From positions 1 through 63,830 of the forward strand of contig CAIVZM010000031.1 of NCBI GenBank assembly GCA_903910385.1: DNA of 63,830 nucleotides, read 5' to 3'. Made by a program: the position numbers and the translations under genes. How positions within the stretch are numbered: position 1 is the stretch's first letter; each line of letters begins with the position of its first letter. This DNA is from an uncultured Armatimonadota bacterium. Its GTDB lineage: Bacteria; Armatimonadota; Armatimonadia; Armatimonadales; Armatimonadaceae. Positions 1 to 63,830 of the stretch are shown here, piece after piece. The notes under the pieces are model-generated. The model saw only the letters and a list, made by a program, of their open reading frames with translations. It ran no database searches and had not been told where the DNA came from.

Positions 1-99
1 GGTGCGTTTGTCGGCGGTGCGTTTGTCGGCGGTGCGTTTGTCGGCGGTGCGTTTGTCGGCGGTGCGTTTGTCGGCGGCGCGTTTGTCGGCGGCGCGTTA
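1..99. repeat. 15-bp tandem repeat coding for PPTNA units
   Basis: Five identical copies of ggtgcgtttgtcggc fill bases 1-75. A sixth copy differs by one base (t to c) at 78, and a degenerate seventh starts at 91. The array lies in frame in the isomerase gene and encodes Pro-Pro-Thr-Asn-Ala on the minus strand. It continues past the left edge. Near-perfect identity at DNA level implies recent expansion by slippage. Confidence 0.97.
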
Positions 100-1688
100 T
101 CGACTGGAGGAGGGCCAACCGGAGGAGCGCCCGGGATATTGCCGGGAATCGCCGACTGTTGCGCTTTTTGCATTTCGATCATGCGCTTCATCATATCCAT
201 CGCTTTAGCGCGGGCGGCTTTCGATTTTTCCTTATCCCCGGCTTTTTCGTACAGGAACCCGATCCTGTCCTGAGTCGTGACATCGGTGACCGCCAGCTTT
301 TCCGCCTCACCCAGTTGTATCTTCGCGCCATCCAGATTTTTGTTGTCGATATACAACTGCGCGAGCGCCAGCCGGGTTTCTACGCTATTGCTGGATTTGA
401 GAGCTTCCTCATAAGCGGCGATAGCCTCATCCTTTTTCTTCAGAAGCGAGTAGATAGAAGCGCGGGTAAGGGCTACTGTCCCCATGGTATCGGCTTCCGG
501 TTTTACCTTCGCCAGTTCCGCGAGGGCTGCTTCCAGTTTCTCGTTACGGGTCTTTTCGTCGCCGCTTTTGGAGGCTTCATCCTGAATCTGCGCGGCGCGG
601 ATGACCGGGTCCGTGATTTCCGTCTTGACATTGACCATCTCGGCATTGACCAGAGATTGCGCTTTTTGCTGAGCGATCCGGTCAATGTACTGGTCGATAT
701 ATTTTTGCTTCTCTTTGTCGAAGTCTTTGGGAAGGTCTTTGCCGGGACGCTCATTTTCCAGCTTAATGATATGGTAACCAAACTGGGTCTTGACCAGGTT
801 CTGGTACACTTTTCCCACACCTGCTTCCAAGGCGGCGTTCGTAAATTCTGGCACATATTGCCCGGCGGGCGCCCAGTCGTAAAATCCGCCCTTCGCCTTA
901 GAACCGGGGTCATCGGAGAACTGCGCGGCAAGCGATGCCAGCTTGGCGGGCGTCGTTTTGATATCGGCGAGAAGCTTTTCGGCTTTCGCCTTCGCGTCCG
1001 TATCCGAAAGTCCGCCCTCTCCCGACTTGATCAGAATATGGCGCACCTGAATCTCGTTGTATGATCGGCGCACATCCGCTTCCGTCGCTTTGACGTCCTG
1101 TTTGGCGAAAGCGATCAGGCCATTTTGATACAGTTGTAAGCGTATGGCTTCGTCCGGAATGCGCTCCTGCTTCAATCGGGTGATCGTCATGCCAGGATCC
1201 TGCTGATTGAGAGCCTTGTCGATCTCGGCGTCCGTAGCGGTGGCGGGAAGGCTCAACGTTTGCGCGAACGGGGCGCGGTTCTGCTGCCAGACCTTTTCCC
1301 GTTCGCGGGCAATCTCGGCGTCGGTTGCGGTAACTCCCGCTTTTTTCGCCGCTGCGACCATCGCCTGTTCCTGCTTGACCTGATTCAGGAGCAGATAGCG
1401 CATTCGCGCTTTCTCGGTTTCGGACGGAATAGGAACCGGCCCCATGAACGATTGTGCCTGCTGTTGTTTGAGGATATTGTCCAGACGACGATCCAGTTCA
1501 AATCGGGAGACGGCGCGATCCCCGACGGTGGCGACCGTTTCCTCTTTCGGTGCGACTCCGCTGGCATTATGAGAGACATTACCTCCCATACCGCTAAAAG
1601 CGATGCCGACTAACATCAGCGCCGCGAGCGCCACACCCCAGAAAACGCCGTACTTTTTGATCGCACGGTTCATTGACATCAACGACAT
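1..1688 (-). CDS. SurA/PpiC-type peptidylprolyl isomerase, 3' end outside window
   Basis: Envelope foldase that should catalyse cis-trans isomerisation of prolyl bonds in exported proteins. The frame is open from an ATG at 1688 to the left edge, so the C-terminus is missing (562 codons seen). An upstream GGAG 6 bases away supports the start. In order: a hydrophobic anchor near residues 10-30, a SurA-like N-terminal helical domain, a PpiC rotamase domain (VRHILIKSGEGG, FSDDPGSKAKGG, TQFGYHIIKLE) around residues 210-310, a TPR-like helical stretch with ALTRASIYSLL and LALAQLYIDNKN, then a Met/Gln/Lys-rich segment and a proline-rich tail. The tail is a run of identical PPTNA units still continuing at the window edge. 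The domain order is typical of membrane-anchored PpiC proteins; the repeated tail is not. The call rests on recognised family motifs. Confidence 0.88.
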   Translation of the reverse strand, partial: MSLMSMNRAIKKYGVFWGVALAALMLVGIAFSGMGGNVSHNASGVAPKEETVATVGDRAVSRFELDRRLDNILKQQQAQSFMGPVPIPSETEKARMRYLLLNQVKQEQAMVAAAKKAGVTATDAEIAREREKVWQQNRAPFAQTLSLPATATDAEIDKALNQQDPGMTITRLKQERIPDEAIRLQLYQNGLIAFAKQDVKATEADVRRSYNEIQVRHILIKSGEGGLSDTDAKAKAEKLLADIKTTPAKLASLAAQFSDDPGSKAKGGFYDWAPAGQYVPEFTNAALEAGVGKVYQNLVKTQFGYHIIKLENERPGKDLPKDFDKEKQKYIDQYIDRIAQQKAQSLVNAEMVNVKTEITDPVIRAAQIQDEASKSGDEKTRNEKLEAALAELAKVKPEADTMGTVALTRASIYSLLKKKDEAIAAYEEALKSSNSVETRLALAQLYIDNKNLDGAKIQLGEAEKLAVTDVTTQDRIGFLYEKAGDKEKSKAARAKAMDMMKRMIEMQKAQQSAIPGNIPGAPPVGPPPVDNAPPTNAPPTNAPPTNAPPTNAPPTNAPPTNA

Positions 1689-1795
1689 ACTATTCTCCGT
1701 CAGTCGGACGACGCTCCGCGCCATCAGACTTGCATATAGGAAATGAATTTCTTCAGAACATTCCGCTCCCTCTCAGGAAACGAAAGACCGGAAAT

Positions 1796-2635
1796 TCAAA
1801 TCAATTTTCTTAATGCCGCCAGGCACTCTCGTGAGGCGGATTCAATATCACCGTTCGGTCCCTTGTAATGGGTTTCCAGTGAAATGGCGCCGGTATAACC
1901 GGACTCTTTTAAGGCGGCGAACTGTCCGACATAATCGATCTCGCCGCCGCCAATGACGGTGAATGAAAGCTTTCCACTTTCATCGGCGTGAGCATCCTTT
2001 ACGTGGACATGGCCGATATGCGGCGCCGCCGCCTGATACCCGGAAGGAAAAGGCTGTTCGCCCGCCATGAAAGCGTTACCAGGGTCCCACACCATTTTAA
2101 GGGCGGAAGAACCGACTTTTTCAATGACACGGGCGGTCTCCGCTCCCGTTCCGAGGTAGCAGGCATGCTCATTTTCCAGAACCAGTGTCACGCCCGCTCG
2201 CTCCGCGATTCGTGCTGGCGTCATCAAAGCGTCGGCGATACGCTCCTCAATCTCCATGGTCAGCGGGCCTCGCTTCCAGAAAGAGAAGATGCGAATGTAG
2301 GAAGTTCCAAGACGACGCGCCAGATCAATGGAGCGATTGAGAAGATGGAACTGCTCTTCGCGCCCCCGGTCTCGCGCTCCATGCGTCGGACCGGTTGCGG
2401 TTGTGTCGGCGTCATCGAGATCACATTTGTAAAAAGGCGTGTCCAGACAACAAATTGTCATGCCCGCGTCCTTCAAATCCTTCTCGATTTTTTCCAGAAG
2501 TTCCTCGTCGGCTTCGACAATATATTTCCCGTAGACGTTCCGTAACTCCGCCTCACGGATATCGTATTCCGCCATGACACTCAGGGCATGGCGCAGATCC
2601 TGAGAAATCTCGTCGGTGATGGCGCTCAAACGCAT
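1796..2635 (-). CDS. Sugar phosphate isomerase/epimerase, xylose-isomerase-like TIM barrel
   Basis: Predicted AP-endonuclease-2/xylose-isomerase-type TIM barrel of 279 residues, the usual length. The family interconverts or epimerises sugars using a divalent metal. Visible signatures are the opening strand MRLSAITDEISQDL, the metal-ligand strand LVLENEHACYLG, the strand KMVWDPGNAF, the HIGHVHVKDAH segment and the closing ISLETHY. The E, D, H and E residues in those strands are likely metal ligands. It starts at an ATG 148 bases before the oppositely oriented tRNA promoter and is read leftward toward the foldase gene. The substrate cannot be told from the sequence. A second family member lies at 7254-8102, so the host probably handles several sugars or inositols. 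Confidence 0.88.
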   Translation of the reverse strand: MRLSAITDEISQDLRHALSVMAEYDIREAELRNVYGKYIVEADEELLEKIEKDLKDAGMTICCLDTPFYKCDLDDADTTATGPTHGARDRGREEQFHLLNRSIDLARRLGTSYIRIFSFWKRGPLTMEIEERIADALMTPARIAERAGVTLVLENEHACYLGTGAETARVIEKVGSSALKMVWDPGNAFMAGEQPFPSGYQAAAPHIGHVHVKDAHADESGKLSFTVIGGGEIDYVGQFAALKESGYTGAISLETHYKGPNGDIESASRECLAALRKLI

Positions 2636-2782
2636 TGCGGTTATCCTTGTGTTGTCTTTCCAGTACCTTTACGGCAATCATGGGCGGAAAATCTCCCGCC
2701 TGAAACGGCGTTGTATGCCGGAAAAGATCGCTACAGTGTACGGCGGGGGCAATACCCTGTCAAGACAGGAAATTATGACTCC

Positions 2783-2811
2783 TTGACACTATAAAAAAGG
2801 GGTGATAGGAT
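2783..2811 (+). promoter_or_regulatory. Promoter of the tRNA cluster
   Basis: A TTGACA -35 box at 2783-2788, a 17-base spacer and a TAGGAT -10 box at 2806-2811. It stands about 43 bases before tRNA-Val and fits housekeeping sigma-70 consensus closely. Confidence 0.8.
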
Positions 2812-2853
2812 ACTTTCCGTGCCGCACTCAGGGTGTGCGGGTGAGGTTCCTAA

Positions 2854-2925
2854 GGGCGAATAGCTCAGCGGTAGAGCGCCTGTCTTACAAACAGGTGGTC
2901 GGGGGTTCAAATCCCTCTTCGCCCA
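2854..2925 (+). tRNA. tRNA-Val (anticodon TAC)
   Basis: Full cloverleaf. The acceptor stem GGGCGAA pairs with TTCGCCC, followed by A73. The anticodon stem CCTGT/ACAGG closes the loop CTTACAA, giving anticodon TAC at 2886-2888. The T loop is ttcaaat. CCA is not encoded. Confidence 0.97.
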
Positions 2926-2977
2926 TCGCCTCATCGGCGAGAACGGCACAAGTGATGCAACGCATCGAGCGGTCTGT

Positions 2978-3051
2978 GGAGGAGTAGCTCAGTCGGTTAG
3001 AGCGCCGCCCTGTCACGGCGGAGGTCGCGGGTTCGAGCCCCGTCTTCTCCG
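2978..3051 (+). tRNA. tRNA-Asp (anticodon GTC)
   Basis: Acceptor stem GGAGGAG pairs with CTTCTCC with one G-T wobble. The anticodon stem CCGCC/GGCGG holds loop CTGTCAC, anticodon GTC at 3012-3014. The discriminator is G73, as expected for tRNA-Asp. CCA is not encoded. Confidence 0.97.
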
Positions 3052-3086
3052 TTCTCCCTCCGCTTGCGGACGTTGCTTTTATTTGA

Positions 3087-3159
3087 GCCGCCTTAGCTCA
3101 GTTGGTAGAGCAATGGACTGAAAATCCATGTGTCGCTGGTTCAAGTCCGGCAGGCGGCA
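3087..3159 (+). tRNA. tRNA-Phe (anticodon GAA)
   Basis: Acceptor stem GCCGCCT pairs with AGGCGGC, then A73. The anticodon stem ATGGA/TCCAT holds loop CTGAAAA, anticodon GAA. It is third in a Val-Asp-Phe cluster that shares one upstream promoter. Confidence 0.97.
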
Positions 3160-3288
3160 TCCTTCACCCCTTCGCTATTCGAGTCTCTTGCCGCCAGTCG
3201 TCCGCTTCCGGAAATCCTCAGTATGTTCGGCTCGGTGTGATCCTTTTCTCTCCTCGTTTGAAACAGATTTGTTTTGTTCTTTTTCTCT

Positions 3289-5610
3289 TTAGTCCCGTGT
3301 CAGTTCTGTCAGCCAGATAGGGCGATTTGAGGGAATACGGAGAATTCCTTCCTTGCCTATTACACCTTCGACAAGGACGCGCTCATTGAAATCGATCATC
3401 CTGTAGCGCATGCCGATGAGTGGTTTGCCCACGACAGTGGCGCTGACACGGGTGACCAGAGTCGGTTCTTTTCCCCAGTTGATATCGTATTGTCCATCAG
3501 TCTTGCGGGTAAATCTCAGACCGGTATTGAAGCTGGAAGAGACTAATGCCAGAACCGCTTTTTTACAGGACGATAACGGTTTCCCATCCTCGCTGGCAAG
3601 CGTAAAGGAAGTGAATTTCTCCTGTCCGCTGGGGAAGGGCGTTCCCGGCGGGTCGGCATGCTTTACCTCGCGCAATTCGACGCCATTACTGAATCGCACA
3701 ATATCCGCCCCGTATTGCCCCAGAAACCCGGTATAAGCGGCGACTCCGGTCGAATCGAAACGGACATGCGCTTTTTGATAGTCATACTCTATTTGCGCAC
3801 TGGGTCTTAAGGGACTGGGGCGTTCATAGCCGTTGTAACGGGTTACTGGCCCTTCCGTCTTCAGGAATTCCTTCTGGTCAGGATTAATAGCGATACGAAC
3901 GCCATTAACATAGGTAGTAGTAGCCATATCAGACAGACCGGTTCCGCCATAATCCCCGGCATAATCCATACTTCGAGGGTCAAGCAGGGCGGGTCGTCCC
4001 CAGGTAAACAGGGTAGGGTGCGGCGCCGGGTCCGCCAACCGGTTCTTGAAGATGGCGCTTGCCGCTCGCATAGTAGCCTGCTCTATCTCATCGAAGGTGT
4101 AATCGTACTGATATGCCCCGTTGCCCGGAAACGAAAGAGCGCCCGTGTATGGCTCCGGCTTTTTGAAATCATAATTCCCGGCGCTCCAGTAATGGTAGCA
4201 GGCGGCATCCCAATCCTGAACGGAACCCAGCGCCGAAATGAGGATCGGCCATTCCGCACGGTATTTGGAAGGTGATCCGTACTGCGTTTCATAGCAAAGG
4301 AAGGGCTTGTTGACGGGGCGATTATGCTCAAGCCACGGAACATCGTTGGACATCTGCATGGGCAGATCAAGCCGGGAGTAGAACGGCCAGCGCTTATGCG
4401 TGGTCGGCAGTTTGTCCAGTTGGACGCCTTCCATGTAAGATGCGTGCGCGACCGCGTCCGCCTGCATCTGCATATATTGCGCCTGAATATTCTGCCCGAT
4501 TCCAGTATCGTAGATCAGTGGAGAGAGGCGAGCGCTCTTACCCCAGGACTTGAGCTCCTGACCCATCCGCTTTTTATGCGCGATAATCGTATCGAGCAGG
4601 AACGCGATGACATCATTGGAACGGGCAATTGTGCACGCTTCCCGACTGATCGGCGTTTCGACCGACTTGAAGGCGGCGACTGCGGCTGGATTGGTATCGT
4701 TGAGTTCGATCGCTTTCATTGCGCGTCCCATCGGCGCAAAAAGAACGGTCTCCCTGGTGAGGTCTTCGCCGGCAAAGACAAAGCCCCAGGCGTTGATCAA
4801 TTCCGCCTGCGATTTGTATTTCGTTTTGAGCCAGCTATTCCATCGGGTGATCAGCGATTTGCGGAAATAGGGAGGGAGGGACTGCCACTGCCCTCCGGTC
4901 ATTCGGGTCATCCACCACTGCTCGTTGGTAAGTTCCCAGACGGCGAAAGTCGGATCATCGGCATGGCGTCGATTGGTGTACAGATTGATGTGCCGCGCCT
5001 TTTGCCGCATCTGTGCAATCGCGAGCGCCTCTAACCGGGAATCCCACGCGATAGCCTCGGTGAGCAGGGACATCGCCTTGCGGTTATTGCTCCACCACTG
5101 GACGCTACACATCGACTTAACGGCGTCACTCCATTCCCGGCCAGTAGACGAGTCTGAGAGGATACTGACGCTTTTTTCGATATCGTCTTCATACAAAGAC
5201 CCGCCGCCGAATCCGGCGCCCCAGAGATAAACCCCCTGCTTGCCGCACTCCGCAATAAAGAAGTCTGAGACATCCGTAGCGGAGAGGTCGCCTTTCCGGG
5301 CGTTGTCATCGCAGGTGATTCCCCAGAGGCGAAACATATTGAATCCAACTTTTTTCGCTCTACGAACGCCATCACGTTGACGATAGTAGGGATCGCCCTT
5401 GATGGTTTCCTGCTGATGCGGAAAGCCGCCAATCGCGCCCCAGAAGCGAATCCGTTCCCCCCTTACCTGCAAATGTCCGGTCTTATCGGCGATGACGTAT
5501 GCGCTATCGGGTGGAAGGTCTTGCGCCCGAATCGGTAAGGTCATAGCGAACAGGGAAAGCAATAGTCCTGCGCTCCGAATGCATCCGGTGATTCCACGAA
5601 ATTTCGCCAC
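3289..5610 (-). CDS. Secreted glycoside hydrolase, GH5-like (clan A)
   Basis: Large secreted carbohydrate-active enzyme of 773 residues. The first 30 residues form a signal peptide (hydrophobic run AGLLLSLFAMTLPIRAQ). The N-terminal part reads like a cellulase-type TIM barrel: RIRFWGAIGGFPHQQ, GFNMFRLWGITCDDNA, and FAVWELTNEQWW near residue 230, whose Asn-Glu pair is the typical acid/base motif of clan A hydrolases. Later strands include KPFLCYETQYGSPSKYR, which could supply the nucleophile Glu. The last 200 residues resemble an Ig-like or beta-sandwich accessory domain. The start is GTG at 5610; an ATG at 5627 is out of frame. Its stop lies between the tRNA cluster and the aminotransferase. 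Substrate and exact GH family are unknown. Confidence 0.75.
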   Translation of the reverse strand: MAKFRGITGCIRSAGLLLSLFAMTLPIRAQDLPPDSAYVIADKTGHLQVRGERIRFWGAIGGFPHQQETIKGDPYYRQRDGVRRAKKVGFNMFRLWGITCDDNARKGDLSATDVSDFFIAECGKQGVYLWGAGFGGGSLYEDDIEKSVSILSDSSTGREWSDAVKSMCSVQWWSNNRKAMSLLTEAIAWDSRLEALAIAQMRQKARHINLYTNRRHADDPTFAVWELTNEQWWMTRMTGGQWQSLPPYFRKSLITRWNSWLKTKYKSQAELINAWGFVFAGEDLTRETVLFAPMGRAMKAIELNDTNPAAVAAFKSVETPISREACTIARSNDVIAFLLDTIIAHKKRMGQELKSWGKSARLSPLIYDTGIGQNIQAQYMQMQADAVAHASYMEGVQLDKLPTTHKRWPFYSRLDLPMQMSNDVPWLEHNRPVNKPFLCYETQYGSPSKYRAEWPILISALGSVQDWDAACYHYWSAGNYDFKKPEPYTGALSFPGNGAYQYDYTFDEIEQATMRAASAIFKNRLADPAPHPTLFTWGRPALLDPRSMDYAGDYGGTGLSDMATTTYVNGVRIAINPDQKEFLKTEGPVTRYNGYERPSPLRPSAQIEYDYQKAHVRFDSTGVAAYTGFLGQYGADIVRFSNGVELREVKHADPPGTPFPSGQEKFTSFTLASEDGKPLSSCKKAVLALVSSSFNTGLRFTRKTDGQYDINWGKEPTLVTRVSATVVGKPLIGMRYRMIDFNERVLVEGVIGKEGILRIPSNRPIWLTELTRD

Positions 5611-5660
5611 TGTCCTGGTACTCCCATTTTCTTCGTAATAGGTTCTAATGATGCCGCGTT

Positions 5661-5720
5661 CCCTGTGGCGGTATCACCGCTTCAAGGCGGCGGGCCGCTT
5701 CAAAGCGGCGGGATGCAGGG
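5661..5720. repeat. 18-bp direct repeat inside a hairpin-forming element
   Basis: Two adjacent copies of ccgcttcaaggcggcggg (5677-5694 and 5695-5712) differ at one base. Each copy contains a CCGC/GCGG stem, and the pair is enclosed by CCCTG (5661-5665) and CAGGG (5716-5720). The element lies 50 bases before the glycosidase start and downstream of the aminotransferase, so it may be a REP-like or processing element in the shared transcript. Confidence 0.6.
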
Positions 5721-5838
5721 AGAAACAGGATCAGAAGATTATGGAAACGTTATCATGAATATAGAATTTCTGTCAACAGACAGACTCGAACAGAAAAATG
5801 AACGGATTCAGCGATTCGGAGCAGGCAAAATCAGACGG

Positions 5839-7119
5839 TTAAGCCAGTAATTCGTCGAGAAGTTCCTGAGTTTCTCGCAGGGCGGAATCGAACGCGGAAA
5901 GTACGCGCTCTATCTGAACGTCCGTAATAATCAGCGGTGGCTCAAAGCGCATGACTTTCGGGTTATTCAGGGTATAGGCTGCGATGACTCCATTTTTCAG
6001 CAGAGCGCCAATCGCCAGCTTGCCGATATCGGAGTCGGCGAACTCGACGCCGATCATCAAGCCGCGCCCTCGCGCTTCCTCCAACAGGTCGGGGTAGCGT
6101 GACTGAACCTGTCGGAGTCCCGAAAGAAGCTTCTCGCCTTTGATCGCCGCCTGAGCGGGCAGATCTTCGGCTTCGAGGATTTCCAGAGTGGCAAGAGCGG
6201 CGGCGCACGCCATTTCGTTACCTCCGAAGGTCGAGGTATGCAGGTAAGGGTTCTCGGCGAACACCTTCGCCCAGACGGCGGGCGTCCCCATGGTTGCACC
6301 AATCGGGACGACTCCGCCACCCAGCGCTTTTGCCAGTGTCATAATGTCTGGAGCGACTCCGTAGCGTTCGCAAGCGAACATCGTTCCCGTGCGTCCCAAT
6401 CCTGTCTGCACCTCATCGAGGATCAGCAACGCCTGATGCGCGTCACAGATACGCCGTGCGGCGGGAAGATAGTCGTCGGGGGGAATACGGATGCCGTTCT
6501 CACCCTGAATCGGTTCCAATATGACAGCGGCGGTTTCATCGTCCACCGCCGCTTCTAACGCCGCGATATCGCCGAAGGGAACATGAGAGAATCCGGGTAG
6601 CAAAGGCTCAAAGGGCTTTTTATAGCTCTCGCGCCCGGAAGCCGATAACGCGCCAAACGTTTTCCCGTGATAGGAACCGATAGTGGAAACGATCTTCGTG
6701 CGCCCGGTGGCGATTCGCGCAAACTTCAGAGCCGCTTCGACCGCTTCGGTTCCGCTGTTGGAGATGAACGTGTATTGCAAATCCCCAGGCGCAAGCGATG
6801 CCAGTTTCTCCGATAAATCCGCCAGCGGTTTGTTTAGAAAGGTCTTGGAAGAAAGCGGCAGACGCTTCATCTGCGCGTATACCGCTTCGATAACTTTCGG
6901 ATGCGCATGACCCAGCGAGAAGACGCCATATCCGCCCAGGCAGTCGATGTACTCATTGCCCTCGACATCGCGAAGGACGGCGCCGCAACCCTCGGACTCC
7001 ACCCGGTCGAACCCTGCCAGGCGCAACAGATTCAATGCGGTCGGATTGACGTATTTCTGATACTTCTCCGCCGTTTCCGCATTGATTCGTTCCGCATTGC
7101 GGCTGTTTTCCTGTTCCAT
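5839..7119 (-). CDS. Class III PLP-dependent aminotransferase
   Basis: Class III aminotransferase (acetylornithine/putrescine/4-aminobutyrate group) of 426 residues, normal length. It transfers an amino group from an omega- or alpha-amine to a 2-oxoacid. The PLP lysine is K264 in TLAKALGGG. The phosphate-binding NSGTEAVEAALK is near residue 121, SYHGKTFGALS near 149, and LILDEVQTGLGRTG near 232 with the Asp that holds the pyridine nitrogen. The overall pattern is closest in my memory to putrescine aminotransferase-like proteins, but the substrate is not assignable. It is read leftward, and the glycosidase follows after 228 bases. Confidence 0.88.
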   Translation of the reverse strand: MEQENSRNAERINAETAEKYQKYVNPTALNLLRLAGFDRVESEGCGAVLRDVEGNEYIDCLGGYGVFSLGHAHPKVIEAVYAQMKRLPLSSKTFLNKPLADLSEKLASLAPGDLQYTFISNSGTEAVEAALKFARIATGRTKIVSTIGSYHGKTFGALSASGRESYKKPFEPLLPGFSHVPFGDIAALEAAVDDETAAVILEPIQGENGIRIPPDDYLPAARRICDAHQALLILDEVQTGLGRTGTMFACERYGVAPDIMTLAKALGGGVVPIGATMGTPAVWAKVFAENPYLHTSTFGGNEMACAAALATLEILEAEDLPAQAAIKGEKLLSGLRQVQSRYPDLLEEARGRGLMIGVEFADSDIGKLAIGALLKNGVIAAYTLNNPKVMRFEPPLIITDVQIERVLSAFDSALRETQELLDELLA

Positions 7120-7253
7120 TGCTCTGTCGCCTTCCGTGATATGACGCTACTGATTCGGGATGCATCTCCCTCGTTGACGCTCTATTTTACCACTACGACA
7201 CTTTGTCGCAGATCGGCGAACAGGGAGAGGACGCGTTCCGGTGACGCCGAGAA

Positions 7254-8102
7254 TTACGTGGAAGGTACTGCCTCGAAGGCGTCACGGAGCATGGCGACGC
7301 TTTTCGGGACAGCGATTTCCGGGTCTTCTTTACCCTCGAACTCCAGAGAAACATAGCCTTTGTAGTCAGCAGCACGAAGGATTTCCGCTACTTTGACATA
7401 ATCGAGGTCAAGCGTGTACCATTCTCCGCCGCCGTAGTAAGTTTTGGCATGGACATACGAGGCGCGATCCGCCATCTTTTTCAGTTTGCCGTAGGGAGCT
7501 TCAAGGAAATTTCCGGTGTCCATCAGGACGCTCAGCCAGGGCGACCCGATAGCGTCCACGATACGGAGGACGCCTTCCGGCTCTCGAGTCAGTCCCCAGT
7601 GGTTCTCTAATGCCAGCAGTACGCCGTACTTCTCCGCCGCGATGAGGCATTGTTCGGTAGCGTCGATACACCAGGCATAGGCCTCATCCTCCGTGTGTCC
7701 AGGAAGTGGCGGTTCATCGCCACGCAATTCCATGAGTCGGTCGAAGGATTCGATCGTTCCCCAACGTCCTGAATTGAGACGAATGCAGGGAATGCCCATT
7801 TCGTGCGCGATTTGCATACAACGGATGGTGTGATCGATATGGGTTTTGCGCACTTCCGGGTCGGGCGAAATAAAGTTTTGATGAATGGACAAACAGATGA
7901 GATCGATGCCATTCTCGAACGCATGACGCTTCAACCGATGGAGATAAGGCGTTTCCTCGTTTGCCATCTGCCGATGCAGCACCTCCACGCCCTGAACGCC
8001 GAGAGCGCTTGCGCGTTCGATCACGGTCTCAATGGGATATTTATCCCCACGAAAATGCCAGAATGAGTAGCTGGATACGCCGAGTTTGACTGCCGCCATC
8101 AT
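7254..8102 (-). CDS. Sugar phosphate isomerase/epimerase, second TIM barrel
   Basis: Xylose-isomerase-like TIM barrel of 282 residues, diverged from the one at 1796-2635. Signatures are KLGVSSYSFWHFRG at the start, GVQGVEVLHRQ, the metal-ligand strand LLALENHWGLTRE, LSVLMDTGNF, SYVHAKTYY and the final YVSLEFEGKEDP. The frame stays open upstream to 8201, but that would add 33 Lys/Arg-rich residues foreign to the family. The ATG at 8102 has GGAAGG 6 bases upstream and is preferred. It lies directly before the aminotransferase in the same direction, 134 bases apart, so the two may be co-transcribed. The substrate is unknown. Confidence 0.86.
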   Translation of the reverse strand: MMAAVKLGVSSYSFWHFRGDKYPIETVIERASALGVQGVEVLHRQMANEETPYLHRLKRHAFENGIDLICLSIHQNFISPDPEVRKTHIDHTIRCMQIAHEMGIPCIRLNSGRWGTIESFDRLMELRGDEPPLPGHTEDEAYAWCIDATEQCLIAAEKYGVLLALENHWGLTREPEGVLRIVDAIGSPWLSVLMDTGNFLEAPYGKLKKMADRASYVHAKTYYGGGEWYTLDLDYVKVAEILRAADYKGYVSLEFEGKEDPEIAVPKSVAMLRDAFEAVPST

Positions 8103-8243
8103 GTCCATCCTTCCAGAACGAATCGTCGATAGAATTTTCTCTTCTTTATGCTTGCGCTTCGCCTTTACCTTTTTCATGCTTGATCGAAGTCTAAAATACA
8201 CGACAAGTTATCCCGCATGATAGAACACTGCGATAAATCAAAC

Positions 8244-8291
8244 GGGAAAACGGAATATTAAGGGGAAAACGGAATATTCAGGGGAGAACGG
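8244..8291. repeat. 19-bp direct repeat just upstream of rlmH
   Basis: Copies of gggaaaacggaatattaag start at 8244 and 8263 (one base different). A shorter third copy starts at 8282 as GGGAGAACGG and supplies the likely ribosome-binding site of rlmH. Period is 19 bases. Confidence 0.85.
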
Positions 8292-8294
8292 TCT

Positions 8295-8792
8295 ATGGCG
8301 GGAAAGCCGCAGGTCAAGATTATCGCGGTGGGAAAGTTACGAGAGTCGTTCTGGCGGGACGCCGATGCGGAATACCGAAAGCGACTGACCGGCTATACGA
8401 CAAAACTCACCCTCGTGGAAGTCGCTGACGAAGCGACGCCTGAGGACGCCTCGGCGGCACAGGAAGATATTGTTAAAAAGAAGGAAGGCGAACGCATTCT
8501 GGCGCAAATCGGACTGCGGGATTATGTAATCGCCCTGGATCGGCAGGGGAAATCGTTAGACTCGGTGGCGTTCGCTTCGCATCTGGAGCGTGTGGCAGTG
8601 GAAGGAGCGGGCGGAGCCCTCACCTTTATCATTGGCGGTTCGTTGGGTCTGCATGATAGCATCCTCGCCCGCGCCGACTTTGCGCTTTCGTTTGGTGCAT
8701 TCACTTTTCCCCATCAATTGATGCGTGTCATTCTGATGGAGCAAATTTACCGCGCCGCGAAAATACAACGGGAAGAAAACTACCACAAATAA
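8295..8792 (+). CDS. rlmH: 23S rRNA (pseudouridine-1915 N3) methyltransferase RlmH
   Basis: SPOUT-family methyltransferase that uses SAM to methylate pseudouridine 1915 in helix 69 of 23S rRNA, acting on assembled ribosomes. It has 165 residues, slightly above the usual 155-160. Recognisable features are KIIAVGKLRESFWRDADAEY at the start, DYVIALDRQGKSLDS, the SAM-binding knot LTFIIGGSLGL, and the hallmark C-terminus HQLMRVILMEQIYRA followed by ENYHK. Start ATG at 8295 follows a repeated GGGGAG segment. It converges with the DeoR-type regulator, with 5 bases between the stops. Confidence 0.96.
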   Translation: MAGKPQVKIIAVGKLRESFWRDADAEYRKRLTGYTTKLTLVEVADEATPEDASAAQEDIVKKKEGERILAQIGLRDYVIALDRQGKSLDSVAFASHLERVAVEGAGGALTFIIGGSLGLHDSILARADFALSFGAFTFPHQLMRVILMEQIYRAAKIQREENYHK

Positions 8793-8797
8793 ATAAT

Positions 8798-9568
8798 TTA
8801 ATATCGGATTTCCGGCAGGCCGGCATCGCGAAGGGCGGATTCCATATCCTCAGGCAGGGGAGCGTCTGTCAGGAGCAGGGATGCGGTATGGAGCGGGGCG
8901 ATATGTACAAAAGCGACCCTGCCGATTTTACTGCCATCGGCGACGACGATAATCGAAGCGGCGCAATTCAGCATCGCCCGTTTTACCTGAACCGCCTCAA
9001 AATCTGCAGCGGTTAACCCGCCGACAGGATCGACTCCGTTGACCGCGAGAAAGAGACGGTCGACGCGAATGGATTTCAGACCTTCGACCGCAACCGGGCC
9101 GAGCATAGCGCGGCGACGTGGTTCCAGATGACCGCCAATGACCAGCGTTTCGATACCGGGTGCGTCCATCAGGAGGAGCGCCGTAGGCAGATTGTTGGTA
9201 ATGACTGTGATTCCGCTCTTACCGGACGCCGCCAGAGTGCGTCCGATTTCATGGGTAGTGGTTCCAGCATCCAGAAGAATGGTTTCGCCCTCGTTGACCA
9301 TCGCCGCCGCCGTGATGCCGATCCGGCGTTTTTCCTCCGCCTGCGCTTCGGCGCGTTCCAGAAAAGGCGGTTCGTGACGACTATCGGTGGCGGTGAGCGC
9401 TCCTCCGTGCGTCCTGCGCAGGAGGCGCTGCCCCTCCAGAGTTGCGAGATCGGCGCGGACGGTCGCGGCGGAAACGCCAAATGTCTGTGTCAGTTCCTCT
9501 ACTGTGACTTTGCCCTGCGTTTTAAGGCGTTCCAAAATCTGTAACTGTCGCTCTTCTGCGAACATCAT
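8798..9568 (-). CDS. DeoR/GlpR-family transcriptional regulator
   Basis: Sugar-metabolism repressor of 256 residues, normal for the family. The N-terminus carries the DeoR winged helix-turn-helix (RQLQILERLKTQGKVTVEEL, then FGVSAATVRADLATLE and LLRRTHGGAL). The C-terminal DeoRC effector domain has the phosphosugar-binding DAGTTTHEIGR and TVITNNLPTALLL. Family members sense phosphorylated sugars. It diverges from the phosphoesterase at 9694. No target operon can be named, though sugar isomerase genes lie within 8 kb. Confidence 0.93.
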   Translation of the reverse strand: MMFAEERQLQILERLKTQGKVTVEELTQTFGVSAATVRADLATLEGQRLLRRTHGGALTATDSRHEPPFLERAEAQAEEKRRIGITAAAMVNEGETILLDAGTTTHEIGRTLAASGKSGITVITNNLPTALLLMDAPGIETLVIGGHLEPRRRAMLGPVAVEGLKSIRVDRLFLAVNGVDPVGGLTAADFEAVQVKRAMLNCAASIIVVADGSKIGRVAFVHIAPLHTASLLLTDAPLPEDMESALRDAGLPEIRY

Positions 9569-9693
9569 TGGAGTAATTTTACCATAAGCGCTTCGATGTT
9601 TTGTGAAATTTCTTTCTTTTGCTTGCGTTTGCTTTCGTTTGTCTTGACTTTTTGCGTGTTTGCCGTTATCCTTCTGAACGGGAGGCTAGTATC

Positions 9694-10353
9694 ATGTTCA
9701 CACGGATCGGGTTAATCGGCGATATTCATGCCGAGGATGCTACGTTAAACGTAGCCCTGAACTTTCTGCATCAGGATGACTCAATTGACCATCTGCTTTG
9801 TGTGGGCGATATCGTTACCGGCCCGGGTGACGCTGCCGTTTGTTGCCGCCTTCTGAGAGAAGCGGAAGTCGCTACGGTGCGCGGAAACCATGATCGATGG
9901 TTCCTCAATAACAGCCGTGGGCTTGGCGGCTATCTCCACCTGCCCCGCGCCACATCGGACTATGACATCACCGGAGAAGACCGTGTCTTTCTGGAAACCT
10001 TACCGGTTACTCGCGAAATAGAGACTTCGGCTGGTTTGCTTCTCCTCAGTCATGGAACCGGCGATGATGATACCTCCGGTATCTATCCGGATGACTCCCT
10101 CGCTGCTCTGGAGAGCAACCATCGTCTGCATTCCCTGCTCGGCGAATGCAAATATCACTTCATCGTCAGCGGCCATACCCATGAGCGGATGGTACGACGA
10201 ATCAATCACCTGTCGATCATCAATCCCGGGTCTCTGCGTCGTGATTTGCGTCCGGGGTTCGGTATCGCCGATTTCATCACCGGGAGAATCCAGTTTTACG
10301 ATATCGACCCCGATACGCTGGAGGTCGTCGCTTCCGAAATGTTTTCGCTCTGA
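9694..10353 (+). CDS. Metallophosphoesterase, calcineurin-like fold
   Basis: Dinuclear-metal phosphoesterase of 219 residues with all five fold motifs in order: LIGDIHAEDA, VGDIVTGPGD, TVRGNHDRW, LLLSHGTGDD and VSGHTHERM. It belongs near the YfcE/MJ0936 group of small phosphodiesterases. The open frame begins at 9619, but the ATG at 9694 has GGGAGG 8 bases upstream and starts right at the first beta strand (MFTRIGLIGDIH), so it is preferred. The substrate is not assignable. Confidence 0.9.
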   Translation: MFTRIGLIGDIHAEDATLNVALNFLHQDDSIDHLLCVGDIVTGPGDAAVCCRLLREAEVATVRGNHDRWFLNNSRGLGGYLHLPRATSDYDITGEDRVFLETLPVTREIETSAGLLLLSHGTGDDDTSGIYPDDSLAALESNHRLHSLLGECKYHFIVSGHTHERMVRRINHLSIINPGSLRRDLRPGFGIADFITGRIQFYDIDPDTLEVVASEMFSL

Positions 10354-10479
10354 GTTCGATACCGATGCCCTGAACGCCATCTTCCATGACATTCTGGTTC
10401 TGTGCGACATTTTGGCGCCAGGAAATAGCCAGCAAATGGAATATGATGTTTGCCCTTTCACTCGTGTACAAGTAATACT

Positions 10480-12975
<2,496 letters not shown>

Positions 12976-12990
12976 AACAGGCAAATAGCA

Positions 12991-13020
12991 AAAAAGACCC
13001 ACAGTACTGTGGGTCTTTTT
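12991..13020. terminator. Bidirectional Rho-independent terminator
   Basis: A perfect 30-base palindrome: five A, GACCCACAGT, its reverse complement, then five T. It sits between the stops of the E1 gene and the convergent sdhB gene and should end transcripts from both sides. Confidence 0.92.
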
Positions 13021-13040
13021 GTTTCCTCATGCGCTTTTCG

Positions 13041-13853
13041 TTAGCGCCCCAGCCACTTTTTGATGCGGTACCAGGTGGTATCGCGATGCAGTTCGGCGAT
13101 GGCGCGTGTCAGGGGGATTTCCTTCGGGCATACCTGAACGCAGTTCTGTGCGTTACCGCAGGACGCGATGCCATCCGGTCCGGTAATAGCTTCCAGACGT
13201 TCATCAGCGTTCATTTTCCCGGTTGGGTGGGAGTTGAACAAACGCACCTGCCCGATAGCGGCAGGTCCGATGAAACTCGAATGCTCGTTGATTTGCGGGC
13301 ATGCTTCCAGACAGGAACCGCAGGACATACACCGGGCGAAGTCGTAGGCAAGTTCCTGCTCCTTGGCGCTCAGACGTGGGCCGGGACCAAGATCATAGGT
13401 GCCGTCGATCGGAATCCAGCCCTGAATCTTTTTCAGGTTATCGAACATCTTTGAACGGTCCACCACCAGATCGCGCACGACGGGAAACTTGCTCATGGGT
13501 TCGATCAGCAATTGACGCCCGCCCGAAGCGGGCGCAACGACATCGATCAGGGCGGAACACGCCTGCCGAACGCGTCCATTGATACGCACCGTGCAAGAGC
13601 CGCATACCTCTTCCAGACATGCCTGCTCCCATGCGACCGGCGCCACCTTCTTTCCCTGGCGGGTCGTGGGGTTTCGCTGAATCTCCATCAGGACGGAGAT
13701 GACGTTCATGTTGGTTTTGTAAGTGACAGCGTATTCCTCGTAATAAGGAGTCGATTCCGCCGTTTCCTGACGCTTGATGCGTACATTGATGGTTTCGCCG
13801 GAGCCGCCGCCCGTCTCGGCTGCAGCGCTATGGATTAAGGGTAGTTCCAGCAT
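13041..13853 (-). CDS. sdhB: Succinate dehydrogenase iron-sulfur subunit SdhB
   Basis: Iron-sulfur electron-transfer subunit of complex II, 270 residues, carrying electrons from FAD to quinone at the inner face of the membrane. The 2Fe-2S ligands lie in CLEEVCGSCTV and the following RQAC, the 4Fe-4S ligands in CMSCGSCLEACPQ, and the 3Fe-4S ligands in CGNAQNCVQVCPKE. It is last in sdhC-sdhA-sdhB, read leftward, and starts 163 bases after the sdhA stop. About 20 extra residues stand before the ferredoxin fold. Confidence 0.96.
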   Translation of the reverse strand: MLELPLIHSAAAETGGGSGETINVRIKRQETAESTPYYEEYAVTYKTNMNVISVLMEIQRNPTTRQGKKVAPVAWEQACLEEVCGSCTVRINGRVRQACSALIDVVAPASGGRQLLIEPMSKFPVVRDLVVDRSKMFDNLKKIQGWIPIDGTYDLGPGPRLSAKEQELAYDFARCMSCGSCLEACPQINEHSSFIGPAAIGQVRLFNSHPTGKMNADERLEAITGPDGIASCGNAQNCVQVCPKEIPLTRAIAELHRDTTWYRIKKWLGR

Positions 13854-14016
13854 AGTTTTCTCTCTATTTTCTAAGAATCGCCCCGCCCCACCTTATGTAC
13901 AGTCCGAAGACTTCCCTGGTGGGACGAAGCGTTCGCTTCGGTTCTTTTACGCTTTCGTTCCCGGTCAGTTCGCGCCGCTGGTTCCGGGTTTGATTTCCGC
14001 CATATTCGGCGAGATA

Positions 14017-16149
14017 TTAGTTTTTCGCCGTTCCGGAACCCTCGCCGAGAGGTGGCGTGCTTGGCGCGGCAGACAAAGCGTCTACCGTACCATTTCCGCC
14101 GCGAACGGTATCTTCTCCAGAAATAGACACTGTGACGGGCGTAGCGCCGTTCGCATGACCATTCAGGGTGCCATTGACGTGTCCGTTCGCATGACCATTC
14201 AGGGTGCCATTGACGTGTCCGTTCGCATGACCATTCAGGGTGCCATTGACGTGTCCGTTCGCATGTCCGTTCGCATGTCCGTTCACGCCGGAGCCATTCA
14301 GGGAAACCGCTACCGGAGCGGGTTTCGCCGGGGCGTCGTCCGTGTACTTACGGGCGCGAGGAACGACCAGCGACGTGTCCACTTCCTCATAGGAAATCTT
14401 GACGCCATCTGGATGGTATGCCGCCACCGTCGTTTTGAGGAAGTTAGCATCGTCACGGTCTTTGAAGTCCGGCTTATAGTGCGCCCCGCGTGACTCATCG
14501 CGTAGCAGGGCTCCCTTGGTCATCGCTTCCGCAAGGAGCAACATATTCCAGAGTTGCCGGGTGAAAGGAATGGTTTGGTTCGTCCAACCGGATACATCGG
14601 AAATGTCGATGTTCTGGTATCGCTCCATCAAATCGCGGATACGGGCGACCTGCTTTTCGAGTCGGTCATTGTAACGGACAACAGTCATGTTCTCGGTCAT
14701 TGTGTCGCCGAGTTCGCGCCAGAGGTCGAACGGGTTTTCCTTTCCGTTCATGCCTTTGATCCGCTCATACTGCGCCGTTCGCGCCCGCAGTTGCGCTCCC
14801 ATTTCCGGGTCGGCTTCGGAAGATCCCGAGGATTCCAGACCGCCGACATATTTCAGAACCGCTGGCCCGGTAATCTGTCCGCCGGTCAGGCAGGAAAGAA
14901 GAGAGTTCGCACCGAGTCGGTTCGCGCCATGATACTGGTAATCGCACTCCCCGACGGCGAATAGTCCGTCCACATTGGTCATGTGATAAGGAGTCGATTC
15001 CAGATTCTTGCCATTATTGATCCACAGACCGCCCATAGAGTAATGGACTGCCGGGAAAATCCGCATCGGGACATCGCGCGGGTCATCACCGACAAATTTC
15101 TCGTAGATTTCGAGGACACCACGCAGTTTTAGGTCGAGTTGTCTTCGGTCGATGTGCGTGACATCGAGGAAGACCTGATTTTTACCGTAGACACCCATTT
15201 TCTCATCGACGCACTTGGCAAAAATCTCACGGGTGGCGATATCGCGGGGGACAAGGTTACCGTACTTCGGGTACTTGGTCTCCAGGAAGTAATCGCGTTC
15301 ATCTTCAGGGATATTCTGACCGGGACGAGGATCGCCCTGCTTTTTGGGAACCCAGACACGACCACCTTCGCCACGCACCGATTCCGAGATCAGACGCAGT
15401 TTGTCTTCGCCCGGAACCGCTGTGGGATGCACCTGAACGAACTCGCCATTGGCAAACCAGGCGCCCTGTTGATAAACCGCGCCCGCCGCCGTTCCAGTGT
15501 TGATGACCGAGTTGGTCGAACGTCCGTAAACGATTCCCGGTCCGCCGGTGGCAAGCACAACGGCGTCCGCCGGGAACGACCGTATTTCCATGGAGCGCAA
15601 GTCCTGACAGACAATGCCGATCACTCTGCCGGAACCGCCCTCCGCCCGAACGATGCCCAGAAATTCCCAGAATTCGTACTTGACAATCTTCCCGGCGACT
15701 TCCCAGCGTCGCGCCTGTTCATCGAGGGCGTACAGGAGTTGTTGACCGGTGGTCGCGCCGGCGTAGGCGGTACGGTGGTACAAGGTTCCGCCGAAGCGCC
15801 GGAAATCCAGTAATCCTTCCGGGGTGCGGTTGAACATGACCCCCATGCGATCCAGCAGATTGATGATGCCGGGAGCCGCATCCGCCATGGTCTTGACCAG
15901 GGTCTGATTGGCGAGGAAGTCGCCGCCATAGACCGTATCATCCAGGTGCTTGGCGGGAGAATCACCCTCGCCTTTGGTATTCACTGCGCCATTGATGCCG
16001 CCCTGGGCGCAGACCGAGTGAGACCGCTTGACCGGGACAAGCGAGAACAGTTCTACCGTTCCGCCCGCCTCAGCGATCTTGACGGCGGTCATCAGACCTG
16101 CCAGTCCTCCGCCGACGACGATTACTTTCGCTTTCGCTACCGATGCCAT
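14017..16149 (-). CDS. sdhA: Succinate dehydrogenase flavoprotein subunit SdhA with repeat tail
   Basis: Catalytic subunit of complex II, oxidising succinate to fumarate with covalent FAD. Visible are the dinucleotide fold VIVVGGGLAGLMTAVKIAE at the N-terminus, HSVCAQGGING with the FAD-linked His, VLATGGPGIVYG, AVHYSMGGLW and the active-site region GECDYQYHGANRLGANSLL. At 710 residues it is about 50-70 longer than close relatives. The excess is a low-complexity C-terminal insert (about residues 625-690) built of Asn-Gly-His-Ala and Val-Asn-Gly-Thr-Leu units, coded by a fresh 36-bp tandem repeat. The insert follows the conserved capping and helical domains, so catalysis should be unaffected. 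Second gene of the sdh operon. Confidence 0.96.
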   Translation of the reverse strand: MASVAKAKVIVVGGGLAGLMTAVKIAEAGGTVELFSLVPVKRSHSVCAQGGINGAVNTKGEGDSPAKHLDDTVYGGDFLANQTLVKTMADAAPGIINLLDRMGVMFNRTPEGLLDFRRFGGTLYHRTAYAGATTGQQLLYALDEQARRWEVAGKIVKYEFWEFLGIVRAEGGSGRVIGIVCQDLRSMEIRSFPADAVVLATGGPGIVYGRSTNSVINTGTAAGAVYQQGAWFANGEFVQVHPTAVPGEDKLRLISESVRGEGGRVWVPKKQGDPRPGQNIPEDERDYFLETKYPKYGNLVPRDIATREIFAKCVDEKMGVYGKNQVFLDVTHIDRRQLDLKLRGVLEIYEKFVGDDPRDVPMRIFPAVHYSMGGLWINNGKNLESTPYHMTNVDGLFAVGECDYQYHGANRLGANSLLSCLTGGQITGPAVLKYVGGLESSGSSEADPEMGAQLRARTAQYERIKGMNGKENPFDLWRELGDTMTENMTVVRYNDRLEKQVARIRDLMERYQNIDISDVSGWTNQTIPFTRQLWNMLLLAEAMTKGALLRDESRGAHYKPDFKDRDDANFLKTTVAAYHPDGVKISYEEVDTSLVVPRARKYTDDAPAKPAPVAVSLNGSGVNGHANGHANGHVNGTLNGHANGHVNGTLNGHANGHVNGTLNGHANGATPVTVSISGEDTVRGGNGTVDALSAAPSTPPLGEGSGTAKN
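14150..14257. repeat. 36-bp tandem repeat in sdhA
   Basis: Three identical 36-base units start at 14150, 14186 and 14222, followed by partial 12-base sub-repeats of ttcgcatgtccg to about 14285. They encode a 12-residue unit NGHANGHVNGTL. Exact identity shows recent slippage expansion within a core metabolic gene. Confidence 0.96.
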
Positions 16150-16214
16150 AATTTAACACTGCTCCGAATTCTAATACCGGAAAAGACGCGCTGTACGTTA
16201 GTCGTAACGCCCTG

Positions 16215-17057
16215 TCAAAGGACGGGATTCGCTGGAGAGGGTGCGACAAAAGTCCCCTCCCCGGTCTTCGGCGCGCCGGTGTCTTTCAACGACATCTTCT
16301 CAGCTTCGCCCTTGATCAATTCCTGAATGCCCGAAGGATACTTCTGAAGATAACTCTGTCCCATGACTGAGAAGTTGATAGCGATCCACGCTCCCAGCAG
16401 GGTCAGCCCAAGACCGATGATCCATCCGAGGACAGCGGCGACCTGTTGGGCTTGCTTGCCTATCGCGATTCCCCAGCGGATGCTGAAGTTGAATATTCCA
16501 TTTCCCAGATGGAAGGCAGCCGCCGTAATACCGATGATGTAAGCGGCAAGATACCACATATTCGTGAAGCGGTACGCCATCGCGGCGTAGGAAATGGAGG
16601 CGAAAGCGACTTCGTGACTTGCTCCCTGCCATTCCAGAATACGCTTCATTATACTGGTATCGTAGGTGTGGAAAATAAGATAGGCGAAAGCGACGACGCC
16701 GGACCAGCGCTGAAAGACGTAGAGCCAGTTTCGCGTATAGCCATAATGCGGAGTATTGCCGCCCGGCCCCTGCATTTCTGCGACGATAAACATACCGTAG
16801 ATTGCATGGAAAAGGATCGGAATCGCAATGACGCCAATTTCCAGCAATGCGACGAACGGGGCGTAGTTAATGACCTTGACGGTCGTATTGAACTCCACCT
16901 CGCCACGTAACGCATACGAGTTCGCCACCAGATGGAAAATCATGAACGCCCCGATGGGCAGAACTCCAGACAGAGAATGGAGTTTGTGAAGCAAATAGGA
17001 ATCGGCGAAAAACGCCCGGCTTCCCGGTTGCCCCTTCTTTATTATTGTTGTAGCCAT
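16215..17057 (-). CDS. sdhC: Succinate dehydrogenase cytochrome b subunit SdhC
   Basis: Single membrane-anchor cytochrome b of a Bacillus/Bacteroidetes-type complex II, 280 residues with five hydrophobic segments. It binds heme b and quinone and docks SdhA and SdhB. Recognisable stretches are FADSYLLHKLHSLSGVLPIG, MIFHLVANSY, VVAFAYLIFHTYDT and AAFHLGNGIFNF. The His residues in the LHKLHSLSG, IFHLV, IFHTY and FHLGNG segments are candidate heme ligands. First gene of sdhC-sdhA-sdhB, with sdhA following after 65 bases. A promoter is visible upstream (17096-17124). No sdhD is present, as expected for this type. Confidence 0.94.
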   Translation of the reverse strand: MATTIIKKGQPGSRAFFADSYLLHKLHSLSGVLPIGAFMIFHLVANSYALRGEVEFNTTVKVINYAPFVALLEIGVIAIPILFHAIYGMFIVAEMQGPGGNTPHYGYTRNWLYVFQRWSGVVAFAYLIFHTYDTSIMKRILEWQGASHEVAFASISYAAMAYRFTNMWYLAAYIIGITAAAFHLGNGIFNFSIRWGIAIGKQAQQVAAVLGWIIGLGLTLLGAWIAINFSVMGQSYLQKYPSGIQELIKGEAEKMSLKDTGAPKTGEGTFVAPSPANPVL

Positions 17058-17095
17058 AAATCGCCGTTTCCAAATTCTGTAAAATCAGCGCAATA

Positions 17096-17124
17096 AGTAT
17101 ACCGCCGTAAACCAAAGAAGTAAA
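17096..17124 (-). promoter_or_regulatory. Promoter of the sdhCAB operon
   Basis: Read leftward: TTTACT (-35, 17119-17124), a 17-base spacer and TATACT (-10, 17096-17101), about 40 bases before the sdhC start. Four of six -35 bases match consensus. Confidence 0.6.
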
Positions 17125-17167
17125 TCGAATTTATCGAATGAATATAATAAGTTTATCTGATATATAG

Positions 17168-17210
17168 AAGGAGCGATTATATAAAGGAGCGATTATATAA
17201 AGGAGCGATA
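17168..17210. repeat. 16-bp tandem repeat between sdhC and the acyltransferase gene
   Basis: Units of aaggagcgattatata start at 17168 and 17184, with an 11-base partial third at 17200. Each carries an AAGGAG ribosome-site-like core and an AT-rich half. It lies 113 bases before the acyltransferase start, in a 265-base divergent intergenic region that also holds the sdh promoter. Confidence 0.9.
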
Positions 17211-17322
17211 ACAGTAAATTGCAGTCGTAATCCGACCTCCACGATCTTGGCATGTTGACGATCCGGAGAAAATATCGTTGGACTATCAATTGGTCGCTGA
17301 TTTACTATCCTGAAAAGGAGGT

Positions 17323-18600
17323 ATGTGGCGTAGCATCGCACGAAGTCTACTTCCGCTCATGGAATCAAACGGCGTACCCGAAATAAATAAAGCGTTATTG
17401 CGCTTTTTGTATGCGATTTACAACCCTGCCTTGCGTATGCGGGAGGGAGTATCACGTATTACGGTTTCTCCTGCGGAATGGGGGCGTCTTGTCGCTTACC
17501 GGGGAAAGCGAGCGATGTTGCTTTGCAATCACCCAACCTGGCATGATCCTCCTGTCGTCTTCGGATTGTCGCGCCTGTTAGGTGATCCTTTTTACTTCGC
17601 TGCAATGGAAGAACTGTTCGAGGGAATTGTCGGAGAAGTGGTGCGACGTATCGGCGTTTTTCCCATCAAGCGTGGAAAGCCTGATCGCAAGGCGCTGAAA
17701 ATTTGCCAGAGCATTCTGACGGATCACAATGGCAAGCTCGTTCTTTTCCCCGAAGGCGAAGCTCACGAGAGGAACGATGTTCGCCTGCCGATATCCGAGG
17801 GGGGCGATGGCGCGGCGCAAATCGGATTCTGGGCGGCGACGGCATTGATGGAAAGAGGCGACGGTGCGGATATCTCAATGCCGATAATCGTACTCTCCGT
17901 TTTCTATGCGCTTCAGAGCGATCCTGCGCCCGCTCTGCACAAGGGCATCGCTCGGGTGGAGAAAATTCTGGGTCTGGCGCACGAAGAATCCCCGCTGGAG
18001 AGCCGATTTGCACGTGCGGAACGTCTTGCGCTGAATGGGGTGGAACATCGACTGGGTCTTGATGTTAGGAATGACGTAAACGACAACGAGCGACTGACTC
18101 GATTGAGGGAGCGGATTGAGGAGAAAGTGTGCGTCACTCTGAATGCCCCACTGCCTTTAGCAAAGGATTCTCATCTCCGAATACGCTCTCTGTATAGCCT
18201 GATTCAGGATATACGCAACGTTCCTGTTGCCGGTATGAGCGAACGAGACCGGCGAATACACGAAGCGTTGTTGCAAGAGGCGCAACTCTGTTACAAGGAT
18301 ATCGAGCGCGTGCAACGATGGGTGGTTGCCGGGTTGGACGCTCCGGGTGAGGGAAGTTCTGCGGAGCGCCTGGCGGAGCGCCTGAGACGACTGGAAGCGG
18401 AAGTTCTCGGACAGGTACGGACGCACTTTACTTACGAAGCGATCATTCGGGTAGCGGAACCTTTCGATCTGTGCGAAATGCTACCTCTTTATAAAACGGC
18501 GCGTCGTGAAGCGATCCGTCAGGCGACTGTACGGACGGAAGCGCTGTTCGATGGGTTCCTCCATGAATGGCGAGACAGAAAACAAAAGTATCTTACCTGA
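17323..18600 (+). CDS. PlsC-like acyltransferase with a C-terminal helical extension
   Basis: Membrane-associated acyltransferase of the lysophosphatidate acyltransferase (PlsC) superfamily. The catalytic HX4D motif is in LLCNHPTWHDPPV near residue 70, and the acceptor-binding FPEG motif is in LVLFPEGEAHERND near 145. Typical PlsC proteins have about 240 residues; this has 425. The C-terminal 180 residues form charged, probably helical sequence (RLRERIEEKVCVTLNA, AERLAERLRRLEAEVLGQV) that I do not recognise. The start is unusual: the strong ribosome site AAAAGGAGG ends one base before the ATG at 17323, so true initiation may be at the in-frame ATG 17359. LysR-type gene follows after 31 bases. 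Confidence 0.83.
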   Translation: MWRSIARSLLPLMESNGVPEINKALLRFLYAIYNPALRMREGVSRITVSPAEWGRLVAYRGKRAMLLCNHPTWHDPPVVFGLSRLLGDPFYFAAMEELFEGIVGEVVRRIGVFPIKRGKPDRKALKICQSILTDHNGKLVLFPEGEAHERNDVRLPISEGGDGAAQIGFWAATALMERGDGADISMPIIVLSVFYALQSDPAPALHKGIARVEKILGLAHEESPLESRFARAERLALNGVEHRLGLDVRNDVNDNERLTRLRERIEEKVCVTLNAPLPLAKDSHLRIRSLYSLIQDIRNVPVAGMSERDRRIHEALLQEAQLCYKDIERVQRWVVAGLDAPGEGSSAERLAERLRRLEAEVLGQVRTHFTYEAIIRVAEPFDLCEMLPLYKTARREAIRQATVRTEALFDGFLHEWRDRKQKYLT

Positions 18601-18631
18601 GAACCATTAAGCGTAACGGAATGCCAGAACT

Positions 18632-19552
18632 ATGGATATAGAAGCCCTGCGACTCCTACTAATCGTTGCAGAGACTGGTTCTTTTTCCCGGGCTGCGGAG
18701 CGTTGCTTTATTTCGCAATCTGCGGTCAGCCAGCGCATTCAGGCTATGGAGCAGGAATTCGGTCAGAAGCTTGTTGAGCGTGGTAAGGGACGTCCCGGCG
18801 CCCGCTTTACGGAAGCGGGACTTTTACTTACGGAAAGATCACGCGATCTGGTGGCGAGAGCGGACGCCCTACGTCGTGAAATGGCGGAAGTCGGAAAGAC
18901 CATCAGCGGTTCATTGCGCGTTGGCACGGTCTATTCTATCGGTCTGCACGCCCTAACTCCCGCTCTAACACGCTACCTGACAAAGTACCCGCAGGTCAAT
19001 CTGCATCTGGAATATCTCCGGACCGATAAAATTTATGAATCATTGAGCAGTGGCGCCATTGATTGCGGGATTGTCGCCTGTCCCCATGAAAAGCCGCTCA
19101 TCGAGGTCGTTCCGCTGGGCGAGGAAGACATGATTCTGATCGCTCGACCAGGTCATCCCCTTGCGGCGTGGGAGCATGTCCCGGTCAGCAAATTGCAGGG
19201 AATCCCTTTTATTGCCTTCGAGGAAGATATCCCTACTCGCCCCCTGATCGACTCTTTTTTACAGAGCGAGGGGGTAACGGTAGATATCATGCAGGCTTTC
19301 GATAATATTGAGACCATCAAGCAGGCGGCGCAAATCGGCCTGGGGGTAGCTATCGTGCCGGAATCGACGGTGCGTAGGGAAATCGCCGACAATCTGCTTA
19401 TTGGACGGTACTTTGCGGAGGGGGCATTGAGACGCCCGACCGGAATACTGGTACATCGGGGTCGACCTCGCCGTCGTACCCTGGATCGATTTATTACGGC
19501 GCTGATGGGCGAGGAAGAAACCGGCTCCGACATCTTGATTGATCCAAAGTGA
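18632..19552 (+). CDS. LysR-family transcriptional regulator
   Basis: LysR-type regulator of 306 residues, family length. The N-terminal winged helix is clear: MDIEALRLLLIVAETGSFS, AERCFISQSAVSQRIQAMEQ. The substrate-binding domain follows (residues 90-295) with LRVGTVYSIGLHALTPAL, GAIDCGIVACPHEKP and QAAQIGLGVAIVPESTV. It resembles the CysB/CbbR-like subgroup without a specific match. It sits 31 bases downstream of the acyltransferase in the same direction, so it may be co-transcribed. The regulated genes are unknown. Confidence 0.93.
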   Translation: MDIEALRLLLIVAETGSFSRAAERCFISQSAVSQRIQAMEQEFGQKLVERGKGRPGARFTEAGLLLTERSRDLVARADALRREMAEVGKTISGSLRVGTVYSIGLHALTPALTRYLTKYPQVNLHLEYLRTDKIYESLSSGAIDCGIVACPHEKPLIEVVPLGEEDMILIARPGHPLAAWEHVPVSKLQGIPFIAFEEDIPTRPLIDSFLQSEGVTVDIMQAFDNIETIKQAAQIGLGVAIVPESTVRREIADNLLIGRYFAEGALRRPTGILVHRGRPRRRTLDRFITALMGEEETGSDILIDPK

Positions 19553-19620
19553 AATGGATTTCATCGCGTTCAGAACAATCAGGCAGGAAAACCGTCTGAA
19601 TTCCGGTGACGTGAATCATA

Positions 19621-19649
19621 TTGACACCTTTTGAGACTACCGATACAAT
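19621..19649 (+). promoter_or_regulatory. Consensus promoter of rpsU
   Basis: TTGACA at 19621-19626, a 17-base spacer and TACAAT at 19644-19649. The -35 box is perfect and the -10 differs by one base. A leader of about 150 bases follows before rpsU; it contains a weak AACGC/GCGTT hairpin followed by T residues near 19690-19710, possibly an attenuator. Confidence 0.85.
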
Positions 19650-19806
19650 GCTCCGGCATGGTTGCGCGTTCCTCCGGGCTTCTGCGGTTATTAACGCTTT
19701 CTGCGTTTTTTCCGTCGGAATGAACCGATGGGGAAGAAATTTCCGTTTCGCATCCTGTGACAGGGAACCGAAGCGAGACCACAGAGGTGAGGAGGGATGA
19801 ATAGAT

Positions 19807-19995
19807 ATGGCACAAGTTCAAGTACGTCAGGGCGAACCTTTAGACGCCGCACTGAAGCGCTTTAAAAAGCAACTTCAGCAAGATGGCACGCTAAAGATTG
19901 CGCGCGCACACGAGTATTACGAAAAACCGAGCGAAAAGCGCCGCAAGGCCGAAGCGGCCCGCAAGCGCAAGATCCGCCAGAGCGAAGAGCGGTAG
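19807..19995 (+). CDS. rpsU: 30S ribosomal protein S21
   Basis: Small basic ribosomal protein of 62 residues that joins the platform of the 30S subunit near the 3' end of 16S rRNA. Sequence features are VRQGEPLDAALKRFKKQLQQ, ARAHEYYEKPSEKRRK and a Lys/Arg-rich C-terminal tail, all typical of S21. A strong AGGAGGG at 19791-19797 lies 9 bases before the ATG. It has its own consensus promoter. A 27-base dyad follows 3 bases after the stop. Confidence 0.97.
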   Translation: MAQVQVRQGEPLDAALKRFKKQLQQDGTLKIARAHEYYEKPSEKRRKAEAARKRKIRQSEER

Positions 19996-19998
19996 ATC

Positions 19999-20025
19999 GT
20001 TTACGACGATCCAATTGTCGTAAAC
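19999..20025. promoter_or_regulatory. Inverted repeat between rpsU and the PgpH-type gene
   Basis: Perfect 9-base arms GTTTACGAC and GTCGTAAAC with a 9-base spacer. It starts 3 bases after the rpsU stop and ends 3 bases before a TATAAT box at 20029-20034. It could be an rpsU terminator hairpin (no T run follows) or an operator over the -35 region of the next operon. Confidence 0.6.
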
Positions 20026-20028
20026 CGG

Positions 20029-20034
20029 TATAAT
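20029..20034 (+). promoter_or_regulatory. Candidate -10 box for the PgpH-ybeY operon
   Basis: Perfect TATAAT 50 bases before the PgpH-type ATG. No good -35 stands 17 bases upstream; that position is inside the inverted repeat, which would suit an activator- or repressor-controlled promoter. Confidence 0.5.
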
Positions 20035-20083
20035 CTCGGTCGAACGCGCCGCCAGCCTGTCAACAGATTCCATTAAATATTGC

Positions 20084-22546
20084 ATGAGCGGATTTTTCTC
20101 CCGTTGGGCGAGCCAACTTTTTCCGGGTCGCCGTAAACCTAAAGCGACCGAGGCTCGTCGCCGTCGTCTCAGGGCTCTCTTGACTGTAGATGCCGCTTCA
20201 CCCCGTTGGAAAAAAATCTCTCCTGCGCGATTTGCGCTTGGCGCCGGTGTAACCCTTTTACTCACCCTGATCCTGGCGATTCCGCTGATATCCAATCGCC
20301 TCTCCTGGAAAGTAGGCGATCTTGCCAATCGGGAGATAATCGCTCCGCGCACTGTCCATTATGATGATACGGAGTCGACTCGTAGACTACGTGAAGATGC
20401 CGCCGCACAGGTGGAGCGTCGCTATGATCCGATTGTAGGAGCGACGCTGTCGGCGACGGAAGCGATCCGGATTCTCTTTGATCGCCTGGAAACGGCGAAT
20501 ACCAGTGACCCCGCCGGTGCGACCGTTCTGGCCGAGAGTATCGCCGCCGATGTGCAACGTGAATCAAACCGGACGTTGCCGGTGGCGGATATCCTCACGC
20601 TGATTCAGGAACCTGTTCAGACCCGGCGACAGGCGCGTAGCGTCGCTCGTGAACTGGTCTCCCGTGAAATCTCCCGTTCGATCACTGAAGGCACGAACGA
20701 ACTACATGAAGCGCAGAATGATGTCCGGCGTTCTTCGCTACTGGAAGCGTTACCCAATGATCGCATGCGTGGCGCAATCGCTTCGCTCGGTGCAGAATCT
20801 CTGACGCCGACGCGTCGTTTCAATGAAAGATCGACAGAGCGTGAGGAAGAAGCCGCTCGCGCCGCCGTGCCTCCGCAACTTGTCCGTCTGCCTGCCGGGA
20901 CTGTCGTGGTTCGCGCCGGTGAAAAAGTGACGCAGAAGCATCTGGATGCGCTTGCCGCTCTTGGTCTGCAACGTGATATGCCGGATGCGGCATCGACACT
21001 GACCGTGCTGGCGCTGGTGTGTTTTCTGGTCGCTCTGGTAGCATATTATCTTCGCCTTTACCATCAGGAAGTCTTTTACGATAATGGACGTCTTTTGCTG
21101 GTCTGCGTTCTGGCGGTATTCAGTGTTGTTGGTCTCAAGGTGGGGGCATGGCTGTTCGCTATCTCCGTGCCGGGAGTGCATGCCGGATATCTGGGCATGA
21201 TGTGTGTAGCGTCGGCGGGGATGGCGATAGCGCTTCTCATTTCTCCCCGCGTGGCGACCCTGATCACGGCGGTGCTGTCCGTTGCATCTGGTCTGATCCT
21301 CAACAATGAACTTCGCTTTACCCTGATCACGTTGGGATCATCGCTGATCGGCATCGTTTCCGTGGCGACATTGCGAAACCGAACGGACTTGCTGAAATCG
21401 GCGTTGTTGATCTGCGGTGGAAACGCTGCATTGAACGCGATTGCCGGGCAATGGGCGGGCGATGCGCCCCGAGAAATTGCTACCAATGTCCTGTGGGGGG
21501 TTATTTCCGGCGTTTTCGCGCTGGTTCTGTTCTATATCGCCGTCGCGGCGCTGGAGCGTCCTTTCGGAATAACGACTCATCTTCGATTGCTGGAGCTTTC
21601 CGACCCGGCGACCCCGTTACTCCAGCAATTCCGTCTCAAGGCGCCGGGAACCTATGCCCACTCGCTATCGGTGGGGAATCTGGCGCAGGCGGCGGCTGAA
21701 GCAATCGGGGCGAACGCTCTTTTGTGTCGTGTGGGTGCCTACTACCACGATATCGGCAAGGTCAATCGTCCAGAATTTTTTATCGAGAATCAAAGTGGAG
21801 CGGAAAACGCCCATGATAATCTCACCCCTACGATGTCGGCATTGATTCTTGCGGCGCATGTCAAAGAAGGGTTGGAAATCGCGACCGCCATCAGTCTGCC
21901 GCCCCGCGTTCGGGACTTGATCGCACAGCATCATGGCACTTCGCTGATGAAGTTCTTTTATCATCGTGCAAGCGGAGGCGTCGCTGACCCGGCGCTGGAG
22001 AATCAATTCCGTTATCCCGGCCCGAAGCCGCAAACACGGGAAGCGGCAATTTTGATGATCGCCGATAGTGTGGAGGCAGCTTCCCGGACTCTGGAGCGTC
22101 CGACGCCCGCCCGTATCTCAGAATTTGTCTCGCGTATGGTCGAAGACAAACGCGCCGAGGGGCAACTGGATGAATGTGACCTGACGATACGTGAACTGAC
22201 CATTGTTCAGGAAGCGATGGCTCAAGCATTGACCGGAGTGTTCCATGGTCGCGTCGTGTATCCTGGACAGAAAACCATCCCGGAGTTGCCTGCTGGATTG
22301 ACATTCACCTCCTACCTGGGCGAGGGAGTTGGAGAAAAAATGGAAACCGCCTCGGTGCATCCATCTCTAGCGGCGCGACGTGGCGAAGAACTCCTGAAAC
22401 GCTCTGGATTTATCGAATCGCCGGACGACGGGCACGACGAACCCAAAACCCATGGAATTAACGATTCAAATCCGCCACGGCCTGACAGCCCCCTCCCTGA
22501 TCCGGGCGCAGACAGTGGCGAAAAAACTGCTGAGCGACGCCGGTAG
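20084..22546 (+). CDS. 7TM-HD membrane phosphohydrolase, PgpH type
   Basis: Membrane HD-domain protein of 820 residues. Family members include Listeria PgpH, which degrades cyclic di-AMP. In order: a short cytoplasmic N-terminus, one membrane segment (LGAGVTLLLTLILAIPLIS, about 48-66), an extracytoplasmic 7TMR-HDED domain (70-300), seven membrane segments (about 300-500, e.g. LTVLALVCFLVALVAYYL) and a cytoplasmic HDIG domain (510-730) with GTYAHSLSVGNLAQAA, GAYYHDIGKVNRPEFF and RDLIAQHHGTSLMKFF. It leads a cluster with ybeY, DgkA-PAP2 and a CBS protein, an arrangement common in several phyla. Its last 95 bases overlap ybeY. Confidence 0.93.
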   Translation: MSGFFSRWASQLFPGRRKPKATEARRRRLRALLTVDAASPRWKKISPARFALGAGVTLLLTLILAIPLISNRLSWKVGDLANREIIAPRTVHYDDTESTRRLREDAAAQVERRYDPIVGATLSATEAIRILFDRLETANTSDPAGATVLAESIAADVQRESNRTLPVADILTLIQEPVQTRRQARSVARELVSREISRSITEGTNELHEAQNDVRRSSLLEALPNDRMRGAIASLGAESLTPTRRFNERSTEREEEAARAAVPPQLVRLPAGTVVVRAGEKVTQKHLDALAALGLQRDMPDAASTLTVLALVCFLVALVAYYLRLYHQEVFYDNGRLLLVCVLAVFSVVGLKVGAWLFAISVPGVHAGYLGMMCVASAGMAIALLISPRVATLITAVLSVASGLILNNELRFTLITLGSSLIGIVSVATLRNRTDLLKSALLICGGNAALNAIAGQWAGDAPREIATNVLWGVISGVFALVLFYIAVAALERPFGITTHLRLLELSDPATPLLQQFRLKAPGTYAHSLSVGNLAQAAAEAIGANALLCRVGAYYHDIGKVNRPEFFIENQSGAENAHDNLTPTMSALILAAHVKEGLEIATAISLPPRVRDLIAQHHGTSLMKFFYHRASGGVADPALENQFRYPGPKPQTREAAILMIADSVEAASRTLERPTPARISEFVSRMVEDKRAEGQLDECDLTIRELTIVQEAMAQALTGVFHGRVVYPGQKTIPELPAGLTFTSYLGEGVGEKMETASVHPSLAARRGEELLKRSGFIESPDDGHDEPKTHGINDSNPPRPDSPLPDPGADSGEKTAERRR

Positions 22547-22922
22547 ACTCGATGCGGAAGTAAGCGTTGTCCTGACAGATGACAGCGAAATCCGGGAGTT
22601 GAACCGTCTATGGCGACGCCTCGATAAGGCAACAGACGTTCTTTCCTGGCCGCAGTCAGGAGCGGAGGAAGCGCCATCGCCAGTCGGGAGTGGAAGGACA
22701 TCCGACACCTTGCCGGATATTCTGGGTGATGTCGTCATTTCACTGGATACCGCCGCGCGTCAGGCGGCGGTGCGGGATTGGGATATCAGTGATGAGACCG
22801 CTCTCTTGCTGGTGCATGGCATCCTCCATCTTCTCGGACATGAAGATGAGACGGAGGAGGGAGCAAGCGCAATGAAAGTCATCGAAGAAGACCTGCTGGG
22901 CAAACCTCTGGAAAAGGTTTGA
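22452..22922 (+). CDS. ybeY: Endoribonuclease YbeY, rRNA maturation factor
   Basis: Zinc-dependent endoribonuclease acting in 16S rRNA 3'-end maturation and ribosome quality control; 156 residues, family length. VSVVLTDDSEIRELNRLWR and DKATDVLSW match the family core. The zinc motif is HGILHLLGHEDE, where the family has three His spaced as in HGxLHLLGxDH: the third position is Asp here, with a His two residues earlier. A 20-residue insert (SGAEEAPSPVGSGRTSDTLP) follows DVLSW. The start at 22452 matches the family N-terminus (MELTIQIR) and overlaps the preceding gene by 95 bases in another frame, without a clear ribosome site. Confidence 0.93.
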   Translation: MELTIQIRHGLTAPSLIRAQTVAKKLLSDAGRLDAEVSVVLTDDSEIRELNRLWRRLDKATDVLSWPQSGAEEAPSPVGSGRTSDTLPDILGDVVISLDTAARQAAVRDWDISDETALLLVHGILHLLGHEDETEEGASAMKVIEEDLLGKPLEKV

Positions 22923-22945
22923 GATGCGGTATACTGTAACGACCA

Positions 22946-23818
22946 ATGAGCGCATCGCGCCCCTATAATTCGCCGACAACACGCGAGGAATCGCGAGAGA
23001 GACCTTTGCCCTCTCTCAATGCGGCTCAACCCTGGCGCTCGAAAAATCCGCTGACTTCCTTTCGCCATGCCGCTGAGGGCGTGATTCATACCTTCCGCAC
23101 ACAGCGGAATATGCGCTTTCATTTCTTCACCGCTATCCTTGTTTTGCTTTCCGGGTTGTTGCTACGATTTGGCAAAATGGAAATGCTGGCGTTGCTTTTT
23201 GCCATCTCACTGGTATTAATGGCGGAAATGTTCAATACGGCTGTCGAGGTCGTTGTGGATATGATTACGCAGAACTACCACCCCGCCGCGAAATTCGCCA
23301 AAGATATTGCGGCGGGCGCGGCGCTGATCGCTTCGATCAATGCGGTGGTCGTCGGCATGATCCTCTTTCTCTGGGATGGTCGCCCGGAGATGCTACGCCT
23401 GCGTTTGCAGTCGCCGAGCGCTCTCTATATTTTTATCACCGGCTTTCTCTTACTTTTGATCTTGCTCGTCGTCCTGAAAGTGATGGGGGAGAAGGGGACA
23501 TTGCTGCGTGGTGGCGTTGTCTCCGGTCATTCCGCAATCGCTTTCTTTCTTGCCACGACGATTATGTTCGTCACTGGCAATATCTTTGCTACTGCTTGCG
23601 CCCTCCTGCTCGCGTTACTTGTCGCGCAGGCTCGTGTCGAAGCTCGTTTCCATACCGTGCAGGAAGTCGTCATCGGGGCGGCGCTTGCGCTGTTTTTGAC
23701 AGCGTGCGCGTACCAATTGCCGAATTTGATCGGGAAGCTAATTCCCGCGACCGCTTCGGCTCCGACCGTTATTTCGCCTGGCTTCGGTCAGGCGACGGCG
23801 GTTCCCGCCTCGCGCTGA
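22946..23818 (+). CDS. Diacylglycerol/undecaprenol kinase fused to PAP2-like phosphatase domain
   Basis: Bifunctional-looking membrane protein of 290 residues. Residues 30-145 are DgkA-like: FRHAAEGVIHTFRTQRNMRF, the core EMFNTAVEVVVDMI and HPAAKFAKDIAAGAALIAS. Residues 155-280 are a PAP2-type domain with SGHSAIAFFLATTIMF and ARVEARFHTVQEVVIG; the usual SR and D positions are AR and E, as I recall for other DgkA-linked domains. Bacterial DgkA proteins phosphorylate diacylglycerol or undecaprenol, and PAP2 domains remove phosphates from lipid carriers, so a role in lipid-carrier recycling is plausible. It follows ybeY by 23 bases and precedes the CBS protein by 25. Confidence 0.88.
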   Translation: MSASRPYNSPTTREESRERPLPSLNAAQPWRSKNPLTSFRHAAEGVIHTFRTQRNMRFHFFTAILVLLSGLLLRFGKMEMLALLFAISLVLMAEMFNTAVEVVVDMITQNYHPAAKFAKDIAAGAALIASINAVVVGMILFLWDGRPEMLRLRLQSPSALYIFITGFLLLLILLVVLKVMGEKGTLLRGGVVSGHSAIAFFLATTIMFVTGNIFATACALLLALLVAQARVEARFHTVQEVVIGAALALFLTACAYQLPNLIGKLIPATASAPTVISPGFGQATAVPASR

Positions 23819-23843
23819 GTCTTCCTGCGGAGAATATTGTTCC

Positions 23844-25466
23844 TTGGAACCTCCTAGTAAAAATTATAAAAGTTGGAAAAAGTCCGGACGATCCGTCTCG
23901 GACACTGTTGCGCCGGTACAGCGAATATCTGGATCGCGTCGTCGCTTTCCTGGTATCGTTGTGCCGGTTATCCTGTTCGTCGTGATTGCAATCCTTGCTA
24001 TTGCCCGTGCGCAATCAGGCGACCCTGTCCCGACTCCGACAGTTTCACCCTCTGTGGTGTCGTTGACTCCGTTACCGTCTACTCCGGTTATGAAGACTCC
24101 TGCAATCAATCCCTCTATATGGGCGTTCGATCTGGGATTGGTTCTGTTTTTCATCTTCTTGAACGGCGCTTTTGCAATGGCGGAAACCTCGCTGGTAGCA
24201 TTGCGCCGATCTCGTGTCGAGCAACTGGTGGAAGAAGGTCGACGAGGCGCGGACTCGGTAAAAACTCTGACGGAGAATCCGCCGCGTTTTATCGCTACGG
24301 TTCAGGTAGGAATCACCTTGCTGGGGTTTGCCGCTGCCGCTATCGCCGCAACGTCGTTATCGATCCCGCTGATTCCGGTTCTTGAACGTATACCCGGCGT
24401 CAGTTTCCACGTCGCCCAGTTTATAGCGGAAGCGATATTGACCCTGCTGATTGCGCTGGTTTCGATGGTTCTTGGGGAAATCGCCCCCAAATCTCTTGCC
24501 CTTCAGGCGCCGGACTTCTGGGCGTTACGCCTTGCTCCTCTGGTGAAGACCTGCAGTTATCTCTTTGCACCCATTATCGCTCTGGTGGTCTGGCTTTCCA
24601 ATCTAATTGTCATGCCTTTCGGAGTGAAGGCGAAATTTGCGACGCCTATGATCACCAAAGAGGAACTCGAACAGATCATTGATCAGGGGGCGCAACAGAA
24701 CGAACTGGACGACGAAGAAGCGAAAATTCTGACTAATGTCTTTGACCTCTCAGAGACCATGGTGCGTAGCGTCATGACACCACGTACAGACCTTTCCGCT
24801 CTCTCGGTAGACGCGACGCTGGATAAGACTTTGGAGACGATTATCGCCTCCGGTCACTCACGTATTCCGGTCTATGATGGCACTATCGATAACATCATCG
24901 GAATCGTTCACGCCAAGGATTTGTTGCCGCTCTTTAAATCCGACACCCACGACATCAATTTGCGACGTGTCATGCGCCCCCCACATTTTATTCCGGAAAC
25001 GAAAACCGTCTCCGAGCTTCTTGCGGAAATGCGTCGCTCCCAGCACCAACTGGCGATTGTGCAGGATGAATACGCCGGGACGGCAGGCTTAGTCACCATC
25101 GAAGACCTTGTCGAGGAAATCGTCGGTGATATCCGGGACGAATACGATGTCGATGAACCGGAAGTGCAGGTGCTTTCCGAATCAGAGTCGCTTATCGATG
25201 GGCGTATGAGTATCGCAGATGTTAATGAACGTCTGGGGATGGAACTGCCTGACGAAGATTATGACACGATCGGGGGACTGGTTTTCGGTTTGCTGGGTCA
25301 TAGTCCCAGCGAAGGCGAATCAGTGCTTCAGGATGGAACGGAATTTCGGGTAGAACAGGTGCAGGGGCGTCGTATCCGCCTGATCCGCGCTGTCAAAGCG
25401 GGTAGCGTCGATGGTGATGATTTTCGAAACGTATCTACGATGAGCGAACTGGCGGAACAATCGTGA
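23844..25466 (+). CDS. CNNM/CorC-type membrane protein with CBS pair
   Basis: Membrane protein of the hemolysin/CNNM/CorC family, 540 residues, linked in studied members to magnesium and cobalt efflux. Order: a basic N-terminus with one membrane segment (IVVPVILFVVIAILAIARA) and a Thr/Pro/Ser linker, which are extra; the DUF21 membrane domain (about 90-280) with FFIFLNGAFAMAETSLVALRRSR; a CBS pair (300-420) with VMTPRTDLSALS and GHSRIPVYDGTIDNIIGIVH; and a C-terminal transporter-associated domain (440-530) with IADVNERLGMELPDEDYDTIGG. The start is a TTG at 23844 with GGAG 11 bases upstream; a GTG or later ATG cannot be excluded. Last gene of this cluster. Confidence 0.9.
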   Translation: MEPPSKNYKSWKKSGRSVSDTVAPVQRISGSRRRFPGIVVPVILFVVIAILAIARAQSGDPVPTPTVSPSVVSLTPLPSTPVMKTPAINPSIWAFDLGLVLFFIFLNGAFAMAETSLVALRRSRVEQLVEEGRRGADSVKTLTENPPRFIATVQVGITLLGFAAAAIAATSLSIPLIPVLERIPGVSFHVAQFIAEAILTLLIALVSMVLGEIAPKSLALQAPDFWALRLAPLVKTCSYLFAPIIALVVWLSNLIVMPFGVKAKFATPMITKEELEQIIDQGAQQNELDDEEAKILTNVFDLSETMVRSVMTPRTDLSALSVDATLDKTLETIIASGHSRIPVYDGTIDNIIGIVHAKDLLPLFKSDTHDINLRRVMRPPHFIPETKTVSELLAEMRRSQHQLAIVQDEYAGTAGLVTIEDLVEEIVGDIRDEYDVDEPEVQVLSESESLIDGRMSIADVNERLGMELPDEDYDTIGGLVFGLLGHSPSEGESVLQDGTEFRVEQVQGRRIRLIRAVKAGSVDGDDFRNVSTMSELAEQS

Positions 25467-25521
25467 GTCAAAAAGCGGGTGATTGCCTCAGGTTTAGCGA
25501 TTGATCCGTAATAATGAAGCA

Positions 25522-26700
25522 ATGACGGAACCAATATTCGTTACCTGTGAGCAGGCGCGTCGCTTTCTGATCCACGCCTTCGCGCTGACCGGAGGATTGT
25601 CCCTGACGAGCGTCGATGCCGTTCTGGACAGGCTGGAATTCATACAGGAAGATAGCATCAATGTCTGTGGGAGGATGCATGATCTGATTTTGCGGAATCG
25701 TATCGTAAACTATGCGCCTTCCCTATTGCATGGCGCCCTATATCAGGAACCGCGTACGGCGTTCGAGTACTATTTTCCCAATCTCTGTGTTTTACCGCTT
25801 CGGGATTATCCCTACTTTCGAGGTGCGATGCTTTCTCGGCGGATGCCAGCCGGACGCTGGGGCGGTCTGACGCCTGAAGAAGAGCCTGTGGCGAAACTGC
25901 TGATCGAGCAGATAGAGACGAATGGGCCTCTCCGTTCGCGTCTGACCAGTGTGGAACACGGTCATGCTACCTCCGGCTGGGGAACACGTGCGAAGGTCGC
26001 TTCGCTGGTGCTGGACAAGCTCTGGTATCAGGGACATCTGACAATCGCCCATCGGGAAAACTTTGAACGCTGGTTCGACCTCGCCCATCGGCGTTTTTCG
26101 CACTGGGAATCAACCGAACTACCGCAAGAAGACGAGACGATTCGTTACAAACTTCGCAAACGACTCCGCGCCAAACGCCTGTTCCGACTTCCTAAAGAGG
26201 CTCTCAGTATTCTGGGTGCGTCATCGTTTGTCCCGTTGCGCGTAGAATCGGATTCTCGTCCGTGGTATATCCTTGCCGAGGATAAAGAAGCGTTTTTCGA
26301 GAACGATGCTCGTTCCAATGAATCTGATGCGGTGCGACTACTGGCTCCGCTCGATCCCCTGATCTATGACCGGGAGCGAAACCGCAAAATATTCGACTTC
26401 GATTACACCTGGGAAGTGTATACGCCAGCGGAGAAAAGGAAGTGGGGCTATTACATCCTGCCCATTCTCTGGAAGGGGCGGATCGTGGGGCGCGTTGACC
26501 CGAAGATAGATCGGGCGTCCCGTACCCTGCTTCTCCATTCGTTGACTATGGAAAAGGAGATGGAAAAGGAATCGGATGCTGTACAGGCCGGCCCGGCGAT
26601 CGCTGAGGCAATTCAGGAATTGATGATCTTTCTGGGGGCTACCAGAATACAACTTCCTAAGAATCTCCCCAAATCTATCGGTGGATTCCTGACTGATTGA
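25522..26700 (+). CDS. Winged-helix protein of the YcaQ/AlkZ family
   Basis: Predicted DNA glycosylase-like protein of 392 residues with stacked winged-helix domains. Characterised relatives (YcaQ, AlkZ) unhook interstrand crosslinks or excise alkylated bases. Seen: VTCEQARRFLIHAFALTGG at the N-terminus, RVEDS-like segment LEFIQEDSINVCGRMHDLIL, FEYYFPNLCVLPLRDYPYF, AKVASLVLDKLWYQGHL, and the C-terminal LLAPLDPLIYDRERNRKIF and WGYYILPILWKGRIVGRVD. The family QxQ or QxD catalytic motif cannot be confirmed by eye: the local sequence is LFRLPK to KRKWGYYI. ATG 25522 is chosen over an in-frame TTG at 25501. Confidence 0.82.
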   Translation: MTEPIFVTCEQARRFLIHAFALTGGLSLTSVDAVLDRLEFIQEDSINVCGRMHDLILRNRIVNYAPSLLHGALYQEPRTAFEYYFPNLCVLPLRDYPYFRGAMLSRRMPAGRWGGLTPEEEPVAKLLIEQIETNGPLRSRLTSVEHGHATSGWGTRAKVASLVLDKLWYQGHLTIAHRENFERWFDLAHRRFSHWESTELPQEDETIRYKLRKRLRAKRLFRLPKEALSILGASSFVPLRVESDSRPWYILAEDKEAFFENDARSNESDAVRLLAPLDPLIYDRERNRKIFDFDYTWEVYTPAEKRKWGYYILPILWKGRIVGRVDPKIDRASRTLLLHSLTMEKEMEKESDAVQAGPAIAEAIQELMIFLGATRIQLPKNLPKSIGGFLTD

Positions 26701-26797
26701 CTCCCACATAGGGTAATTCAACCGGACTGAGGAATGTGTGTGGGCGTCCCCTGTCGGCTCAAACGGGCGTTCTGCTATAATTTCCGATGTGAGAAAA

Positions 26798-27184
26798 ATG
26801 GATACCGCAGCGATCGATGACATTCTGGAGAGGATGAAAAAACGCGCATGCTATGGAAGCAGGACAGCGTCCCGGCGGATAAGGCTAAAGACATCGAAAG
26901 CGACGGAAGGAAGGTAAGCGATGTCCGTTACCGCTTACCGATTTTGTTGGCGAGTACGAAGACCCCGCCTATGGCGTCGCTACCATCGAACTGTCGGAAC
27001 AGGGACTTCGTCTTCGGTGGAGCCGAATAGATTTGTCGCTGAAACACCTTGCCTTCGCCCAATTTATTACCATCGGACAGGAAGATACCTTCGGGACTAT
27101 AGAGGCTTCCTTTTTTTGAAACCAACGGGCGAAGTCGCTTCGCTGAGTTTATTTGAGGGAGAATTTATGAAGCGTCCCGAATAA
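26798..27184 (+). pseudogene. Remnant of a serine hydrolase C-terminal domain (DUF3471-like), frameshifted
   Basis: No single frame here is a good gene, but joining three frames gives a coherent C-terminal domain of a class-C beta-lactamase-like serine hydrolase. Frame 26798 gives IDDILERMKK. Frame 26848 gives LWKQDSVPADKAKDIESDG. A third frame from 26931 gives PLTDFVGEYEDPAYGVATIE, then LRLRWSRIDLSLKHLAFAQF and EDTFGTIEASF. After a run of seven T (27111-27117) the reading continues in the first frame as LKPTGEVASLSLFEG and ends at TAA 27182. The pattern Y-G-x-YE-x-PAYG, L-x-H, DTF, then G-x-V-x-x-L is that of DUF3471. The catalytic hydrolase domain is absent. A TATAAT lies at 26775-26780. 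It overlaps the convergent GNAT gene by 20 bases. Confidence 0.7.
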
Positions 27185-28490
27185 GCTGAGCTGCATCATT
27201 ATGTCGGTAAATTTCCGCCCAATTGAGCGGCGTACCGTTGTATTGTCTGTCTCGTAATGTCAAATTGGGCCTGTCGGCAAGAAGAACTGAAAGCAGTTCA
27301 CAATCTCCCCGCCCCGCCGCTTCGTGTAGCGGTGTGCGAACTCCCTGAATGGAGAATTCCTCCCCGGACTTCGGCTGATTCGCAACGGTGCGCCGGACTC
27401 TGGACTTCCATCCAAGATCCCAGGCGTCAACCAGAGTGACAGTTGCGCTATGTCTTTCCAGCCAGCGGGCGGATCTGGGTTGACGCGTCTTGACCGTGAT
27501 TTCGATGGGCGTATGCCCACAGAGTAAGGGGGCGTCCCAGTCCGAGGGAAGAGTATCGGGAGGGAGAGCGTTCAGAGCAGACAAATCGCCGCGCCCGAGG
27601 GCTTCGACAAAAGCGACCTCGAATGGCGTTGGGGCAGGGCGAGCGAACATACGGTCATGCATCCACCAGGTCTGCCCATATCCGAGCGATACGAAACCGA
27701 TACGGCTATAAATGTCGGTTGCGGCATTTAATAGAGCGTAATTCGCTCCCAGCGCACGGGCGAACTGACATGCCGCCAGAGTAACGGCGCGACCGACTCC
27801 CTGTTTGCGTGTGGAGGGAGTGACGCCGACGCTATAAATTCCCGCTACTCCGTAGCATCCGGTCGTCAAAAACAGAATGCTGTGACCGACTAGTTGATCA
27901 TTCAACCATGCCCCGAAATGCCACATACGACGGGGGCGATGTCGGGCAATTGCGCGTAATTTGGTAACCTCATCGGGGGAGTAATACGGTAAGTCGGCGA
28001 CATCCCATTGTGCTTCATCGTCTACGGCTATACGGAGATTTTCCGACAGGGGAAAGTCCGCGACAGGAACGTGTAAGTCCGCCGCCATCCAGTGCGGCTG
28101 CCATCCCCATTCGAAACCACGCGCCAGTAACCTGGAGCCTAGGTCACGAGGTTGGGTCGGTACGGTCGCCCAGACGGCAACGCTACCGCCCGAACCGTCT
28201 TCTGGTCGCTCCGAACGATAGTATGCCAGAATGCGATCCAGAGTCTCGCCGGCGGTTGCGGTCTTTAGAGTAGGAAACGCGATCACGCCACCCCGTTTCG
28301 TCTTCTCGCCTCCGGTAAGATAGACGACGCCGTTATCCTTGAGGACGGCGCCGCCGCCCGCAAGGCATGTCTCCGAAAACCAGGCGCGATGGTTTCGTAA
28401 CGCCGCTCGGATGCAGTCGGCGGCGGACGCTCCGGAGGGCAGAAATTCCGGCATCGGGGAAAGGGGGGTGGGAAGCTCGATAAGTTTCAT
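27165..28490 (-). CDS. GNAT acetyltransferase fused to C-terminal ankyrin repeats
   Basis: Protein of 441 residues. The middle part (about 140-270) is a GNAT N-acetyltransferase: FGAWLNDQLVGHSILFLTTG, then GIYSVGVTPSTRKQGVGRAV, whose RKQGVG is the acetyl-CoA pyrophosphate loop, and a GFVSLGYGQTWWM ending. Residues 1-130 may be a degenerate first GNAT copy (GGAVLKDNGVVYLTGG, LASRLLARGFEWGW-like segment). The last 150 residues are ankyrin-like: AFVEALGRGDLSALNAL, then TPLHEAAGRGDCELLSVLLA and GTPLNWAEIYRHNDAAQLI. I recall similar GNAT-ankyrin proteins in soil bacteria, function unknown. It follows the peroxiredoxin-like gene by 43 bases. Confidence 0.85.
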   Translation of the reverse strand: MKLIELPTPLSPMPEFLPSGASAADCIRAALRNHRAWFSETCLAGGGAVLKDNGVVYLTGGEKTKRGGVIAFPTLKTATAGETLDRILAYYRSERPEDGSGGSVAVWATVPTQPRDLGSRLLARGFEWGWQPHWMAADLHVPVADFPLSENLRIAVDDEAQWDVADLPYYSPDEVTKLRAIARHRPRRMWHFGAWLNDQLVGHSILFLTTGCYGVAGIYSVGVTPSTRKQGVGRAVTLAACQFARALGANYALLNAATDIYSRIGFVSLGYGQTWWMHDRMFARPAPTPFEVAFVEALGRGDLSALNALPPDTLPSDWDAPLLCGHTPIEITVKTRQPRSARWLERHSATVTLVDAWDLGWKSRVRRTVANQPKSGEEFSIQGVRTPLHEAAGRGDCELLSVLLADRPNLTLRDRQYNGTPLNWAEIYRHNDAAQLIRDAS

Positions 28491-28533
28491 GAATATCTTT
28501 TTCGCTTCCCTTGAGTCCCTGCTTACGGGATGC

Positions 28534-29136
28534 TTACTTGACGTTTAGCGCCGCCAACAAATCTCCTGTTTTTGCGCGGTCGCCGTGTTCTTTGCTGATT
28601 TTAGCGTAAACGACTTTCCCGCCTTTGTCAATAACGAACGAAGAAGGGTACGCTGTTTCATTTTGCGCTTCCCAGCGCAGACCGTATTGATTGACGACTT
28701 TGTAATCCGGGTCCAGAACGAGGCGAACGTTTTTGGGTAAGGATTTACCGGTCACGAATTCCTGAGCGTGAGCCTTCAAATTGTCCGCCGGACCGGGATA
28801 GACGAGGATGATTTGCGCTTTCGCCGTCGCGAATTTGCTGGCGTTCCGCAACAATTCGGCGACCTGCATGGTGCAGAGAGGACATTGATAGCCGGGATAG
28901 CCTCGTAAAAAGATCAGCGCCGCCGGACCGGACTTTGTAACTTGAGACAGTTTGATCTTTCCGCCTTCCAGAGCGTCCGCCGAAAAATCGGGGGCGCGTT
29001 CGCCGACACGGGGCGTCGCGGCAAATGCGGCGAGCGCCAGCAAGGACAAAAAGATGCCCGAAAGCAGAATGCCAAGGATGCCGCTTTTGTAGCTACTGCG
29101 ATGGTTATGATCGCGTTGGAACGAAGAATTACTCAT
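28534..29136 (-). CDS. Exported AhpC/TSA-family thioredoxin-fold protein
   Basis: Peroxiredoxin-like protein of 200 residues with an N-terminal membrane anchor or signal (GILGILLSGIFLSLLALAAF, then AATPRVGERAPDF). The thioredoxin fold is clear: ERAPDFSADALEGG, AALIFLRGYPGYQCPLCTMQ with a CPLC motif in place of the peroxidatic PxxxT/SxxC of classic peroxiredoxins, and TAYPSSFVIDKGGKVVYAKI. It may reduce peroxides or disulfides in the periplasm. The frame is open to a GTG at 29151, but ATG 29136 has GAGGTGG 6 bases upstream and is preferred. Lies between the LigB-like and GNAT-ankyrin genes, same direction. Confidence 0.87.
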   Translation of the reverse strand: MSNSSFQRDHNHRSSYKSGILGILLSGIFLSLLALAAFAATPRVGERAPDFSADALEGGKIKLSQVTKSGPAALIFLRGYPGYQCPLCTMQVAELLRNASKFATAKAQIILVYPGPADNLKAHAQEFVTGKSLPKNVRLVLDPDYKVVNQYGLRWEAQNETAYPSSFVIDKGGKVVYAKISKEHGDRAKTGDLLAALNVK

Positions 29137-29271
29137 TAGAAACCACCTCACTATAGCGTATACAAACGCCAGAGCGAGAAAATTCGCTGGACGAATCGAA
29201 TTCGCATTTTCTTTCTCACTATTTTTCCGGCTCCGTATTTTCCTGGCTCCGTTTCCGGAACGGGGTTGTGG

Positions 29272-30102
29272 TTAGCGGGTAACAGGTTCGTAAGCGGCGA
29301 CTGCCATGCCGAAGTAGGTAGGGGCTTCATAGGAGAGAAGTTCGCCTTGCATAGGCGTATGCGCCAGAGCGCCGGCTAGAATGATCGTTTGCCAGTAAGC
29401 GTCCACTTTCGCTTCGGAAAGGAAAGATTCTGGCCATTCCAGCAGACGGGGAAGGTCATTTTTCGCTATTGCGGCGCACATCGCCTCATCATGTCGCGCT
29501 GAAGCGGGGGAATAGCCGTAGGGACCATCAACGGCATGGGCATGTCCCTGATCGCAGGAAGCGATCAGAGCGACGCGTTTACCGGATGCGGAAGCGGCGC
29601 GAGCGATAGCGACTCCGGTACGGACAAGAGTTTCGCGCATCAAACTGCGGTCAGGAGCCATCACTACCACCTGTGGTGCAGGTGACAGAGGGCGAGCGCA
29701 ATACCAGAGAGGGATGAGCGCTCCCCAGTCCAACGGCACAATCGACGTTTCTTTTGAACGGCGCGTAGGCTTAACCGCTATGGGCATGACAGGGAGAGAC
29801 CTTGCCGCCATTTCCTGCTGAATGCTTTCTGCCAGAGGTAAATCCGTTTCAAAGGTGGCGGAGATAGCGCGGGGCTTTTTGCCCAGTTCGCCGAATGCCT
29901 TTGGCGCGTAGCCAATGGATACCGCGCCTTTGAGAATTGCGCCATGCGGCGTCAACACCACAATCGTGTCCGGTCGGGCGAGGGCGCAACGTCGCCCTAA
30001 TTCCAGCATCGCCGCTCGAGTCTGCGCCATGATTGAGGCATCATCGGCTATTTCTTCCAGAATATCGCCGCCGTGCGGCGCAATCGCCCCAAAGACCAGC
30101 AT
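29272..30102 (-). CDS. Class III extradiol dioxygenase (LigB)-like protein
   Basis: Protein of 276 residues with the fold shared by class III extradiol dioxygenases (LigB) and AmmeMemoRadiSam-B/Memo proteins. Likely metal residues are in the opening FGAIAPHGGDIL, VVLTPHGAIL, the mid LDWGALIPLWYC and SCDQGHAH. In the LigB branch these bind non-heme iron and cleave catechols; the Memo branch function is less clear. The frame is open to 30228 but family similarity begins at MLVFGAIAPHG, and the ATG at 30102 has GGA 8 bases upstream. The extra 42 residues of the longer form look unrelated to the fold. Substrate unknown. Confidence 0.8.
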   Translation of the reverse strand: MLVFGAIAPHGGDILEEIADDASIMAQTRAAMLELGRRCALARPDTIVVLTPHGAILKGAVSIGYAPKAFGELGKKPRAISATFETDLPLAESIQQEMAARSLPVMPIAVKPTRRSKETSIVPLDWGALIPLWYCARPLSPAPQVVVMAPDRSLMRETLVRTGVAIARAASASGKRVALIASCDQGHAHAVDGPYGYSPASARHDEAMCAAIAKNDLPRLLEWPESFLSEAKVDAYWQTIILAGALAHTPMQGELLSYEAPTYFGMAVAAYEPVTR

Positions 30103-30229
30103 TCGTGCATTCCGTTCTAAAAAGTGGATACCCGCAGGAGGTGACAACCTCAACGTGGGCGCGTTCCCAATCAGCATAAGAAAGACGCCCGGAGCCGTAT
30201 TTGCGCCGGGTATCTGTGCCCAAAACACT

Positions 30230-33200
30230 CTACCGGGCGGAGGCGGCGGTGATTGCCATCAGGGCAGGGACGCCGCGTTTATCTGCGCCATATTCCAGAG
30301 CGACGCTCTGAATCACGATGCCGGGACGATGGTTGTCCCATTGCTTCACGTAAGCGACCGCCGTTTGCGGAGTTCCTTCATACTTTTTGATCCAGCCTAT
30401 TTGCGCTCCCGGTAACGAACGGGGCGTTTCCTGTTTGTAGTCATCCACATCGATCTCAGAGTATATCGGGACATTGACATTTTGTCCGTCGGCGTAGGTC
30501 ACGACATAGCGTGCCATCTCATACCGTTTACGGTCGCGGATTTCGTCATTGTTGCGCCGGTTGTCGATCCGCGCCGCCTGAAGAAAGAATAATGCGTCCG
30601 CTTTGCGATTGACGGGAATGCCGCGAACGGCGTCCGGCAGATTGTTGGGGATACCGCTCCCGCCCAGCATGATCGTATTCGGTACAGACGATGTCGCGAA
30701 CTGGTAAATGTCAAACGGAACGCCGGAGAAGGTCTGCCGTCCTGTGGGAAGGTCCCGGAACGTAAAGGATTTATCTCCGAACCAACCCTGTTCATTCCGG
30801 AACTGATTCGCCTGTTTGCTGATATCGAGCGGAGTGTAATTGAGCGCCGCACCGGCGATAACCGTCGCCCCACCGGAAAATGGGGCTTTGAGATTTCGGA
30901 GAACCGTCGCCAGAATATTGCGTTTCTTGCGCTGGTTTTCCGGCGCGGCTTCGGTTTCCTGAAACTTGATATTCGACAGGACGATACCGCCCGTTCCCCG
31001 GTCATATGCCATCAAAGCTCCGATATTCAGGAGCGGGCGCACAGTCCGGTAAAACTCAGGGGGACGTTTCGCAAACAGGCGAATATTGTCGATGCCGACA
31101 ATGGACGGTTCCTTCGCTTTTTCGAATTCGGTGATGTTGATCGTGATTTCCTTACCGACTCGCCCGGTAGGAACCTGGAAGTTTTGTGTCGAGTTGTCTG
31201 GAACGGTTTTGAACTCGACCGGGTTTTTGCCATCGAAGAGCAATTCGAACTTTTTCGTCGGGTAGTAGAATGCATTGCCTGTCCACTCGACATCGGTAAT
31301 TTCCTGATATTTCGGGAAAGTCATCGGTACATTCGGCTTACCGCCCGGTCCCGCCCACATAGAGAAGATCAACTGCCAGCCGTCCGCAGAAGTAAAGCCA
31401 TTGACGATATTGTACGGGTTGTGATCGTTGCTCCCATCACTGTTGCCCCAGTAAGAAGGCTCGGGTAGTTTGGCGAACGGGGCGACCTCATCATAGTCAA
31501 CAATGTAACTGAAGACATCTGATGCCATGTATTGATCGTCGCTGAAGCCATTGATTCGCTCGCCAGAGGTCAGAGCGATATCCCCGATACTCAATCCCGC
31601 AGTCAAAGGCGAGCGTTTGGGCGGGAAAGTGACGCGTTCCCTGCGGAAGGGGCGGATCATATGGTTGACCCCGACGATCTTGTTGTAATCCGCTAACCCC
31701 TCTGGCGTCAGACCAGCAAAGAGAATCCAACCGCCTCGTCCATTGAATTGACGGACAAGGGGCAGGTTCGCCGCAAGCGTTTTCAGATTCGCCGGGGACG
31801 CTCCGATGACAGCGATCCTTTGTCCCGGCAGTGATATCGCCTTAAGCGGGTCATTGACTCTGGTATGAACTACCCCGACCGATTCCAGAGCCTTGCCTAA
31901 CTGGGCGTCATCTGCCAGAGCTGCCACGACAGGTCTCGTTTCCCGTTTGTATGCCCCTGCATATTTCAGCAGGTTCAGCAACAACTGTTGCGCTACCGGA
32001 TTGACTTTCAGGGTTTCCGCAATCCGTAATTGTGAGACTACCATCAAGCCACCGCCGACCGGAATTTCCGTTAGAGCGCTCCGGGCAAGACGGTTGTCGC
32101 ACTGGATCAGGGATTTCGCGCCGCGTGTCGGCTTTTCGTAGGCGTTGCGATAAACTACCTCACCAGCGGGCCAGGCGAAGAAATCAGAGGATTTCAGCCC
32201 TGAGAGCGCCGGGTGGGACTCATCTTCGATAAACGCCGTTCTCCCCACATTCTGTGACGGCTCCATCTGCGCGGGAAGACCCTGATACTTGAGCGGAAAT
32301 TTTTGCTCCAATATAACCAGACGCCCACCGCCCGCCGCCCATGCCGCCAGTGTGGAGGAGGCGCTTTCCGCTTCGGTGAGCGCATCCCGACCGATAAGGA
32401 GAACGTCATCCTTGGGCAGGTTGTTCAACGCGGATATCGAAGTGAAGCGAATTTTTTGCGCCTTGAGATAGGCGCCGGTCGCTCCTTGCGGGTCATACAC
32501 GACCAGCGCCGTCTTAACGGATTCTGGCGCGGATAAGGCGAGTCCGATCGAAGGATTCCGCTCACTGGTTTTACCTGAACGACCATAATCTTTCTCACGC
32601 TGACTGACCGGTTTGAATCCACCGAGCGGCGCTCCCGCCACCAGCGCTACATTGAGCTTCGACGGATTGTAAGCCGGATTCAGGACAGAGATCGCCTTGA
32701 TATTTCGGTAGCGTTCTTTTCCGCCTTGAGTCAGTTGCAATATCCAGTTACCCTCAGCGCGAGCGGAAGAGATGGCTGGAATAGCGAGAGTAAGCGTGAA
32801 TTTGCGGTTCATTCCCGGCGGGACAGTATATTTTCCGACAGTAGTAACATTTTTGCCGTCGATACTGATCGTCGAGGTTAGCGTTATCGGCTCGTCATCC
32901 TGAAACTGGTCATTGAAGATGCCAAGGTTACGGGGAACGGAACCGCCGGAAGGAAAGGCGGAATCCCACTCTTTGCAGAAGACCGCCAGATCGGCGTTCG
33001 CCCCATACTGATTGAGGGCGGATTCGGAACCGAGCCAGAAATGAAATGCGCCGAATTCCGCCCAGCGGTATCCTGCTGTCAGCATTGTCTGGATAATGCC
33101 CGCCGCCCGCTTCGTGTTCGACTTGCCGACAAAAGTTTCCTCGCCGCCGAAATAGGCGTAATCGAAGGGATTGATACCACTGGCGAAAAAGTCTTCGCCG

Positions 33201-35563
33201 GGATAGCGGGGACGCTTGCCATCCCATACCCAACGCCCGCGTCCACCGCCGGACGGGTTCATCTCATAGGCAAGGGCGGGATATCTGGTCATATCCCCGA
33301 AAACATAGTGATCGCCGTGCACCGGAAACAGATTATCTTTACCCGCTCCGCCGCCATCCGCCATCGCTAACCGAGTCGGATCGGTTTTCATGACGGCGTC
33401 CATGACAACCTTTTCCACTTTTTCAAACTCGTCCATCAATCCGCCGTACAGGTTGATGCAGTTGATGTAGAGCCACTCGTTCTCGATTGACCAGACATGT
33501 ATGGACGGGTGGTTTCTCTCGCCTTTGACCTGAGCGATCATCTGGTCGCGCCAGTTGTTGAGAAGCTGTACCTTGATCTCCGATTTGTAAAGCGCTTTTA
33601 AGTCCGGGTCATTTTCAATTGCCATGTAGCCGATCGCTTCGCCGTCCAGATCCCCACTACGGCGCACGACAACACCATTTTCATCGAAGAAGTTCAGCGC
33701 TTCGGTTGGGGTTTTATCGAACCACATCGGGCCGCCCTGCGCGTATCCGGAAAGGCGCATGAAGCGCTGGTTCGTCTTGCGATAATTGGTGAGCCATTCC
33801 GCCGGGTTAGAGCCAAAATTCAAATCCGCCCACCCATGCCAGACGATTCCGTTCAGCGTAAAGTCTTTTCCCTTGCTACCCCATTCCCGAAAGCCGAATC
33901 GCGTTTCAGAATGGTCTTCATTTTTGCCCTGCTTATTCTCGACCGGCATCGCAGTATTATCTGAAGACACCGTGACGCCTAAGCGGTACAGTTGAGGATT
34001 TGGTACCGGCCACCAGAGTTTCGCTTCAGAAAAAGGAAGACGGACGGAAATCGTCGTTTCCTGACCCGCAGAGACCCGAAAAATCCCCTGGTCACGCAAC
34101 GTCACCGTGTTCAGTCGAAGGTCCTGAATAGGGCCGCCTCGCCCGCCGCTTGATGCGTCCCTGCTGTATATGGGAGCGAATGCTTTCACCGGCATGTTTG
34201 TATTGGCGTCAATCAGCGTGCACGTAACAAAACCGCCATTATCCGCTTTCGATGTATTGCGGATTGTAATATCCGCAACAAGTTCTTTCTTCGCTACATT
34301 CGGCTTAACGAACACATCGGAAGCGTAGACGCCGCCCGCCGATGTCAGCGTAGGGATCTGTACAATACCGGACTGGGAAGCGTTCCAGATAGGGTAGGCA
34401 AGGTCCTGAAAGCCCTGTGAGAAGTAATCCACCGGCAGATTGAACTGTCGGCGAAGCTTCATCGGGTCTTTGGGACTGGTGGCGCGTCCATACCAGACAT
34501 CCCTGATACCTACCCAGATCTCATTGGTCTGTCCGGGCTTAATACCCGGAGTGATATCGATGTTGAAGCGGACATTCGGGTTCTTCTCAAAACCGCAGAA
34601 GACGCCGTTCACATAAACTGTCGTGTTCAGGCTGTTGCGCGGGAACGTCAGGAAAAAAGAGCGTCCGCGATGCGATGCCGGAATGTTGACCCGCGTCCGA
34701 TACCAGAGTCGATGCGCCATCAGCAAATCCGGACGAGAAACGTTCTTATCGGAAGGAACCGCTATTGCCTTCCAGACGGGTTTTTCCGGAAAGTCCTTCA
34801 TAGGAATAGCGACATCGAACGGAGGCGTCTGCTCGTCATTGCGGCACACTTCCCAATCGCCCTTCAGAGGGATTGTTGTCCGTACCCCTGACGTTGTCGG
34901 TTCCGGCAAAACGAAGACATTCTTTTCGGCGGCGCGATCCGCATCGCTACGACCTTCCTCGCCCGGTCGGAATTTACCGTTGGGGGAAAACTTTCCTCGT
35001 GTCAGGCAAAAAGCGTCGGCGGCGTACAGGACTCGCTGAAATTTCCCTTTTTCATCCTTGAGTTTAGGGAGACGTATTTCCAGTGTATGAGACCCCGCGC
35101 TCAAATCCATTCCGCCCATCTTTATCCAGGCGATTTCATTCCACCGTTCCAATTCCATCAAGTCTGTGGTCAGGGCGTCAGAGGTAATACGCGACCATGC
35201 GCCATTGTCCATACGCCATTCAAAAGCGGAACGGACGAATTCGAATCCGATGCGATTCCAGATTTCGTAGTTCCCGGCTTCGGTCACATTTATCCTGTAG
35301 CGGAGCGTTACGCCATCGTTCGGAAAGCTTTTTTCTATGGCATTCTCATCGACAGATATCTGAAGCCATTTTTCGCCGGACAGGAATTCTTTGCGTCCCC
35401 AACCGCTGATATTGGGTTTCATGGATTCCGGTGTAAGGGACGCTTCCTCCGCTTCGATCCAGAGAAAAGGAGGAGGCGCCTGCGCCGTAACGGGAGACGG
35501 GCAATTTGCCAGTAGCGGAATACAACACAGCATCAATGCCCACAGGCGACCAGCAAGAAACAT
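30230..35563 (-). CDS. Very large secreted GH2-like glycoside hydrolase
   Basis: 1777-residue exported protein. Signal peptide at 1-28 (LWALMLCCIPLLA). Residues 30-190 look like a carbohydrate-binding beta-sandwich (FLWIEAEEASLTPES, NYEIWNRIGFEF). Residues 220-580 are GH2 sugar-binding and Ig-like domains (HRLWYRTRVNIPASHRGRSF, TTVYVNGVFCGFEKN). The TIM barrel has RFGFREWGSKGKDFTLNG and HVWSIENEWLYIN, with the Asn-Glu acid/base near residue 695; YFGGEETFVG may hold the nucleophile. A GATase1/ThuA-like part follows (TALVVYDPQGATGAYL, WAAGGGRLVILEQ), then a C-terminal beta region with DALFFLQAA and MARYVVTYADGQNVNVPIYS. Start ATG 35563 has GAGGTG 5 bases upstream; the open frame to 35677 lacks support. 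Substrate unknown. Confidence 0.82.
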   Translation of the reverse strand: MFLAGRLWALMLCCIPLLANCPSPVTAQAPPPFLWIEAEEASLTPESMKPNISGWGRKEFLSGEKWLQISVDENAIEKSFPNDGVTLRYRINVTEAGNYEIWNRIGFEFVRSAFEWRMDNGAWSRITSDALTTDLMELERWNEIAWIKMGGMDLSAGSHTLEIRLPKLKDEKGKFQRVLYAADAFCLTRGKFSPNGKFRPGEEGRSDADRAAEKNVFVLPEPTTSGVRTTIPLKGDWEVCRNDEQTPPFDVAIPMKDFPEKPVWKAIAVPSDKNVSRPDLLMAHRLWYRTRVNIPASHRGRSFFLTFPRNSLNTTVYVNGVFCGFEKNPNVRFNIDITPGIKPGQTNEIWVGIRDVWYGRATSPKDPMKLRRQFNLPVDYFSQGFQDLAYPIWNASQSGIVQIPTLTSAGGVYASDVFVKPNVAKKELVADITIRNTSKADNGGFVTCTLIDANTNMPVKAFAPIYSRDASSGGRGGPIQDLRLNTVTLRDQGIFRVSAGQETTISVRLPFSEAKLWWPVPNPQLYRLGVTVSSDNTAMPVENKQGKNEDHSETRFGFREWGSKGKDFTLNGIVWHGWADLNFGSNPAEWLTNYRKTNQRFMRLSGYAQGGPMWFDKTPTEALNFFDENGVVVRRSGDLDGEAIGYMAIENDPDLKALYKSEIKVQLLNNWRDQMIAQVKGERNHPSIHVWSIENEWLYINCINLYGGLMDEFEKVEKVVMDAVMKTDPTRLAMADGGGAGKDNLFPVHGDHYVFGDMTRYPALAYEMNPSGGGRGRWVWDGKRPRYPGEDFFASGINPFDYAYFGGEETFVGKSNTKRAAGIIQTMLTAGYRWAEFGAFHFWLGSESALNQYGANADLAVFCKEWDSAFPSGGSVPRNLGIFNDQFQDDEPITLTSTISIDGKNVTTVGKYTVPPGMNRKFTLTLAIPAISSARAEGNWILQLTQGGKERYRNIKAISVLNPAYNPSKLNVALVAGAPLGGFKPVSQREKDYGRSGKTSERNPSIGLALSAPESVKTALVVYDPQGATGAYLKAQKIRFTSISALNNLPKDDVLLIGRDALTEAESASSTLAAWAAGGGRLVILEQKFPLKYQGLPAQMEPSQNVGRTAFIEDESHPALSGLKSSDFFAWPAGEVVYRNAYEKPTRGAKSLIQCDNRLARSALTEIPVGGGLMVVSQLRIAETLKVNPVAQQLLLNLLKYAGAYKRETRPVVAALADDAQLGKALESVGVVHTRVNDPLKAISLPGQRIAVIGASPANLKTLAANLPLVRQFNGRGGWILFAGLTPEGLADYNKIVGVNHMIRPFRRERVTFPPKRSPLTAGLSIGDIALTSGERINGFSDDQYMASDVFSYIVDYDEVAPFAKLPEPSYWGNSDGSNDHNPYNIVNGFTSADGWQLIFSMWAGPGGKPNVPMTFPKYQEITDVEWTGNAFYYPTKKFELLFDGKNPVEFKTVPDNSTQNFQVPTGRVGKEITINITEFEKAKEPSIVGIDNIRLFAKRPPEFYRTVRPLLNIGALMAYDRGTGGIVLSNIKFQETEAAPENQRKKRNILATVLRNLKAPFSGGATVIAGAALNYTPLDISKQANQFRNEQGWFGDKSFTFRDLPTGRQTFSGVPFDIYQFATSSVPNTIMLGGSGIPNNLPDAVRGIPVNRKADALFFLQAARIDNRRNNDEIRDRKRYEMARYVVTYADGQNVNVPIYSEIDVDDYKQETPRSLPGAQIGWIKKYEGTPQTAVAYVKQWDNHRPGIVIQSVALEYGADKRGVPALMAITAASAR

Positions 35564-35722
35564 GTAACACCTCACCGTGCAACCGTACAAAAATTCATGA
35601 AAACTATCTGAGAAATCCTTTTCGCAAACAGATTCAACGCCATTTACGGAATATACCCTCCCCCTGTTCCCTGTCATCTCATCCGGCGCCGACGGACAGT
35701 GATGGTTTTTACAAGGTAATGA

Positions 35723-36316
35723 TCAGGGCGACTGATACGTCACCTCAAATTCCCCTTTCGCTACCACGCTGGTTTGTAACGCATCGACTACCTGATCACG
35801 GGTCGCCCCCGGTTCGAGGAGCAAGCGTTTTTTGACCGCGAAAAATTGAAAGTGGTAGTGGTGGGGCTTGTCTCTCGGAGGGGGATGAGGCCCGTAATAA
35901 TCAAGGTTGTCCGTCGAGTTTTTTCCGACAACGGAGTTGGGAGTGGGTAATATTGCGCCATTTATCTCCTTGACGGGAATATTGTAGACGACCCAGTGGA
36001 CGAAGGGACTATCGCCGGGCGCATCAAAGTCTTCCATAATCATCGCGAATGTGACCGTCGATTCCGGCTGACCGACCACGTCGAATCGGGGCTTCCGATT
36101 CTGACCATAGAAGGTAAAGGCTTCCGGAATCAGTCCATTCTGATCCATATCCAGACTGGTGATCATCAGGGGCGATTGGGCGTTCACTTCATCCACGGCT
36201 AATCGCTTTCTCAGTTTGGGGAGGCTGTCCTGTCGGGAGGCATCCTGTGAACAGCCCAATAGGGTAACACACAACCCGATTGCCATTAGCGAAAGCCAAC
36301 GATTCACTTTGCGCAT
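35723..36316 (-). CDS. YbhB/YbcL-family (PEBP/Raf-kinase-inhibitor-like) lipoprotein
   Basis: Phosphatidylethanolamine-binding-protein-fold lipoprotein, 197 residues. The N-terminus is a lipoprotein signal with lipobox LLGC at residues 19-22, so it should be membrane-tethered. PEBP landmarks: TSLDMDQNGLIPEAFTF, FAMIMEDFDAPGDSPFVHWV (the DPDAP-H-W ligand-pocket motif, here DFDAPGDSPFVHW), YNIPVKEINGAILP, YYGPHPPPRDKPHHYHFQFF and the C-terminal KGEFEVTYQ. The frame stays open to 36466, but ATG 36316 begins the signal peptide and has AAGGG 5 bases upstream. Bacterial roles are poorly known. The ferredoxin gene lies 59 bases upstream in the same direction. Confidence 0.9.
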   Translation of the reverse strand: MRKVNRWLSLMAIGLCVTLLGCSQDASRQDSLPKLRKRLAVDEVNAQSPLMITSLDMDQNGLIPEAFTFYGQNRKPRFDVVGQPESTVTFAMIMEDFDAPGDSPFVHWVVYNIPVKEINGAILPTPNSVVGKNSTDNLDYYGPHPPPRDKPHHYHFQFFAVKKRLLLEPGATRDQVVDALQTSVVAKGEFEVTYQSP

Positions 36317-36375
36317 CCGTACCCTTACTCCTTTAAAGTCCCGCCTCTTTCCTGAATCCGATCTTTTGCGTTGAT

Positions 36376-36795
36376 TCAGTCGTGCGGGGTTTCTTTTACC
36401 GCATTGCGATTCCATCCTGGAATTTCGATGACAACCGGAACCGATCCATTCGGGACGCACTGGCAACCAAGTCGCGATTTGATGGTCAAGCCGGGAGCTT
36501 CTTCCAGTTGGTCAAGTTCGTCCTCTGTCGGTTCGTTACAGGATTCCAATCCTTCCCGAACGATGACATGACAGGTCGAACAGGCGACGACGCCACCGCA
36601 GGTATGTTCGAGCGGAATATCATTCCCCTCGCAAATATCCAGAATCGAACCTACCTGCCCGCTTCTATCATACGGTAAATGGCGCGGATCGACGGTCAGG
36701 ACATGCGGTTCTCCTTCCGAAATAATGGTTATCTGATATGCCTGCCCGGGAAGCGGCGGCGTCTCTATATTGACATAAGGGTTTGTTCCAGCCAT
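36376..36795 (-). CDS. 2Fe-2S ferredoxin, adrenodoxin/ISC type
   Basis: Electron carrier of 139 residues with a plant/vertebrate-type [2Fe-2S] fold. The cluster cysteines are C66, C72, C75 and C111 (HTCGGVVACSTCHV and RLGCQ), the spacing of adrenodoxin and Isc ferredoxin. DELDQLEEAPGLTIKSRLGC matches the ISC subgroup. The first 20 residues and the C-terminal 20 are extra. There are no isc genes nearby. The PEBP lipoprotein gene lies downstream and a structured intergenic segment upstream. Possible partners in the window are oxidoreductases such as the reductase at 56274, but nothing links them directly. Confidence 0.93.
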   Translation of the reverse strand: MAGTNPYVNIETPPLPGQAYQITIISEGEPHVLTVDPRHLPYDRSGQVGSILDICEGNDIPLEHTCGGVVACSTCHVIVREGLESCNEPTEDELDQLEEAPGLTIKSRLGCQCVPNGSVPVVIEIPGWNRNAVKETPHD

Positions 36796-36853
36796 AAAAT
36801 TCTTTACCTGAGTCTATTAGACCAATTTCATCAGTCATTTTGCAACCGTGTAA

Positions 36854-36903
36854 CTTGCCCCCCATTAATGGGGGTCTTATGCGCTTTCGCATGATGGGGC
36901 AAG
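36854..36903. other. Possible RNA switch: mutually exclusive stems
   Basis: CTTGCCCC (36854-36861) can pair perfectly with GGGGCAAG (36896-36903), enclosing the hairpin ATGCG-cttt-CGCAT (36879-36892). Alternatively the C run at 36859-36863 pairs locally with GGGGG at 36870-36874 around an ATTAAT loop. The C run cannot do both. It lies in the 331-base divergent region, 59 bases before the ferredoxin start and 223 before the dioxygenase. The rest of this region shows only a TATACT at 36983-36988 that could serve the dioxygenase gene. Confidence 0.45.
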
Positions 36904-37126
36904 ATGCGGACTTATGCAAGAGGTCTATTGTATCCTGCCCGAATACCATGCGAATCGTCATTCCGAAGATACATCCCCATGTTATACTGATTTTACGAAC
37001 CCGGAAAATGGAGTCGAATTCAGATACCAGATATGACTGTAGCAAAGAAGCGTAGTTGTGACCTTTCTCTGGGCAGGCAACGTCTCCGGAGAATCGTCCT
37101 GGGAAAACCGCTTCAGGAGAACGATA

Positions 37127-37819
37127 ATGACTGACCTTGACGAAATGGCGGAAACGTTTTTCCGTGAGGGATGCGTTCTGGTTCCCGGAGCGCTGGCGCC
37201 GGAACTGGTCGATGCTCTGCGTCAGAAGACGGACGAATGCGCCGCAGATCCGACCATTGACAAACGTCATCTTTCCTGGGTAGGGGATACGTTCGTCTTG
37301 CGCCGCTGTCAGGAAATCGATGCGATTTTCGATGAACTAACTCGTCACCCGGAAATTTTCCGTTGCGCCGAAGCGATACTCGGTAATGGCGCGGCGTTTA
37401 ACGCCATGAACGTGATTCGTAACGGAACCGGTCAGGCTATTTCCCGCTGGCACGTTGACGATACTCTGGAATTTCCTCTGCCTCCTGATATCCCACGTTT
37501 CGATGCACGCTTACGCATGCCTGTTCTATGGCTGACCGTGCAGGTCGCGTTATCGGATATTGACGGCATCGAAAACGGGCCGACGCAATTTGTCCCGGGT
37601 AGCCATTACTCCGGTCGCTATCCGCCGGAAGGTAAGGAAGAACCGCAGTTCGAAGGGTATCCCCCGTACGCGATGCTTTGCAAAGCGGGTGATATCTACC
37701 TTTTCAATCACCAGACATGGCATCGGGGCGCTCCCAATACTTCGGAACGCACTCGGTATGTGTTGCAAATTCAGTACGCAAAACGCTGGGCGAACGCACG
37801 TTTTCGAGGTCTTGCATAA
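37127..37819 (+). CDS. Phytanoyl-CoA dioxygenase-family (PhyH) protein
   Basis: Fe(II)/2-oxoglutarate-dependent oxygenase of 230 residues. Metal ligands are visible as the HxD in SRWHVDDTLEF and the distal His in FNHQTWHRGAPNTSERTRYV, with the Arg 11-12 residues later for 2-oxoglutarate. The mid segment LSDIDGIENGPTQFVPGSH is characteristic of PhyH proteins. Family members hydroxylate diverse small molecules, including ectoine and aliphatic compounds. The open frame begins at 37058, but ATG 37127 has AGGAG 7 bases upstream. It diverges from the ferredoxin gene across 331 bases. Confidence 0.9.
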   Translation: MTDLDEMAETFFREGCVLVPGALAPELVDALRQKTDECAADPTIDKRHLSWVGDTFVLRRCQEIDAIFDELTRHPEIFRCAEAILGNGAAFNAMNVIRNGTGQAISRWHVDDTLEFPLPPDIPRFDARLRMPVLWLTVQVALSDIDGIENGPTQFVPGSHYSGRYPPEGKEEPQFEGYPPYAMLCKAGDIYLFNHQTWHRGAPNTSERTRYVLQIQYAKRWANARFRGLA

Positions 37820-38037
37820 CTCCGGATAAATTCGTGGCTCTGTATGATATCCATCGGCCAGAACCGGGACTTGAAATTTATTTTTTATTTGAAATGTCAA
37901 AAGATAATTGACTTGTAACCTGATGAAAGTTATTTACTGAGGTATTAATGGCATTATTAATAATTTAATCGCAAATTATTGATGTATCGTGCAATAAATT
38001 GCGCCATCAGTAAAGGCGGTACGTTCACAAACTCTCC

Positions 38038-38066
38038 TTGCTGAAAACGATTTCGTATGCTATAGT
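38038..38066 (+). promoter_or_regulatory. Promoter of metK
   Basis: TTGCTG (-35, 38038-38043), a 17-base spacer and TATAGT (-10, 38061-38066), placing the start of transcription about 15-20 bases before the riboswitch P1 stem. The preceding 200 bases (37820-38037) are AT-rich and hold no gene. Confidence 0.75.
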
Positions 38067-38089
38067 GTCTCCGACAACCGAGAAGCGGA

Positions 38090-38226
38090 CTTATCCAGAG
38101 TGACGGAGGGAACGGCCCTAAGATGTCACCACAACCACCAGTAGTTGATTGTGCGTCAACACAAAATATCACTGGCAGGTGCGAATTCCGGGCGAGAGGC
38201 AATAATGCTGTCTCGCTGAAGATAAG
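38090..38226 (+). promoter_or_regulatory. SAM-I-class riboswitch upstream of metK
   Basis: S-adenosylmethionine-sensing leader RNA. The P1 stem CTTATC (38090-38095) pairs with GATAAG (38221-38226). Between them stand the conserved SAM-I segments: CCAGAGTGACGGAGGGA, ACGGCCCTAAGATGTC, a variable P2-P3 region ending in GGCAGGTGCGAATTCC and the final CTGAAGATAAGAG. It sits 120 bases before metK. A CTCCTG/CAGGAG hairpin at about 38296-38323 without a T run may be part of the expression platform, so control could be at translation. The P2-P3 details deviate from the classic version, so the SAM-I/IV variant is possible. Confidence 0.88.
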
Positions 38227-38346
38227 AGAACCCGCGCAACGGTCAGAGTCGCCCGTACTGCGTGCGAATCTGCCGCCGCCCCTCTTAGATTCTCCTGTCG
38301 CCGCTTCTATCAGGAGTCCAATTCGTTTGGAAAGAGGGAATTTCTC

Positions 38347-39483
38347 ATGGCTGATCTACAGCTTTTTACCTCCGAATCCGTGACCGAAGGTCACCCGGAC
38401 AAACTGGCGGACGCTATCTCCGACGCCATCCTCGATGCCTGTCTCGCAGGCGATGCTAAATCCCGTGTCGCAATCGAAACTCTGGTAACGCGTGGTCTTG
38501 CCGTCGTCGCCGGCGAGTTGACGACCGGAACCTATGTCGAGATCGCTGATGTTGTGCGCAACACCATTATCGAAGTTGGCTACGACAACACCGACCTCGG
38601 ATTCGATGGTCATACTACTGGCGTCATGCTGGCGATTCAGAAGCAGTCTCCTGATATTGCAGCGGGCGTCGATACCGGCGGCGCCGGGGATCAGGGTATG
38701 ATGTTCGGCTACGCCAACAATGAAACCGCCGAATTGATGCCCCTGCCTATCGCAATCGCGCACCGATTGACCAAAAAACAGGCGGAAATCCGTCGCACGC
38801 ATCCCGAACTGGGACTGCGCCCGGACGCCAAATCTCAGGTGACTGTCGCTTACAACGCAGACGGCTCGCCCAGCCATATCGATACTCTGGTGCTTTCGAC
38901 ACAGCACGAACCGCGCCACAGCCATGGCGATGTCAAGGCGTTGGTCGAGGAGTACGTTTTCGCGCCGGTTCTGGCGGAATTCGATCAGTATGTCAAGTCC
39001 GACATCATCAAGCATGTCAACCCGACCGGTATCTTCGTCATTGGCGGCCCTCAGGGTGATACCGGGGTCACCGGACGTAAGATCATCGTCGATACCTATG
39101 GCGGCTATGCGCGTCACGGTGGCGGCGCCTTCTCCGGCAAAGACCCGACCAAGGTAGACCGCTCAGCGGCTTATGTCGCCCGGTATCTGGCGAAACTGGT
39201 CGTCGCTTCTGGACTTGCGCCCAAATGTGAGATTCAGTTAGCGTATGCGATTGGCGTCGCGCAACCCGTTTCTGTTCGTGTAGACACGTTCGGAACGGGC
39301 AAGGAACCAGATGTCGAAATCGCCGCCCGATTGAAATCCACGTTCGATTTGACCCCGAAGGGAATTATCGAACTGCTCGATCTGCGTCGCCCGATTTACC
39401 GGGAAACCGCCCGCAACGGACACTTCGGCAATCCTAACTTCCCGTGGGAAGATATCTCCAGAGCCAAACTGCTCGTCAGTTAA
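38347..39483 (+). CDS. metK: S-adenosylmethionine synthetase MetK
   Basis: Forms SAM from methionine and ATP; cytoplasmic tetramer with Mg and K. It has 378 residues, the family length. Motifs: [18 protein letters not shown] with catalytic His and Mg-binding Asp, [27 protein letters not shown] and the P-loop-like [19 protein letters not shown]. Start ATG 38347 follows AGAGGG by about 8 bases. It has its own promoter, a SAM riboswitch in the leader, and a terminator at 39530. Feedback control by its own product is the expected logic. Confidence 0.98.
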
Positions 39484-39521
39484 TCAGGTTGAGTTAATCA
39501 GGTTGAGTTAATCAGGTTGAG
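39480..39521. repeat. 14-bp tandem repeat at the metK stop
   Basis: Three exact copies of ttaatcaggttgag start at 39480, 39494 and 39508. The first includes the metK stop codon TAA at 39481. They lie just before the terminator. Confidence 0.97.
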
Positions 39522-39529
39522 TTCAAGAG

Positions 39530-39560
39530 AAACGCCCCGGTCGAATGACCGGGGCGTTTT
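39530..39560. terminator. Rho-independent terminator after metK
   Basis: AAACGCCCCGGTC and GACCGGGGCGTTT form a 13-base stem around a 4-5 base loop, with A on the left and TTTT on the right. It can also stop transcripts of the convergent efflux operon (stop at 39570). Confidence 0.95.
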
Positions 39561-39569
39561 CCATTGGCT

Positions 39570-41204
39570 TTAGTGGGTATCTCCGCCGCCCGGAGGGCCA
39601 GAGGGACGTCTTAGCAAAAAGACGAAGGGGGTCGCCAGCAGGAACAGAATCAGGATCATCAAGAATCCATCGTTATATGCCATAGTCGCCGCTTGACGAT
39701 AGACCTGCTGATTCAGGACGCCCAACCAACCGGCGGATGCCTGAGCGCTGGTGTAGCCATGCTGTAACAGCATGCTCTGGATCCCCTGTTGACGCTCAAT
39801 CAGGGCGGGATTTCCGGCGTAAATATGTGAACCCAGCATTGTCCGATGGTACACGATCTGGTTCTGGACATAGGTGCCCAGAATAGCGATCCCGAAAGAA
39901 CCGCCCAACTGTCGGGTCAGATTGATGAGGCCAGACGCTTGCTGTATCTCATTGGGCTTCAGTCCGGCAAAGGCTACCAGATTGATCGGCGTGAACAGAA
40001 ACCCCAGACCGATGCCACGTAATATGAGGGCGAATCGTGTATCCGGTTCGCCGCTCTGTGTGGTCATATGACCGAGGTACCACATAGAAATGGTAAACAT
40101 CGCCATGCCGAAAAAGATCAGGTAACGCGGATCGAGCAGCGGTTTGGGACCATTCAGGGTACGACCGCAAATGATAACGCCAACAGCAGTGGCTATGCCG
40201 CCGGGAAGCAGAACGAGACCGGTCTGCGTGGGCGTAAAGTGAAGAATGGTCTGAACGAACAACGGAAACAGGTAGATTCCTCCGTATAATCCTACTCCCA
40301 GGCTGACAAACAGCCCAAGCGCGGCGGCAAGCGATTTATTCTTCAGGATGCCAAAGTTGATGACCGGGTGTTCGTTAGTGGGCCACGTTTCCCAGATCAG
40401 CATCGCCACCAGACAGACTGCCGAAATAATGGTCAGGATAAGGATTACATCGCTCTGGAACCAGTCGTCCTTGTTTCCTTCTTCCAGAACGTACTGAAGA
40501 CATCCGAGTCCGACCGTCAGTAATCCGATTCCCGGCCAGTCTACCTTCGCGTTCCGGTTGGGCTTCTGGGAGTCGTTCAGGAAGGCGCCGACTAGAAACA
40601 GAGAGAAGATGCCGATAGGAATGTTGATGAAGAAATTCCATGACCACGAGTAATTGTCCGTGATCCATCCGCCGAGGGTCGGCCCCAGAGTAGGGGCGAC
40701 GATAATACCGAGAATAAAGAGCGCCTGTACCGTTCCCTGCTGCGTCAAAGGGAATATCTGCCGGATAGTCGCCTGAGCGGTGGAAAGCAACGCCGCGCCA
40801 CCCGCTCCCTGCAAAATGCGCCAGAAGACGATCTCGCCTAAAGTCCTTGATGTACCACAAAAGAAAGATGCGACAATAAACAGGGCGATAGAGAATGACA
40901 GATACTGCCGACGACCGAAACGACCCGCCAGAAATGCGGTCATCGGTAGGATGACGACGTTCGAGAGAATGTAGGAGGTCGAAACCCACGCGATTTCCTG
41001 ATTCGTCGCGCCCATGTTTCCTGCCATCTGTGGTAGAGCGACATTGACGATGGTCGTATCCAGAACTTCCATAATAGAAGCCAGAATCAGACCCACCAGA
41101 ATCAGCCAGCGCTGCGGGTTCAGGTCAATGTCACTGACGGGAGCGCCAGCCGTCGGGTTTGAAGGCTCAGGAATACGGGATTGTGCAGGGTTGGCTACGG
41201 ACAT
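39570..41204 (-). CDS. DHA2-family (EmrB/QacA-like) drug efflux MFS transporter
   Basis: Fourteen-helix major facilitator exporter, 544 residues, expected to export hydrophobic drugs by proton antiport. Signatures are the opening ILASIMEVLDTTIVNVALPQ (motif D1 of DHA2 proteins), FLAGRFGRRQYL between helices 2 and 3, FWRILQGAGGAALL and LGPTLGGWITDNYSWSWNFF (motif C). It is the last gene of the tetR-tolC-hlyD-DHA2 operon, 92 bases after the hlyD stop. With the HlyD and TolC partners it should form a tripartite pump spanning both membranes. Confidence 0.95.
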   Translation of the reverse strand: MSVANPAQSRIPEPSNPTAGAPVSDIDLNPQRWLILVGLILASIMEVLDTTIVNVALPQMAGNMGATNQEIAWVSTSYILSNVVILPMTAFLAGRFGRRQYLSFSIALFIVASFFCGTSRTLGEIVFWRILQGAGGAALLSTAQATIRQIFPLTQQGTVQALFILGIIVAPTLGPTLGGWITDNYSWSWNFFINIPIGIFSLFLVGAFLNDSQKPNRNAKVDWPGIGLLTVGLGCLQYVLEEGNKDDWFQSDVILILTIISAVCLVAMLIWETWPTNEHPVINFGILKNKSLAAALGLFVSLGVGLYGGIYLFPLFVQTILHFTPTQTGLVLLPGGIATAVGVIICGRTLNGPKPLLDPRYLIFFGMAMFTISMWYLGHMTTQSGEPDTRFALILRGIGLGFLFTPINLVAFAGLKPNEIQQASGLINLTRQLGGSFGIAILGTYVQNQIVYHRTMLGSHIYAGNPALIERQQGIQSMLLQHGYTSAQASAGWLGVLNQQVYRQAATMAYNDGFLMILILFLLATPFVFLLRRPSGPPGGGDTH

Positions 41205-41296
41205 TTCGGGAATCTCCCGGCTTTTGATGCCGCTTCCTCCATTGATCGTTTGAAGGAAACGGTATCAAAAGCCAATTTTCTGGTTACTCGTCCGGA

Positions 41297-43030
41297 TCAG
41301 TTGCTCGCCATGATAGGGGCGCCCTTGTCGTAGTCTTTCGGGACTCGTTCCGGCCGTGAGGTTCGATCCTGCGTATCAATGGTAACGATGGCGGACATGC
41401 CCTGACGCAACAGGTTCAAATCCTCCTGACTGATTTTCCCTTCCGCCGGAGTCAGGGCGATTTTGATCGGGATACGCTGGACGACTTTGGTAAAGTTGCC
41501 CGTTGCATTATCCGGCGGTAACAGGGAAGTGGTCGCGCCAGTCACTTCATTGATCGAACCGACGACGCCCGCGAATCTTTTTCCCGGAAAGGCGTCCACC
41601 TGAATCTCCACCGGTTGACCGATCCGGACATTGGCAACCTGCGTCTCTTTGAAGTTTGCCGTAACAAACACCTTTTCGCCCTGCGTCATGGTCAAAATCG
41701 TCTGTCCCTGCGCCAGCGAAACTCCCTGATTAACGGTCTTTCGGACGACAATACCGTCGGTCGAAGCATAGATATTGGTATCACGGAGGGTAACATTCAC
41801 ATTTTTCAGAACCGCTTCCGCCTGCCGGACGGCGGCTCTGGCGGTTTCGATCTGCTGTCTGCGTAGTTCGTTTTGTGTTTTTCCAGCGTTCGCTGTCGCG
41901 ATATCGGCTTCCGCCTGTGCGTTGCCGCTTGCGGTAGCGGCGGCGTTGGCGTTCTGGACGCCGACTTGCGCTTCATTGGCGCGAGCGAGGTTGAACCCCG
42001 CCTGAGCGACTCCTACCTGTTCCCGTGCGGCGCTGGCAGCCTCTCGTGCGGCGTTTGCATTCGCTTCCGCCTGTGCGACATTCGCCCGCGCCTGCGCTGC
42101 TTGCGAACGAGACTGATTGATTTGTTGTTGCAAGGCTCGTAGAGCGGACTGCGACGAAGCCTGTTGTGCAGCGACGACATCGTATTGTTGTTGCGTCACG
42201 GCTTCCTTCGCCAGAAGGTTGCGGTAGCGCTCTTCATCCCGATTCGCCCTGTTGAGGTCGGCTTGTGCGGAAGAAAGGCGGGCTTCCAGAGCGCGAACCC
42301 CACGTTCTGCGGTTTCAACCCCCTGCCGGGCTCCAGTAAGAGCGGCTTCCGCCGTCTTGATCTGAGAGGTGACCTGCACTGCCTGCGCCTGCGCCGCTCG
42401 TACCTGACTTTGCGCCTGCGCTATCTGGCTGCGCGTCGTCCCGCTTGCAAGGGCGACCTGCGCCTGCGCCGCACGGGTCTTTTCTTGATTGGTCTGTAGA
42501 GCGGAATTCGCTCGAGCTATCGCCGCTTCGGTCGCCGCTTTCTGGTAAGCGTAGCTGGATTCCGCCTGAGCTACCTGCGAAACAGCGTTTTCATAGGCGG
42601 CTTGCGCCTGCGCCAGCGCCGCACGGGGGCCGGCGTCATCGATTCGGGCAAGGAGTTGTCCCTTTTTCACATGATCGCCTTCGCCTACGGTCAGTTGCGC
42701 CAGCGTCCCCCCGATGACCGGGCTGACATTCACCAGGTTCCCGGTGACATAGGCATCATCCGTACTGACATGTGTCCGACTCCATAGGAAGTAATTGACG
42801 CCGTAAATCAGACCGACTATCGCCAGTATGCCGACGACGAGTAGAACCGGCAGACGCTTGCGTAACGCTTGTTTCTGCGCACTGGCGTTGTTCCCGTCCA
42901 AGGGTTTAGGCGTTTGCGGAGGTGCGGGGGCGCCGCTTCCATTCGTCTGAGCGCCGTTGCTGTTAGCATATAAATTCGCGCCGCGTTGCGCCTCAACAGG
43001 TTGTACTGATTGTCGCGTTTCTTCTGCCAT
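41297..43030 (-). CDS. HlyD/EmrA-family membrane-fusion protein with a long coiled coil
   Basis: Periplasmic adaptor of a tripartite pump, 577 residues against about 390 for EmrA. Residues 1-55 are a cytoplasmic Asn/Gly/Ala-rich start, then one membrane segment (LPVLLVVGILAIVGLIYGV). The barrel-sandwich half-motif THVSTDDAYVTGNLVNVSPV follows. Residues 130-380 are an unusually long Ala/Gln-rich coiled-coil hairpin with many QAQAQVRAAQAQA-like heptads. The second lipoyl half and beta-barrel follow (YASTDGIVVRKTVNQGVSL, VFVTANFKETQVANVRIGQ). AGGA 9 bases before ATG 43030 supports the start. Stands between the TolC and DHA2 genes. Confidence 0.94.
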   Translation of the reverse strand: MAEETRQSVQPVEAQRGANLYANSNGAQTNGSGAPAPPQTPKPLDGNNASAQKQALRKRLPVLLVVGILAIVGLIYGVNYFLWSRTHVSTDDAYVTGNLVNVSPVIGGTLAQLTVGEGDHVKKGQLLARIDDAGPRAALAQAQAAYENAVSQVAQAESSYAYQKAATEAAIARANSALQTNQEKTRAAQAQVALASGTTRSQIAQAQSQVRAAQAQAVQVTSQIKTAEAALTGARQGVETAERGVRALEARLSSAQADLNRANRDEERYRNLLAKEAVTQQQYDVVAAQQASSQSALRALQQQINQSRSQAAQARANVAQAEANANAAREAASAAREQVGVAQAGFNLARANEAQVGVQNANAAATASGNAQAEADIATANAGKTQNELRRQQIETARAAVRQAEAVLKNVNVTLRDTNIYASTDGIVVRKTVNQGVSLAQGQTILTMTQGEKVFVTANFKETQVANVRIGQPVEIQVDAFPGKRFAGVVGSINEVTGATTSLLPPDNATGNFTKVVQRIPIKIALTPAEGKISQEDLNLLRQGMSAIVTIDTQDRTSRPERVPKDYDKGAPIMASN

Positions 43031-43150
43031 GATGCTGTTCCTGTCGTTGTTTTGCGGACGTGCGCGGCACGTTCCGTCGTCAATTCCCTGTCTCTCCGAA
43101 TTCGGTAAGCGGACTCCCCGGACGCCGTAAGGGAAGGGCCGATCCGTGCG

Positions 43151-44596
43151 TTAAGGGGCGCTTGCTGTCTGCGGAACTCCCAGAGCCTTATCGAACTGGG
43201 CGCGTGCGATAAAATAGTTGTAAACGGCGTCTACCTGCTGGTTTTCCGCACGGACGAGAGCCGCCTGTGCATCAGTTACTTCCAGAAAAAGACCGACCTG
43301 CCCCTCGTAACGTACCTGCGCCAGTTCGCGGGCGGCCACCGCCTGGCGCAAAGCCGCGTTCGCCGCATCGATCTGCCGCGCCGCCGTGGAAAGATTCAGG
43401 TACGCCTGACGGACTTCCAGCGACACGGCGCTACGAGCGGACTCAAGGGACGTGCCCGCGTTCGCAACCCGAAGTTTCGCTTGCTGGACCCGCGCCTCGG
43501 TGACGCCGCCATCATAGAACGGAAAACGGGCGGCGATCCTGACTTCCGCCGTTTTATTACGTGGTGTCTGAAGCGAAAAAGTTGGGTAATAGTTACCGCT
43601 GGCGGAGAGATCGAAAGTGGGTTCCTGACCCGCTCGCGCCAGTTTGATTCCTCGTTCAGTGGCGCGGAGTTGCGCCTCATCGGCGAGGATTTCCGGACGT
43701 TGTCGTAGCGCTGTCGCAATGCTGGCGTCCACATTGATGGCGGTGACTTCCGCTACCGGAGCGGCGAAGAGTGGGGCGTTCTCCGCGCCGACCGCATTAT
43801 CGCCTTTACCCCCGATATCCGCGCCGATAGCGACCCCGGAAACGTCCTGAAGCGTAAAAGGTGCGGTCAGGGGACGATGCAAGAGTTCATTAAAGGCGGC
43901 GCGAGAAATATCGCGTTCATTCTGGGCGCGTGTAAGGTCTTGTTGTGCGGTGGCGACTTGCGTCTCCGCACGAAGCAAATCGATCTTCTGCCCGACCTGA
44001 CCCTCGTACAGTTTTTTCGCCGTATCCCTCTGAACTTGGGCATTACGGAGAGCAGCTTCCGCTACCTGTACCTGATGATCGGCGCGTAAGGTGGCATAAT
44101 ACGAAGTTTTCGCATTCAAGGCGCGGACATTGGAAACCTGATTGACCAAAATTCTGTCGGCAAGGGCTTGAAGACGCGCCTGATCGGTCGCCGCCCGAAC
44201 CTGACCGAGGAAATCCAGACGATAAGCGGCGGTCAGAGTCGCCGTTTCCAGATGATCTGGCAATACTTCGACGGGCTGCCCACTGCCAAAGGGGATGCGT
44301 GTCGCAGCATCGAAACGGGAAGCGCTGGCGGTTCCGACAATACTGGGGCGACTCCCCGCCACCGTTTCATTGACGCGTTGTGCGCTCAGGGCGGCGTTCC
44401 GGTTCGCCTGTTCCACTTCAAAACTGACGCGCAGGGATTCCTGAACTGTCTGCCCCAGGTTCAGGTTGATCGCTTGCCCGCTCGGAGCAGGAACCGCTGC
44501 CGGAGATTGTCCTCGAGCAGATGTCGTACCCGCTATCGTCAGAGTGAACGCAAGCGCTCCGTTCACAGAGAGATGGATTTTATTCCGCAATTTCAT
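43151..44596 (-). CDS. TolC-family outer-membrane efflux protein
   Basis: Outer-membrane channel of the efflux operon, 481 residues. Signal peptide at 1-28 (HLSVNGALAFTLTIAGTTSA). Two related halves of helical hairpins are typical: LNLGQTVQESLRVSFEVEQA and AALSAQRVNETVAGSRPSI in the first, RQRPEILADEAQLRATERG and ARSAVSLEVRQAYLNLSTAA in the second. The frame stays open to 44671, but ATG 44596 overlaps the tetR stop as ATGA, the usual coupling, and precedes the signal peptide. Gene 2 of tetR-tolC-hlyD-DHA2. Confidence 0.94.
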   Translation of the reverse strand: MKLRNKIHLSVNGALAFTLTIAGTTSARGQSPAAVPAPSGQAINLNLGQTVQESLRVSFEVEQANRNAALSAQRVNETVAGSRPSIVGTASASRFDAATRIPFGSGQPVEVLPDHLETATLTAAYRLDFLGQVRAATDQARLQALADRILVNQVSNVRALNAKTSYYATLRADHQVQVAEAALRNAQVQRDTAKKLYEGQVGQKIDLLRAETQVATAQQDLTRAQNERDISRAAFNELLHRPLTAPFTLQDVSGVAIGADIGGKGDNAVGAENAPLFAAPVAEVTAINVDASIATALRQRPEILADEAQLRATERGIKLARAGQEPTFDLSASGNYYPTFSLQTPRNKTAEVRIAARFPFYDGGVTEARVQQAKLRVANAGTSLESARSAVSLEVRQAYLNLSTAARQIDAANAALRQAVAARELAQVRYEGQVGLFLEVTDAQAALVRAENQQVDAVYNYFIARAQFDKALGVPQTASAP

Positions 44597-45240
44597 CCTG
44601 CATTTCCCTCTATTCGAACGCCGCGTAAAAGTATGCCTGTTAGCGTGTCGACAGCCTTTCTTGCATCGCACTGACCTGAGGTGATCAGTTCTTCGTATTC
44701 GCTGTCACGCGCCAAACTGAAAGGCGTTTGAGCAACGATACGACTATCAAGATCAGGATCAATATCGCCATCTTGTTGCGCCTGTTCGACAATTTGCTGG
44801 ATCGTTTGCGTGACAGCGTCAAAGGCTCGGCGGTAATCGGGGTTCGTGCGGATGACAGGAACCAGCATCGCTTTAGCGCTACCAAACCGGACGCGTTTTT
44901 CCATGAGGCGTTTCTCTAAAATCCAGCGAATAGTGGAGGAAAATCTTTCCCATGCGCTCCAGTCAGTGGGCAGAGCCTGAATGCCGCGCAAGCCATCCTC
45001 CATCAAGTGAATAATCGCCCGTACTGCGACCGCCTCTTTGGAAGGGAAACGTTTGTAGAGAGTGGGTTTGGAAATTCCAGCCCGGTCTGCGAGATCGTCC
45101 ATGGTCATCGCCTCGAATCCCCGCTCTTCAATCAGGGCGTTCGCCGCGTCGATAACGGCGACTTCCTGATGGCGTTGCCGTCGCTCCCATAGTGTGCCGC
45201 TACAGACTGCGCTATTCAGATTTTCCGCTTCTTTACTCAT
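44593..45240 (-). CDS. TetR-family transcriptional regulator of the efflux operon
   Basis: Repressor of 215 residues. The N-terminal helix-turn-helix is clear: ANALIEERGFEAMTMDDLAD, RAGISKPTLYKRFPSKEAV. The C-terminal ligand domain is unremarkable. It is the first gene of the operon with tolC (4-base overlap), hlyD and the DHA2 transporter. By analogy with other such operons it probably represses its own operon and is released by pump substrates. About 134 bases of divergent sequence to smpB should contain the operator; no clean palindrome stands out there. Confidence 0.94.
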   Translation of the reverse strand: MSKEAENLNSAVCSGTLWERRQRHQEVAVIDAANALIEERGFEAMTMDDLADRAGISKPTLYKRFPSKEAVAVRAIIHLMEDGLRGIQALPTDWSAWERFSSTIRWILEKRLMEKRVRFGSAKAMLVPVIRTNPDYRRAFDAVTQTIQQIVEQAQQDGDIDPDLDSRIVAQTPFSLARDSEYEELITSGQCDARKAVDTLTGILLRGVRIEGNAG

Positions 45241-45374
45241 TCGTAAAATTCTTTACTCTGTAGTTAAACATGGGAGGAACCCGTAAAGTTCCGACAAATG
45301 AAAAATCCTGTGAGGTTAATTCTGAAGCCGGGTGGCGCGGCGACGGTTAGGAAAAGTGATAACATAAATTTTCT

Positions 45375-45854
45375 ATGGGGACAAAAGAGGATAAAACAGG
45401 AGCGCGACGAACAGCGGCGGTGAATCGCAAAGCGCGGCATGAGTATTTTATCGATGATACTTATACCGCGGGGTTAGTGCTCGCCGGTACGGAAGTGAAA
45501 TCGATTCGCGCCGGTAAGGTTAACATGGGCGACGCTTTTGCGCGATTCGATAAGGTAGGCGAACTCTGGTTACACAATATGCACATCTCGCCGCATACCG
45601 AGGGAGGGCGATACAATCCGCCCCCGATACGAGACCGCAAGTTATTGATGACTCGTCGTGAACTAGATCGCCTGCGTGGGGTGGTGGAGCAAAAAGGGCT
45701 GACTCTGGTACCTTTGGCGCTGGTCTTTGATCGTGGATTCGCCAAACTGGAACTGGGGGTCGGGCGCGGCAAAAAGCTTTATGATAAACGGGAAGCGATT
45801 GCGGATCGTGATCGTGAGCGTGAAGCGCGACGCGAAGTCTTCACTCGGTCGTAA
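45375..45854 (+). CDS. smpB: SsrA-binding protein SmpB
   Basis: tmRNA partner in ribosome rescue (trans-translation), 159 residues, family length. Motifs: VNRKARHEYFIDDTYTAGLV, LAGTEVKSIRAGKVNMGDAF, LHNMHISPH, and the tmRNA-binding KLLMTRRELDRLRGVVEQKG. The basic C-terminal tail (GKKLYDKREAIADRDRERE) enters the mRNA channel. An imperfect hairpin of GCGGATGAG and CTCATCCGC lies 20-65 bases after the stop. No tmRNA gene is in the window. Confidence 0.97.
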   Translation: MGTKEDKTGARRTAAVNRKARHEYFIDDTYTAGLVLAGTEVKSIRAGKVNMGDAFARFDKVGELWLHNMHISPHTEGGRYNPPPIRDRKLLMTRRELDRLRGVVEQKGLTLVPLALVFDRGFAKLELGVGRGKKLYDKREAIADRDREREARREVFTRS

Positions 45855-45937
45855 AAGCCCGATGCTGACGGGCGGATGAGAAGCGATGTCTCAGAGTGAC
45901 TGCTCCTCATCCGCGCATAGATATTCGATTCCTTTTT

Positions 45938-46531
45938 TCAGTAACGGGACGGCTCATTTCGCGCTGAGGCGATATTCGATGTGACCGGTTCACCAGTCTC
46001 ACTGGCGACGCTCATGGAGGCGCTCACCTGATTGGGGAAGGCGAGACGCGAATTCTCATACGGATTGTAATTTCCGACTTCGCGAGCGGAACCCCACTGC
46101 GCCCGATGCGCGGTATCCTGTTCGAATAGAAACTCATAATCATCGCGAGAAATGTCCTGCCATCCGCCTGAAGTCTTCATCGTTCGGATCTGGCAATGAG
46201 AACAGCGGACGCAATATCGGGCTTCCAGATGAAATGCGCTGAACTCACCGTCGCGCCATTCGCAGCCAGGCGCATGGCAGTATGACGGTCGCGCCGGTCC
46301 GTACAAGAACTGCGTGATCTTTTCTTCCAGAGGATCGCGCAAATAGACAAAAGCGAATTTTTCGTTTAATGCCGCCTGTAAATCCTTATCCATTTTCTGG
46401 TATTCGGAAAGGCGCACGCCATAGGCGTAGCGTAGAAAATCACGAAATTTTTCTTCAATCGGGCGCAGTGCGCGACGCTTACCAAATGTAGGCCACAGGT
46501 GTTTGAATGGACGTAGCATGATCCCTGCCAT
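45938..46531 (-). CDS. Unknown protein with Cys/His cluster
   Basis: 197 residues, not recognised. The middle region has YCHAPGCEWRDGEFSAFHL followed by RYCVRCSHCQIRTMK, giving five Cys and two His in a spacing that could bind zinc. The N-terminus is basic with aromatic residues (FKHLWPTFGKRRALRPIEEK), and the C-terminus is Ser/Asn-rich and probably disordered. No membrane segment or signal peptide. The start may be ATG 46531 or the ATG four codons later. It diverges from the E2 gene across 216 bases; that gap contains three aacgaaagca-like repeats (46651-46680). Confidence 0.68.
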   Translation of the reverse strand: MAGIMLRPFKHLWPTFGKRRALRPIEEKFRDFLRYAYGVRLSEYQKMDKDLQAALNEKFAFVYLRDPLEEKITQFLYGPARPSYCHAPGCEWRDGEFSAFHLEARYCVRCSHCQIRTMKTSGGWQDISRDDYEFLFEQDTAHRAQWGSAREVGNYNPYENSRLAFPNQVSASMSVASETGEPVTSNIASARNEPSRY

Positions 46532-46650
46532 TTCGCCGAGACCATTCCGTCGGCGTCGGTATCAGGGAAATATTCCCTATATCTAAAGACGAAGGATCGT
46601 CCTTTTTTGCTCCATCTCCGGTTCGGAATTTTTGGATAACGTTTCCTGAG

Positions 46651-46680
46651 AACGAAAGCAAACGAAAGCAAAAGAAAGCA
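46651..46680. repeat. 10-bp tandem repeat before the E2 gene
   Basis: Three copies of aacgaaagca (the third as aaagaaagca) starting at 46651, 46661 and 46671, followed by AAAAGGAGGA. It lies about 70 bases before the E2 start. Confidence 0.85.
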
Positions 46681-46747
46681 AAAGGAGGAATTTTGACCGG
46701 GTGAATGGTACATAGTGGCATCATCCGTTTCCGGAGAGTTTCTCATT

Positions 46748-48193
46748 ATGGCAAAGACGATCAAGATGCCGGTACTGGGCAATAGCGTAGAGGAAGTCCG
46801 CATCGTGCAATGGTTCAAGAAGGTAGGCGATACCGTCGCTTCGGGTGAACCGCTGGCGGAAGTGGAAACGGACAAGACCAGTATGGAATGGGAAAGCCCT
46901 GAAAGCGGCGTCCTGTTGCAGATACTGGCGGAAGCGGATTCTTATGTAAAGGTCGAGGCGCCGGTCGCCGTGATGGGAGCGGCGGGAGAAACGGTCACCG
47001 TCGGAAACGATCTCCCTGCGGCGCCGGTAGTGGCGGAAGCTATCGTCGCCAGCGCTCCGAATCCTGTCAACTCTGCACCGATTCCTGTGGTCAATGTAGA
47101 AAAAGCCGGCGCCGAGATAGTTTCCACTGCATCTTCAACTGCCTTGCTGGTAAGTCCCCGGGCGCAACGAATGGCGGAGGAACTGGGAGTCGATACGCGA
47201 CTGTTAGCCGGGCGAGGAACCGGACCGAAGGGGCGTATTCAGGAAAAAGATATCCTTGAATTTCATGCTGCTCTCGCTGGAGCGGAAGTGATCGCCGGAG
47301 AAATAGCGGGTCGCGGTTTGAAAGCGTCCCCGCTCGCCCGTGCGGTGGCGGCGGATACCGGTATGGATCTGTCTACTGTTTCCGGGTCAGGCACGGGCGG
47401 AAGGATTTTTGCAGGGGATGTCCGGGCGGCAACCCCTGAACCCGTTACGCAGGCGATTCCAACTCCGCAATCGCCGCCGCTTTCGAGCGCGACGGCAGGC
47501 GGGACGAAAACGGTGACTCTGACCGGATTACGCAAGCGTGTGGCGGACAACCTGCTCAAATCGGTGCGGAACGCGCCGCACGTGACCCTGAACGCTTCCG
47601 TAGATATGACCGAGGCAATGCGATTACGAAGCGAAATCCTACCCGCTATCGAAAAAGCGACCGGAGTCCGCGTTTCGCCGACAGACATCATTGTCAAAGC
47701 CTGTTCTCTGGCGCTCCATGAACATCCCGGCGTGAACGCGCACATCGATGGGGACACGATCACCCTATTTGAAGATGTCCATATCGGTCTTGCCGTCTCG
47801 CTGGGCGAGGAGGGATTGATCGTTCCGATAATCCGGGATGTACTGCGAAAGGGATTATCGACCATCGCAGCGGATCGCGCCGACCTTGCGGCGCGGGCTC
47901 GCATTGGTAAACTGGCGTCCTCGGAAGTGTCCGGTGGAACCTTTACGGTGACGAATCTGGGTAACTACGGAATCGATTCCTTCAATCCGATCATTGCACC
48001 GCCACAGGTCGCTATTCTGGGAATCGGATCGATTTCGGACACAATTGTGGCGCGAGAGGGCGCTGCGGTCGTGCGTCCGATGATGGGACTCTCCCTTTCC
48101 TTCGACCATCGGGCGATGGATGGAGCCCCCGCCGCCGCATTTCTTGCCCGAATACGAGAAATACTGGAAAAACCTTACCTGCTTCTGCTATGA
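46748..48193 (+). CDS. 2-oxoacid dehydrogenase E2 acyltransferase with two E3-binding domains
   Basis: Dihydrolipoamide acyltransferase core of a 2-oxoacid dehydrogenase complex, 481 residues. The lipoyl domain spans 1-80 with the lipoylated K43 in ETDKTSMEWESP. An Ala/Pro/Val-rich linker follows. Two peripheral subunit-binding domains occur: 135-173 (VSPRAQRMAEELGVD, GPKGRIQEKDIL) and 192-228 (ASPLARAVAADTGMD, GTGGRIFAGDV); most E2 proteins have one. The catalytic domain (250-481) has GLRKRVADNLLKS and the active-site SFDHRAMDGAPAAAFL. ATG 46748 with GGAGAG 9 bases upstream is preferred over an open frame from 46715. The E1 lies 36 kb away. Its stop is 7 bases before the next start. Confidence 0.93.
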   Translation: MAKTIKMPVLGNSVEEVRIVQWFKKVGDTVASGEPLAEVETDKTSMEWESPESGVLLQILAEADSYVKVEAPVAVMGAAGETVTVGNDLPAAPVVAEAIVASAPNPVNSAPIPVVNVEKAGAEIVSTASSTALLVSPRAQRMAEELGVDTRLLAGRGTGPKGRIQEKDILEFHAALAGAEVIAGEIAGRGLKASPLARAVAADTGMDLSTVSGSGTGGRIFAGDVRAATPEPVTQAIPTPQSPPLSSATAGGTKTVTLTGLRKRVADNLLKSVRNAPHVTLNASVDMTEAMRLRSEILPAIEKATGVRVSPTDIIVKACSLALHEHPGVNAHIDGDTITLFEDVHIGLAVSLGEEGLIVPIIRDVLRKGLSTIAADRADLAARARIGKLASSEVSGGTFTVTNLGNYGIDSFNPIIAPPQVAILGIGSISDTIVAREGAAVVRPMMGLSLSFDHRAMDGAPAAAFLARIREILEKPYLLLL

Positions 48194-48200
48194 TGGTGGT

Positions 48201-49043
48201 ATGCGTCTGGGATTGATGTCGTTTGGGAATGTGTCGCCGGAGATCGAGCGGATTACTGTCGCTCTTCGTGCGCGCGATGTTGATGTCGTGCAGACAGAAG
48301 AACCGCTGACCACTCCGGGCGCTGTCCGAAGGGAGGCGGCGCGTCTTCACCGAGCGGATTGCGACGGCATTGCGTTCATCGCCGGGGAGCAGGCGCCTGT
48401 TCAATTTTTCGGGCAGGCAATTGTGCATATCGGTTGCCCTGTCCTGCTTATCGGCGCGTTCGCTTCGGAGTTTTTCGACGCTTCGGCGGCGCTGTCGGAA
48501 ATCGGCGCCGCTTTTGATCGCTTTACCGGAACGGTGGACGCTGACGAACGCATCTTCGCCTGGTTGACGCAAAACAAGAAGACCGAACGGCAACCGGGCA
48601 TCGAAGCAGCACAAAAACTCTATGGTCAATTTATGACCGTTGGTGGTGACGGCATGGTCGATGCCGCCCTCTGGAAACGACAGTTCGGCGTTTCTCTGCT
48701 ACGGGGCGGAACGGAAACGGAATCAGATTTTTACGCCCTCGATGGAGACGCGCCCGCCGCTCTGGCGGCCCAGCTTTTGCGATTGATATCGGGCGGCGAA
48801 CCGTATCTGGTAGCCATCGACGCTCTGGGAAAATCCGAGCCTCTTCCGCCGGAAACCACCCTCGCCCAGATCGCACGTCTGCGCGGCGGATTCGTGTGCC
48901 GTTGCTTTTCCGGCATCGCAAATTTGGAGGTCTGGGAATCCGGGCTTATCGGTTCTCGTGTTTGGGCTATTCCCGGCAATTACGCTGTCGCGCTTCGCGC
49001 CGCCTGTGAAGCGCTGGACATTGACTTCAAATTTTGTGGATAA
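48201..49043 (+). CDS. Unassigned protein resembling the N-terminal region of fucose/arabinose isomerases
   Basis: 280 residues of alternating alpha/beta pattern. The N-terminus (MRLGLMSFGNVSPEIERITV, DCDGIAFIAGEQAPVQFF, CPVLLIGAFA) recalls the N-terminal fold of L-fucose and L-arabinose isomerases, and FMTVGGDGMVDAALWKRQ with the later YLVAIDALGKSEPL and GLIGSRVWAIPGNYAVALRA could fit the later domain of that superfamily. Length is about half of a full isomerase and I cannot identify the metal ligands. It begins 7 bases after the E2 stop, so it is probably co-transcribed and may share its regulation. A strong terminator closes the pair at 49155. Function unknown. Confidence 0.72.
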   Translation: MRLGLMSFGNVSPEIERITVALRARDVDVVQTEEPLTTPGAVRREAARLHRADCDGIAFIAGEQAPVQFFGQAIVHIGCPVLLIGAFASEFFDASAALSEIGAAFDRFTGTVDADERIFAWLTQNKKTERQPGIEAAQKLYGQFMTVGGDGMVDAALWKRQFGVSLLRGGTETESDFYALDGDAPAALAAQLLRLISGGEPYLVAIDALGKSEPLPPETTLAQIARLRGGFVCRCFSGIANLEVWESGLIGSRVWAIPGNYAVALRAACEALDIDFKFCG

Positions 49044-49154
49044 CCCTTCGCCTGTCGGTGATGCGCTTCGGAAAGTTCTGACAGGAAAACGAATTATTTC
49101 TTTATCTTTTTTCCAGATTAGGGCGATATTATAGAGAATCTAAAAATATTAGTT

Positions 49155-49182
49155 GGGGGGAGGAACGCCTTGCCCCCTTTTT
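49155..49182 (+). terminator. Rho-independent terminator after the E2 pair
   Basis: A G-run at 49155-49160 followed by AGG pairs with CCT and CCCCC at 49168-49177 around the loop aacg, ending in TTTTT. The stem is interrupted by TG, still stable. It lies 112 bases after the stop of the isomerase-like gene and 80 before the ABC exporter. Confidence 0.82.
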
Positions 49183-49262
49183 GTGTTTGTAGACGGGGAT
49201 AGAGTTTCCCACAGGTGATTGTTTATCGGCGTAACACGCCGCCACGGAAAGGGCCACCGCGA

Positions 49263-51545
49263 ATGACGGTTCAAGAGCGAGACCAGGCCGCACAGGATGA
49301 GCGCCCCCAAATTCCTTCGACCAATGGAGTAGCTGGCAACAGCGACGCCGACAACGAAATTCTCATTTCGGAAATCGCCGATATTGTCCCGGAAGATGGA
49401 CATATCTTCGGGAAACGCGAAGTACGTGTCACCCGGAAATCGGTGAGCGTCTTCGACGCATCCGGTGTTCAATTGCTCACGGTTCCCATGTTGGAGATCA
49501 AATCCGCCCGCACCGAGTCTCTGGTCGGCGGATCGCGATTGGAATTGACAACGACTTCCGGCATTATGCCTATTGCGGAATTCACTGCATCCGTCGCCCC
49601 CCGGTTCTCCGAGATGGCGCGTGGCATCGAGCAGTTGGCGAAAGGCGAAGATTTCGCCATCAAACTCGCCTACGAAAAGACGCGCTGCGAAAAATGCGGG
49701 CGACTCTTACCGGAAAAGGACGGACGTTGCCCTGCCTGCGTCAAGCGACTGACTGTACTCAAGCGGATTTTCGGATACATGGGGCCGTATAGAAAAGCGG
49801 CAATCCTGTCCTTGACCGCTACATCGCTAACGGCGATTTCCAGCACGTTCCTGACGCCCTACCTGACCCGCTATATCACTGATAGCGTTCTGACCAATGC
49901 CGGCAGCCGGACGATGGCGGAGAATCTTCCTCGTCTGACTTTCGCCATTGGCGGAATGCTGTTCGCTCTGTTGCTTGGAGTATGTCTGCAATTCCTGCGG
50001 AGTAGCAACTCTATTTATATGTCTTCCAATATTGCCAAAGACCTTCGAGCAAGTGTCTATCGGGCATTGGAACACCTGCAACTCAGTTTCTACGATAAAA
50101 AGCAACTCGGCGCGATTATCAGCCGTGTGACGCAAGATACGGATCGCGTCTGGGGCTTTCTGGTAGACGGTCTGCCTTATCTCGTTTCCATGCCATTGAC
50201 CCTGATCGGTGGATTAGGAGCCGGACTTTTCCTTTCCTGGAAACTGACTCTGGCAATTTTGTTGCCGGTTCCCTTCGTTGCGCTGGTAACGACGACAATC
50301 TGGAAGCCGCTGTCACAGCGATACCACCGCGTTGGCGCAAAATGGGGTCGTCTTCATACGCAACTCAACGAATCTCTGAACGGTATCCGTGTTGTCAAGG
50401 CGTTCGTTCAGGAAAAAGGCGAGTGGAGCAAGTTCGAAACGCGGAATAACGATCTGGCGGAAGCGGGCATGACCGCCGACAAGTTCTGGATCCGCGCCGA
50501 AAACACGGTCGGTCTGCTGGTCGGTCTCGGGCCTTTGATCAACTGGGGCTATGGCGGTTATCTGATGCTGACCGGAGAAATCACGCTGGGAACTGTTATG
50601 GCGATGCAGATTCTGCTATGGCAGGTCTACGGCCCCTTGCAGTGGTTCGGGCAATTGAACAACTGGTTCAGCCGCGCCATGGCAGGAGCCGAGCGCATCT
50701 TCGAAGTCATTGACGCGCAGCCGGAAGGCTACGATAAGAAGGACGCTGTCGTCATGCCAAATATGCGCGGCGATGTCACCTTCGATAACGTTCGCTTCGG
50801 TTATGATAAATCGAATCCTGTCCTGAAAGGCATTGATCTGGATGTCAAGGCAGGGGAGATGATCGGCTTGGTCGGGAAGTCGGGAGCCGGAAAGTCCACC
50901 ACGATCAACCTGCTGTGTCGATTCTATGAATCGGATGCAGGAAGTCTGAAGGTGGATGGCGTCGATGTCAAAGACATTGCGCTCGAAGACCTCCGGCGTC
51001 ATATAGGGATCGTTCTGCAGGAACCTTTCCTGTTCAACGGCACCATTGCGGACAACATCCGCTATGGTAAACCCGATGCGACCCTGGAAGATGTCATGGA
51101 AGCGGCGCGAGCCGCATGTTGCCACGATTTTATCGTCGCCAAGCCGGACGGATATGATACTCAGGTAGGAGAAAAAGGCGGCAAACTCTCCGGTGGTGAG
51201 AAACAACGTGTCTCCATCGCACGCGCTATCCTGCATAACCCACGGATCCTGATTCTGGATGAAGCGACCTCTTCGGTGGACGTTGAAACGGAAAAGAAGA
51301 TTCAGGTAGCTATTGGTAACCTGACGAAGGGAAGGACGACATTTGCGATTGCGCACCGGCTCTCAACGCTCCGTAATGCAGACCGCTTGGTCGTCATCGA
51401 TAAAGGCAAGATTGCGGAAGTCGGTACGCATGAAGAATTGATTGCGCAAAAGGGTATCTTCTACAGCCTCGTCGAGACTCAGAAGCAGACTTCCAAAGCG
51501 ATTGCGGAAGCGCGTTCTGATATTGCTATCGAGGAAGAAGGTTAA
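49263..51545 (+). CDS. ABC exporter with N-terminal PH-like region and zinc ribbon
   Basis: Half-size type IV ABC exporter (760 residues) with an added N-terminus. Residues 30-130 form a beta-rich, PH-like region (IFGKREVRVTRKSVSVFDAS, GGSRLELTTTSGIMPIAEF). Residues 142-159 are a zinc ribbon, CEKCGRLLPEKDGRCPAC (C142, C145, C156, C159). The six-helix permease region spans 165-470. The nucleotide-binding domain has Walker A GLVGKSGAGKSTTINLL, signature LSGGEKQR, Walker B RILILDEATSSVD and H-loop AIAHRLSTLRNADRL. ATG 49263 is preferred to the open frame from 49215. The DUF1854 gene follows after 207 bases. I recall exporters of this shape annotated as cyanophycin-metabolism-associated ABC transporters paired with DUF1854. 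No cyanophycin synthetase is in the window. The substrate is unknown. Confidence 0.93.
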   Translation: MTVQERDQAAQDERPQIPSTNGVAGNSDADNEILISEIADIVPEDGHIFGKREVRVTRKSVSVFDASGVQLLTVPMLEIKSARTESLVGGSRLELTTTSGIMPIAEFTASVAPRFSEMARGIEQLAKGEDFAIKLAYEKTRCEKCGRLLPEKDGRCPACVKRLTVLKRIFGYMGPYRKAAILSLTATSLTAISSTFLTPYLTRYITDSVLTNAGSRTMAENLPRLTFAIGGMLFALLLGVCLQFLRSSNSIYMSSNIAKDLRASVYRALEHLQLSFYDKKQLGAIISRVTQDTDRVWGFLVDGLPYLVSMPLTLIGGLGAGLFLSWKLTLAILLPVPFVALVTTTIWKPLSQRYHRVGAKWGRLHTQLNESLNGIRVVKAFVQEKGEWSKFETRNNDLAEAGMTADKFWIRAENTVGLLVGLGPLINWGYGGYLMLTGEITLGTVMAMQILLWQVYGPLQWFGQLNNWFSRAMAGAERIFEVIDAQPEGYDKKDAVVMPNMRGDVTFDNVRFGYDKSNPVLKGIDLDVKAGEMIGLVGKSGAGKSTTINLLCRFYESDAGSLKVDGVDVKDIALEDLRRHIGIVLQEPFLFNGTIADNIRYGKPDATLEDVMEAARAACCHDFIVAKPDGYDTQVGEKGGKLSGGEKQRVSIARAILHNPRILILDEATSSVDVETEKKIQVAIGNLTKGRTTFAIAHRLSTLRNADRLVVIDKGKIAEVGTHEELIAQKGIFYSLVETQKQTSKAIAEARSDIAIEEEG

Positions 51546-51554
51546 GTCGTAACC

Positions 51555-51580
51555 GGCTGGCGAAGTGCGCTTCGCCAGCC
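51555..51580 (+). terminator. Hairpin between ABC exporter and DUF1854 genes
   Basis: GGCTGGCGAAG (51555-51565) and CTTCGCCAGCC (51570-51580) form an 11-base perfect stem with a TGCG loop, 10 bases after the exporter stop. No T run follows, so it may attenuate or stabilise the transcript rather than end it. Confidence 0.55.
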
Positions 51581-51752
51581 GAAGCAACGGCTCCTCGGTG
51601 AGCGCAATATTGAACATTAATGCCGGAAGAACGGGCGGTGGTAAGACCGCCTGTTCCCCCGGATGCTGTCGGGCGAAAAGAACAGGGATGCCTATGGCAT
51701 TTTCTATAAGGAGACCGACAGCGCTTCCCTTTGAAGAACAGGATAGCGATTT

Positions 51753-52346
51753 ATGGATACTGCGGTATTAGAAAAACCTGAAGCAAAAGCGGACGAAGTG
51801 GCAAAGGCCGCTCCGGATTTTCCTCAGACGCAGGAGTTTGTGACGCCAAAAATCAGTCGAATGGAGATGCTGAAGCTTTTTTATAAGCCAGAAGGCACTC
51901 TGCGGTTGACCATTGAGCGTAACCCGGAAGGCTGGGAGAATTTTTCCTATCCGACCGTAAAGCTTTATCAGGCGGCACCCCTTTCCTCGCCGGGACGATA
52001 TATCGTCCTGCACGATGGAAAAGGGGAGGAGATAACGATGTCGGATCACATCGATCAATTCTCGCCGGATTCTCGCGCCATCGCGGAAGATGAAATCCGT
52101 CGTCGTTACCTGACAGCGAAGATCCAATCCGTAACCAGCATAAAAGTTGAATTTGGCATAACTTACTGGACGGTGCTAACAGATAAAGGCGAACGTGATT
52201 TCGTTGTGCAAAGTCTCACCGAATCCTGTATCTGGCTCTCCGACCGTCACCTGTTGATCATCGATGTGGATGGAAATCGCTTCGAGATTCTGGATCGTTT
52301 CATCCTTGACGAAACCAGCCGAACTAATCTGGCGCTGGTGCTTTAA
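51753..52346 (+). CDS. DUF1854 family protein, partner of the ABC exporter
   Basis: 197 residues. About residues 45-195 match DUF1854 as I remember it: TIERNPEGWENFSYPTVKLY, AIAEDEIRRRYLTAKIQSVT, FGITYWTVLTDKGERDFVVQ and LLIIDVDGNRFEILDRF. It is soluble with no signal peptide or membrane segment. Members usually sit beside an ABC exporter like the one at 49263; this location fits, with 207 bases and a hairpin between. NCBI names such proteins cyanophycin metabolism-associated, a label based on gene context. Biochemical role unknown. The ribosome site is weak (AGGA 11 bases upstream). Confidence 0.9.
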   Translation: MDTAVLEKPEAKADEVAKAAPDFPQTQEFVTPKISRMEMLKLFYKPEGTLRLTIERNPEGWENFSYPTVKLYQAAPLSSPGRYIVLHDGKGEEITMSDHIDQFSPDSRAIAEDEIRRRYLTAKIQSVTSIKVEFGITYWTVLTDKGERDFVVQSLTESCIWLSDRHLLIIDVDGNRFEILDRFILDETSRTNLALVL

Positions 52347-52434
52347 GAGACTGTTCGCTTCGCGCCCAGGCGGAAACACATTTTTCGCTCTGGTGCGAAG
52401 TTAGCGGCTTTGATTTCCGTCACCAAACCGTACT

Positions 52435-52647
52435 ATGCAGACATTTACGCTTTCTGAAGAGTTCATCACGCTGGGGCAGTTGATCAAGATGCTCGGTCTC
52501 ATCGCTACGGGCGGTGAAATCAAGTTTTATCTGATCGAGCACGGCATCCGGGTCAACGGAGAACTGGAAAATAGACGCGGACGCAAGCTATATGCCAAAG
52601 ACGTGGTGGAAATAGAAGGCGAAACCCCCATCGAAATTACGGCATAA
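52435..52647 (+). CDS. S4-domain RNA-binding protein, small
   Basis: 70 residues, almost entirely an S4 alpha-L RNA-binding fold: LGQLIKMLGLIATGGEIKFY, LIEHGIRVNGELENRRGRKL and a final KDVVEIEG. It resembles YaaA (Bacillus) and YbcJ (E. coli) small S4 proteins. Its role is unassigned but ribosome-linked in related families. It stands 88 bases after DUF1854, same direction. Confidence 0.93.
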   Translation: MQTFTLSEEFITLGQLIKMLGLIATGGEIKFYLIEHGIRVNGELENRRGRKLYAKDVVEIEGETPIEITA

Positions 52648-52709
52648 TAAGACAATGGAACAACATGCCATCGCTGGCATCATTCATGCAGAATGGTTGT
52701 TGTCGCTAC

Positions 52710-53099
52710 CTATGGCGGCGCTGGCGTTGCAGGTCGTGGTGTAGGGTGCGGCGTTGCAGCAAGGGAGCGGAAAAATAGCGAACTTCCCTGTGAGGCGATA
52801 ATCGCTCCTGCGATGCACATCAGAAGCAATAACGCAATCTTCTTCACAAAGTCTATCAGAGATGCCGTAATTGCGGATGTCGCTGATGCTGTCGCTGATG
52901 CTGTCACAGATGCTGTCACAGATGCGGTGGCAGCGGTTGTAGGAGTCGTGCCTGCCTTCGGCGTCGCTACGGGCGTAGGCATAGGCACAGGTTGCGGCGC
53001 ACTGTTGAATATGCCATAAGCCTGATAAAACACATCCGCAACGAGGGCGACGCCCAAGATGAAGACTACAAGACCCAGAAACGCCCCTATCAATTTCAT
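52710..53099 (-). CDS. Small membrane protein with Ala/Thr repeat linker
   Basis: 129 residues, not recognised. Two hydrophobic segments (GAFLGLVVFILGVALVADVF at about 5-24 and KIALLLLMCIAGAIIASQ at about 89-106) flank a Pro/Thr/Ala-rich linker containing TASV/TASA repeats coded by a 12-base tandem repeat (52879-52926). The tail is Pro/Thr-rich. The open frame begins at 53204, but ATG 53099 starts directly before the first membrane segment. The ribosome site is weak. It lies 140 bases downstream of the M61 peptidase gene in the same direction. Confidence 0.55.
   Translation of the reverse strand: MKLIGAFLGLVVFILGVALVADVFYQAYGIFNSAPQPVPMPTPVATPKAGTTPTTAATASVTASVTASATASATSAITASLIDFVKKIALLLLMCIAGAIIASQGSSLFFRSLAATPHPTPRPATPAPP
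52879..52926. repeat. 12-bp tandem repeat in the small membrane-protein gene
   Basis: Four 12-base units: two of gtcgctgatgct then gtcacagatgct and gtcacagatgcg. They encode a TASV/TASA repeat in the linker of the membrane protein. Confidence 0.9.
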
Positions 53100-53239
53100 A
53101 GATAACGCGCCATCGTAACACGGGCAAAATTTACTGTCAAGGAAAGAAGATGTCGCTGGAGCGATAATTGACCTGAAGTTGCCCCGATTGACCCGATAAA
53201 CCACGCTTTAGCTTGTCAAGCTGATATTAAGGAGGCCTC

Positions 53240-55138
53240 TCACGGAGACTGGAAAGCGCCGACCGGGGTTCCGGCGGAATCTGATATCGCTCGACCGATA
53301 AGACTCGTGCGGATCGCCTTCTGAAGGGGTGTCGCCTCTGCGATCAGACGTAGCTCATACGCCGTCTCCTTTTTTTCGCCAACGGTCAGCGTAATCGAAC
53401 GAGTCACGTTATCGCGGCGAATGCTCAACGCAATATCCTGATCTTGGCTGACATCGCCAAAAATCGTTCCGTCGATATCACGGATATTTTTGCCGTTGAC
53501 AGCAAGCAGAATATCGCCTTCTTTTAATCCGGAGCGTTCCGCCGGTCCATTTTTGATCAGCGAACCGATACGGATTCCCTCCGCTGTCGGCGTCAGCGTA
53601 TTTACATCAATGCCGAAATCAGGAATCGATAATGCGGCGAATATCAGATTGAGTCCTGCTGACTCCAGTATTTCCTTCAGGGGCAATTCGGTTGTAGAGC
53701 GGAGGGTCTTATCAAAAAACGCGGTCAAGTCGCTTCCGGTAAGTCGGGACGCCGTCCGTTCGATCTCTCCTTCGGGATATCCCTGTCCGCGCTTATCTGT
53801 CTCGGAAAACAGCGTCTTCATCAGGTCATCCGTCCCCACACGATTTTTGGAGACTCTTCGCATTTCGATATCCAGCAACAGACCGACGACTAATCCCTTC
53901 TCATAGTAGGAAAGTCCATCGAACCCTTCGGAGCGACCCTCCCATGCCTTCAATGATGCGGTTTCCAGAGTCACACGCTTACGTGAGGGATTGTTTTGTA
54001 CTAACCCGATCGTATATGCCATGTAAGAGCGCCAGTAATCCTGACTCACCAGTCCTGCTTCCAGCAATATTCTCGGCGCATAGTAATCTGTCACTCCCTC
54101 CAGCCACCACAGGTCTCTTACTCGTACCTCTCTGGTGTAATCGAAAGGACCCAGTTTATCCGGTCGTATTCGCTTCACATTCCAGGCGTGAACAAATTCA
54201 TGGGCGATAACGCTCAGGGAATCCGGGTCCGCCGTGCGAATAGCGCTCAGAGGCAACGTAATCACGGTGGAGTTCAGGTGTTCCAGACCCGCAATGCCGA
54301 CAGTGACTTCCGGTGCGCGAAAATGAAAGATATAACGGGGAAAAGGAGATTTGCCGCCTCCGATGACACGAATACCCGCTTCGGCTATCTTCCAGCAGGC
54401 TTCGGTGAATTTGCGGTGTGATCTGCCTGATGCCCCGACAATCACGACGCTGACAGGAACTCCCGCTATCGTCCGGTCATAACGATCGAACTTGCCCAGG
54501 TCTGCGGGATTATCGGCGAGACTGTCGTAATCTTTTGCCGTAAAGGTCGCGTTATCGGCGCCGGGGTCATTCGCGGAAGCGATCTTCCATCCTTCCGGAA
54601 CTTTATAGGTCACACTGCACGGGACGCTTTTCCCTCCCACAACATAGGTTAGGGAAGCCGGTCCGGGAACGAAACCATTGGTCTCATCGAGGTAGGGCGC
54701 AAAAAAGCCGTAGTCCCGCCCTCCCGTCGCACCTGGGCCTACAGCGTCCGGATCCCGGTCAATCGCCCTGAGGTCGTAGGAAAGGATGACGTCTCCCTTA
54801 CCGCCGCCAGTTACCTTATACGTCAGTTTATCGGGATGAGTGACCAGAAGCGGTTTTCCGTCACCATCGGTTGCGGTGACATTCTCAATGTTCTTGTAAG
54901 CGTTGGTCAGTACATACCAACCCGGCGACCATGCCGGTAAAGCAAAAGAAATTGTCGCCTCGGTGACGCCTTCCGCCCGAGCGGTCACCCTATATCGTTT
55001 ATTCGCGGTATCCGCTACTGTGACTGTGTAACTGATGTGATGCGGCGGTGCAGCGAAAGAAGGGGAGGCAAAGCAAAGGAAGCAGAGCAGCGAAAAGATA
55101 AGTAACGGCAGGCGGCTAAGCGGGCAATTTATTTTCAC
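53240..55138 (-). CDS. M61-family aminopeptidase with PDZ domain, exported
   Basis: Zinc peptidase of the glycyl aminopeptidase M61 family, 632 residues. The signal peptide is LLIFSLLCFLCFASPSFA (1-29). An N-terminal beta-sandwich follows (SYTVTVADTANKRYRVTARA, ALPAWSPGWYVL), then the GLEHLNST motif (284-291). The zinc-binding HEFVHAWN gives H313, E314 and H317, and E347 in RDLWWLEGVTDYYA is the third ligand. A PDZ domain occupies about 510-600 (GSLIKNGPAERSGLKEGDIL). This order (beta domain, M61, PDZ) is standard. Acts in the periplasm or at the surface. Confidence 0.93.
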   Translation of the reverse strand: MKINCPLSRLPLLIFSLLCFLCFASPSFAAPPHHISYTVTVADTANKRYRVTARAEGVTEATISFALPAWSPGWYVLTNAYKNIENVTATDGDGKPLLVTHPDKLTYKVTGGGKGDVILSYDLRAIDRDPDAVGPGATGGRDYGFFAPYLDETNGFVPGPASLTYVVGGKSVPCSVTYKVPEGWKIASANDPGADNATFTAKDYDSLADNPADLGKFDRYDRTIAGVPVSVVIVGASGRSHRKFTEACWKIAEAGIRVIGGGKSPFPRYIFHFRAPEVTVGIAGLEHLNSTVITLPLSAIRTADPDSLSVIAHEFVHAWNVKRIRPDKLGPFDYTREVRVRDLWWLEGVTDYYAPRILLEAGLVSQDYWRSYMAYTIGLVQNNPSRKRVTLETASLKAWEGRSEGFDGLSYYEKGLVVGLLLDIEMRRVSKNRVGTDDLMKTLFSETDKRGQGYPEGEIERTASRLTGSDLTAFFDKTLRSTTELPLKEILESAGLNLIFAALSIPDFGIDVNTLTPTAEGIRIGSLIKNGPAERSGLKEGDILLAVNGKNIRDIDGTIFGDVSQDQDIALSIRRDNVTRSITLTVGEKKETAYELRLIAEATPLQKAIRTSLIGRAISDSAGTPVGAFQSP

Positions 55139-55191
55139 ACTTCTGCCTACTGTCCGCCGCCCGTTGCCAGTTCCATCGTCTTTGCGTTGAC

Positions 55192-56034
55192 TCAGCGTTT
55201 CTGGGAAGAGGTGACGCGAACATCGTCGGAAAGCATCTCGCGAAGTCGTTTCAAGGCGCGTTGTTGAAGGCGTGAGACATGCATCTGCGAGATATTCAGC
55301 TTGATAGCGATTTTTGCCTGACTCATTTCATCGAAAAATCGCAGGGCTATGACTTCGCGCTCGCGTGGACCGAGAAGTTCGAGAGCGGTACGAAGATCAC
55401 CGAAGGTCTCTATTTCCCGAAGGGTCTTGTCCTGACCGCCCAGCATATCCATGAGAGATGCCGCATCGAGCATCGCATGCCCTTCCAGATGCGTATCCAG
55501 CGATAGCAGATTGACCGCTTCGCTCGAATCCATCGCCTCACGCACTTCCTCTTCGGTAATGCCAAGGCGGTCCGCCAGTTCGGTAAGGGTGGGAGTGTGT
55601 CCCAGTTCCTGGGTAAGCGTCACGGATGTGCGGCGAGTCGCTTGATGTAATTCGTGCAACCATCGTGGGACTTTGATCCCTACCGCTTTATCCCGGAAAT
55701 ACCGTTTGATCTCTCCCAGAATCGTGGGTGTGGCATAGGTCGAAAATCGGGTTCCCTGCGATGGATTATAACGATCCAGTGCATTGATCAGACCAATGTT
55801 ACCGACCTGAATCAAATCATCAATAGCTTCGCCAGCGCCAATGAAACGGGCTGCAATAGAGCGAACGAGGCGCTGATGATGGATAATCAGCATCTCACGG
55901 AGTTGCCAATCCCGGGTGACTGCATATTCTGTGGACAGGCGTTCCAATTCGTGCGGCGGTAGAGGAGTATTCTCCACAGTCCACGAATTCAGGCCCGATG
56001 TTGAGGGCGCATCAATCTCGGTTCGGATTGCCAT
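55192..56034 (-). CDS. SigB/SigF-type alternative sigma factor
   Basis: Sigma-70 group 3 factor, 280 residues, closest to the general-stress/sporulation SigB-SigF type. Region 2 shows GEAIDDLIQVGNIGLINALD and GTRFSTYATPTILGEIKRYF. Region 3 has VKVPRWLHEL-like sequence (IKVPRWLHELHQATRRTSVT). Region 4 is LLGPREREVIALRFFDEMSQ with SQMHVSRLQQRALKRL helix-turn-helix. No anti-sigma or anti-anti-sigma gene is adjacent, so control must come from elsewhere. A second sigma factor (ECF) lies 2.3 kb to the right. Confidence 0.93.
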   Translation of the reverse strand: MAIRTEIDAPSTSGLNSWTVENTPLPPHELERLSTEYAVTRDWQLREMLIIHHQRLVRSIAARFIGAGEAIDDLIQVGNIGLINALDRYNPSQGTRFSTYATPTILGEIKRYFRDKAVGIKVPRWLHELHQATRRTSVTLTQELGHTPTLTELADRLGITEEEVREAMDSSEAVNLLSLDTHLEGHAMLDAASLMDMLGGQDKTLREIETFGDLRTALELLGPREREVIALRFFDEMSQAKIAIKLNISQMHVSRLQQRALKRLREMLSDDVRVTSSQKR

Positions 56035-56273
56035 GATAGCGATGCTTCTCCTCGTATCCCACGATGCGAGGTGTCAAAGTGCACTTTATAGGTAATCAAT
56101 GGAGAGGCGCTCACCGCTGATTCCTATAACTGATTGTCAGTTTTTGATGAGTGTTCTGCTAAACGCCTAAAAAGTGAGACATTTAACAAAATCATTCGCT
56201 AACCTCTGGTCGCCCGGTGAAGGCGGACTAACAACATCTTTAGAGGGCGCTTAACGCCCGAATGTTGGGATTA

Positions 56274-57251
56274 TTAATGCAATTCAGACGAGTGACCCGG
56301 GAACGCTTTCGCGGAAGGATCAAGGAACGTTTTTGCAAAATTTGCTGCGGTTCCAGCTTCGCCGAACCCGGTCGCAATTAGTTTCAGTTTCCCGACATAG
56401 GTACAGATATCGCCAGCGGCGTACACCCCTGGAATACTGGTCATCATAGTCGTATTGACTCGAATGACATTCTTTTCAATTTCGATGCCCCAGTCCTTGA
56501 TGGGACCGAGGTTCGTCAGAAAGCCAAGATTGAGCAGTAAATTATCGCACTCAACCATTTCTTCCTCACCAGTACGATTATCGAAAATGGTTACCGCTTC
56601 GAGGCGAGTTTCACCATGAATCGCCTTGAGTTCAGTGAATGTCCGCAAATCAACGGTCGATGCACTAACTTTCGCGATGCTGTCTTCATGGGCTTTAAAT
56701 CGGTCAGAGCGATGAATCTGAAGACAACGCGCCGCCGCCGGCCCCAGGGCCATCGCCCAATCGAAAGCCGAATCGCCGCCTCCGACGATCACGATACGTT
56801 TACCAGCGAAACCGCTGGTATCCGTAACAAAGTACTGGATGCCTTTGCCTTCTAATTCCGCCACGCCAGTGACATCAAGGCGACGGGGAATGAACGCTCC
56901 AACGCCCGCCGCGATTAAGACGGTTTTTGTCCAGTGGACGCCCTGATCCGTTGTCAGCTTGATGATGCCATCGCCTTGCGGCTCCAGATTCAACACTTTT
57001 TCACCCAAACATAGCGTCGGTTCGTACTGATTTGCCTGTTCGGTCAACATGGAGACCAGATCCTTCGCCAGGACACGGGGAAATCCGCCGACATCATAGA
57101 TATACTTTTCAGGATAAAGCGCGGATAATTGTCCTCCAAGTTGCCCCAGAGAATCAATGATCTTGGTGCGCATATTACGCAGGCCCGCATAGAATGCGCC
57201 GTAAAGTCCTGTGGGCCCACCCCCGATAATGGTAAAATCGTATATATCCAC
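56274..57251 (-). CDS. Thioredoxin-reductase-like ferredoxin/flavodoxin NADP reductase
   Basis: FAD- and NAD(P)H-binding oxidoreductase of 325 residues. The FAD dinucleotide motif is TIIGGGPTGLYGAFYAG, the second nucleotide site is IVIVGGGDSAFDWAMALG, and the C-terminal FAD segment is IPGVYAAGDICTYVGKLK. There is no CxxC redox pair, which separates it from thioredoxin reductase and points to the Bacillus YumC-type ferredoxin-NADP reductase. A 2Fe-2S ferredoxin is encoded 20 kb to the left. Downstream of its stop, CAACAT and ATGTTG flank a GGGCG/CGCCC hairpin (56234-56266). Confidence 0.92.
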   Translation of the reverse strand: MDIYDFTIIGGGPTGLYGAFYAGLRNMRTKIIDSLGQLGGQLSALYPEKYIYDVGGFPRVLAKDLVSMLTEQANQYEPTLCLGEKVLNLEPQGDGIIKLTTDQGVHWTKTVLIAAGVGAFIPRRLDVTGVAELEGKGIQYFVTDTSGFAGKRIVIVGGGDSAFDWAMALGPAAARCLQIHRSDRFKAHEDSIAKVSASTVDLRTFTELKAIHGETRLEAVTIFDNRTGEEEMVECDNLLLNLGFLTNLGPIKDWGIEIEKNVIRVNTTMMTSIPGVYAAGDICTYVGKLKLIATGFGEAGTAANFAKTFLDPSAKAFPGHSSELH

Positions 57252-57753
57252 TTTTGTATTCTAATCAAGTGCACAACCAGGAACTTCTCCCGGAGTGATG
57301 AATTATGTATAAATGAAATAAACCGCAAGTACCTTACTCTACAGCAGGGACTAGCGGCATCGCAAGGACAGTATAACAGCATTCTCTACCATCGTCAATT
57401 GTATATCTACGCATTTTTCGCATTCTAAAATGAGAAAAACTTCACACACGCACTGTAAATATAAGTTAACTCATTAATACAGTTGTTTTGGGCTGTAACA
57501 AGGTAATAGCGTAATGCTAAAAGACGTTCCTACGGTATGTCATACAAAAAATTAAGGAAGTGTCCCGTGGGCTTAATCTATATCTGGAAGCGAGGTGTGA
57601 CTGAAATCTGATTGACGATGACCTTATCAGGTCTATCGATCCGATCAGGTACCCCTGCTGTACGCTTTAATTATCTGTCCAGTCATTTATTTGTTCCGAA
57701 ATTTTTAGATGCTTTTAGTTTTGTTTATATTGTTCCGCTCAGACCACATTTAA
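57252..57753. other. Intergenic region, 502 bases, no gene seen
   Basis: AT-rich divergent spacer between the reductase and the gene at 57754. It holds a candidate promoter: TTGACG (57612-57617), 16 bases, TATCGA (57634-57639). The dyad GACCT-TATC-AGGTC (57620-57633) fills the spacer of that promoter. The short open frames in it do not look like proteins. Confidence 0.45.
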
Positions 57754-58383
57754 ATGGATAATACCTTCTCGCAACGCCCTAAAGGCAAAGTACAGGGAAT
57801 GCCGACGGAAGACCTTAAAGTATGGGCGGTAGCCTTTCTGAAATCTGGTTCGCCGGGCGCTGTATTGCGTTTTCTGGAACGTCGCCGCAGTGACATTACT
57901 CCTGCGACGCTTTTCCTCAGTGATGCATTATCTCCCGGCGGTTGGAGGGTTTTACCGGGGGATCGCGACTTTCTGATGGCTCAGGTTGCGCCGATTTCAC
58001 AAGCGTTTGTGTCGGGAGTATATCTACTGTATCGAGAAACGACCGCATGGGGTTGGGGATTATGGGAAAATGGGGAAGAAAAAAATCGCTTCGAGTATGA
58101 CCTTCCTCAATCCCCAGAAACGTTCTCACAGCGCCTGCTTACGTCCGGGGTGGCATTGTTCAAGGGGCGTCCTGTAGAAGAGGCTCCTCTGGCATGGGCG
58201 CGACAACGCGGTGCGCCTCTGGCTCGCATTCCCGGTATCGTTCCCGGTTCCAGACCCGTCCCGATTATTGAGTACCAGACCGTCGCAGGTCTGGATCAAC
58301 GGAAATTACTGGTGGAGACCCGACCCTGTCTTTATCGCTTCTTGTCTGTTTTGGAACAAGCCACTTCTCCACGCCAGGGATAA
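57754..58383 (+). CDS. Unrecognised soluble protein
   Basis: 209 residues, no family recognised. Acidic/basic mixed and rich in Trp, Phe and Arg, for example AVAFLKSGSPGAVLRFLERR, then VYLLYRETTAWGWGLWENGE and GAPLARIPGIVPGSRPVPII. No signal peptide, membrane segment or Cys cluster. The long open frame and ordered codon use support a real gene. Its last 52 bases overlap the convergent ECF sigma gene. No function is proposed. Confidence 0.62.
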   Translation: MDNTFSQRPKGKVQGMPTEDLKVWAVAFLKSGSPGAVLRFLERRRSDITPATLFLSDALSPGGWRVLPGDRDFLMAQVAPISQAFVSGVYLLYRETTAWGWGLWENGEEKNRFEYDLPQSPETFSQRLLTSGVALFKGRPVEEAPLAWARQRGAPLARIPGIVPGSRPVPIIEYQTVAGLDQRKLLVETRPCLYRFLSVLEQATSPRQG

Positions 58384-58904
58384 AGTGACCGTTGCAGGCG
58401 TCGCCGACCGCGTGCGATGCGGGAACGGATCGTGCCGATAGGAGCGCCCAGCCGGTCTGCGATCTCCTGATACGGCAAGCCCTCGATATCTGCCAGAGCG
58501 ATCGCCTCCCGATAATCACGTGGGAGCGCGCGAATCGCCTGTAGTAAAGCGTGGTTTTCCAGCTTGCGAATTGCGGACGCTTCTGCGGACTCGATTTCAG
58601 CATCCGGTTTTCCGGAAATAAAAGAAACGGTCTCTTCAGATAGTTCCGTCAGTAAGGGGCCGCGCAGACGACGACGATACTGGTTGATAAACAGATTTCG
58701 TTGCATGGTCGCCAGCCATCCGGCAGCAGTCTCGCGATTCGCCAACTGGCGCCACCGCGTACAGGCTCGAACCAGAGTGTCCTGCACCAGGTCTTCCGCT
58801 TCGTGCATATCGTGGGTAAGACGGGATGCCTGCGCCATCAGCATGGGGCGGTAGGTCTGGATACATCGTTCCATCTCACGATGATTTTCTTCTTCCTGTT
58901 CCAT
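58332..58904 (-). CDS. ECF-type sigma factor
   Basis: Extracytoplasmic-function sigma factor, 190 residues. Region 2: YRPMLMAQASRLTHDMHEAE, DLVQDTLVRACTRW. Region 4: ALLQAIRALPRDYREAIALA, GLPYQEIADRLGAPIGTIRS with the helix-turn-helix. The frame is open to 58982, but ATG 58904 has AGGAGG 6 bases upstream and is clearly the start. No anti-sigma gene is adjacent. A good leftward promoter stands at 59063-59091, leaving a 150-base leader. Its 3' end overlaps the unknown gene by 52 bases on the other strand. Confidence 0.93.
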   Translation of the reverse strand: MEQEEENHREMERCIQTYRPMLMAQASRLTHDMHEAEDLVQDTLVRACTRWRQLANRETAAGWLATMQRNLFINQYRRRLRGPLLTELSEETVSFISGKPDAEIESAEASAIRKLENHALLQAIRALPRDYREAIALADIEGLPYQEIADRLGAPIGTIRSRIARGRRRLQRSLYPWRGEVACSKTDKKR

Positions 58905-59062
58905 AGGACGCCTCCTGGTCGCGTCTTCGTCGGGTTGGGGGGCTTTCCAAATATGCGGATGAGTTTGTCGATACGCTTCCATCTACGGTTCGACTATGAA
59001 TATATCCGCCAGATACTGAAAAGATATTAAGACCGCTTCCCGTATCGGAAACGTCCGAAATC

Positions 59063-59091
59063 GTAATAACTCTGGAGACGAATCCTGTCAA
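59063..59091 (-). promoter_or_regulatory. Promoter of the ECF sigma gene
   Basis: Read leftward: TTGACA (59086-59091), a 17-base spacer, TATTAC (59063-59068). The -35 is perfect. The rest of 58905-59393 is leader and divergent spacer; the short open frame at 59200-59442 does not look protein-coding. Confidence 0.7.
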
Positions 59092-59361
59092 ACGTAATTA
59101 TTTGCGTGTCAGGCAATATGTTAGGTCGCTATAATGTATCGTGAGCGAACGGAACTGGTACCTTCGGATATTCTGAAATATTATTTTTAAGCGTCCATAT
59201 TGATCATGCAACGGCGCTTACTGCTTTCTGAAGGCGGGTCGTCTCTGTCAGATAGACGAGATCATATGTCTGTACGGTCTGGAGTAAGCGCCATTCTCAA
59301 CGTCTCAGAGTCGCCTTGGGAACTAATTCGGATATTCGATGCGTCTGCGAATTGTCTGCGA

Positions 59362-59367
59362 TATAAT
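59362..59367 (+). promoter_or_regulatory. Candidate -10 box for tatB-like gene
   Basis: Perfect TATAAT 27 bases before the ATG at 59394. No convincing -35 stands at the right distance, so the assignment is tentative. Confidence 0.4.
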
Positions 59368-59393
59368 AACTGGCGAGGCATTCTGCGGAAAAC

Positions 59394-59939
59394 ATGGTAT
59401 TCTGCTTTCTTGGCGCGACGGAAGTCGCAATCATACTGGTAATCGCTTTGCTGGTTTTCGGCCCGCAAAAGTTGCCTGAAGTCGGCAAACAGATTGGTTC
59501 TGTCTGGCGAGAGATGAATCGTATGCGCCACGATGTGGAGCGGATGCTGGAAATTGACGATTATAATACGCGTTATGACCGGACGCCCTACTGCACGCCG
59601 AACGATACCATTTACCCGCAAATCAGCGGTCCGCTTCACGATACTGAGGCTACAGATGCCCACTCTGAAACCCATGCCGATGGCGACACCCATAGTTTAG
59701 CGGACAAGTTGCATGATGATGTCTACCTCTCAGAGGGGATGCATCATAACGCAGATTCCGGGGCGCCTGTTGATACGACGCATACGTCTGAAATCGCCGA
59801 CAATGGTCATAGCGTATCACAGGGACATACAAATATTCCGTCAGAAGCCTATCCTCCGGTGATAGAACATGACGCAGGAGATAGCGTAGATTCGATCGCG
59901 CCGAATTCCGGCGTGAAGGAGCATAAGAACGATGTTTGA
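59394..59939 (+). CDS. TatA/TatB-family twin-arginine translocase protein, long acidic tail
   Basis: Sec-independent translocase component. The first 60 residues have the TatA/B layout: hydrophobic TEVAIILVIALLVFGPQKLP, the FGP turn, then an amphipathic helix GKQIGSVWREMNRMRHDVERML. Length is 181 residues with an acidic, His- and Ser-rich tail (THSLADKLHDDVYLSEGMHH), more like TatB than TatA. It precedes the typical tatA by overlap of 8 bases. No tatC is in the window. It should sit in the inner membrane and help recognise twin-arginine signal substrates. Confidence 0.88.
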   Translation: MVFCFLGATEVAIILVIALLVFGPQKLPEVGKQIGSVWREMNRMRHDVERMLEIDDYNTRYDRTPYCTPNDTIYPQISGPLHDTEATDAHSETHADGDTHSLADKLHDDVYLSEGMHHNADSGAPVDTTHTSEIADNGHSVSQGHTNIPSEAYPPVIEHDAGDSVDSIAPNSGVKEHKNDV

Positions 59940-60135
59940 TACTTTTGCCTATATCGGTACTCAGGAAATCTTGATTATCGCAGGAGTCGCTATTCTGCTG
60001 TTCGGTTCTTCGAAAATTCCGCAACTAGCCCGGGGCATGGGCGAGGGAATCCGCGAATTCAAGAAGTCTATTGGCGGCGAAGAAGAAACCGCTACGAAGC
60101 CGACGACCGCCGCAGAGGAAGTCAAGGAAAAGTAA
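59932..60135 (+). CDS. tatA: Sec-independent translocase protein TatA
   Basis: 67-residue pore-forming Tat subunit: IGTQEILIIAGVAILLFGSS, KIPQLARGMGEGIREFKKS and a short charged tail. FGSSKIPQLARG is the TatA hinge motif. It overlaps the tatB-like gene by 8 bases, with AAGGAG 10 bases before the ATG. The secG gene follows after 48 bases. Confidence 0.95.
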   Translation: MFDTFAYIGTQEILIIAGVAILLFGSSKIPQLARGMGEGIREFKKSIGGEEETATKPTTAAEEVKEK

Positions 60136-60183
60136 GCCGGAACGCCGGTTTGTTTTTGTTCCTTGCAATCAGGGTTAAGAAAA

Positions 60184-60429
60184 GTGCAAATTCTCATTTC
60201 GATTTTGACAGTCGTATCGTGCCTGCTGGGCGCGTTGCTCGTCTTTGTTGTCGTCATCCAGACTCCCAAGTCCGAAGGCTTCACCGGCGGAGTCGCCAAC
60301 GTACAGGGCGGAGGGTTCCGGGGTAAAACGGGCTACGAAGAGATTCTTTCAAACTACACGCGCATCGTCGCTGTCGCATGGTTCGCTACGACATTCCTTG
60401 TCGCCGTTCTCAGTGAAATCTCTAAATGA
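60184..60429 (+). CDS. secG: Preprotein translocase subunit SecG
   Basis: Small membrane subunit of SecYEG that assists SecA-driven export, 81 residues with two membrane segments: VQILISILTVVSCLLGALLV and TRIVAVAWFATTFLVAVLSE. The conserved linker QTPKSEGFTGGVANVQGGG is diagnostic (glycine-rich after the first helix). GTG 60184 is taken as the start, because an open frame from 60163 adds residues not seen in SecG. It is third in tatB-tatA-secG, giving one locus for both Tat and Sec export. A long hairpin follows at 60437. Confidence 0.9.
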   Translation: MQILISILTVVSCLLGALLVFVVVIQTPKSEGFTGGVANVQGGGFRGKTGYEEILSNYTRIVAVAWFATTFLVAVLSEISK

Positions 60430-60436
60430 GTCATAA

Positions 60437-60480
60437 GATAAGAGTAAGGGAAGACGGTTCCGCCTTCTCTTACTCTTATC
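60437..60480 (+). terminator. Long hairpin after secG
   Basis: A 17-base stem: GATAAGAGTAAGGGAAG (60437-60453) with CTTCTCTTACTCTTATC (60464-60480), one G-T pair, and a CGG/CCG extension in the loop. It starts 7 bases after the secG stop. There is no T run, so it may act as a processing or stability element or a weak terminator. Confidence 0.7.
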
Positions 60481-60491
60481 ACTAACTTCCC

Positions 60492-60617
60492 TCAGACGGA
60501 AAGTGGAAGTTCGTTTTCACTAAGGGGATCTGGTTCAGCAGAGTTGAGCAGTTCGCCATAAAATGCTCCTAGCGCCGCGATGAACAGTAACAACAGTATA
60601 TCCGCTGGAGTAAACAC
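60492..60617 (-). CDS. 41-residue single-pass membrane peptide
   Basis: A short frame with GTG start at 60617 and TGA at 60492. The peptide opens MFTPADILLLLFIAALGAF, a clear membrane helix, followed by an acidic tail with GELLNSAEPDP and ending in ELPLSV. AGAGG stands 8 bases before the GTG. Small single-pass peptides of this build are often toxins of antisense-controlled pairs or regulators of membrane complexes, but nothing here settles that. It lies on the minus strand between secG and the LexA-like gene. Coding status is a judgment from the helix and ribosome site. Confidence 0.5.
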   Translation of the reverse strand: MFTPADILLLLFIAALGAFYGELLNSAEPDPLSENELPLSV

Positions 60618-60791
60618 GTCTTTTGCCTCTTCTTTGAGCGCTCAAAATTATGTGGGACTGTCGCTATCTCAAAGGTTGGAACAATCCCGGCAAATAAATT
60701 TTGTTTATTTACAATAGATAAGACTGAAAGAATAGCATATTTGTTTCCCTTTAGCAACTGGTAATCGAGGCGCGAGTGAGTCTAAGGATCA

Positions 60792-61409
60792 TCAGTAGCG
60801 GCGAATCAGACCGATAACTCGACCAACCACTTCCTGTTTTTCGGAAACGTCCGAGTCCATATTCGCTCCTGTGGCGCGTAAAGCGTAAAGATCGCCGTGG
60901 GTGCGAATGACGACCATTTCACCGGCAAGGGAACGTTGTTGTGGACGCGCAACCAGTAAGTCACCGGGCAAGACAGGCTCGCCGGGAATACCTGTAGCGC
61001 CAACCCGAATGATAAATCCCGCCGGCGTCGCTGGCGCGACCAGTTCCTCGGGAATCGCAATATAGCGTTCTATCTCCGCTTCGCCCGCAATCTTATCATT
61101 GATCGTTTCTTCATCTTTTTCCGGAAGCGAGCGAACTAATGGAAGACGGACAGAAGTTTCCGGCTTCTGGGCGTCCTGAGGATCGCGCGGGTCTGGAGTC
61201 AGTACACGAATCGAGCGAGAGGTGTGTTTGACGCGAGTGATATAATTTTTTCGGGCTAACGCTTCGAGATGTACGGTAACGCCGCGTAGACTTCCAATCT
61301 CAAATGCTTCGCATAGTTCCCGGATGGTAGGGGGAAAACTATGTTCACGTTGAAAATCTATAATATATTCGAGAATGCGACGCTGTTTGTCGGTCAAACC
61401 CTTCGCCAT
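60792..61409 (-). CDS. LexA-like repressor without self-cleavage residues
   Basis: 205 residues with full LexA architecture. Residues 1-65 are the LexA winged helix: LTDKQRRILEYIIDFQREHS, PPTIRELCEAFEIGSLRGVT, KNYITRVKHTSRSIRVL. Residues 85-205 are an S24-like domain (FIIRVGATGIPGEPVLPGDL, EMVVIRTHGDLYALRATG, VVGRVIGLIRRY). The cleavage dipeptide Ala-Gly is absent (LPLVRSLPEKDEE), the Ser of the GDSM-like motif is replaced (GATGI at 137-141), and the Lys of the second motif is not evident near YALRA at 175-179. It probably binds DNA stably and is not an SOS-type switch. ATG 61409 is preferred to TTG 61415, as GAGG lies at 9 bases. Confidence 0.88.
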   Translation of the reverse strand: MAKGLTDKQRRILEYIIDFQREHSFPPTIRELCEAFEIGSLRGVTVHLEALARKNYITRVKHTSRSIRVLTPDPRDPQDAQKPETSVRLPLVRSLPEKDEETINDKIAGEAEIERYIAIPEELVAPATPAGFIIRVGATGIPGEPVLPGDLLVARPQQRSLAGEMVVIRTHGDLYALRATGANMDSDVSEKQEVVGRVIGLIRRY

Positions 61410-61541
61410 AATCAATTTCCTCTAATGCGATACTGGTAGACGTGATTATACGCGGAAGCAAGGGGACTGGTCAACCGTATAGTAAATCATAGAGTTTTCA
61501 ACACATTAATTATTTCACGTTAAGAGCATCAAAAATTTCTC

Positions 61542-61952
61542 ATGAATTCCAATACTGGTTCGATATTTGTTTCCGCTCGTGATAGCGTCACCCCTTTCAT
61601 TACCAAGGATGGTAGCGTTATTCGTGAAATTCTTGCGCCTGCGGTCGCGCCGGGCATAATTCAAAAGCAATCGCTTGCTGAGGCAATCGTTCCATCAGGT
61701 GAGACGACTGATGCTCATTACCATCCGATAACGGAAGAAATCTATTATATTCTCCGTGGCGAGGGACGTATACAACTGGGAAACGAAGTGCGCCCTGTCG
61801 TTCCTGGAGACGCAATCGCCATTCCCACGGGCGTGGTTCATCGAATTCATAATCCGGGATCAGACGACCTGGTATTTCTCTGTTGTTGCGTTCCACATTA
61901 TACGCACGAAGATACGATTCTTTTAGAATTGACTGAACTTGATCCGGGATAA
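61542..61952 (+). CDS. Cupin-domain protein
   Basis: Single-domain cupin of 136 residues. First motif: DAHYHPITEEIYYILRGEG with two His and one Glu metal ligands; second: GDAIAIPTGVVHRIHNPG with the final His. Similar small cupins bind metals or sugar-like ligands and often act as isomerases or sensors. Residues CCCVPHY near 115-121 hold a run of Cys. It starts 130 bases from the divergent LexA-like gene and ends 33 bases before the outer-membrane barrel gene. Function unassigned. Confidence 0.9.
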   Translation: MNSNTGSIFVSARDSVTPFITKDGSVIREILAPAVAPGIIQKQSLAEAIVPSGETTDAHYHPITEEIYYILRGEGRIQLGNEVRPVVPGDAIAIPTGVVHRIHNPGSDDLVFLCCCVPHYTHEDTILLELTELDPG

Positions 61953-61985
61953 TTATGGTTTTTATTATGCTATGGAGCCAAAAAG

Positions 61986-63713
61986 ATGTATTGCTATCGT
62001 CTTGCTTCACTCTCCCTTTTCTCTCTGACAATCTCGCTTTGTAGCACGGCGCCGGTAAGGGCGCAATCCGAAGCGTCAGTATCACCTTTCAGCGCTATTG
62101 TCATCCGTGGCGCTCGCGCCCTACCGGAATCGCTGGTGCGCAAAACGGCGGAGAATGCGGCGACGAAAGCTTCGACTCCTCTGGCGGCACAATCGGCGGC
62201 GCTCGAAGCCGTTCGCGCCCTTTACCGGACAAAGGGCTATCTGATGGCGCAGGTGACGGATGCCGAAATACAGAACGATAATGTCCTGACGTTGCAGATT
62301 GCCGAAGGCGTCATCCGGAGCGTTATTATACGGGGGAATCGTAAGACACGAGAGGGTGTCATTCGCCATGCCCTGAGCATACGTTCCGGCGATGTCTATC
62401 AGGAAGGTCGCGTCAATGATGAACGCAAACGACTGTCTCGTCTTGGTATATTTGCCGATATCGCCATAGCGCCCCGCGTTCCCGGCATCGATATTCCCCC
62501 CGTCGATGACGATGACACAGGAAATAAAACCAGTCAGATTTCTTCGAATAAATCCGGTAAAGAGGGTGAGAGAGCGGAAGGAACCATTGTCGCCCCGCCT
62601 GTGTCGGAGTCTCCGTCAATTTCGCCCGCGCCGTTGATTCCTACGCCTGAGGAGATAGAGATTGGGGCGATAGATCTTGTCGTCAGTGTAAAAGAGACCG
62701 ATACGGCGAGCGTTCAGGCATCTATCGGATACGCCGACGGCGCAGGGGCGGTCGGTTTTGTCGATCTTTCGGAACGTAATCTTCTGGGAACGGGACAGCA
62801 GGCGCAAATATTGTGGCAGCGGACGGTGCAGGTCGATTTTCGTTCCGATGGCTCCGTCCGCTCCCGTGATGCACGTTCTGCATTTGCGCTTGGTTATTCC
62901 TACCCCTCTCTCAACCGTAACGATACCGCTTTTGGCATACAGGTCTATGATAGCAATACCGTATTACTTCCTCTTTTTGGCGGCGTTCAGGAAACATTAC
63001 GCACGTATGAAAAGCGGCGCGGCGCACGGGCGCGTATCGGCAGGGAATTGACGCCCAAATTGAACGGTTTCATTACCGCGCGGCGGGATGAGATAGGCTA
63101 CGATAATATCCCCAACTCCCTTTTTCCGCCGTTTGGGGAATGGCAAAGTTCCTTCGGCATGGTAGGGGCGCTAGGTGTGAATCTGATCGCTGATGGGCGT
63201 GATTCGTCAGATTTTCCGAACAATGGGTATCGCGCCTCGCTGTTATATGAGAACTCTTCCCATATCTTTGGTGGGAATCTGCCGTTTTCGCAGATCGAAG
63301 GCGATTGGCGTCAGTACATCGCTCTCAAGAAGCGCCCTCAGGACAACGGACGAAACGAGAACCCGGTTCCCGTTCTGGCTGCCCGTGTCATGGGGGGATA
63401 TTCTCAGGGCGATGTTCCTTTACAGGAGCAGTTCTATCTGGGCGGGTATGAATTATTACGTGGCTATGATCTCTTCGCTTATTCGGGGCGGAATATGCTA
63501 CTGGCAACCGCCGAGTTGAGATTCCCGATCAGTTCCGGTTTGCAGGTGGTCGCGTTTACAGATTATGGCGGAGCCTGGGATCCCTCGCCACGTCGCTTAC
63601 GGGCGTCGGTCGGCGCAGGGCTTCGTTTCGCCACTCCCATCGGACCGATACGCCTCGATGCCGCCTACGGCACACGCCTCCAAACCTATATTTCGCTGGG
63701 ACAATCATTCTAA
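61986..63713 (+). CDS. BamA/TamA-family outer-membrane protein with POTRA domains
   Basis: Outer-membrane protein of the Omp85/TpsB superfamily, 575 residues. The signal peptide is LASLSLFSLTISLCSTAPVRA (about 1-26, cut here in part). POTRA 1 spans about 35-110 (FSAIVIRGARALPESLVRKT, AVRALYRTKGYLMAQVTD) and POTRA 2 begins at 112 (RSVIIRGNRKTREGVIRHAL, DVYQEGRVNDERKRLSRLGI). A low-complexity insert (about 165-225, Pro/Ser/Asp-rich) interrupts it before DLVVSVKE. The barrel spans 240-575, with ERNLLGTGQQAQILWQ, DGRDSSDFPNNGYRASLLY, EQFYLGGYELLRGYD (VRGF-like L6 motif) and a final aromatic Phe. It is shorter than BamA (about 800) and may serve as a TpsB- or TamA-type assembly or secretion protein. 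Confidence 0.9.
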   Translation: MYCYRLASLSLFSLTISLCSTAPVRAQSEASVSPFSAIVIRGARALPESLVRKTAENAATKASTPLAAQSAALEAVRALYRTKGYLMAQVTDAEIQNDNVLTLQIAEGVIRSVIIRGNRKTREGVIRHALSIRSGDVYQEGRVNDERKRLSRLGIFADIAIAPRVPGIDIPPVDDDDTGNKTSQISSNKSGKEGERAEGTIVAPPVSESPSISPAPLIPTPEEIEIGAIDLVVSVKETDTASVQASIGYADGAGAVGFVDLSERNLLGTGQQAQILWQRTVQVDFRSDGSVRSRDARSAFALGYSYPSLNRNDTAFGIQVYDSNTVLLPLFGGVQETLRTYEKRRGARARIGRELTPKLNGFITARRDEIGYDNIPNSLFPPFGEWQSSFGMVGALGVNLIADGRDSSDFPNNGYRASLLYENSSHIFGGNLPFSQIEGDWRQYIALKKRPQDNGRNENPVPVLAARVMGGYSQGDVPLQEQFYLGGYELLRGYDLFAYSGRNMLLATAELRFPISSGLQVVAFTDYGGAWDPSPRRLRASVGAGLRFATPIGPIRLDAAYGTRLQTYISLGQSF

Positions 63714-63729
63714 ATAACGTGAGTTCGGG

Positions 63730-63830
63730 TTAAGGTTGGGTCAATGCTCCCACGTCTCGCAGGTGCAGCGACGGCTTCGTAGGCTGGTGGCAATACGCAA
63801 TCAGTCCCGCCGCCAGATTCCACAGAAAAC
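63730..63830 (-). CDS. Possible transposase C-terminus, cut by the window edge
   Basis: The last 33 codons of a minus-strand frame run off the right edge and end at TAA 63730-63732. The peptide contains FLWNLAAGLIAYCHQPTKPS and ends in LHLRDVGALTQP. The WNLAAGLIAYCHQPTKPS pattern resembles the C-terminus of some DDE transposases as I recall, but 32 residues cannot prove it. It lies 17 bases after the barrel gene stop, convergent. Confidence 0.4.
   Translation of the reverse strand, partial: FLWNLAAGLIAYCHQPTKPSLHLRDVGALTQP

Follow-up and report, generated by a model that had tools for sequence, protein, structure and literature searches.

What does a LexA-like repressor do when the residues with which LexA cuts itself seem to be missing? 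The question is raised by a gene in a 63,830-nucleotide stretch of DNA from an uncultured Armatimonadota bacterium (assembly GCA_903910385.1, contig CAIVZM010000031.1, positions 1 to 63,830), referred to here as the window. A preliminary description of this DNA saw in the gene product a typical LexA DNA-binding half joined to a C-terminal half without the Ala-Gly cleavage site, the catalytic Ser and apparently the catalytic Lys, that is, a protein that could not act as an SOS switch. The protein turns out to be a derived paralogue with conserved orthologues rather than the decayed sole LexA of its genome (Table 1).

Table 1. Features of the LexA-like gene, its product and its upstream region, in coordinates of the window.
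Feature	Position	Strand	Remarks
LexA-derived paralogue without self-cleavage motifs, 205 aa, ATG start	60792..61409	-	
LexA-type winged HTH, residues 1-70	61200..61409	-	PF01726 58.5 bits; Foldseek match 1lea, TMt 0.89
Recognition helix S40-L48 (SLRGVTVHL)	61266..61292	-	Identical to the intact phylum-wide LexA type
Linker, residues 93-110, at the expected place of the Ala-Gly motif	61080..61133	-	Replaced; length varies among orthologues
Gly140 codon, catalytic Ser position	60990..60992	-	Gly in 4/4 orthologues
Leu177 codon, catalytic Lys position	60879..60881	-	Leu/Gln/Gly/Gln in the window, L010, L011, L012
Sigma-70-like promoter, TTGACC, 18 nt, TATAAT, 11/12	61445..61474	-	
Candidate auto-operator GTATAATCACGTCTAC over the -10 box	61436..61451	-	2 mismatches to GTAGACN4GTCTAC

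A LexA-like protein without the self-cleavage residues

The DNA-binding half of the window protein is indeed that of a typical LexA, scoring 58.5 bits against the LexA DNA-binding domain profile PF01726 (cut-off 23.7). The matches to Peptidase_S24 (PF00717, 15.2 bits, cut-off 23.3) and to the LexA equivalog TIGR00498 (84.8 bits, cut-off 110.95) fall below their cut-offs; three orthologues, found in two further genera of its Armatimonadota family, reach 88.9-90.7 bits with TIGR00498, and intact relatives reach 187-214. In an alignment with 114 further LexA-like proteins from Armatimonadota, the cleavage block conserved elsewhere (G-x-I/V-A-A-G) faces an unalignable linker in the window protein, and the catalytic Ser and Lys are replaced by Gly140 and Leu177, so that all three elements are missing, as first described. 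Both Ser and Lys are retained in 111 of the 115 aligned sequences, the exceptions being the window protein and its three orthologues, in which Ser has likewise become Gly and the Lys and the cleavage motif are lost. All four proteins keep the same recognition helix, and losses common to the three orthologues next to a helix kept in all four are more than chance.

Nor are the three elements displaced but present: the one Ala-Gly pair, Ala108-Gly109 (KIAGEAE), was considered as a shifted cleavage motif and rejected because the three orthologues lack it and neither a Ser nor a Lys partner accompanies it. Judging from these residues, the window protein is predicted to be unable to cut itself, which fits the earlier reading of a LexA that would not serve as an SOS switch. 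A separate observation concerns another LexA type, found in genomes of family f2 (L063, L065, L067 and L069), which has Gly-Gly at the cleavage position (RVAGG or KVAGG) and keeps the Ser and Lys.

A structure model built from five sequences is of modest confidence (mean pLDDT 61), with pLDDT of about 66-85 in the HTH and most C-terminal strands and below 50 in the linker (residues 76-129). The top Foldseek match of this pLDDT 61 model is LexA 3k2z (E 1.6e-10), its domain-level matches are LexA and the LexA C-terminal domain, and the sequence profile matches LexA chains over the whole chain (best E 6e-35). The order of the domains and the HTH fold are those of canonical LexA (E. coli, Thermotoga 3k2z), with which an S24-type C-terminal fold may also be shared and from which the window protein differs by the lack of an in-place dipeptide, Ser and Lys and by its score under the TIGR00498 cut-off.

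Ancestry and selection

In a LexA tree of the phylum, the four altered proteins form one clade (support 100/100) with a stem of 1.24 changes per column, which sits beside the intact 'RGVT' LexA type, the branches just above the clade being weakly supported. LexA of the SLRGVTVHL type is intact elsewhere in the order and phylum, and by its sequence the window protein derives from this phylum-wide type. At comparable HTH identity, the C-terminal domains of the altered proteins are 49-60% identical, compared with a mean of 70% for intact pairs. For the closest pair of orthologues, dN/dS comes to about 0.04 (about 0.06/1.64) in the HTH and to about 0.28 (about 0.31/1.12) in the C-terminal domain, synonymous sites being saturated in several other orthologue pairs; both domains are thus constrained, the HTH more so, and this purifying selection rules out a pseudogene.

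A second, canonical LexA

A search for a second complete lexA, proposed in the preliminary description, found one in the window's genome: contig C67 encodes a canonical LexA with RVAAG, GDSM and ATVK all present. The possibility that the window protein is a sole or degenerate LexA is thereby ruled out, and SOS control need not be lost. Paralogue and canonical LexA coexist in four of the 12 family genomes examined (genera g1, g2 and g3), and each of the remaining eight gives one LexA-like match. The two proteins are about 29% identical, with SLRGVTVHL as the recognition helix of the paralogue versus SSCSVQKHL in canonical LexA.

Two putative operator types at SOS genes

Intact 'RGVT' lexA genes have GTAGAC in common in their promoters, located around the -35 or just past the -10 box; some of these promoters contain the full form GTAGAC-N4-GTCTAC, and in most the second half is weaker. 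Of the 74 intact-type lexA promoters, 65 contain the exact half-site, versus 4.4 expected from shuffles; none of the seven promoters of canonical lexA in the window's family does. Since the motif was derived from the same lexA promoters, these counts are descriptive and polymerase genes provide a semi-independent check. The operator predicted for the SLRGVTVHL LexA type, and with it for the window protein, is GTAGAC-N4-GTCTAC. In the literature searched, we found no published LexA box for Armatimonadota, and among the papers listed for GTAGAC combined with LexA there were unrelated ones only.

Y-family polymerase genes are usual SOS targets, and dinB and imuB were labelled here by a PF00817 family match and by reading of the sequences. 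In family f14, which from our reading we take to be Fimbriimonas-like, all four genomes examined gave only the SLRGVTVHL LexA type, and the exact GTAGAC half-site lies near the start of all seven dinB/imuB genes. In the window's family, GCAAACN4GTTTGC is the best match at five of six dinB/imuB genes, with 1-3 mismatches, the GCAAAC-type match at the polymerase gene of G006 being weak (p 0.13). The dinB and imuB of the window's own genome carry GCAAAC-type boxes with 2 and 1 mismatches (shuffle p 0.003 and 0.007), and no GTAGAC half-site is found at either gene. A GCAAAC-type box is also present upstream of most canonical lexA genes in the family, that of the window's genome being a match with 3 mismatches only. 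The presence of GCAAAC-type boxes at both dinB/imuB and canonical lexA suggests that SOS has probably been handed over to canonical LexA in this family.

As an operator marker, recA was dropped: neither type of box is convincing upstream of the window genome's own recA (L182) or of the recA loci of its family, in which recA may not be LexA-controlled. G014 (L197, L202-L205), a genome of the neighbouring family with several LexA types, has six PF00817 matches, and both kinds of box, GTAGAC-type and GCAAAC-type, occur next to each other among its polymerase genes, which look as though two LexA types controlled them.

The paralogue's own promoter and the search for a regulon

The candidate operator over the paralogue's own -10 box is the best match to GTAGACN4GTCTAC in the window and the only one with at most two mismatches. 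About one such site per 63.8 kb would arise by chance (0.69 in shuffles), so it is the position of the candidate operator, not its presence, that carries weight; with 68 such sites in the 4.47-Mb genome, the chance for a 132-bp intergenic stretch is about 0.2%. Only the window's genome shows the auto-operator clearly. Among the orthologous promoters, that of G001 has a GTAGAC half-site far off, and those of G002 and G007 have none.

The preliminary description had also proposed looking for a common operator before target genes, and here the search came up empty. Across the window's own genome, GTAGACN4GTCTAC occurs at one place with one mismatch and at 68 with at most two, mostly intragenic among those read; no regulon was found by this search, and, with sites so rare and mostly intragenic, none is claimed. 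The gene neighbourhood gives no target either. Homologues of secG and tatA adjoin the paralogue gene in the window; among orthologous loci, secG adjoins in G002, and secG and tatA are near in G007 and within about 5-6 kb in G001. Wherever orientation was read, these neighbours are convergent with the paralogue gene and thus indicate no regulatory target.

Two further sites were seen along the way. In G001, a one-mismatch match to the operator precedes, by about 37 bp, a gene for a small regulator that is BlaI-like by eye (L162, about 1501-1538). The 16-mer GTACACGCAGGACTAC recurs at several places (contigs C16 and C67 of G000, contigs C352 and C407 of G002) and probably belongs to a repeat or a conserved gene.

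Possible roles of the paralogue

The best explanation, which we consider probable, is that the protein is a LexA paralogue without autoproteolysis that is uncoupled from SOS and acts as a non-self-cleaving, self-limiting repressor. According to this scheme, two LexA types would have existed first and the SOS regulon would have passed to canonical LexA, after which the older-type paralogue would have lost its protease and kept DNA binding. Its dimer would still bind GTAGAC-type operators and act as a repressor, not an activator, at its own promoter and perhaps at a few other genes. The activity of the paralogue would depend on how much of it is present, or on some signal that differs from cleavage driven by RecA. 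We also entertain, as a tentative possibility, that once the SOS regulon had been rewired to the other LexA and its distinct operator, this older SOS repressor lost its protease and found a new use. As a non-cleavable protein it would then govern a different circuit, and a partner, a ligand or a modification acting at its remodelled C-terminal domain would control it.

One may argue that the paralogue still takes part in SOS as a non-cleavable antagonist of canonical LexA, damping or timing the response as a heterodimer or an operator competitor. The two proteins do occur together in all four paralogue genomes, and according to the model the LexA fold may be kept. However, their recognition helices and boxes (GTAGAC-type versus GCAAAC-type) differ and their overall identity is low, which makes common sites or heterodimers unlikely, and we regard such a role as improbable. 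In Deinococcus, the protease IrrE cuts DdrO, and by analogy the paralogue might be inactivated in trans under stress, either by another protease or by canonical LexA acting at the Ala108-Gly109 bond. The linker is long and variable and probably flexible (pLDDT below 50 at residues 76-129), which would suit another protease, but neither its sequence and length nor the Ala-Gly pair is conserved, and no protease gene is constantly linked in the neighbourhoods inspected; trans-inactivation thus appears an unlikely explanation as well. That the gene is decaying toward loss, without an important role, is very hard to uphold, for although the type is missing from the four remaining genera of the family examined and the C-terminal domain of the paralogue has changed more quickly than that of intact relatives, full-length frames persist in four genomes of three genera, dN/dS is well below 1 in both domains, and some residues have newly become invariant, Gly140 and the EP..PGDLLV.RPQ block among them.

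Comparison with known systems

The LexA of Synechocystis controls non-SOS genes and, to our knowledge, is the only LexA in Synechocystis sp. PCC 6803. It is without the Ala-Gly site and the dyad Ser (PMC7567884), so that loss of self-cleavage in LexA is not new, and the precedent cited in the preliminary description is apt. The window protein likewise lacks the Ala-Gly site and the Ser; it differs in that an intact LexA coexists with it, the Lys is also lost, the linker is longer and the lineage, Armatimonadota, is separate. Two LexA proteins in one genome are also found in Leptospira interrogans, where LexA1 and LexA2 are both reported to take part in SOS (PMC3789691), whereas in the present case one of the two is without a protease. 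In addition, IrvR of Streptococcus mutans and the LexA homologue of phage GIL01, regulators that resemble LexA or are homologous to it, do not follow the usual RecA-LexA scheme (PMC7101444, PMC6182141), as is predicted for the window protein; hosts and origins differ.

Concluding remarks

With intact relatives of the same type, a second LexA and two operator types at hand, the likely evolutionary steps can be traced, from two LexA types through the hand-over of SOS to the loss of the protease, with DNA binding retained. Moreover, GTAGAC-N4-GTCTAC is offered as a candidate LexA box for Armatimonadota.
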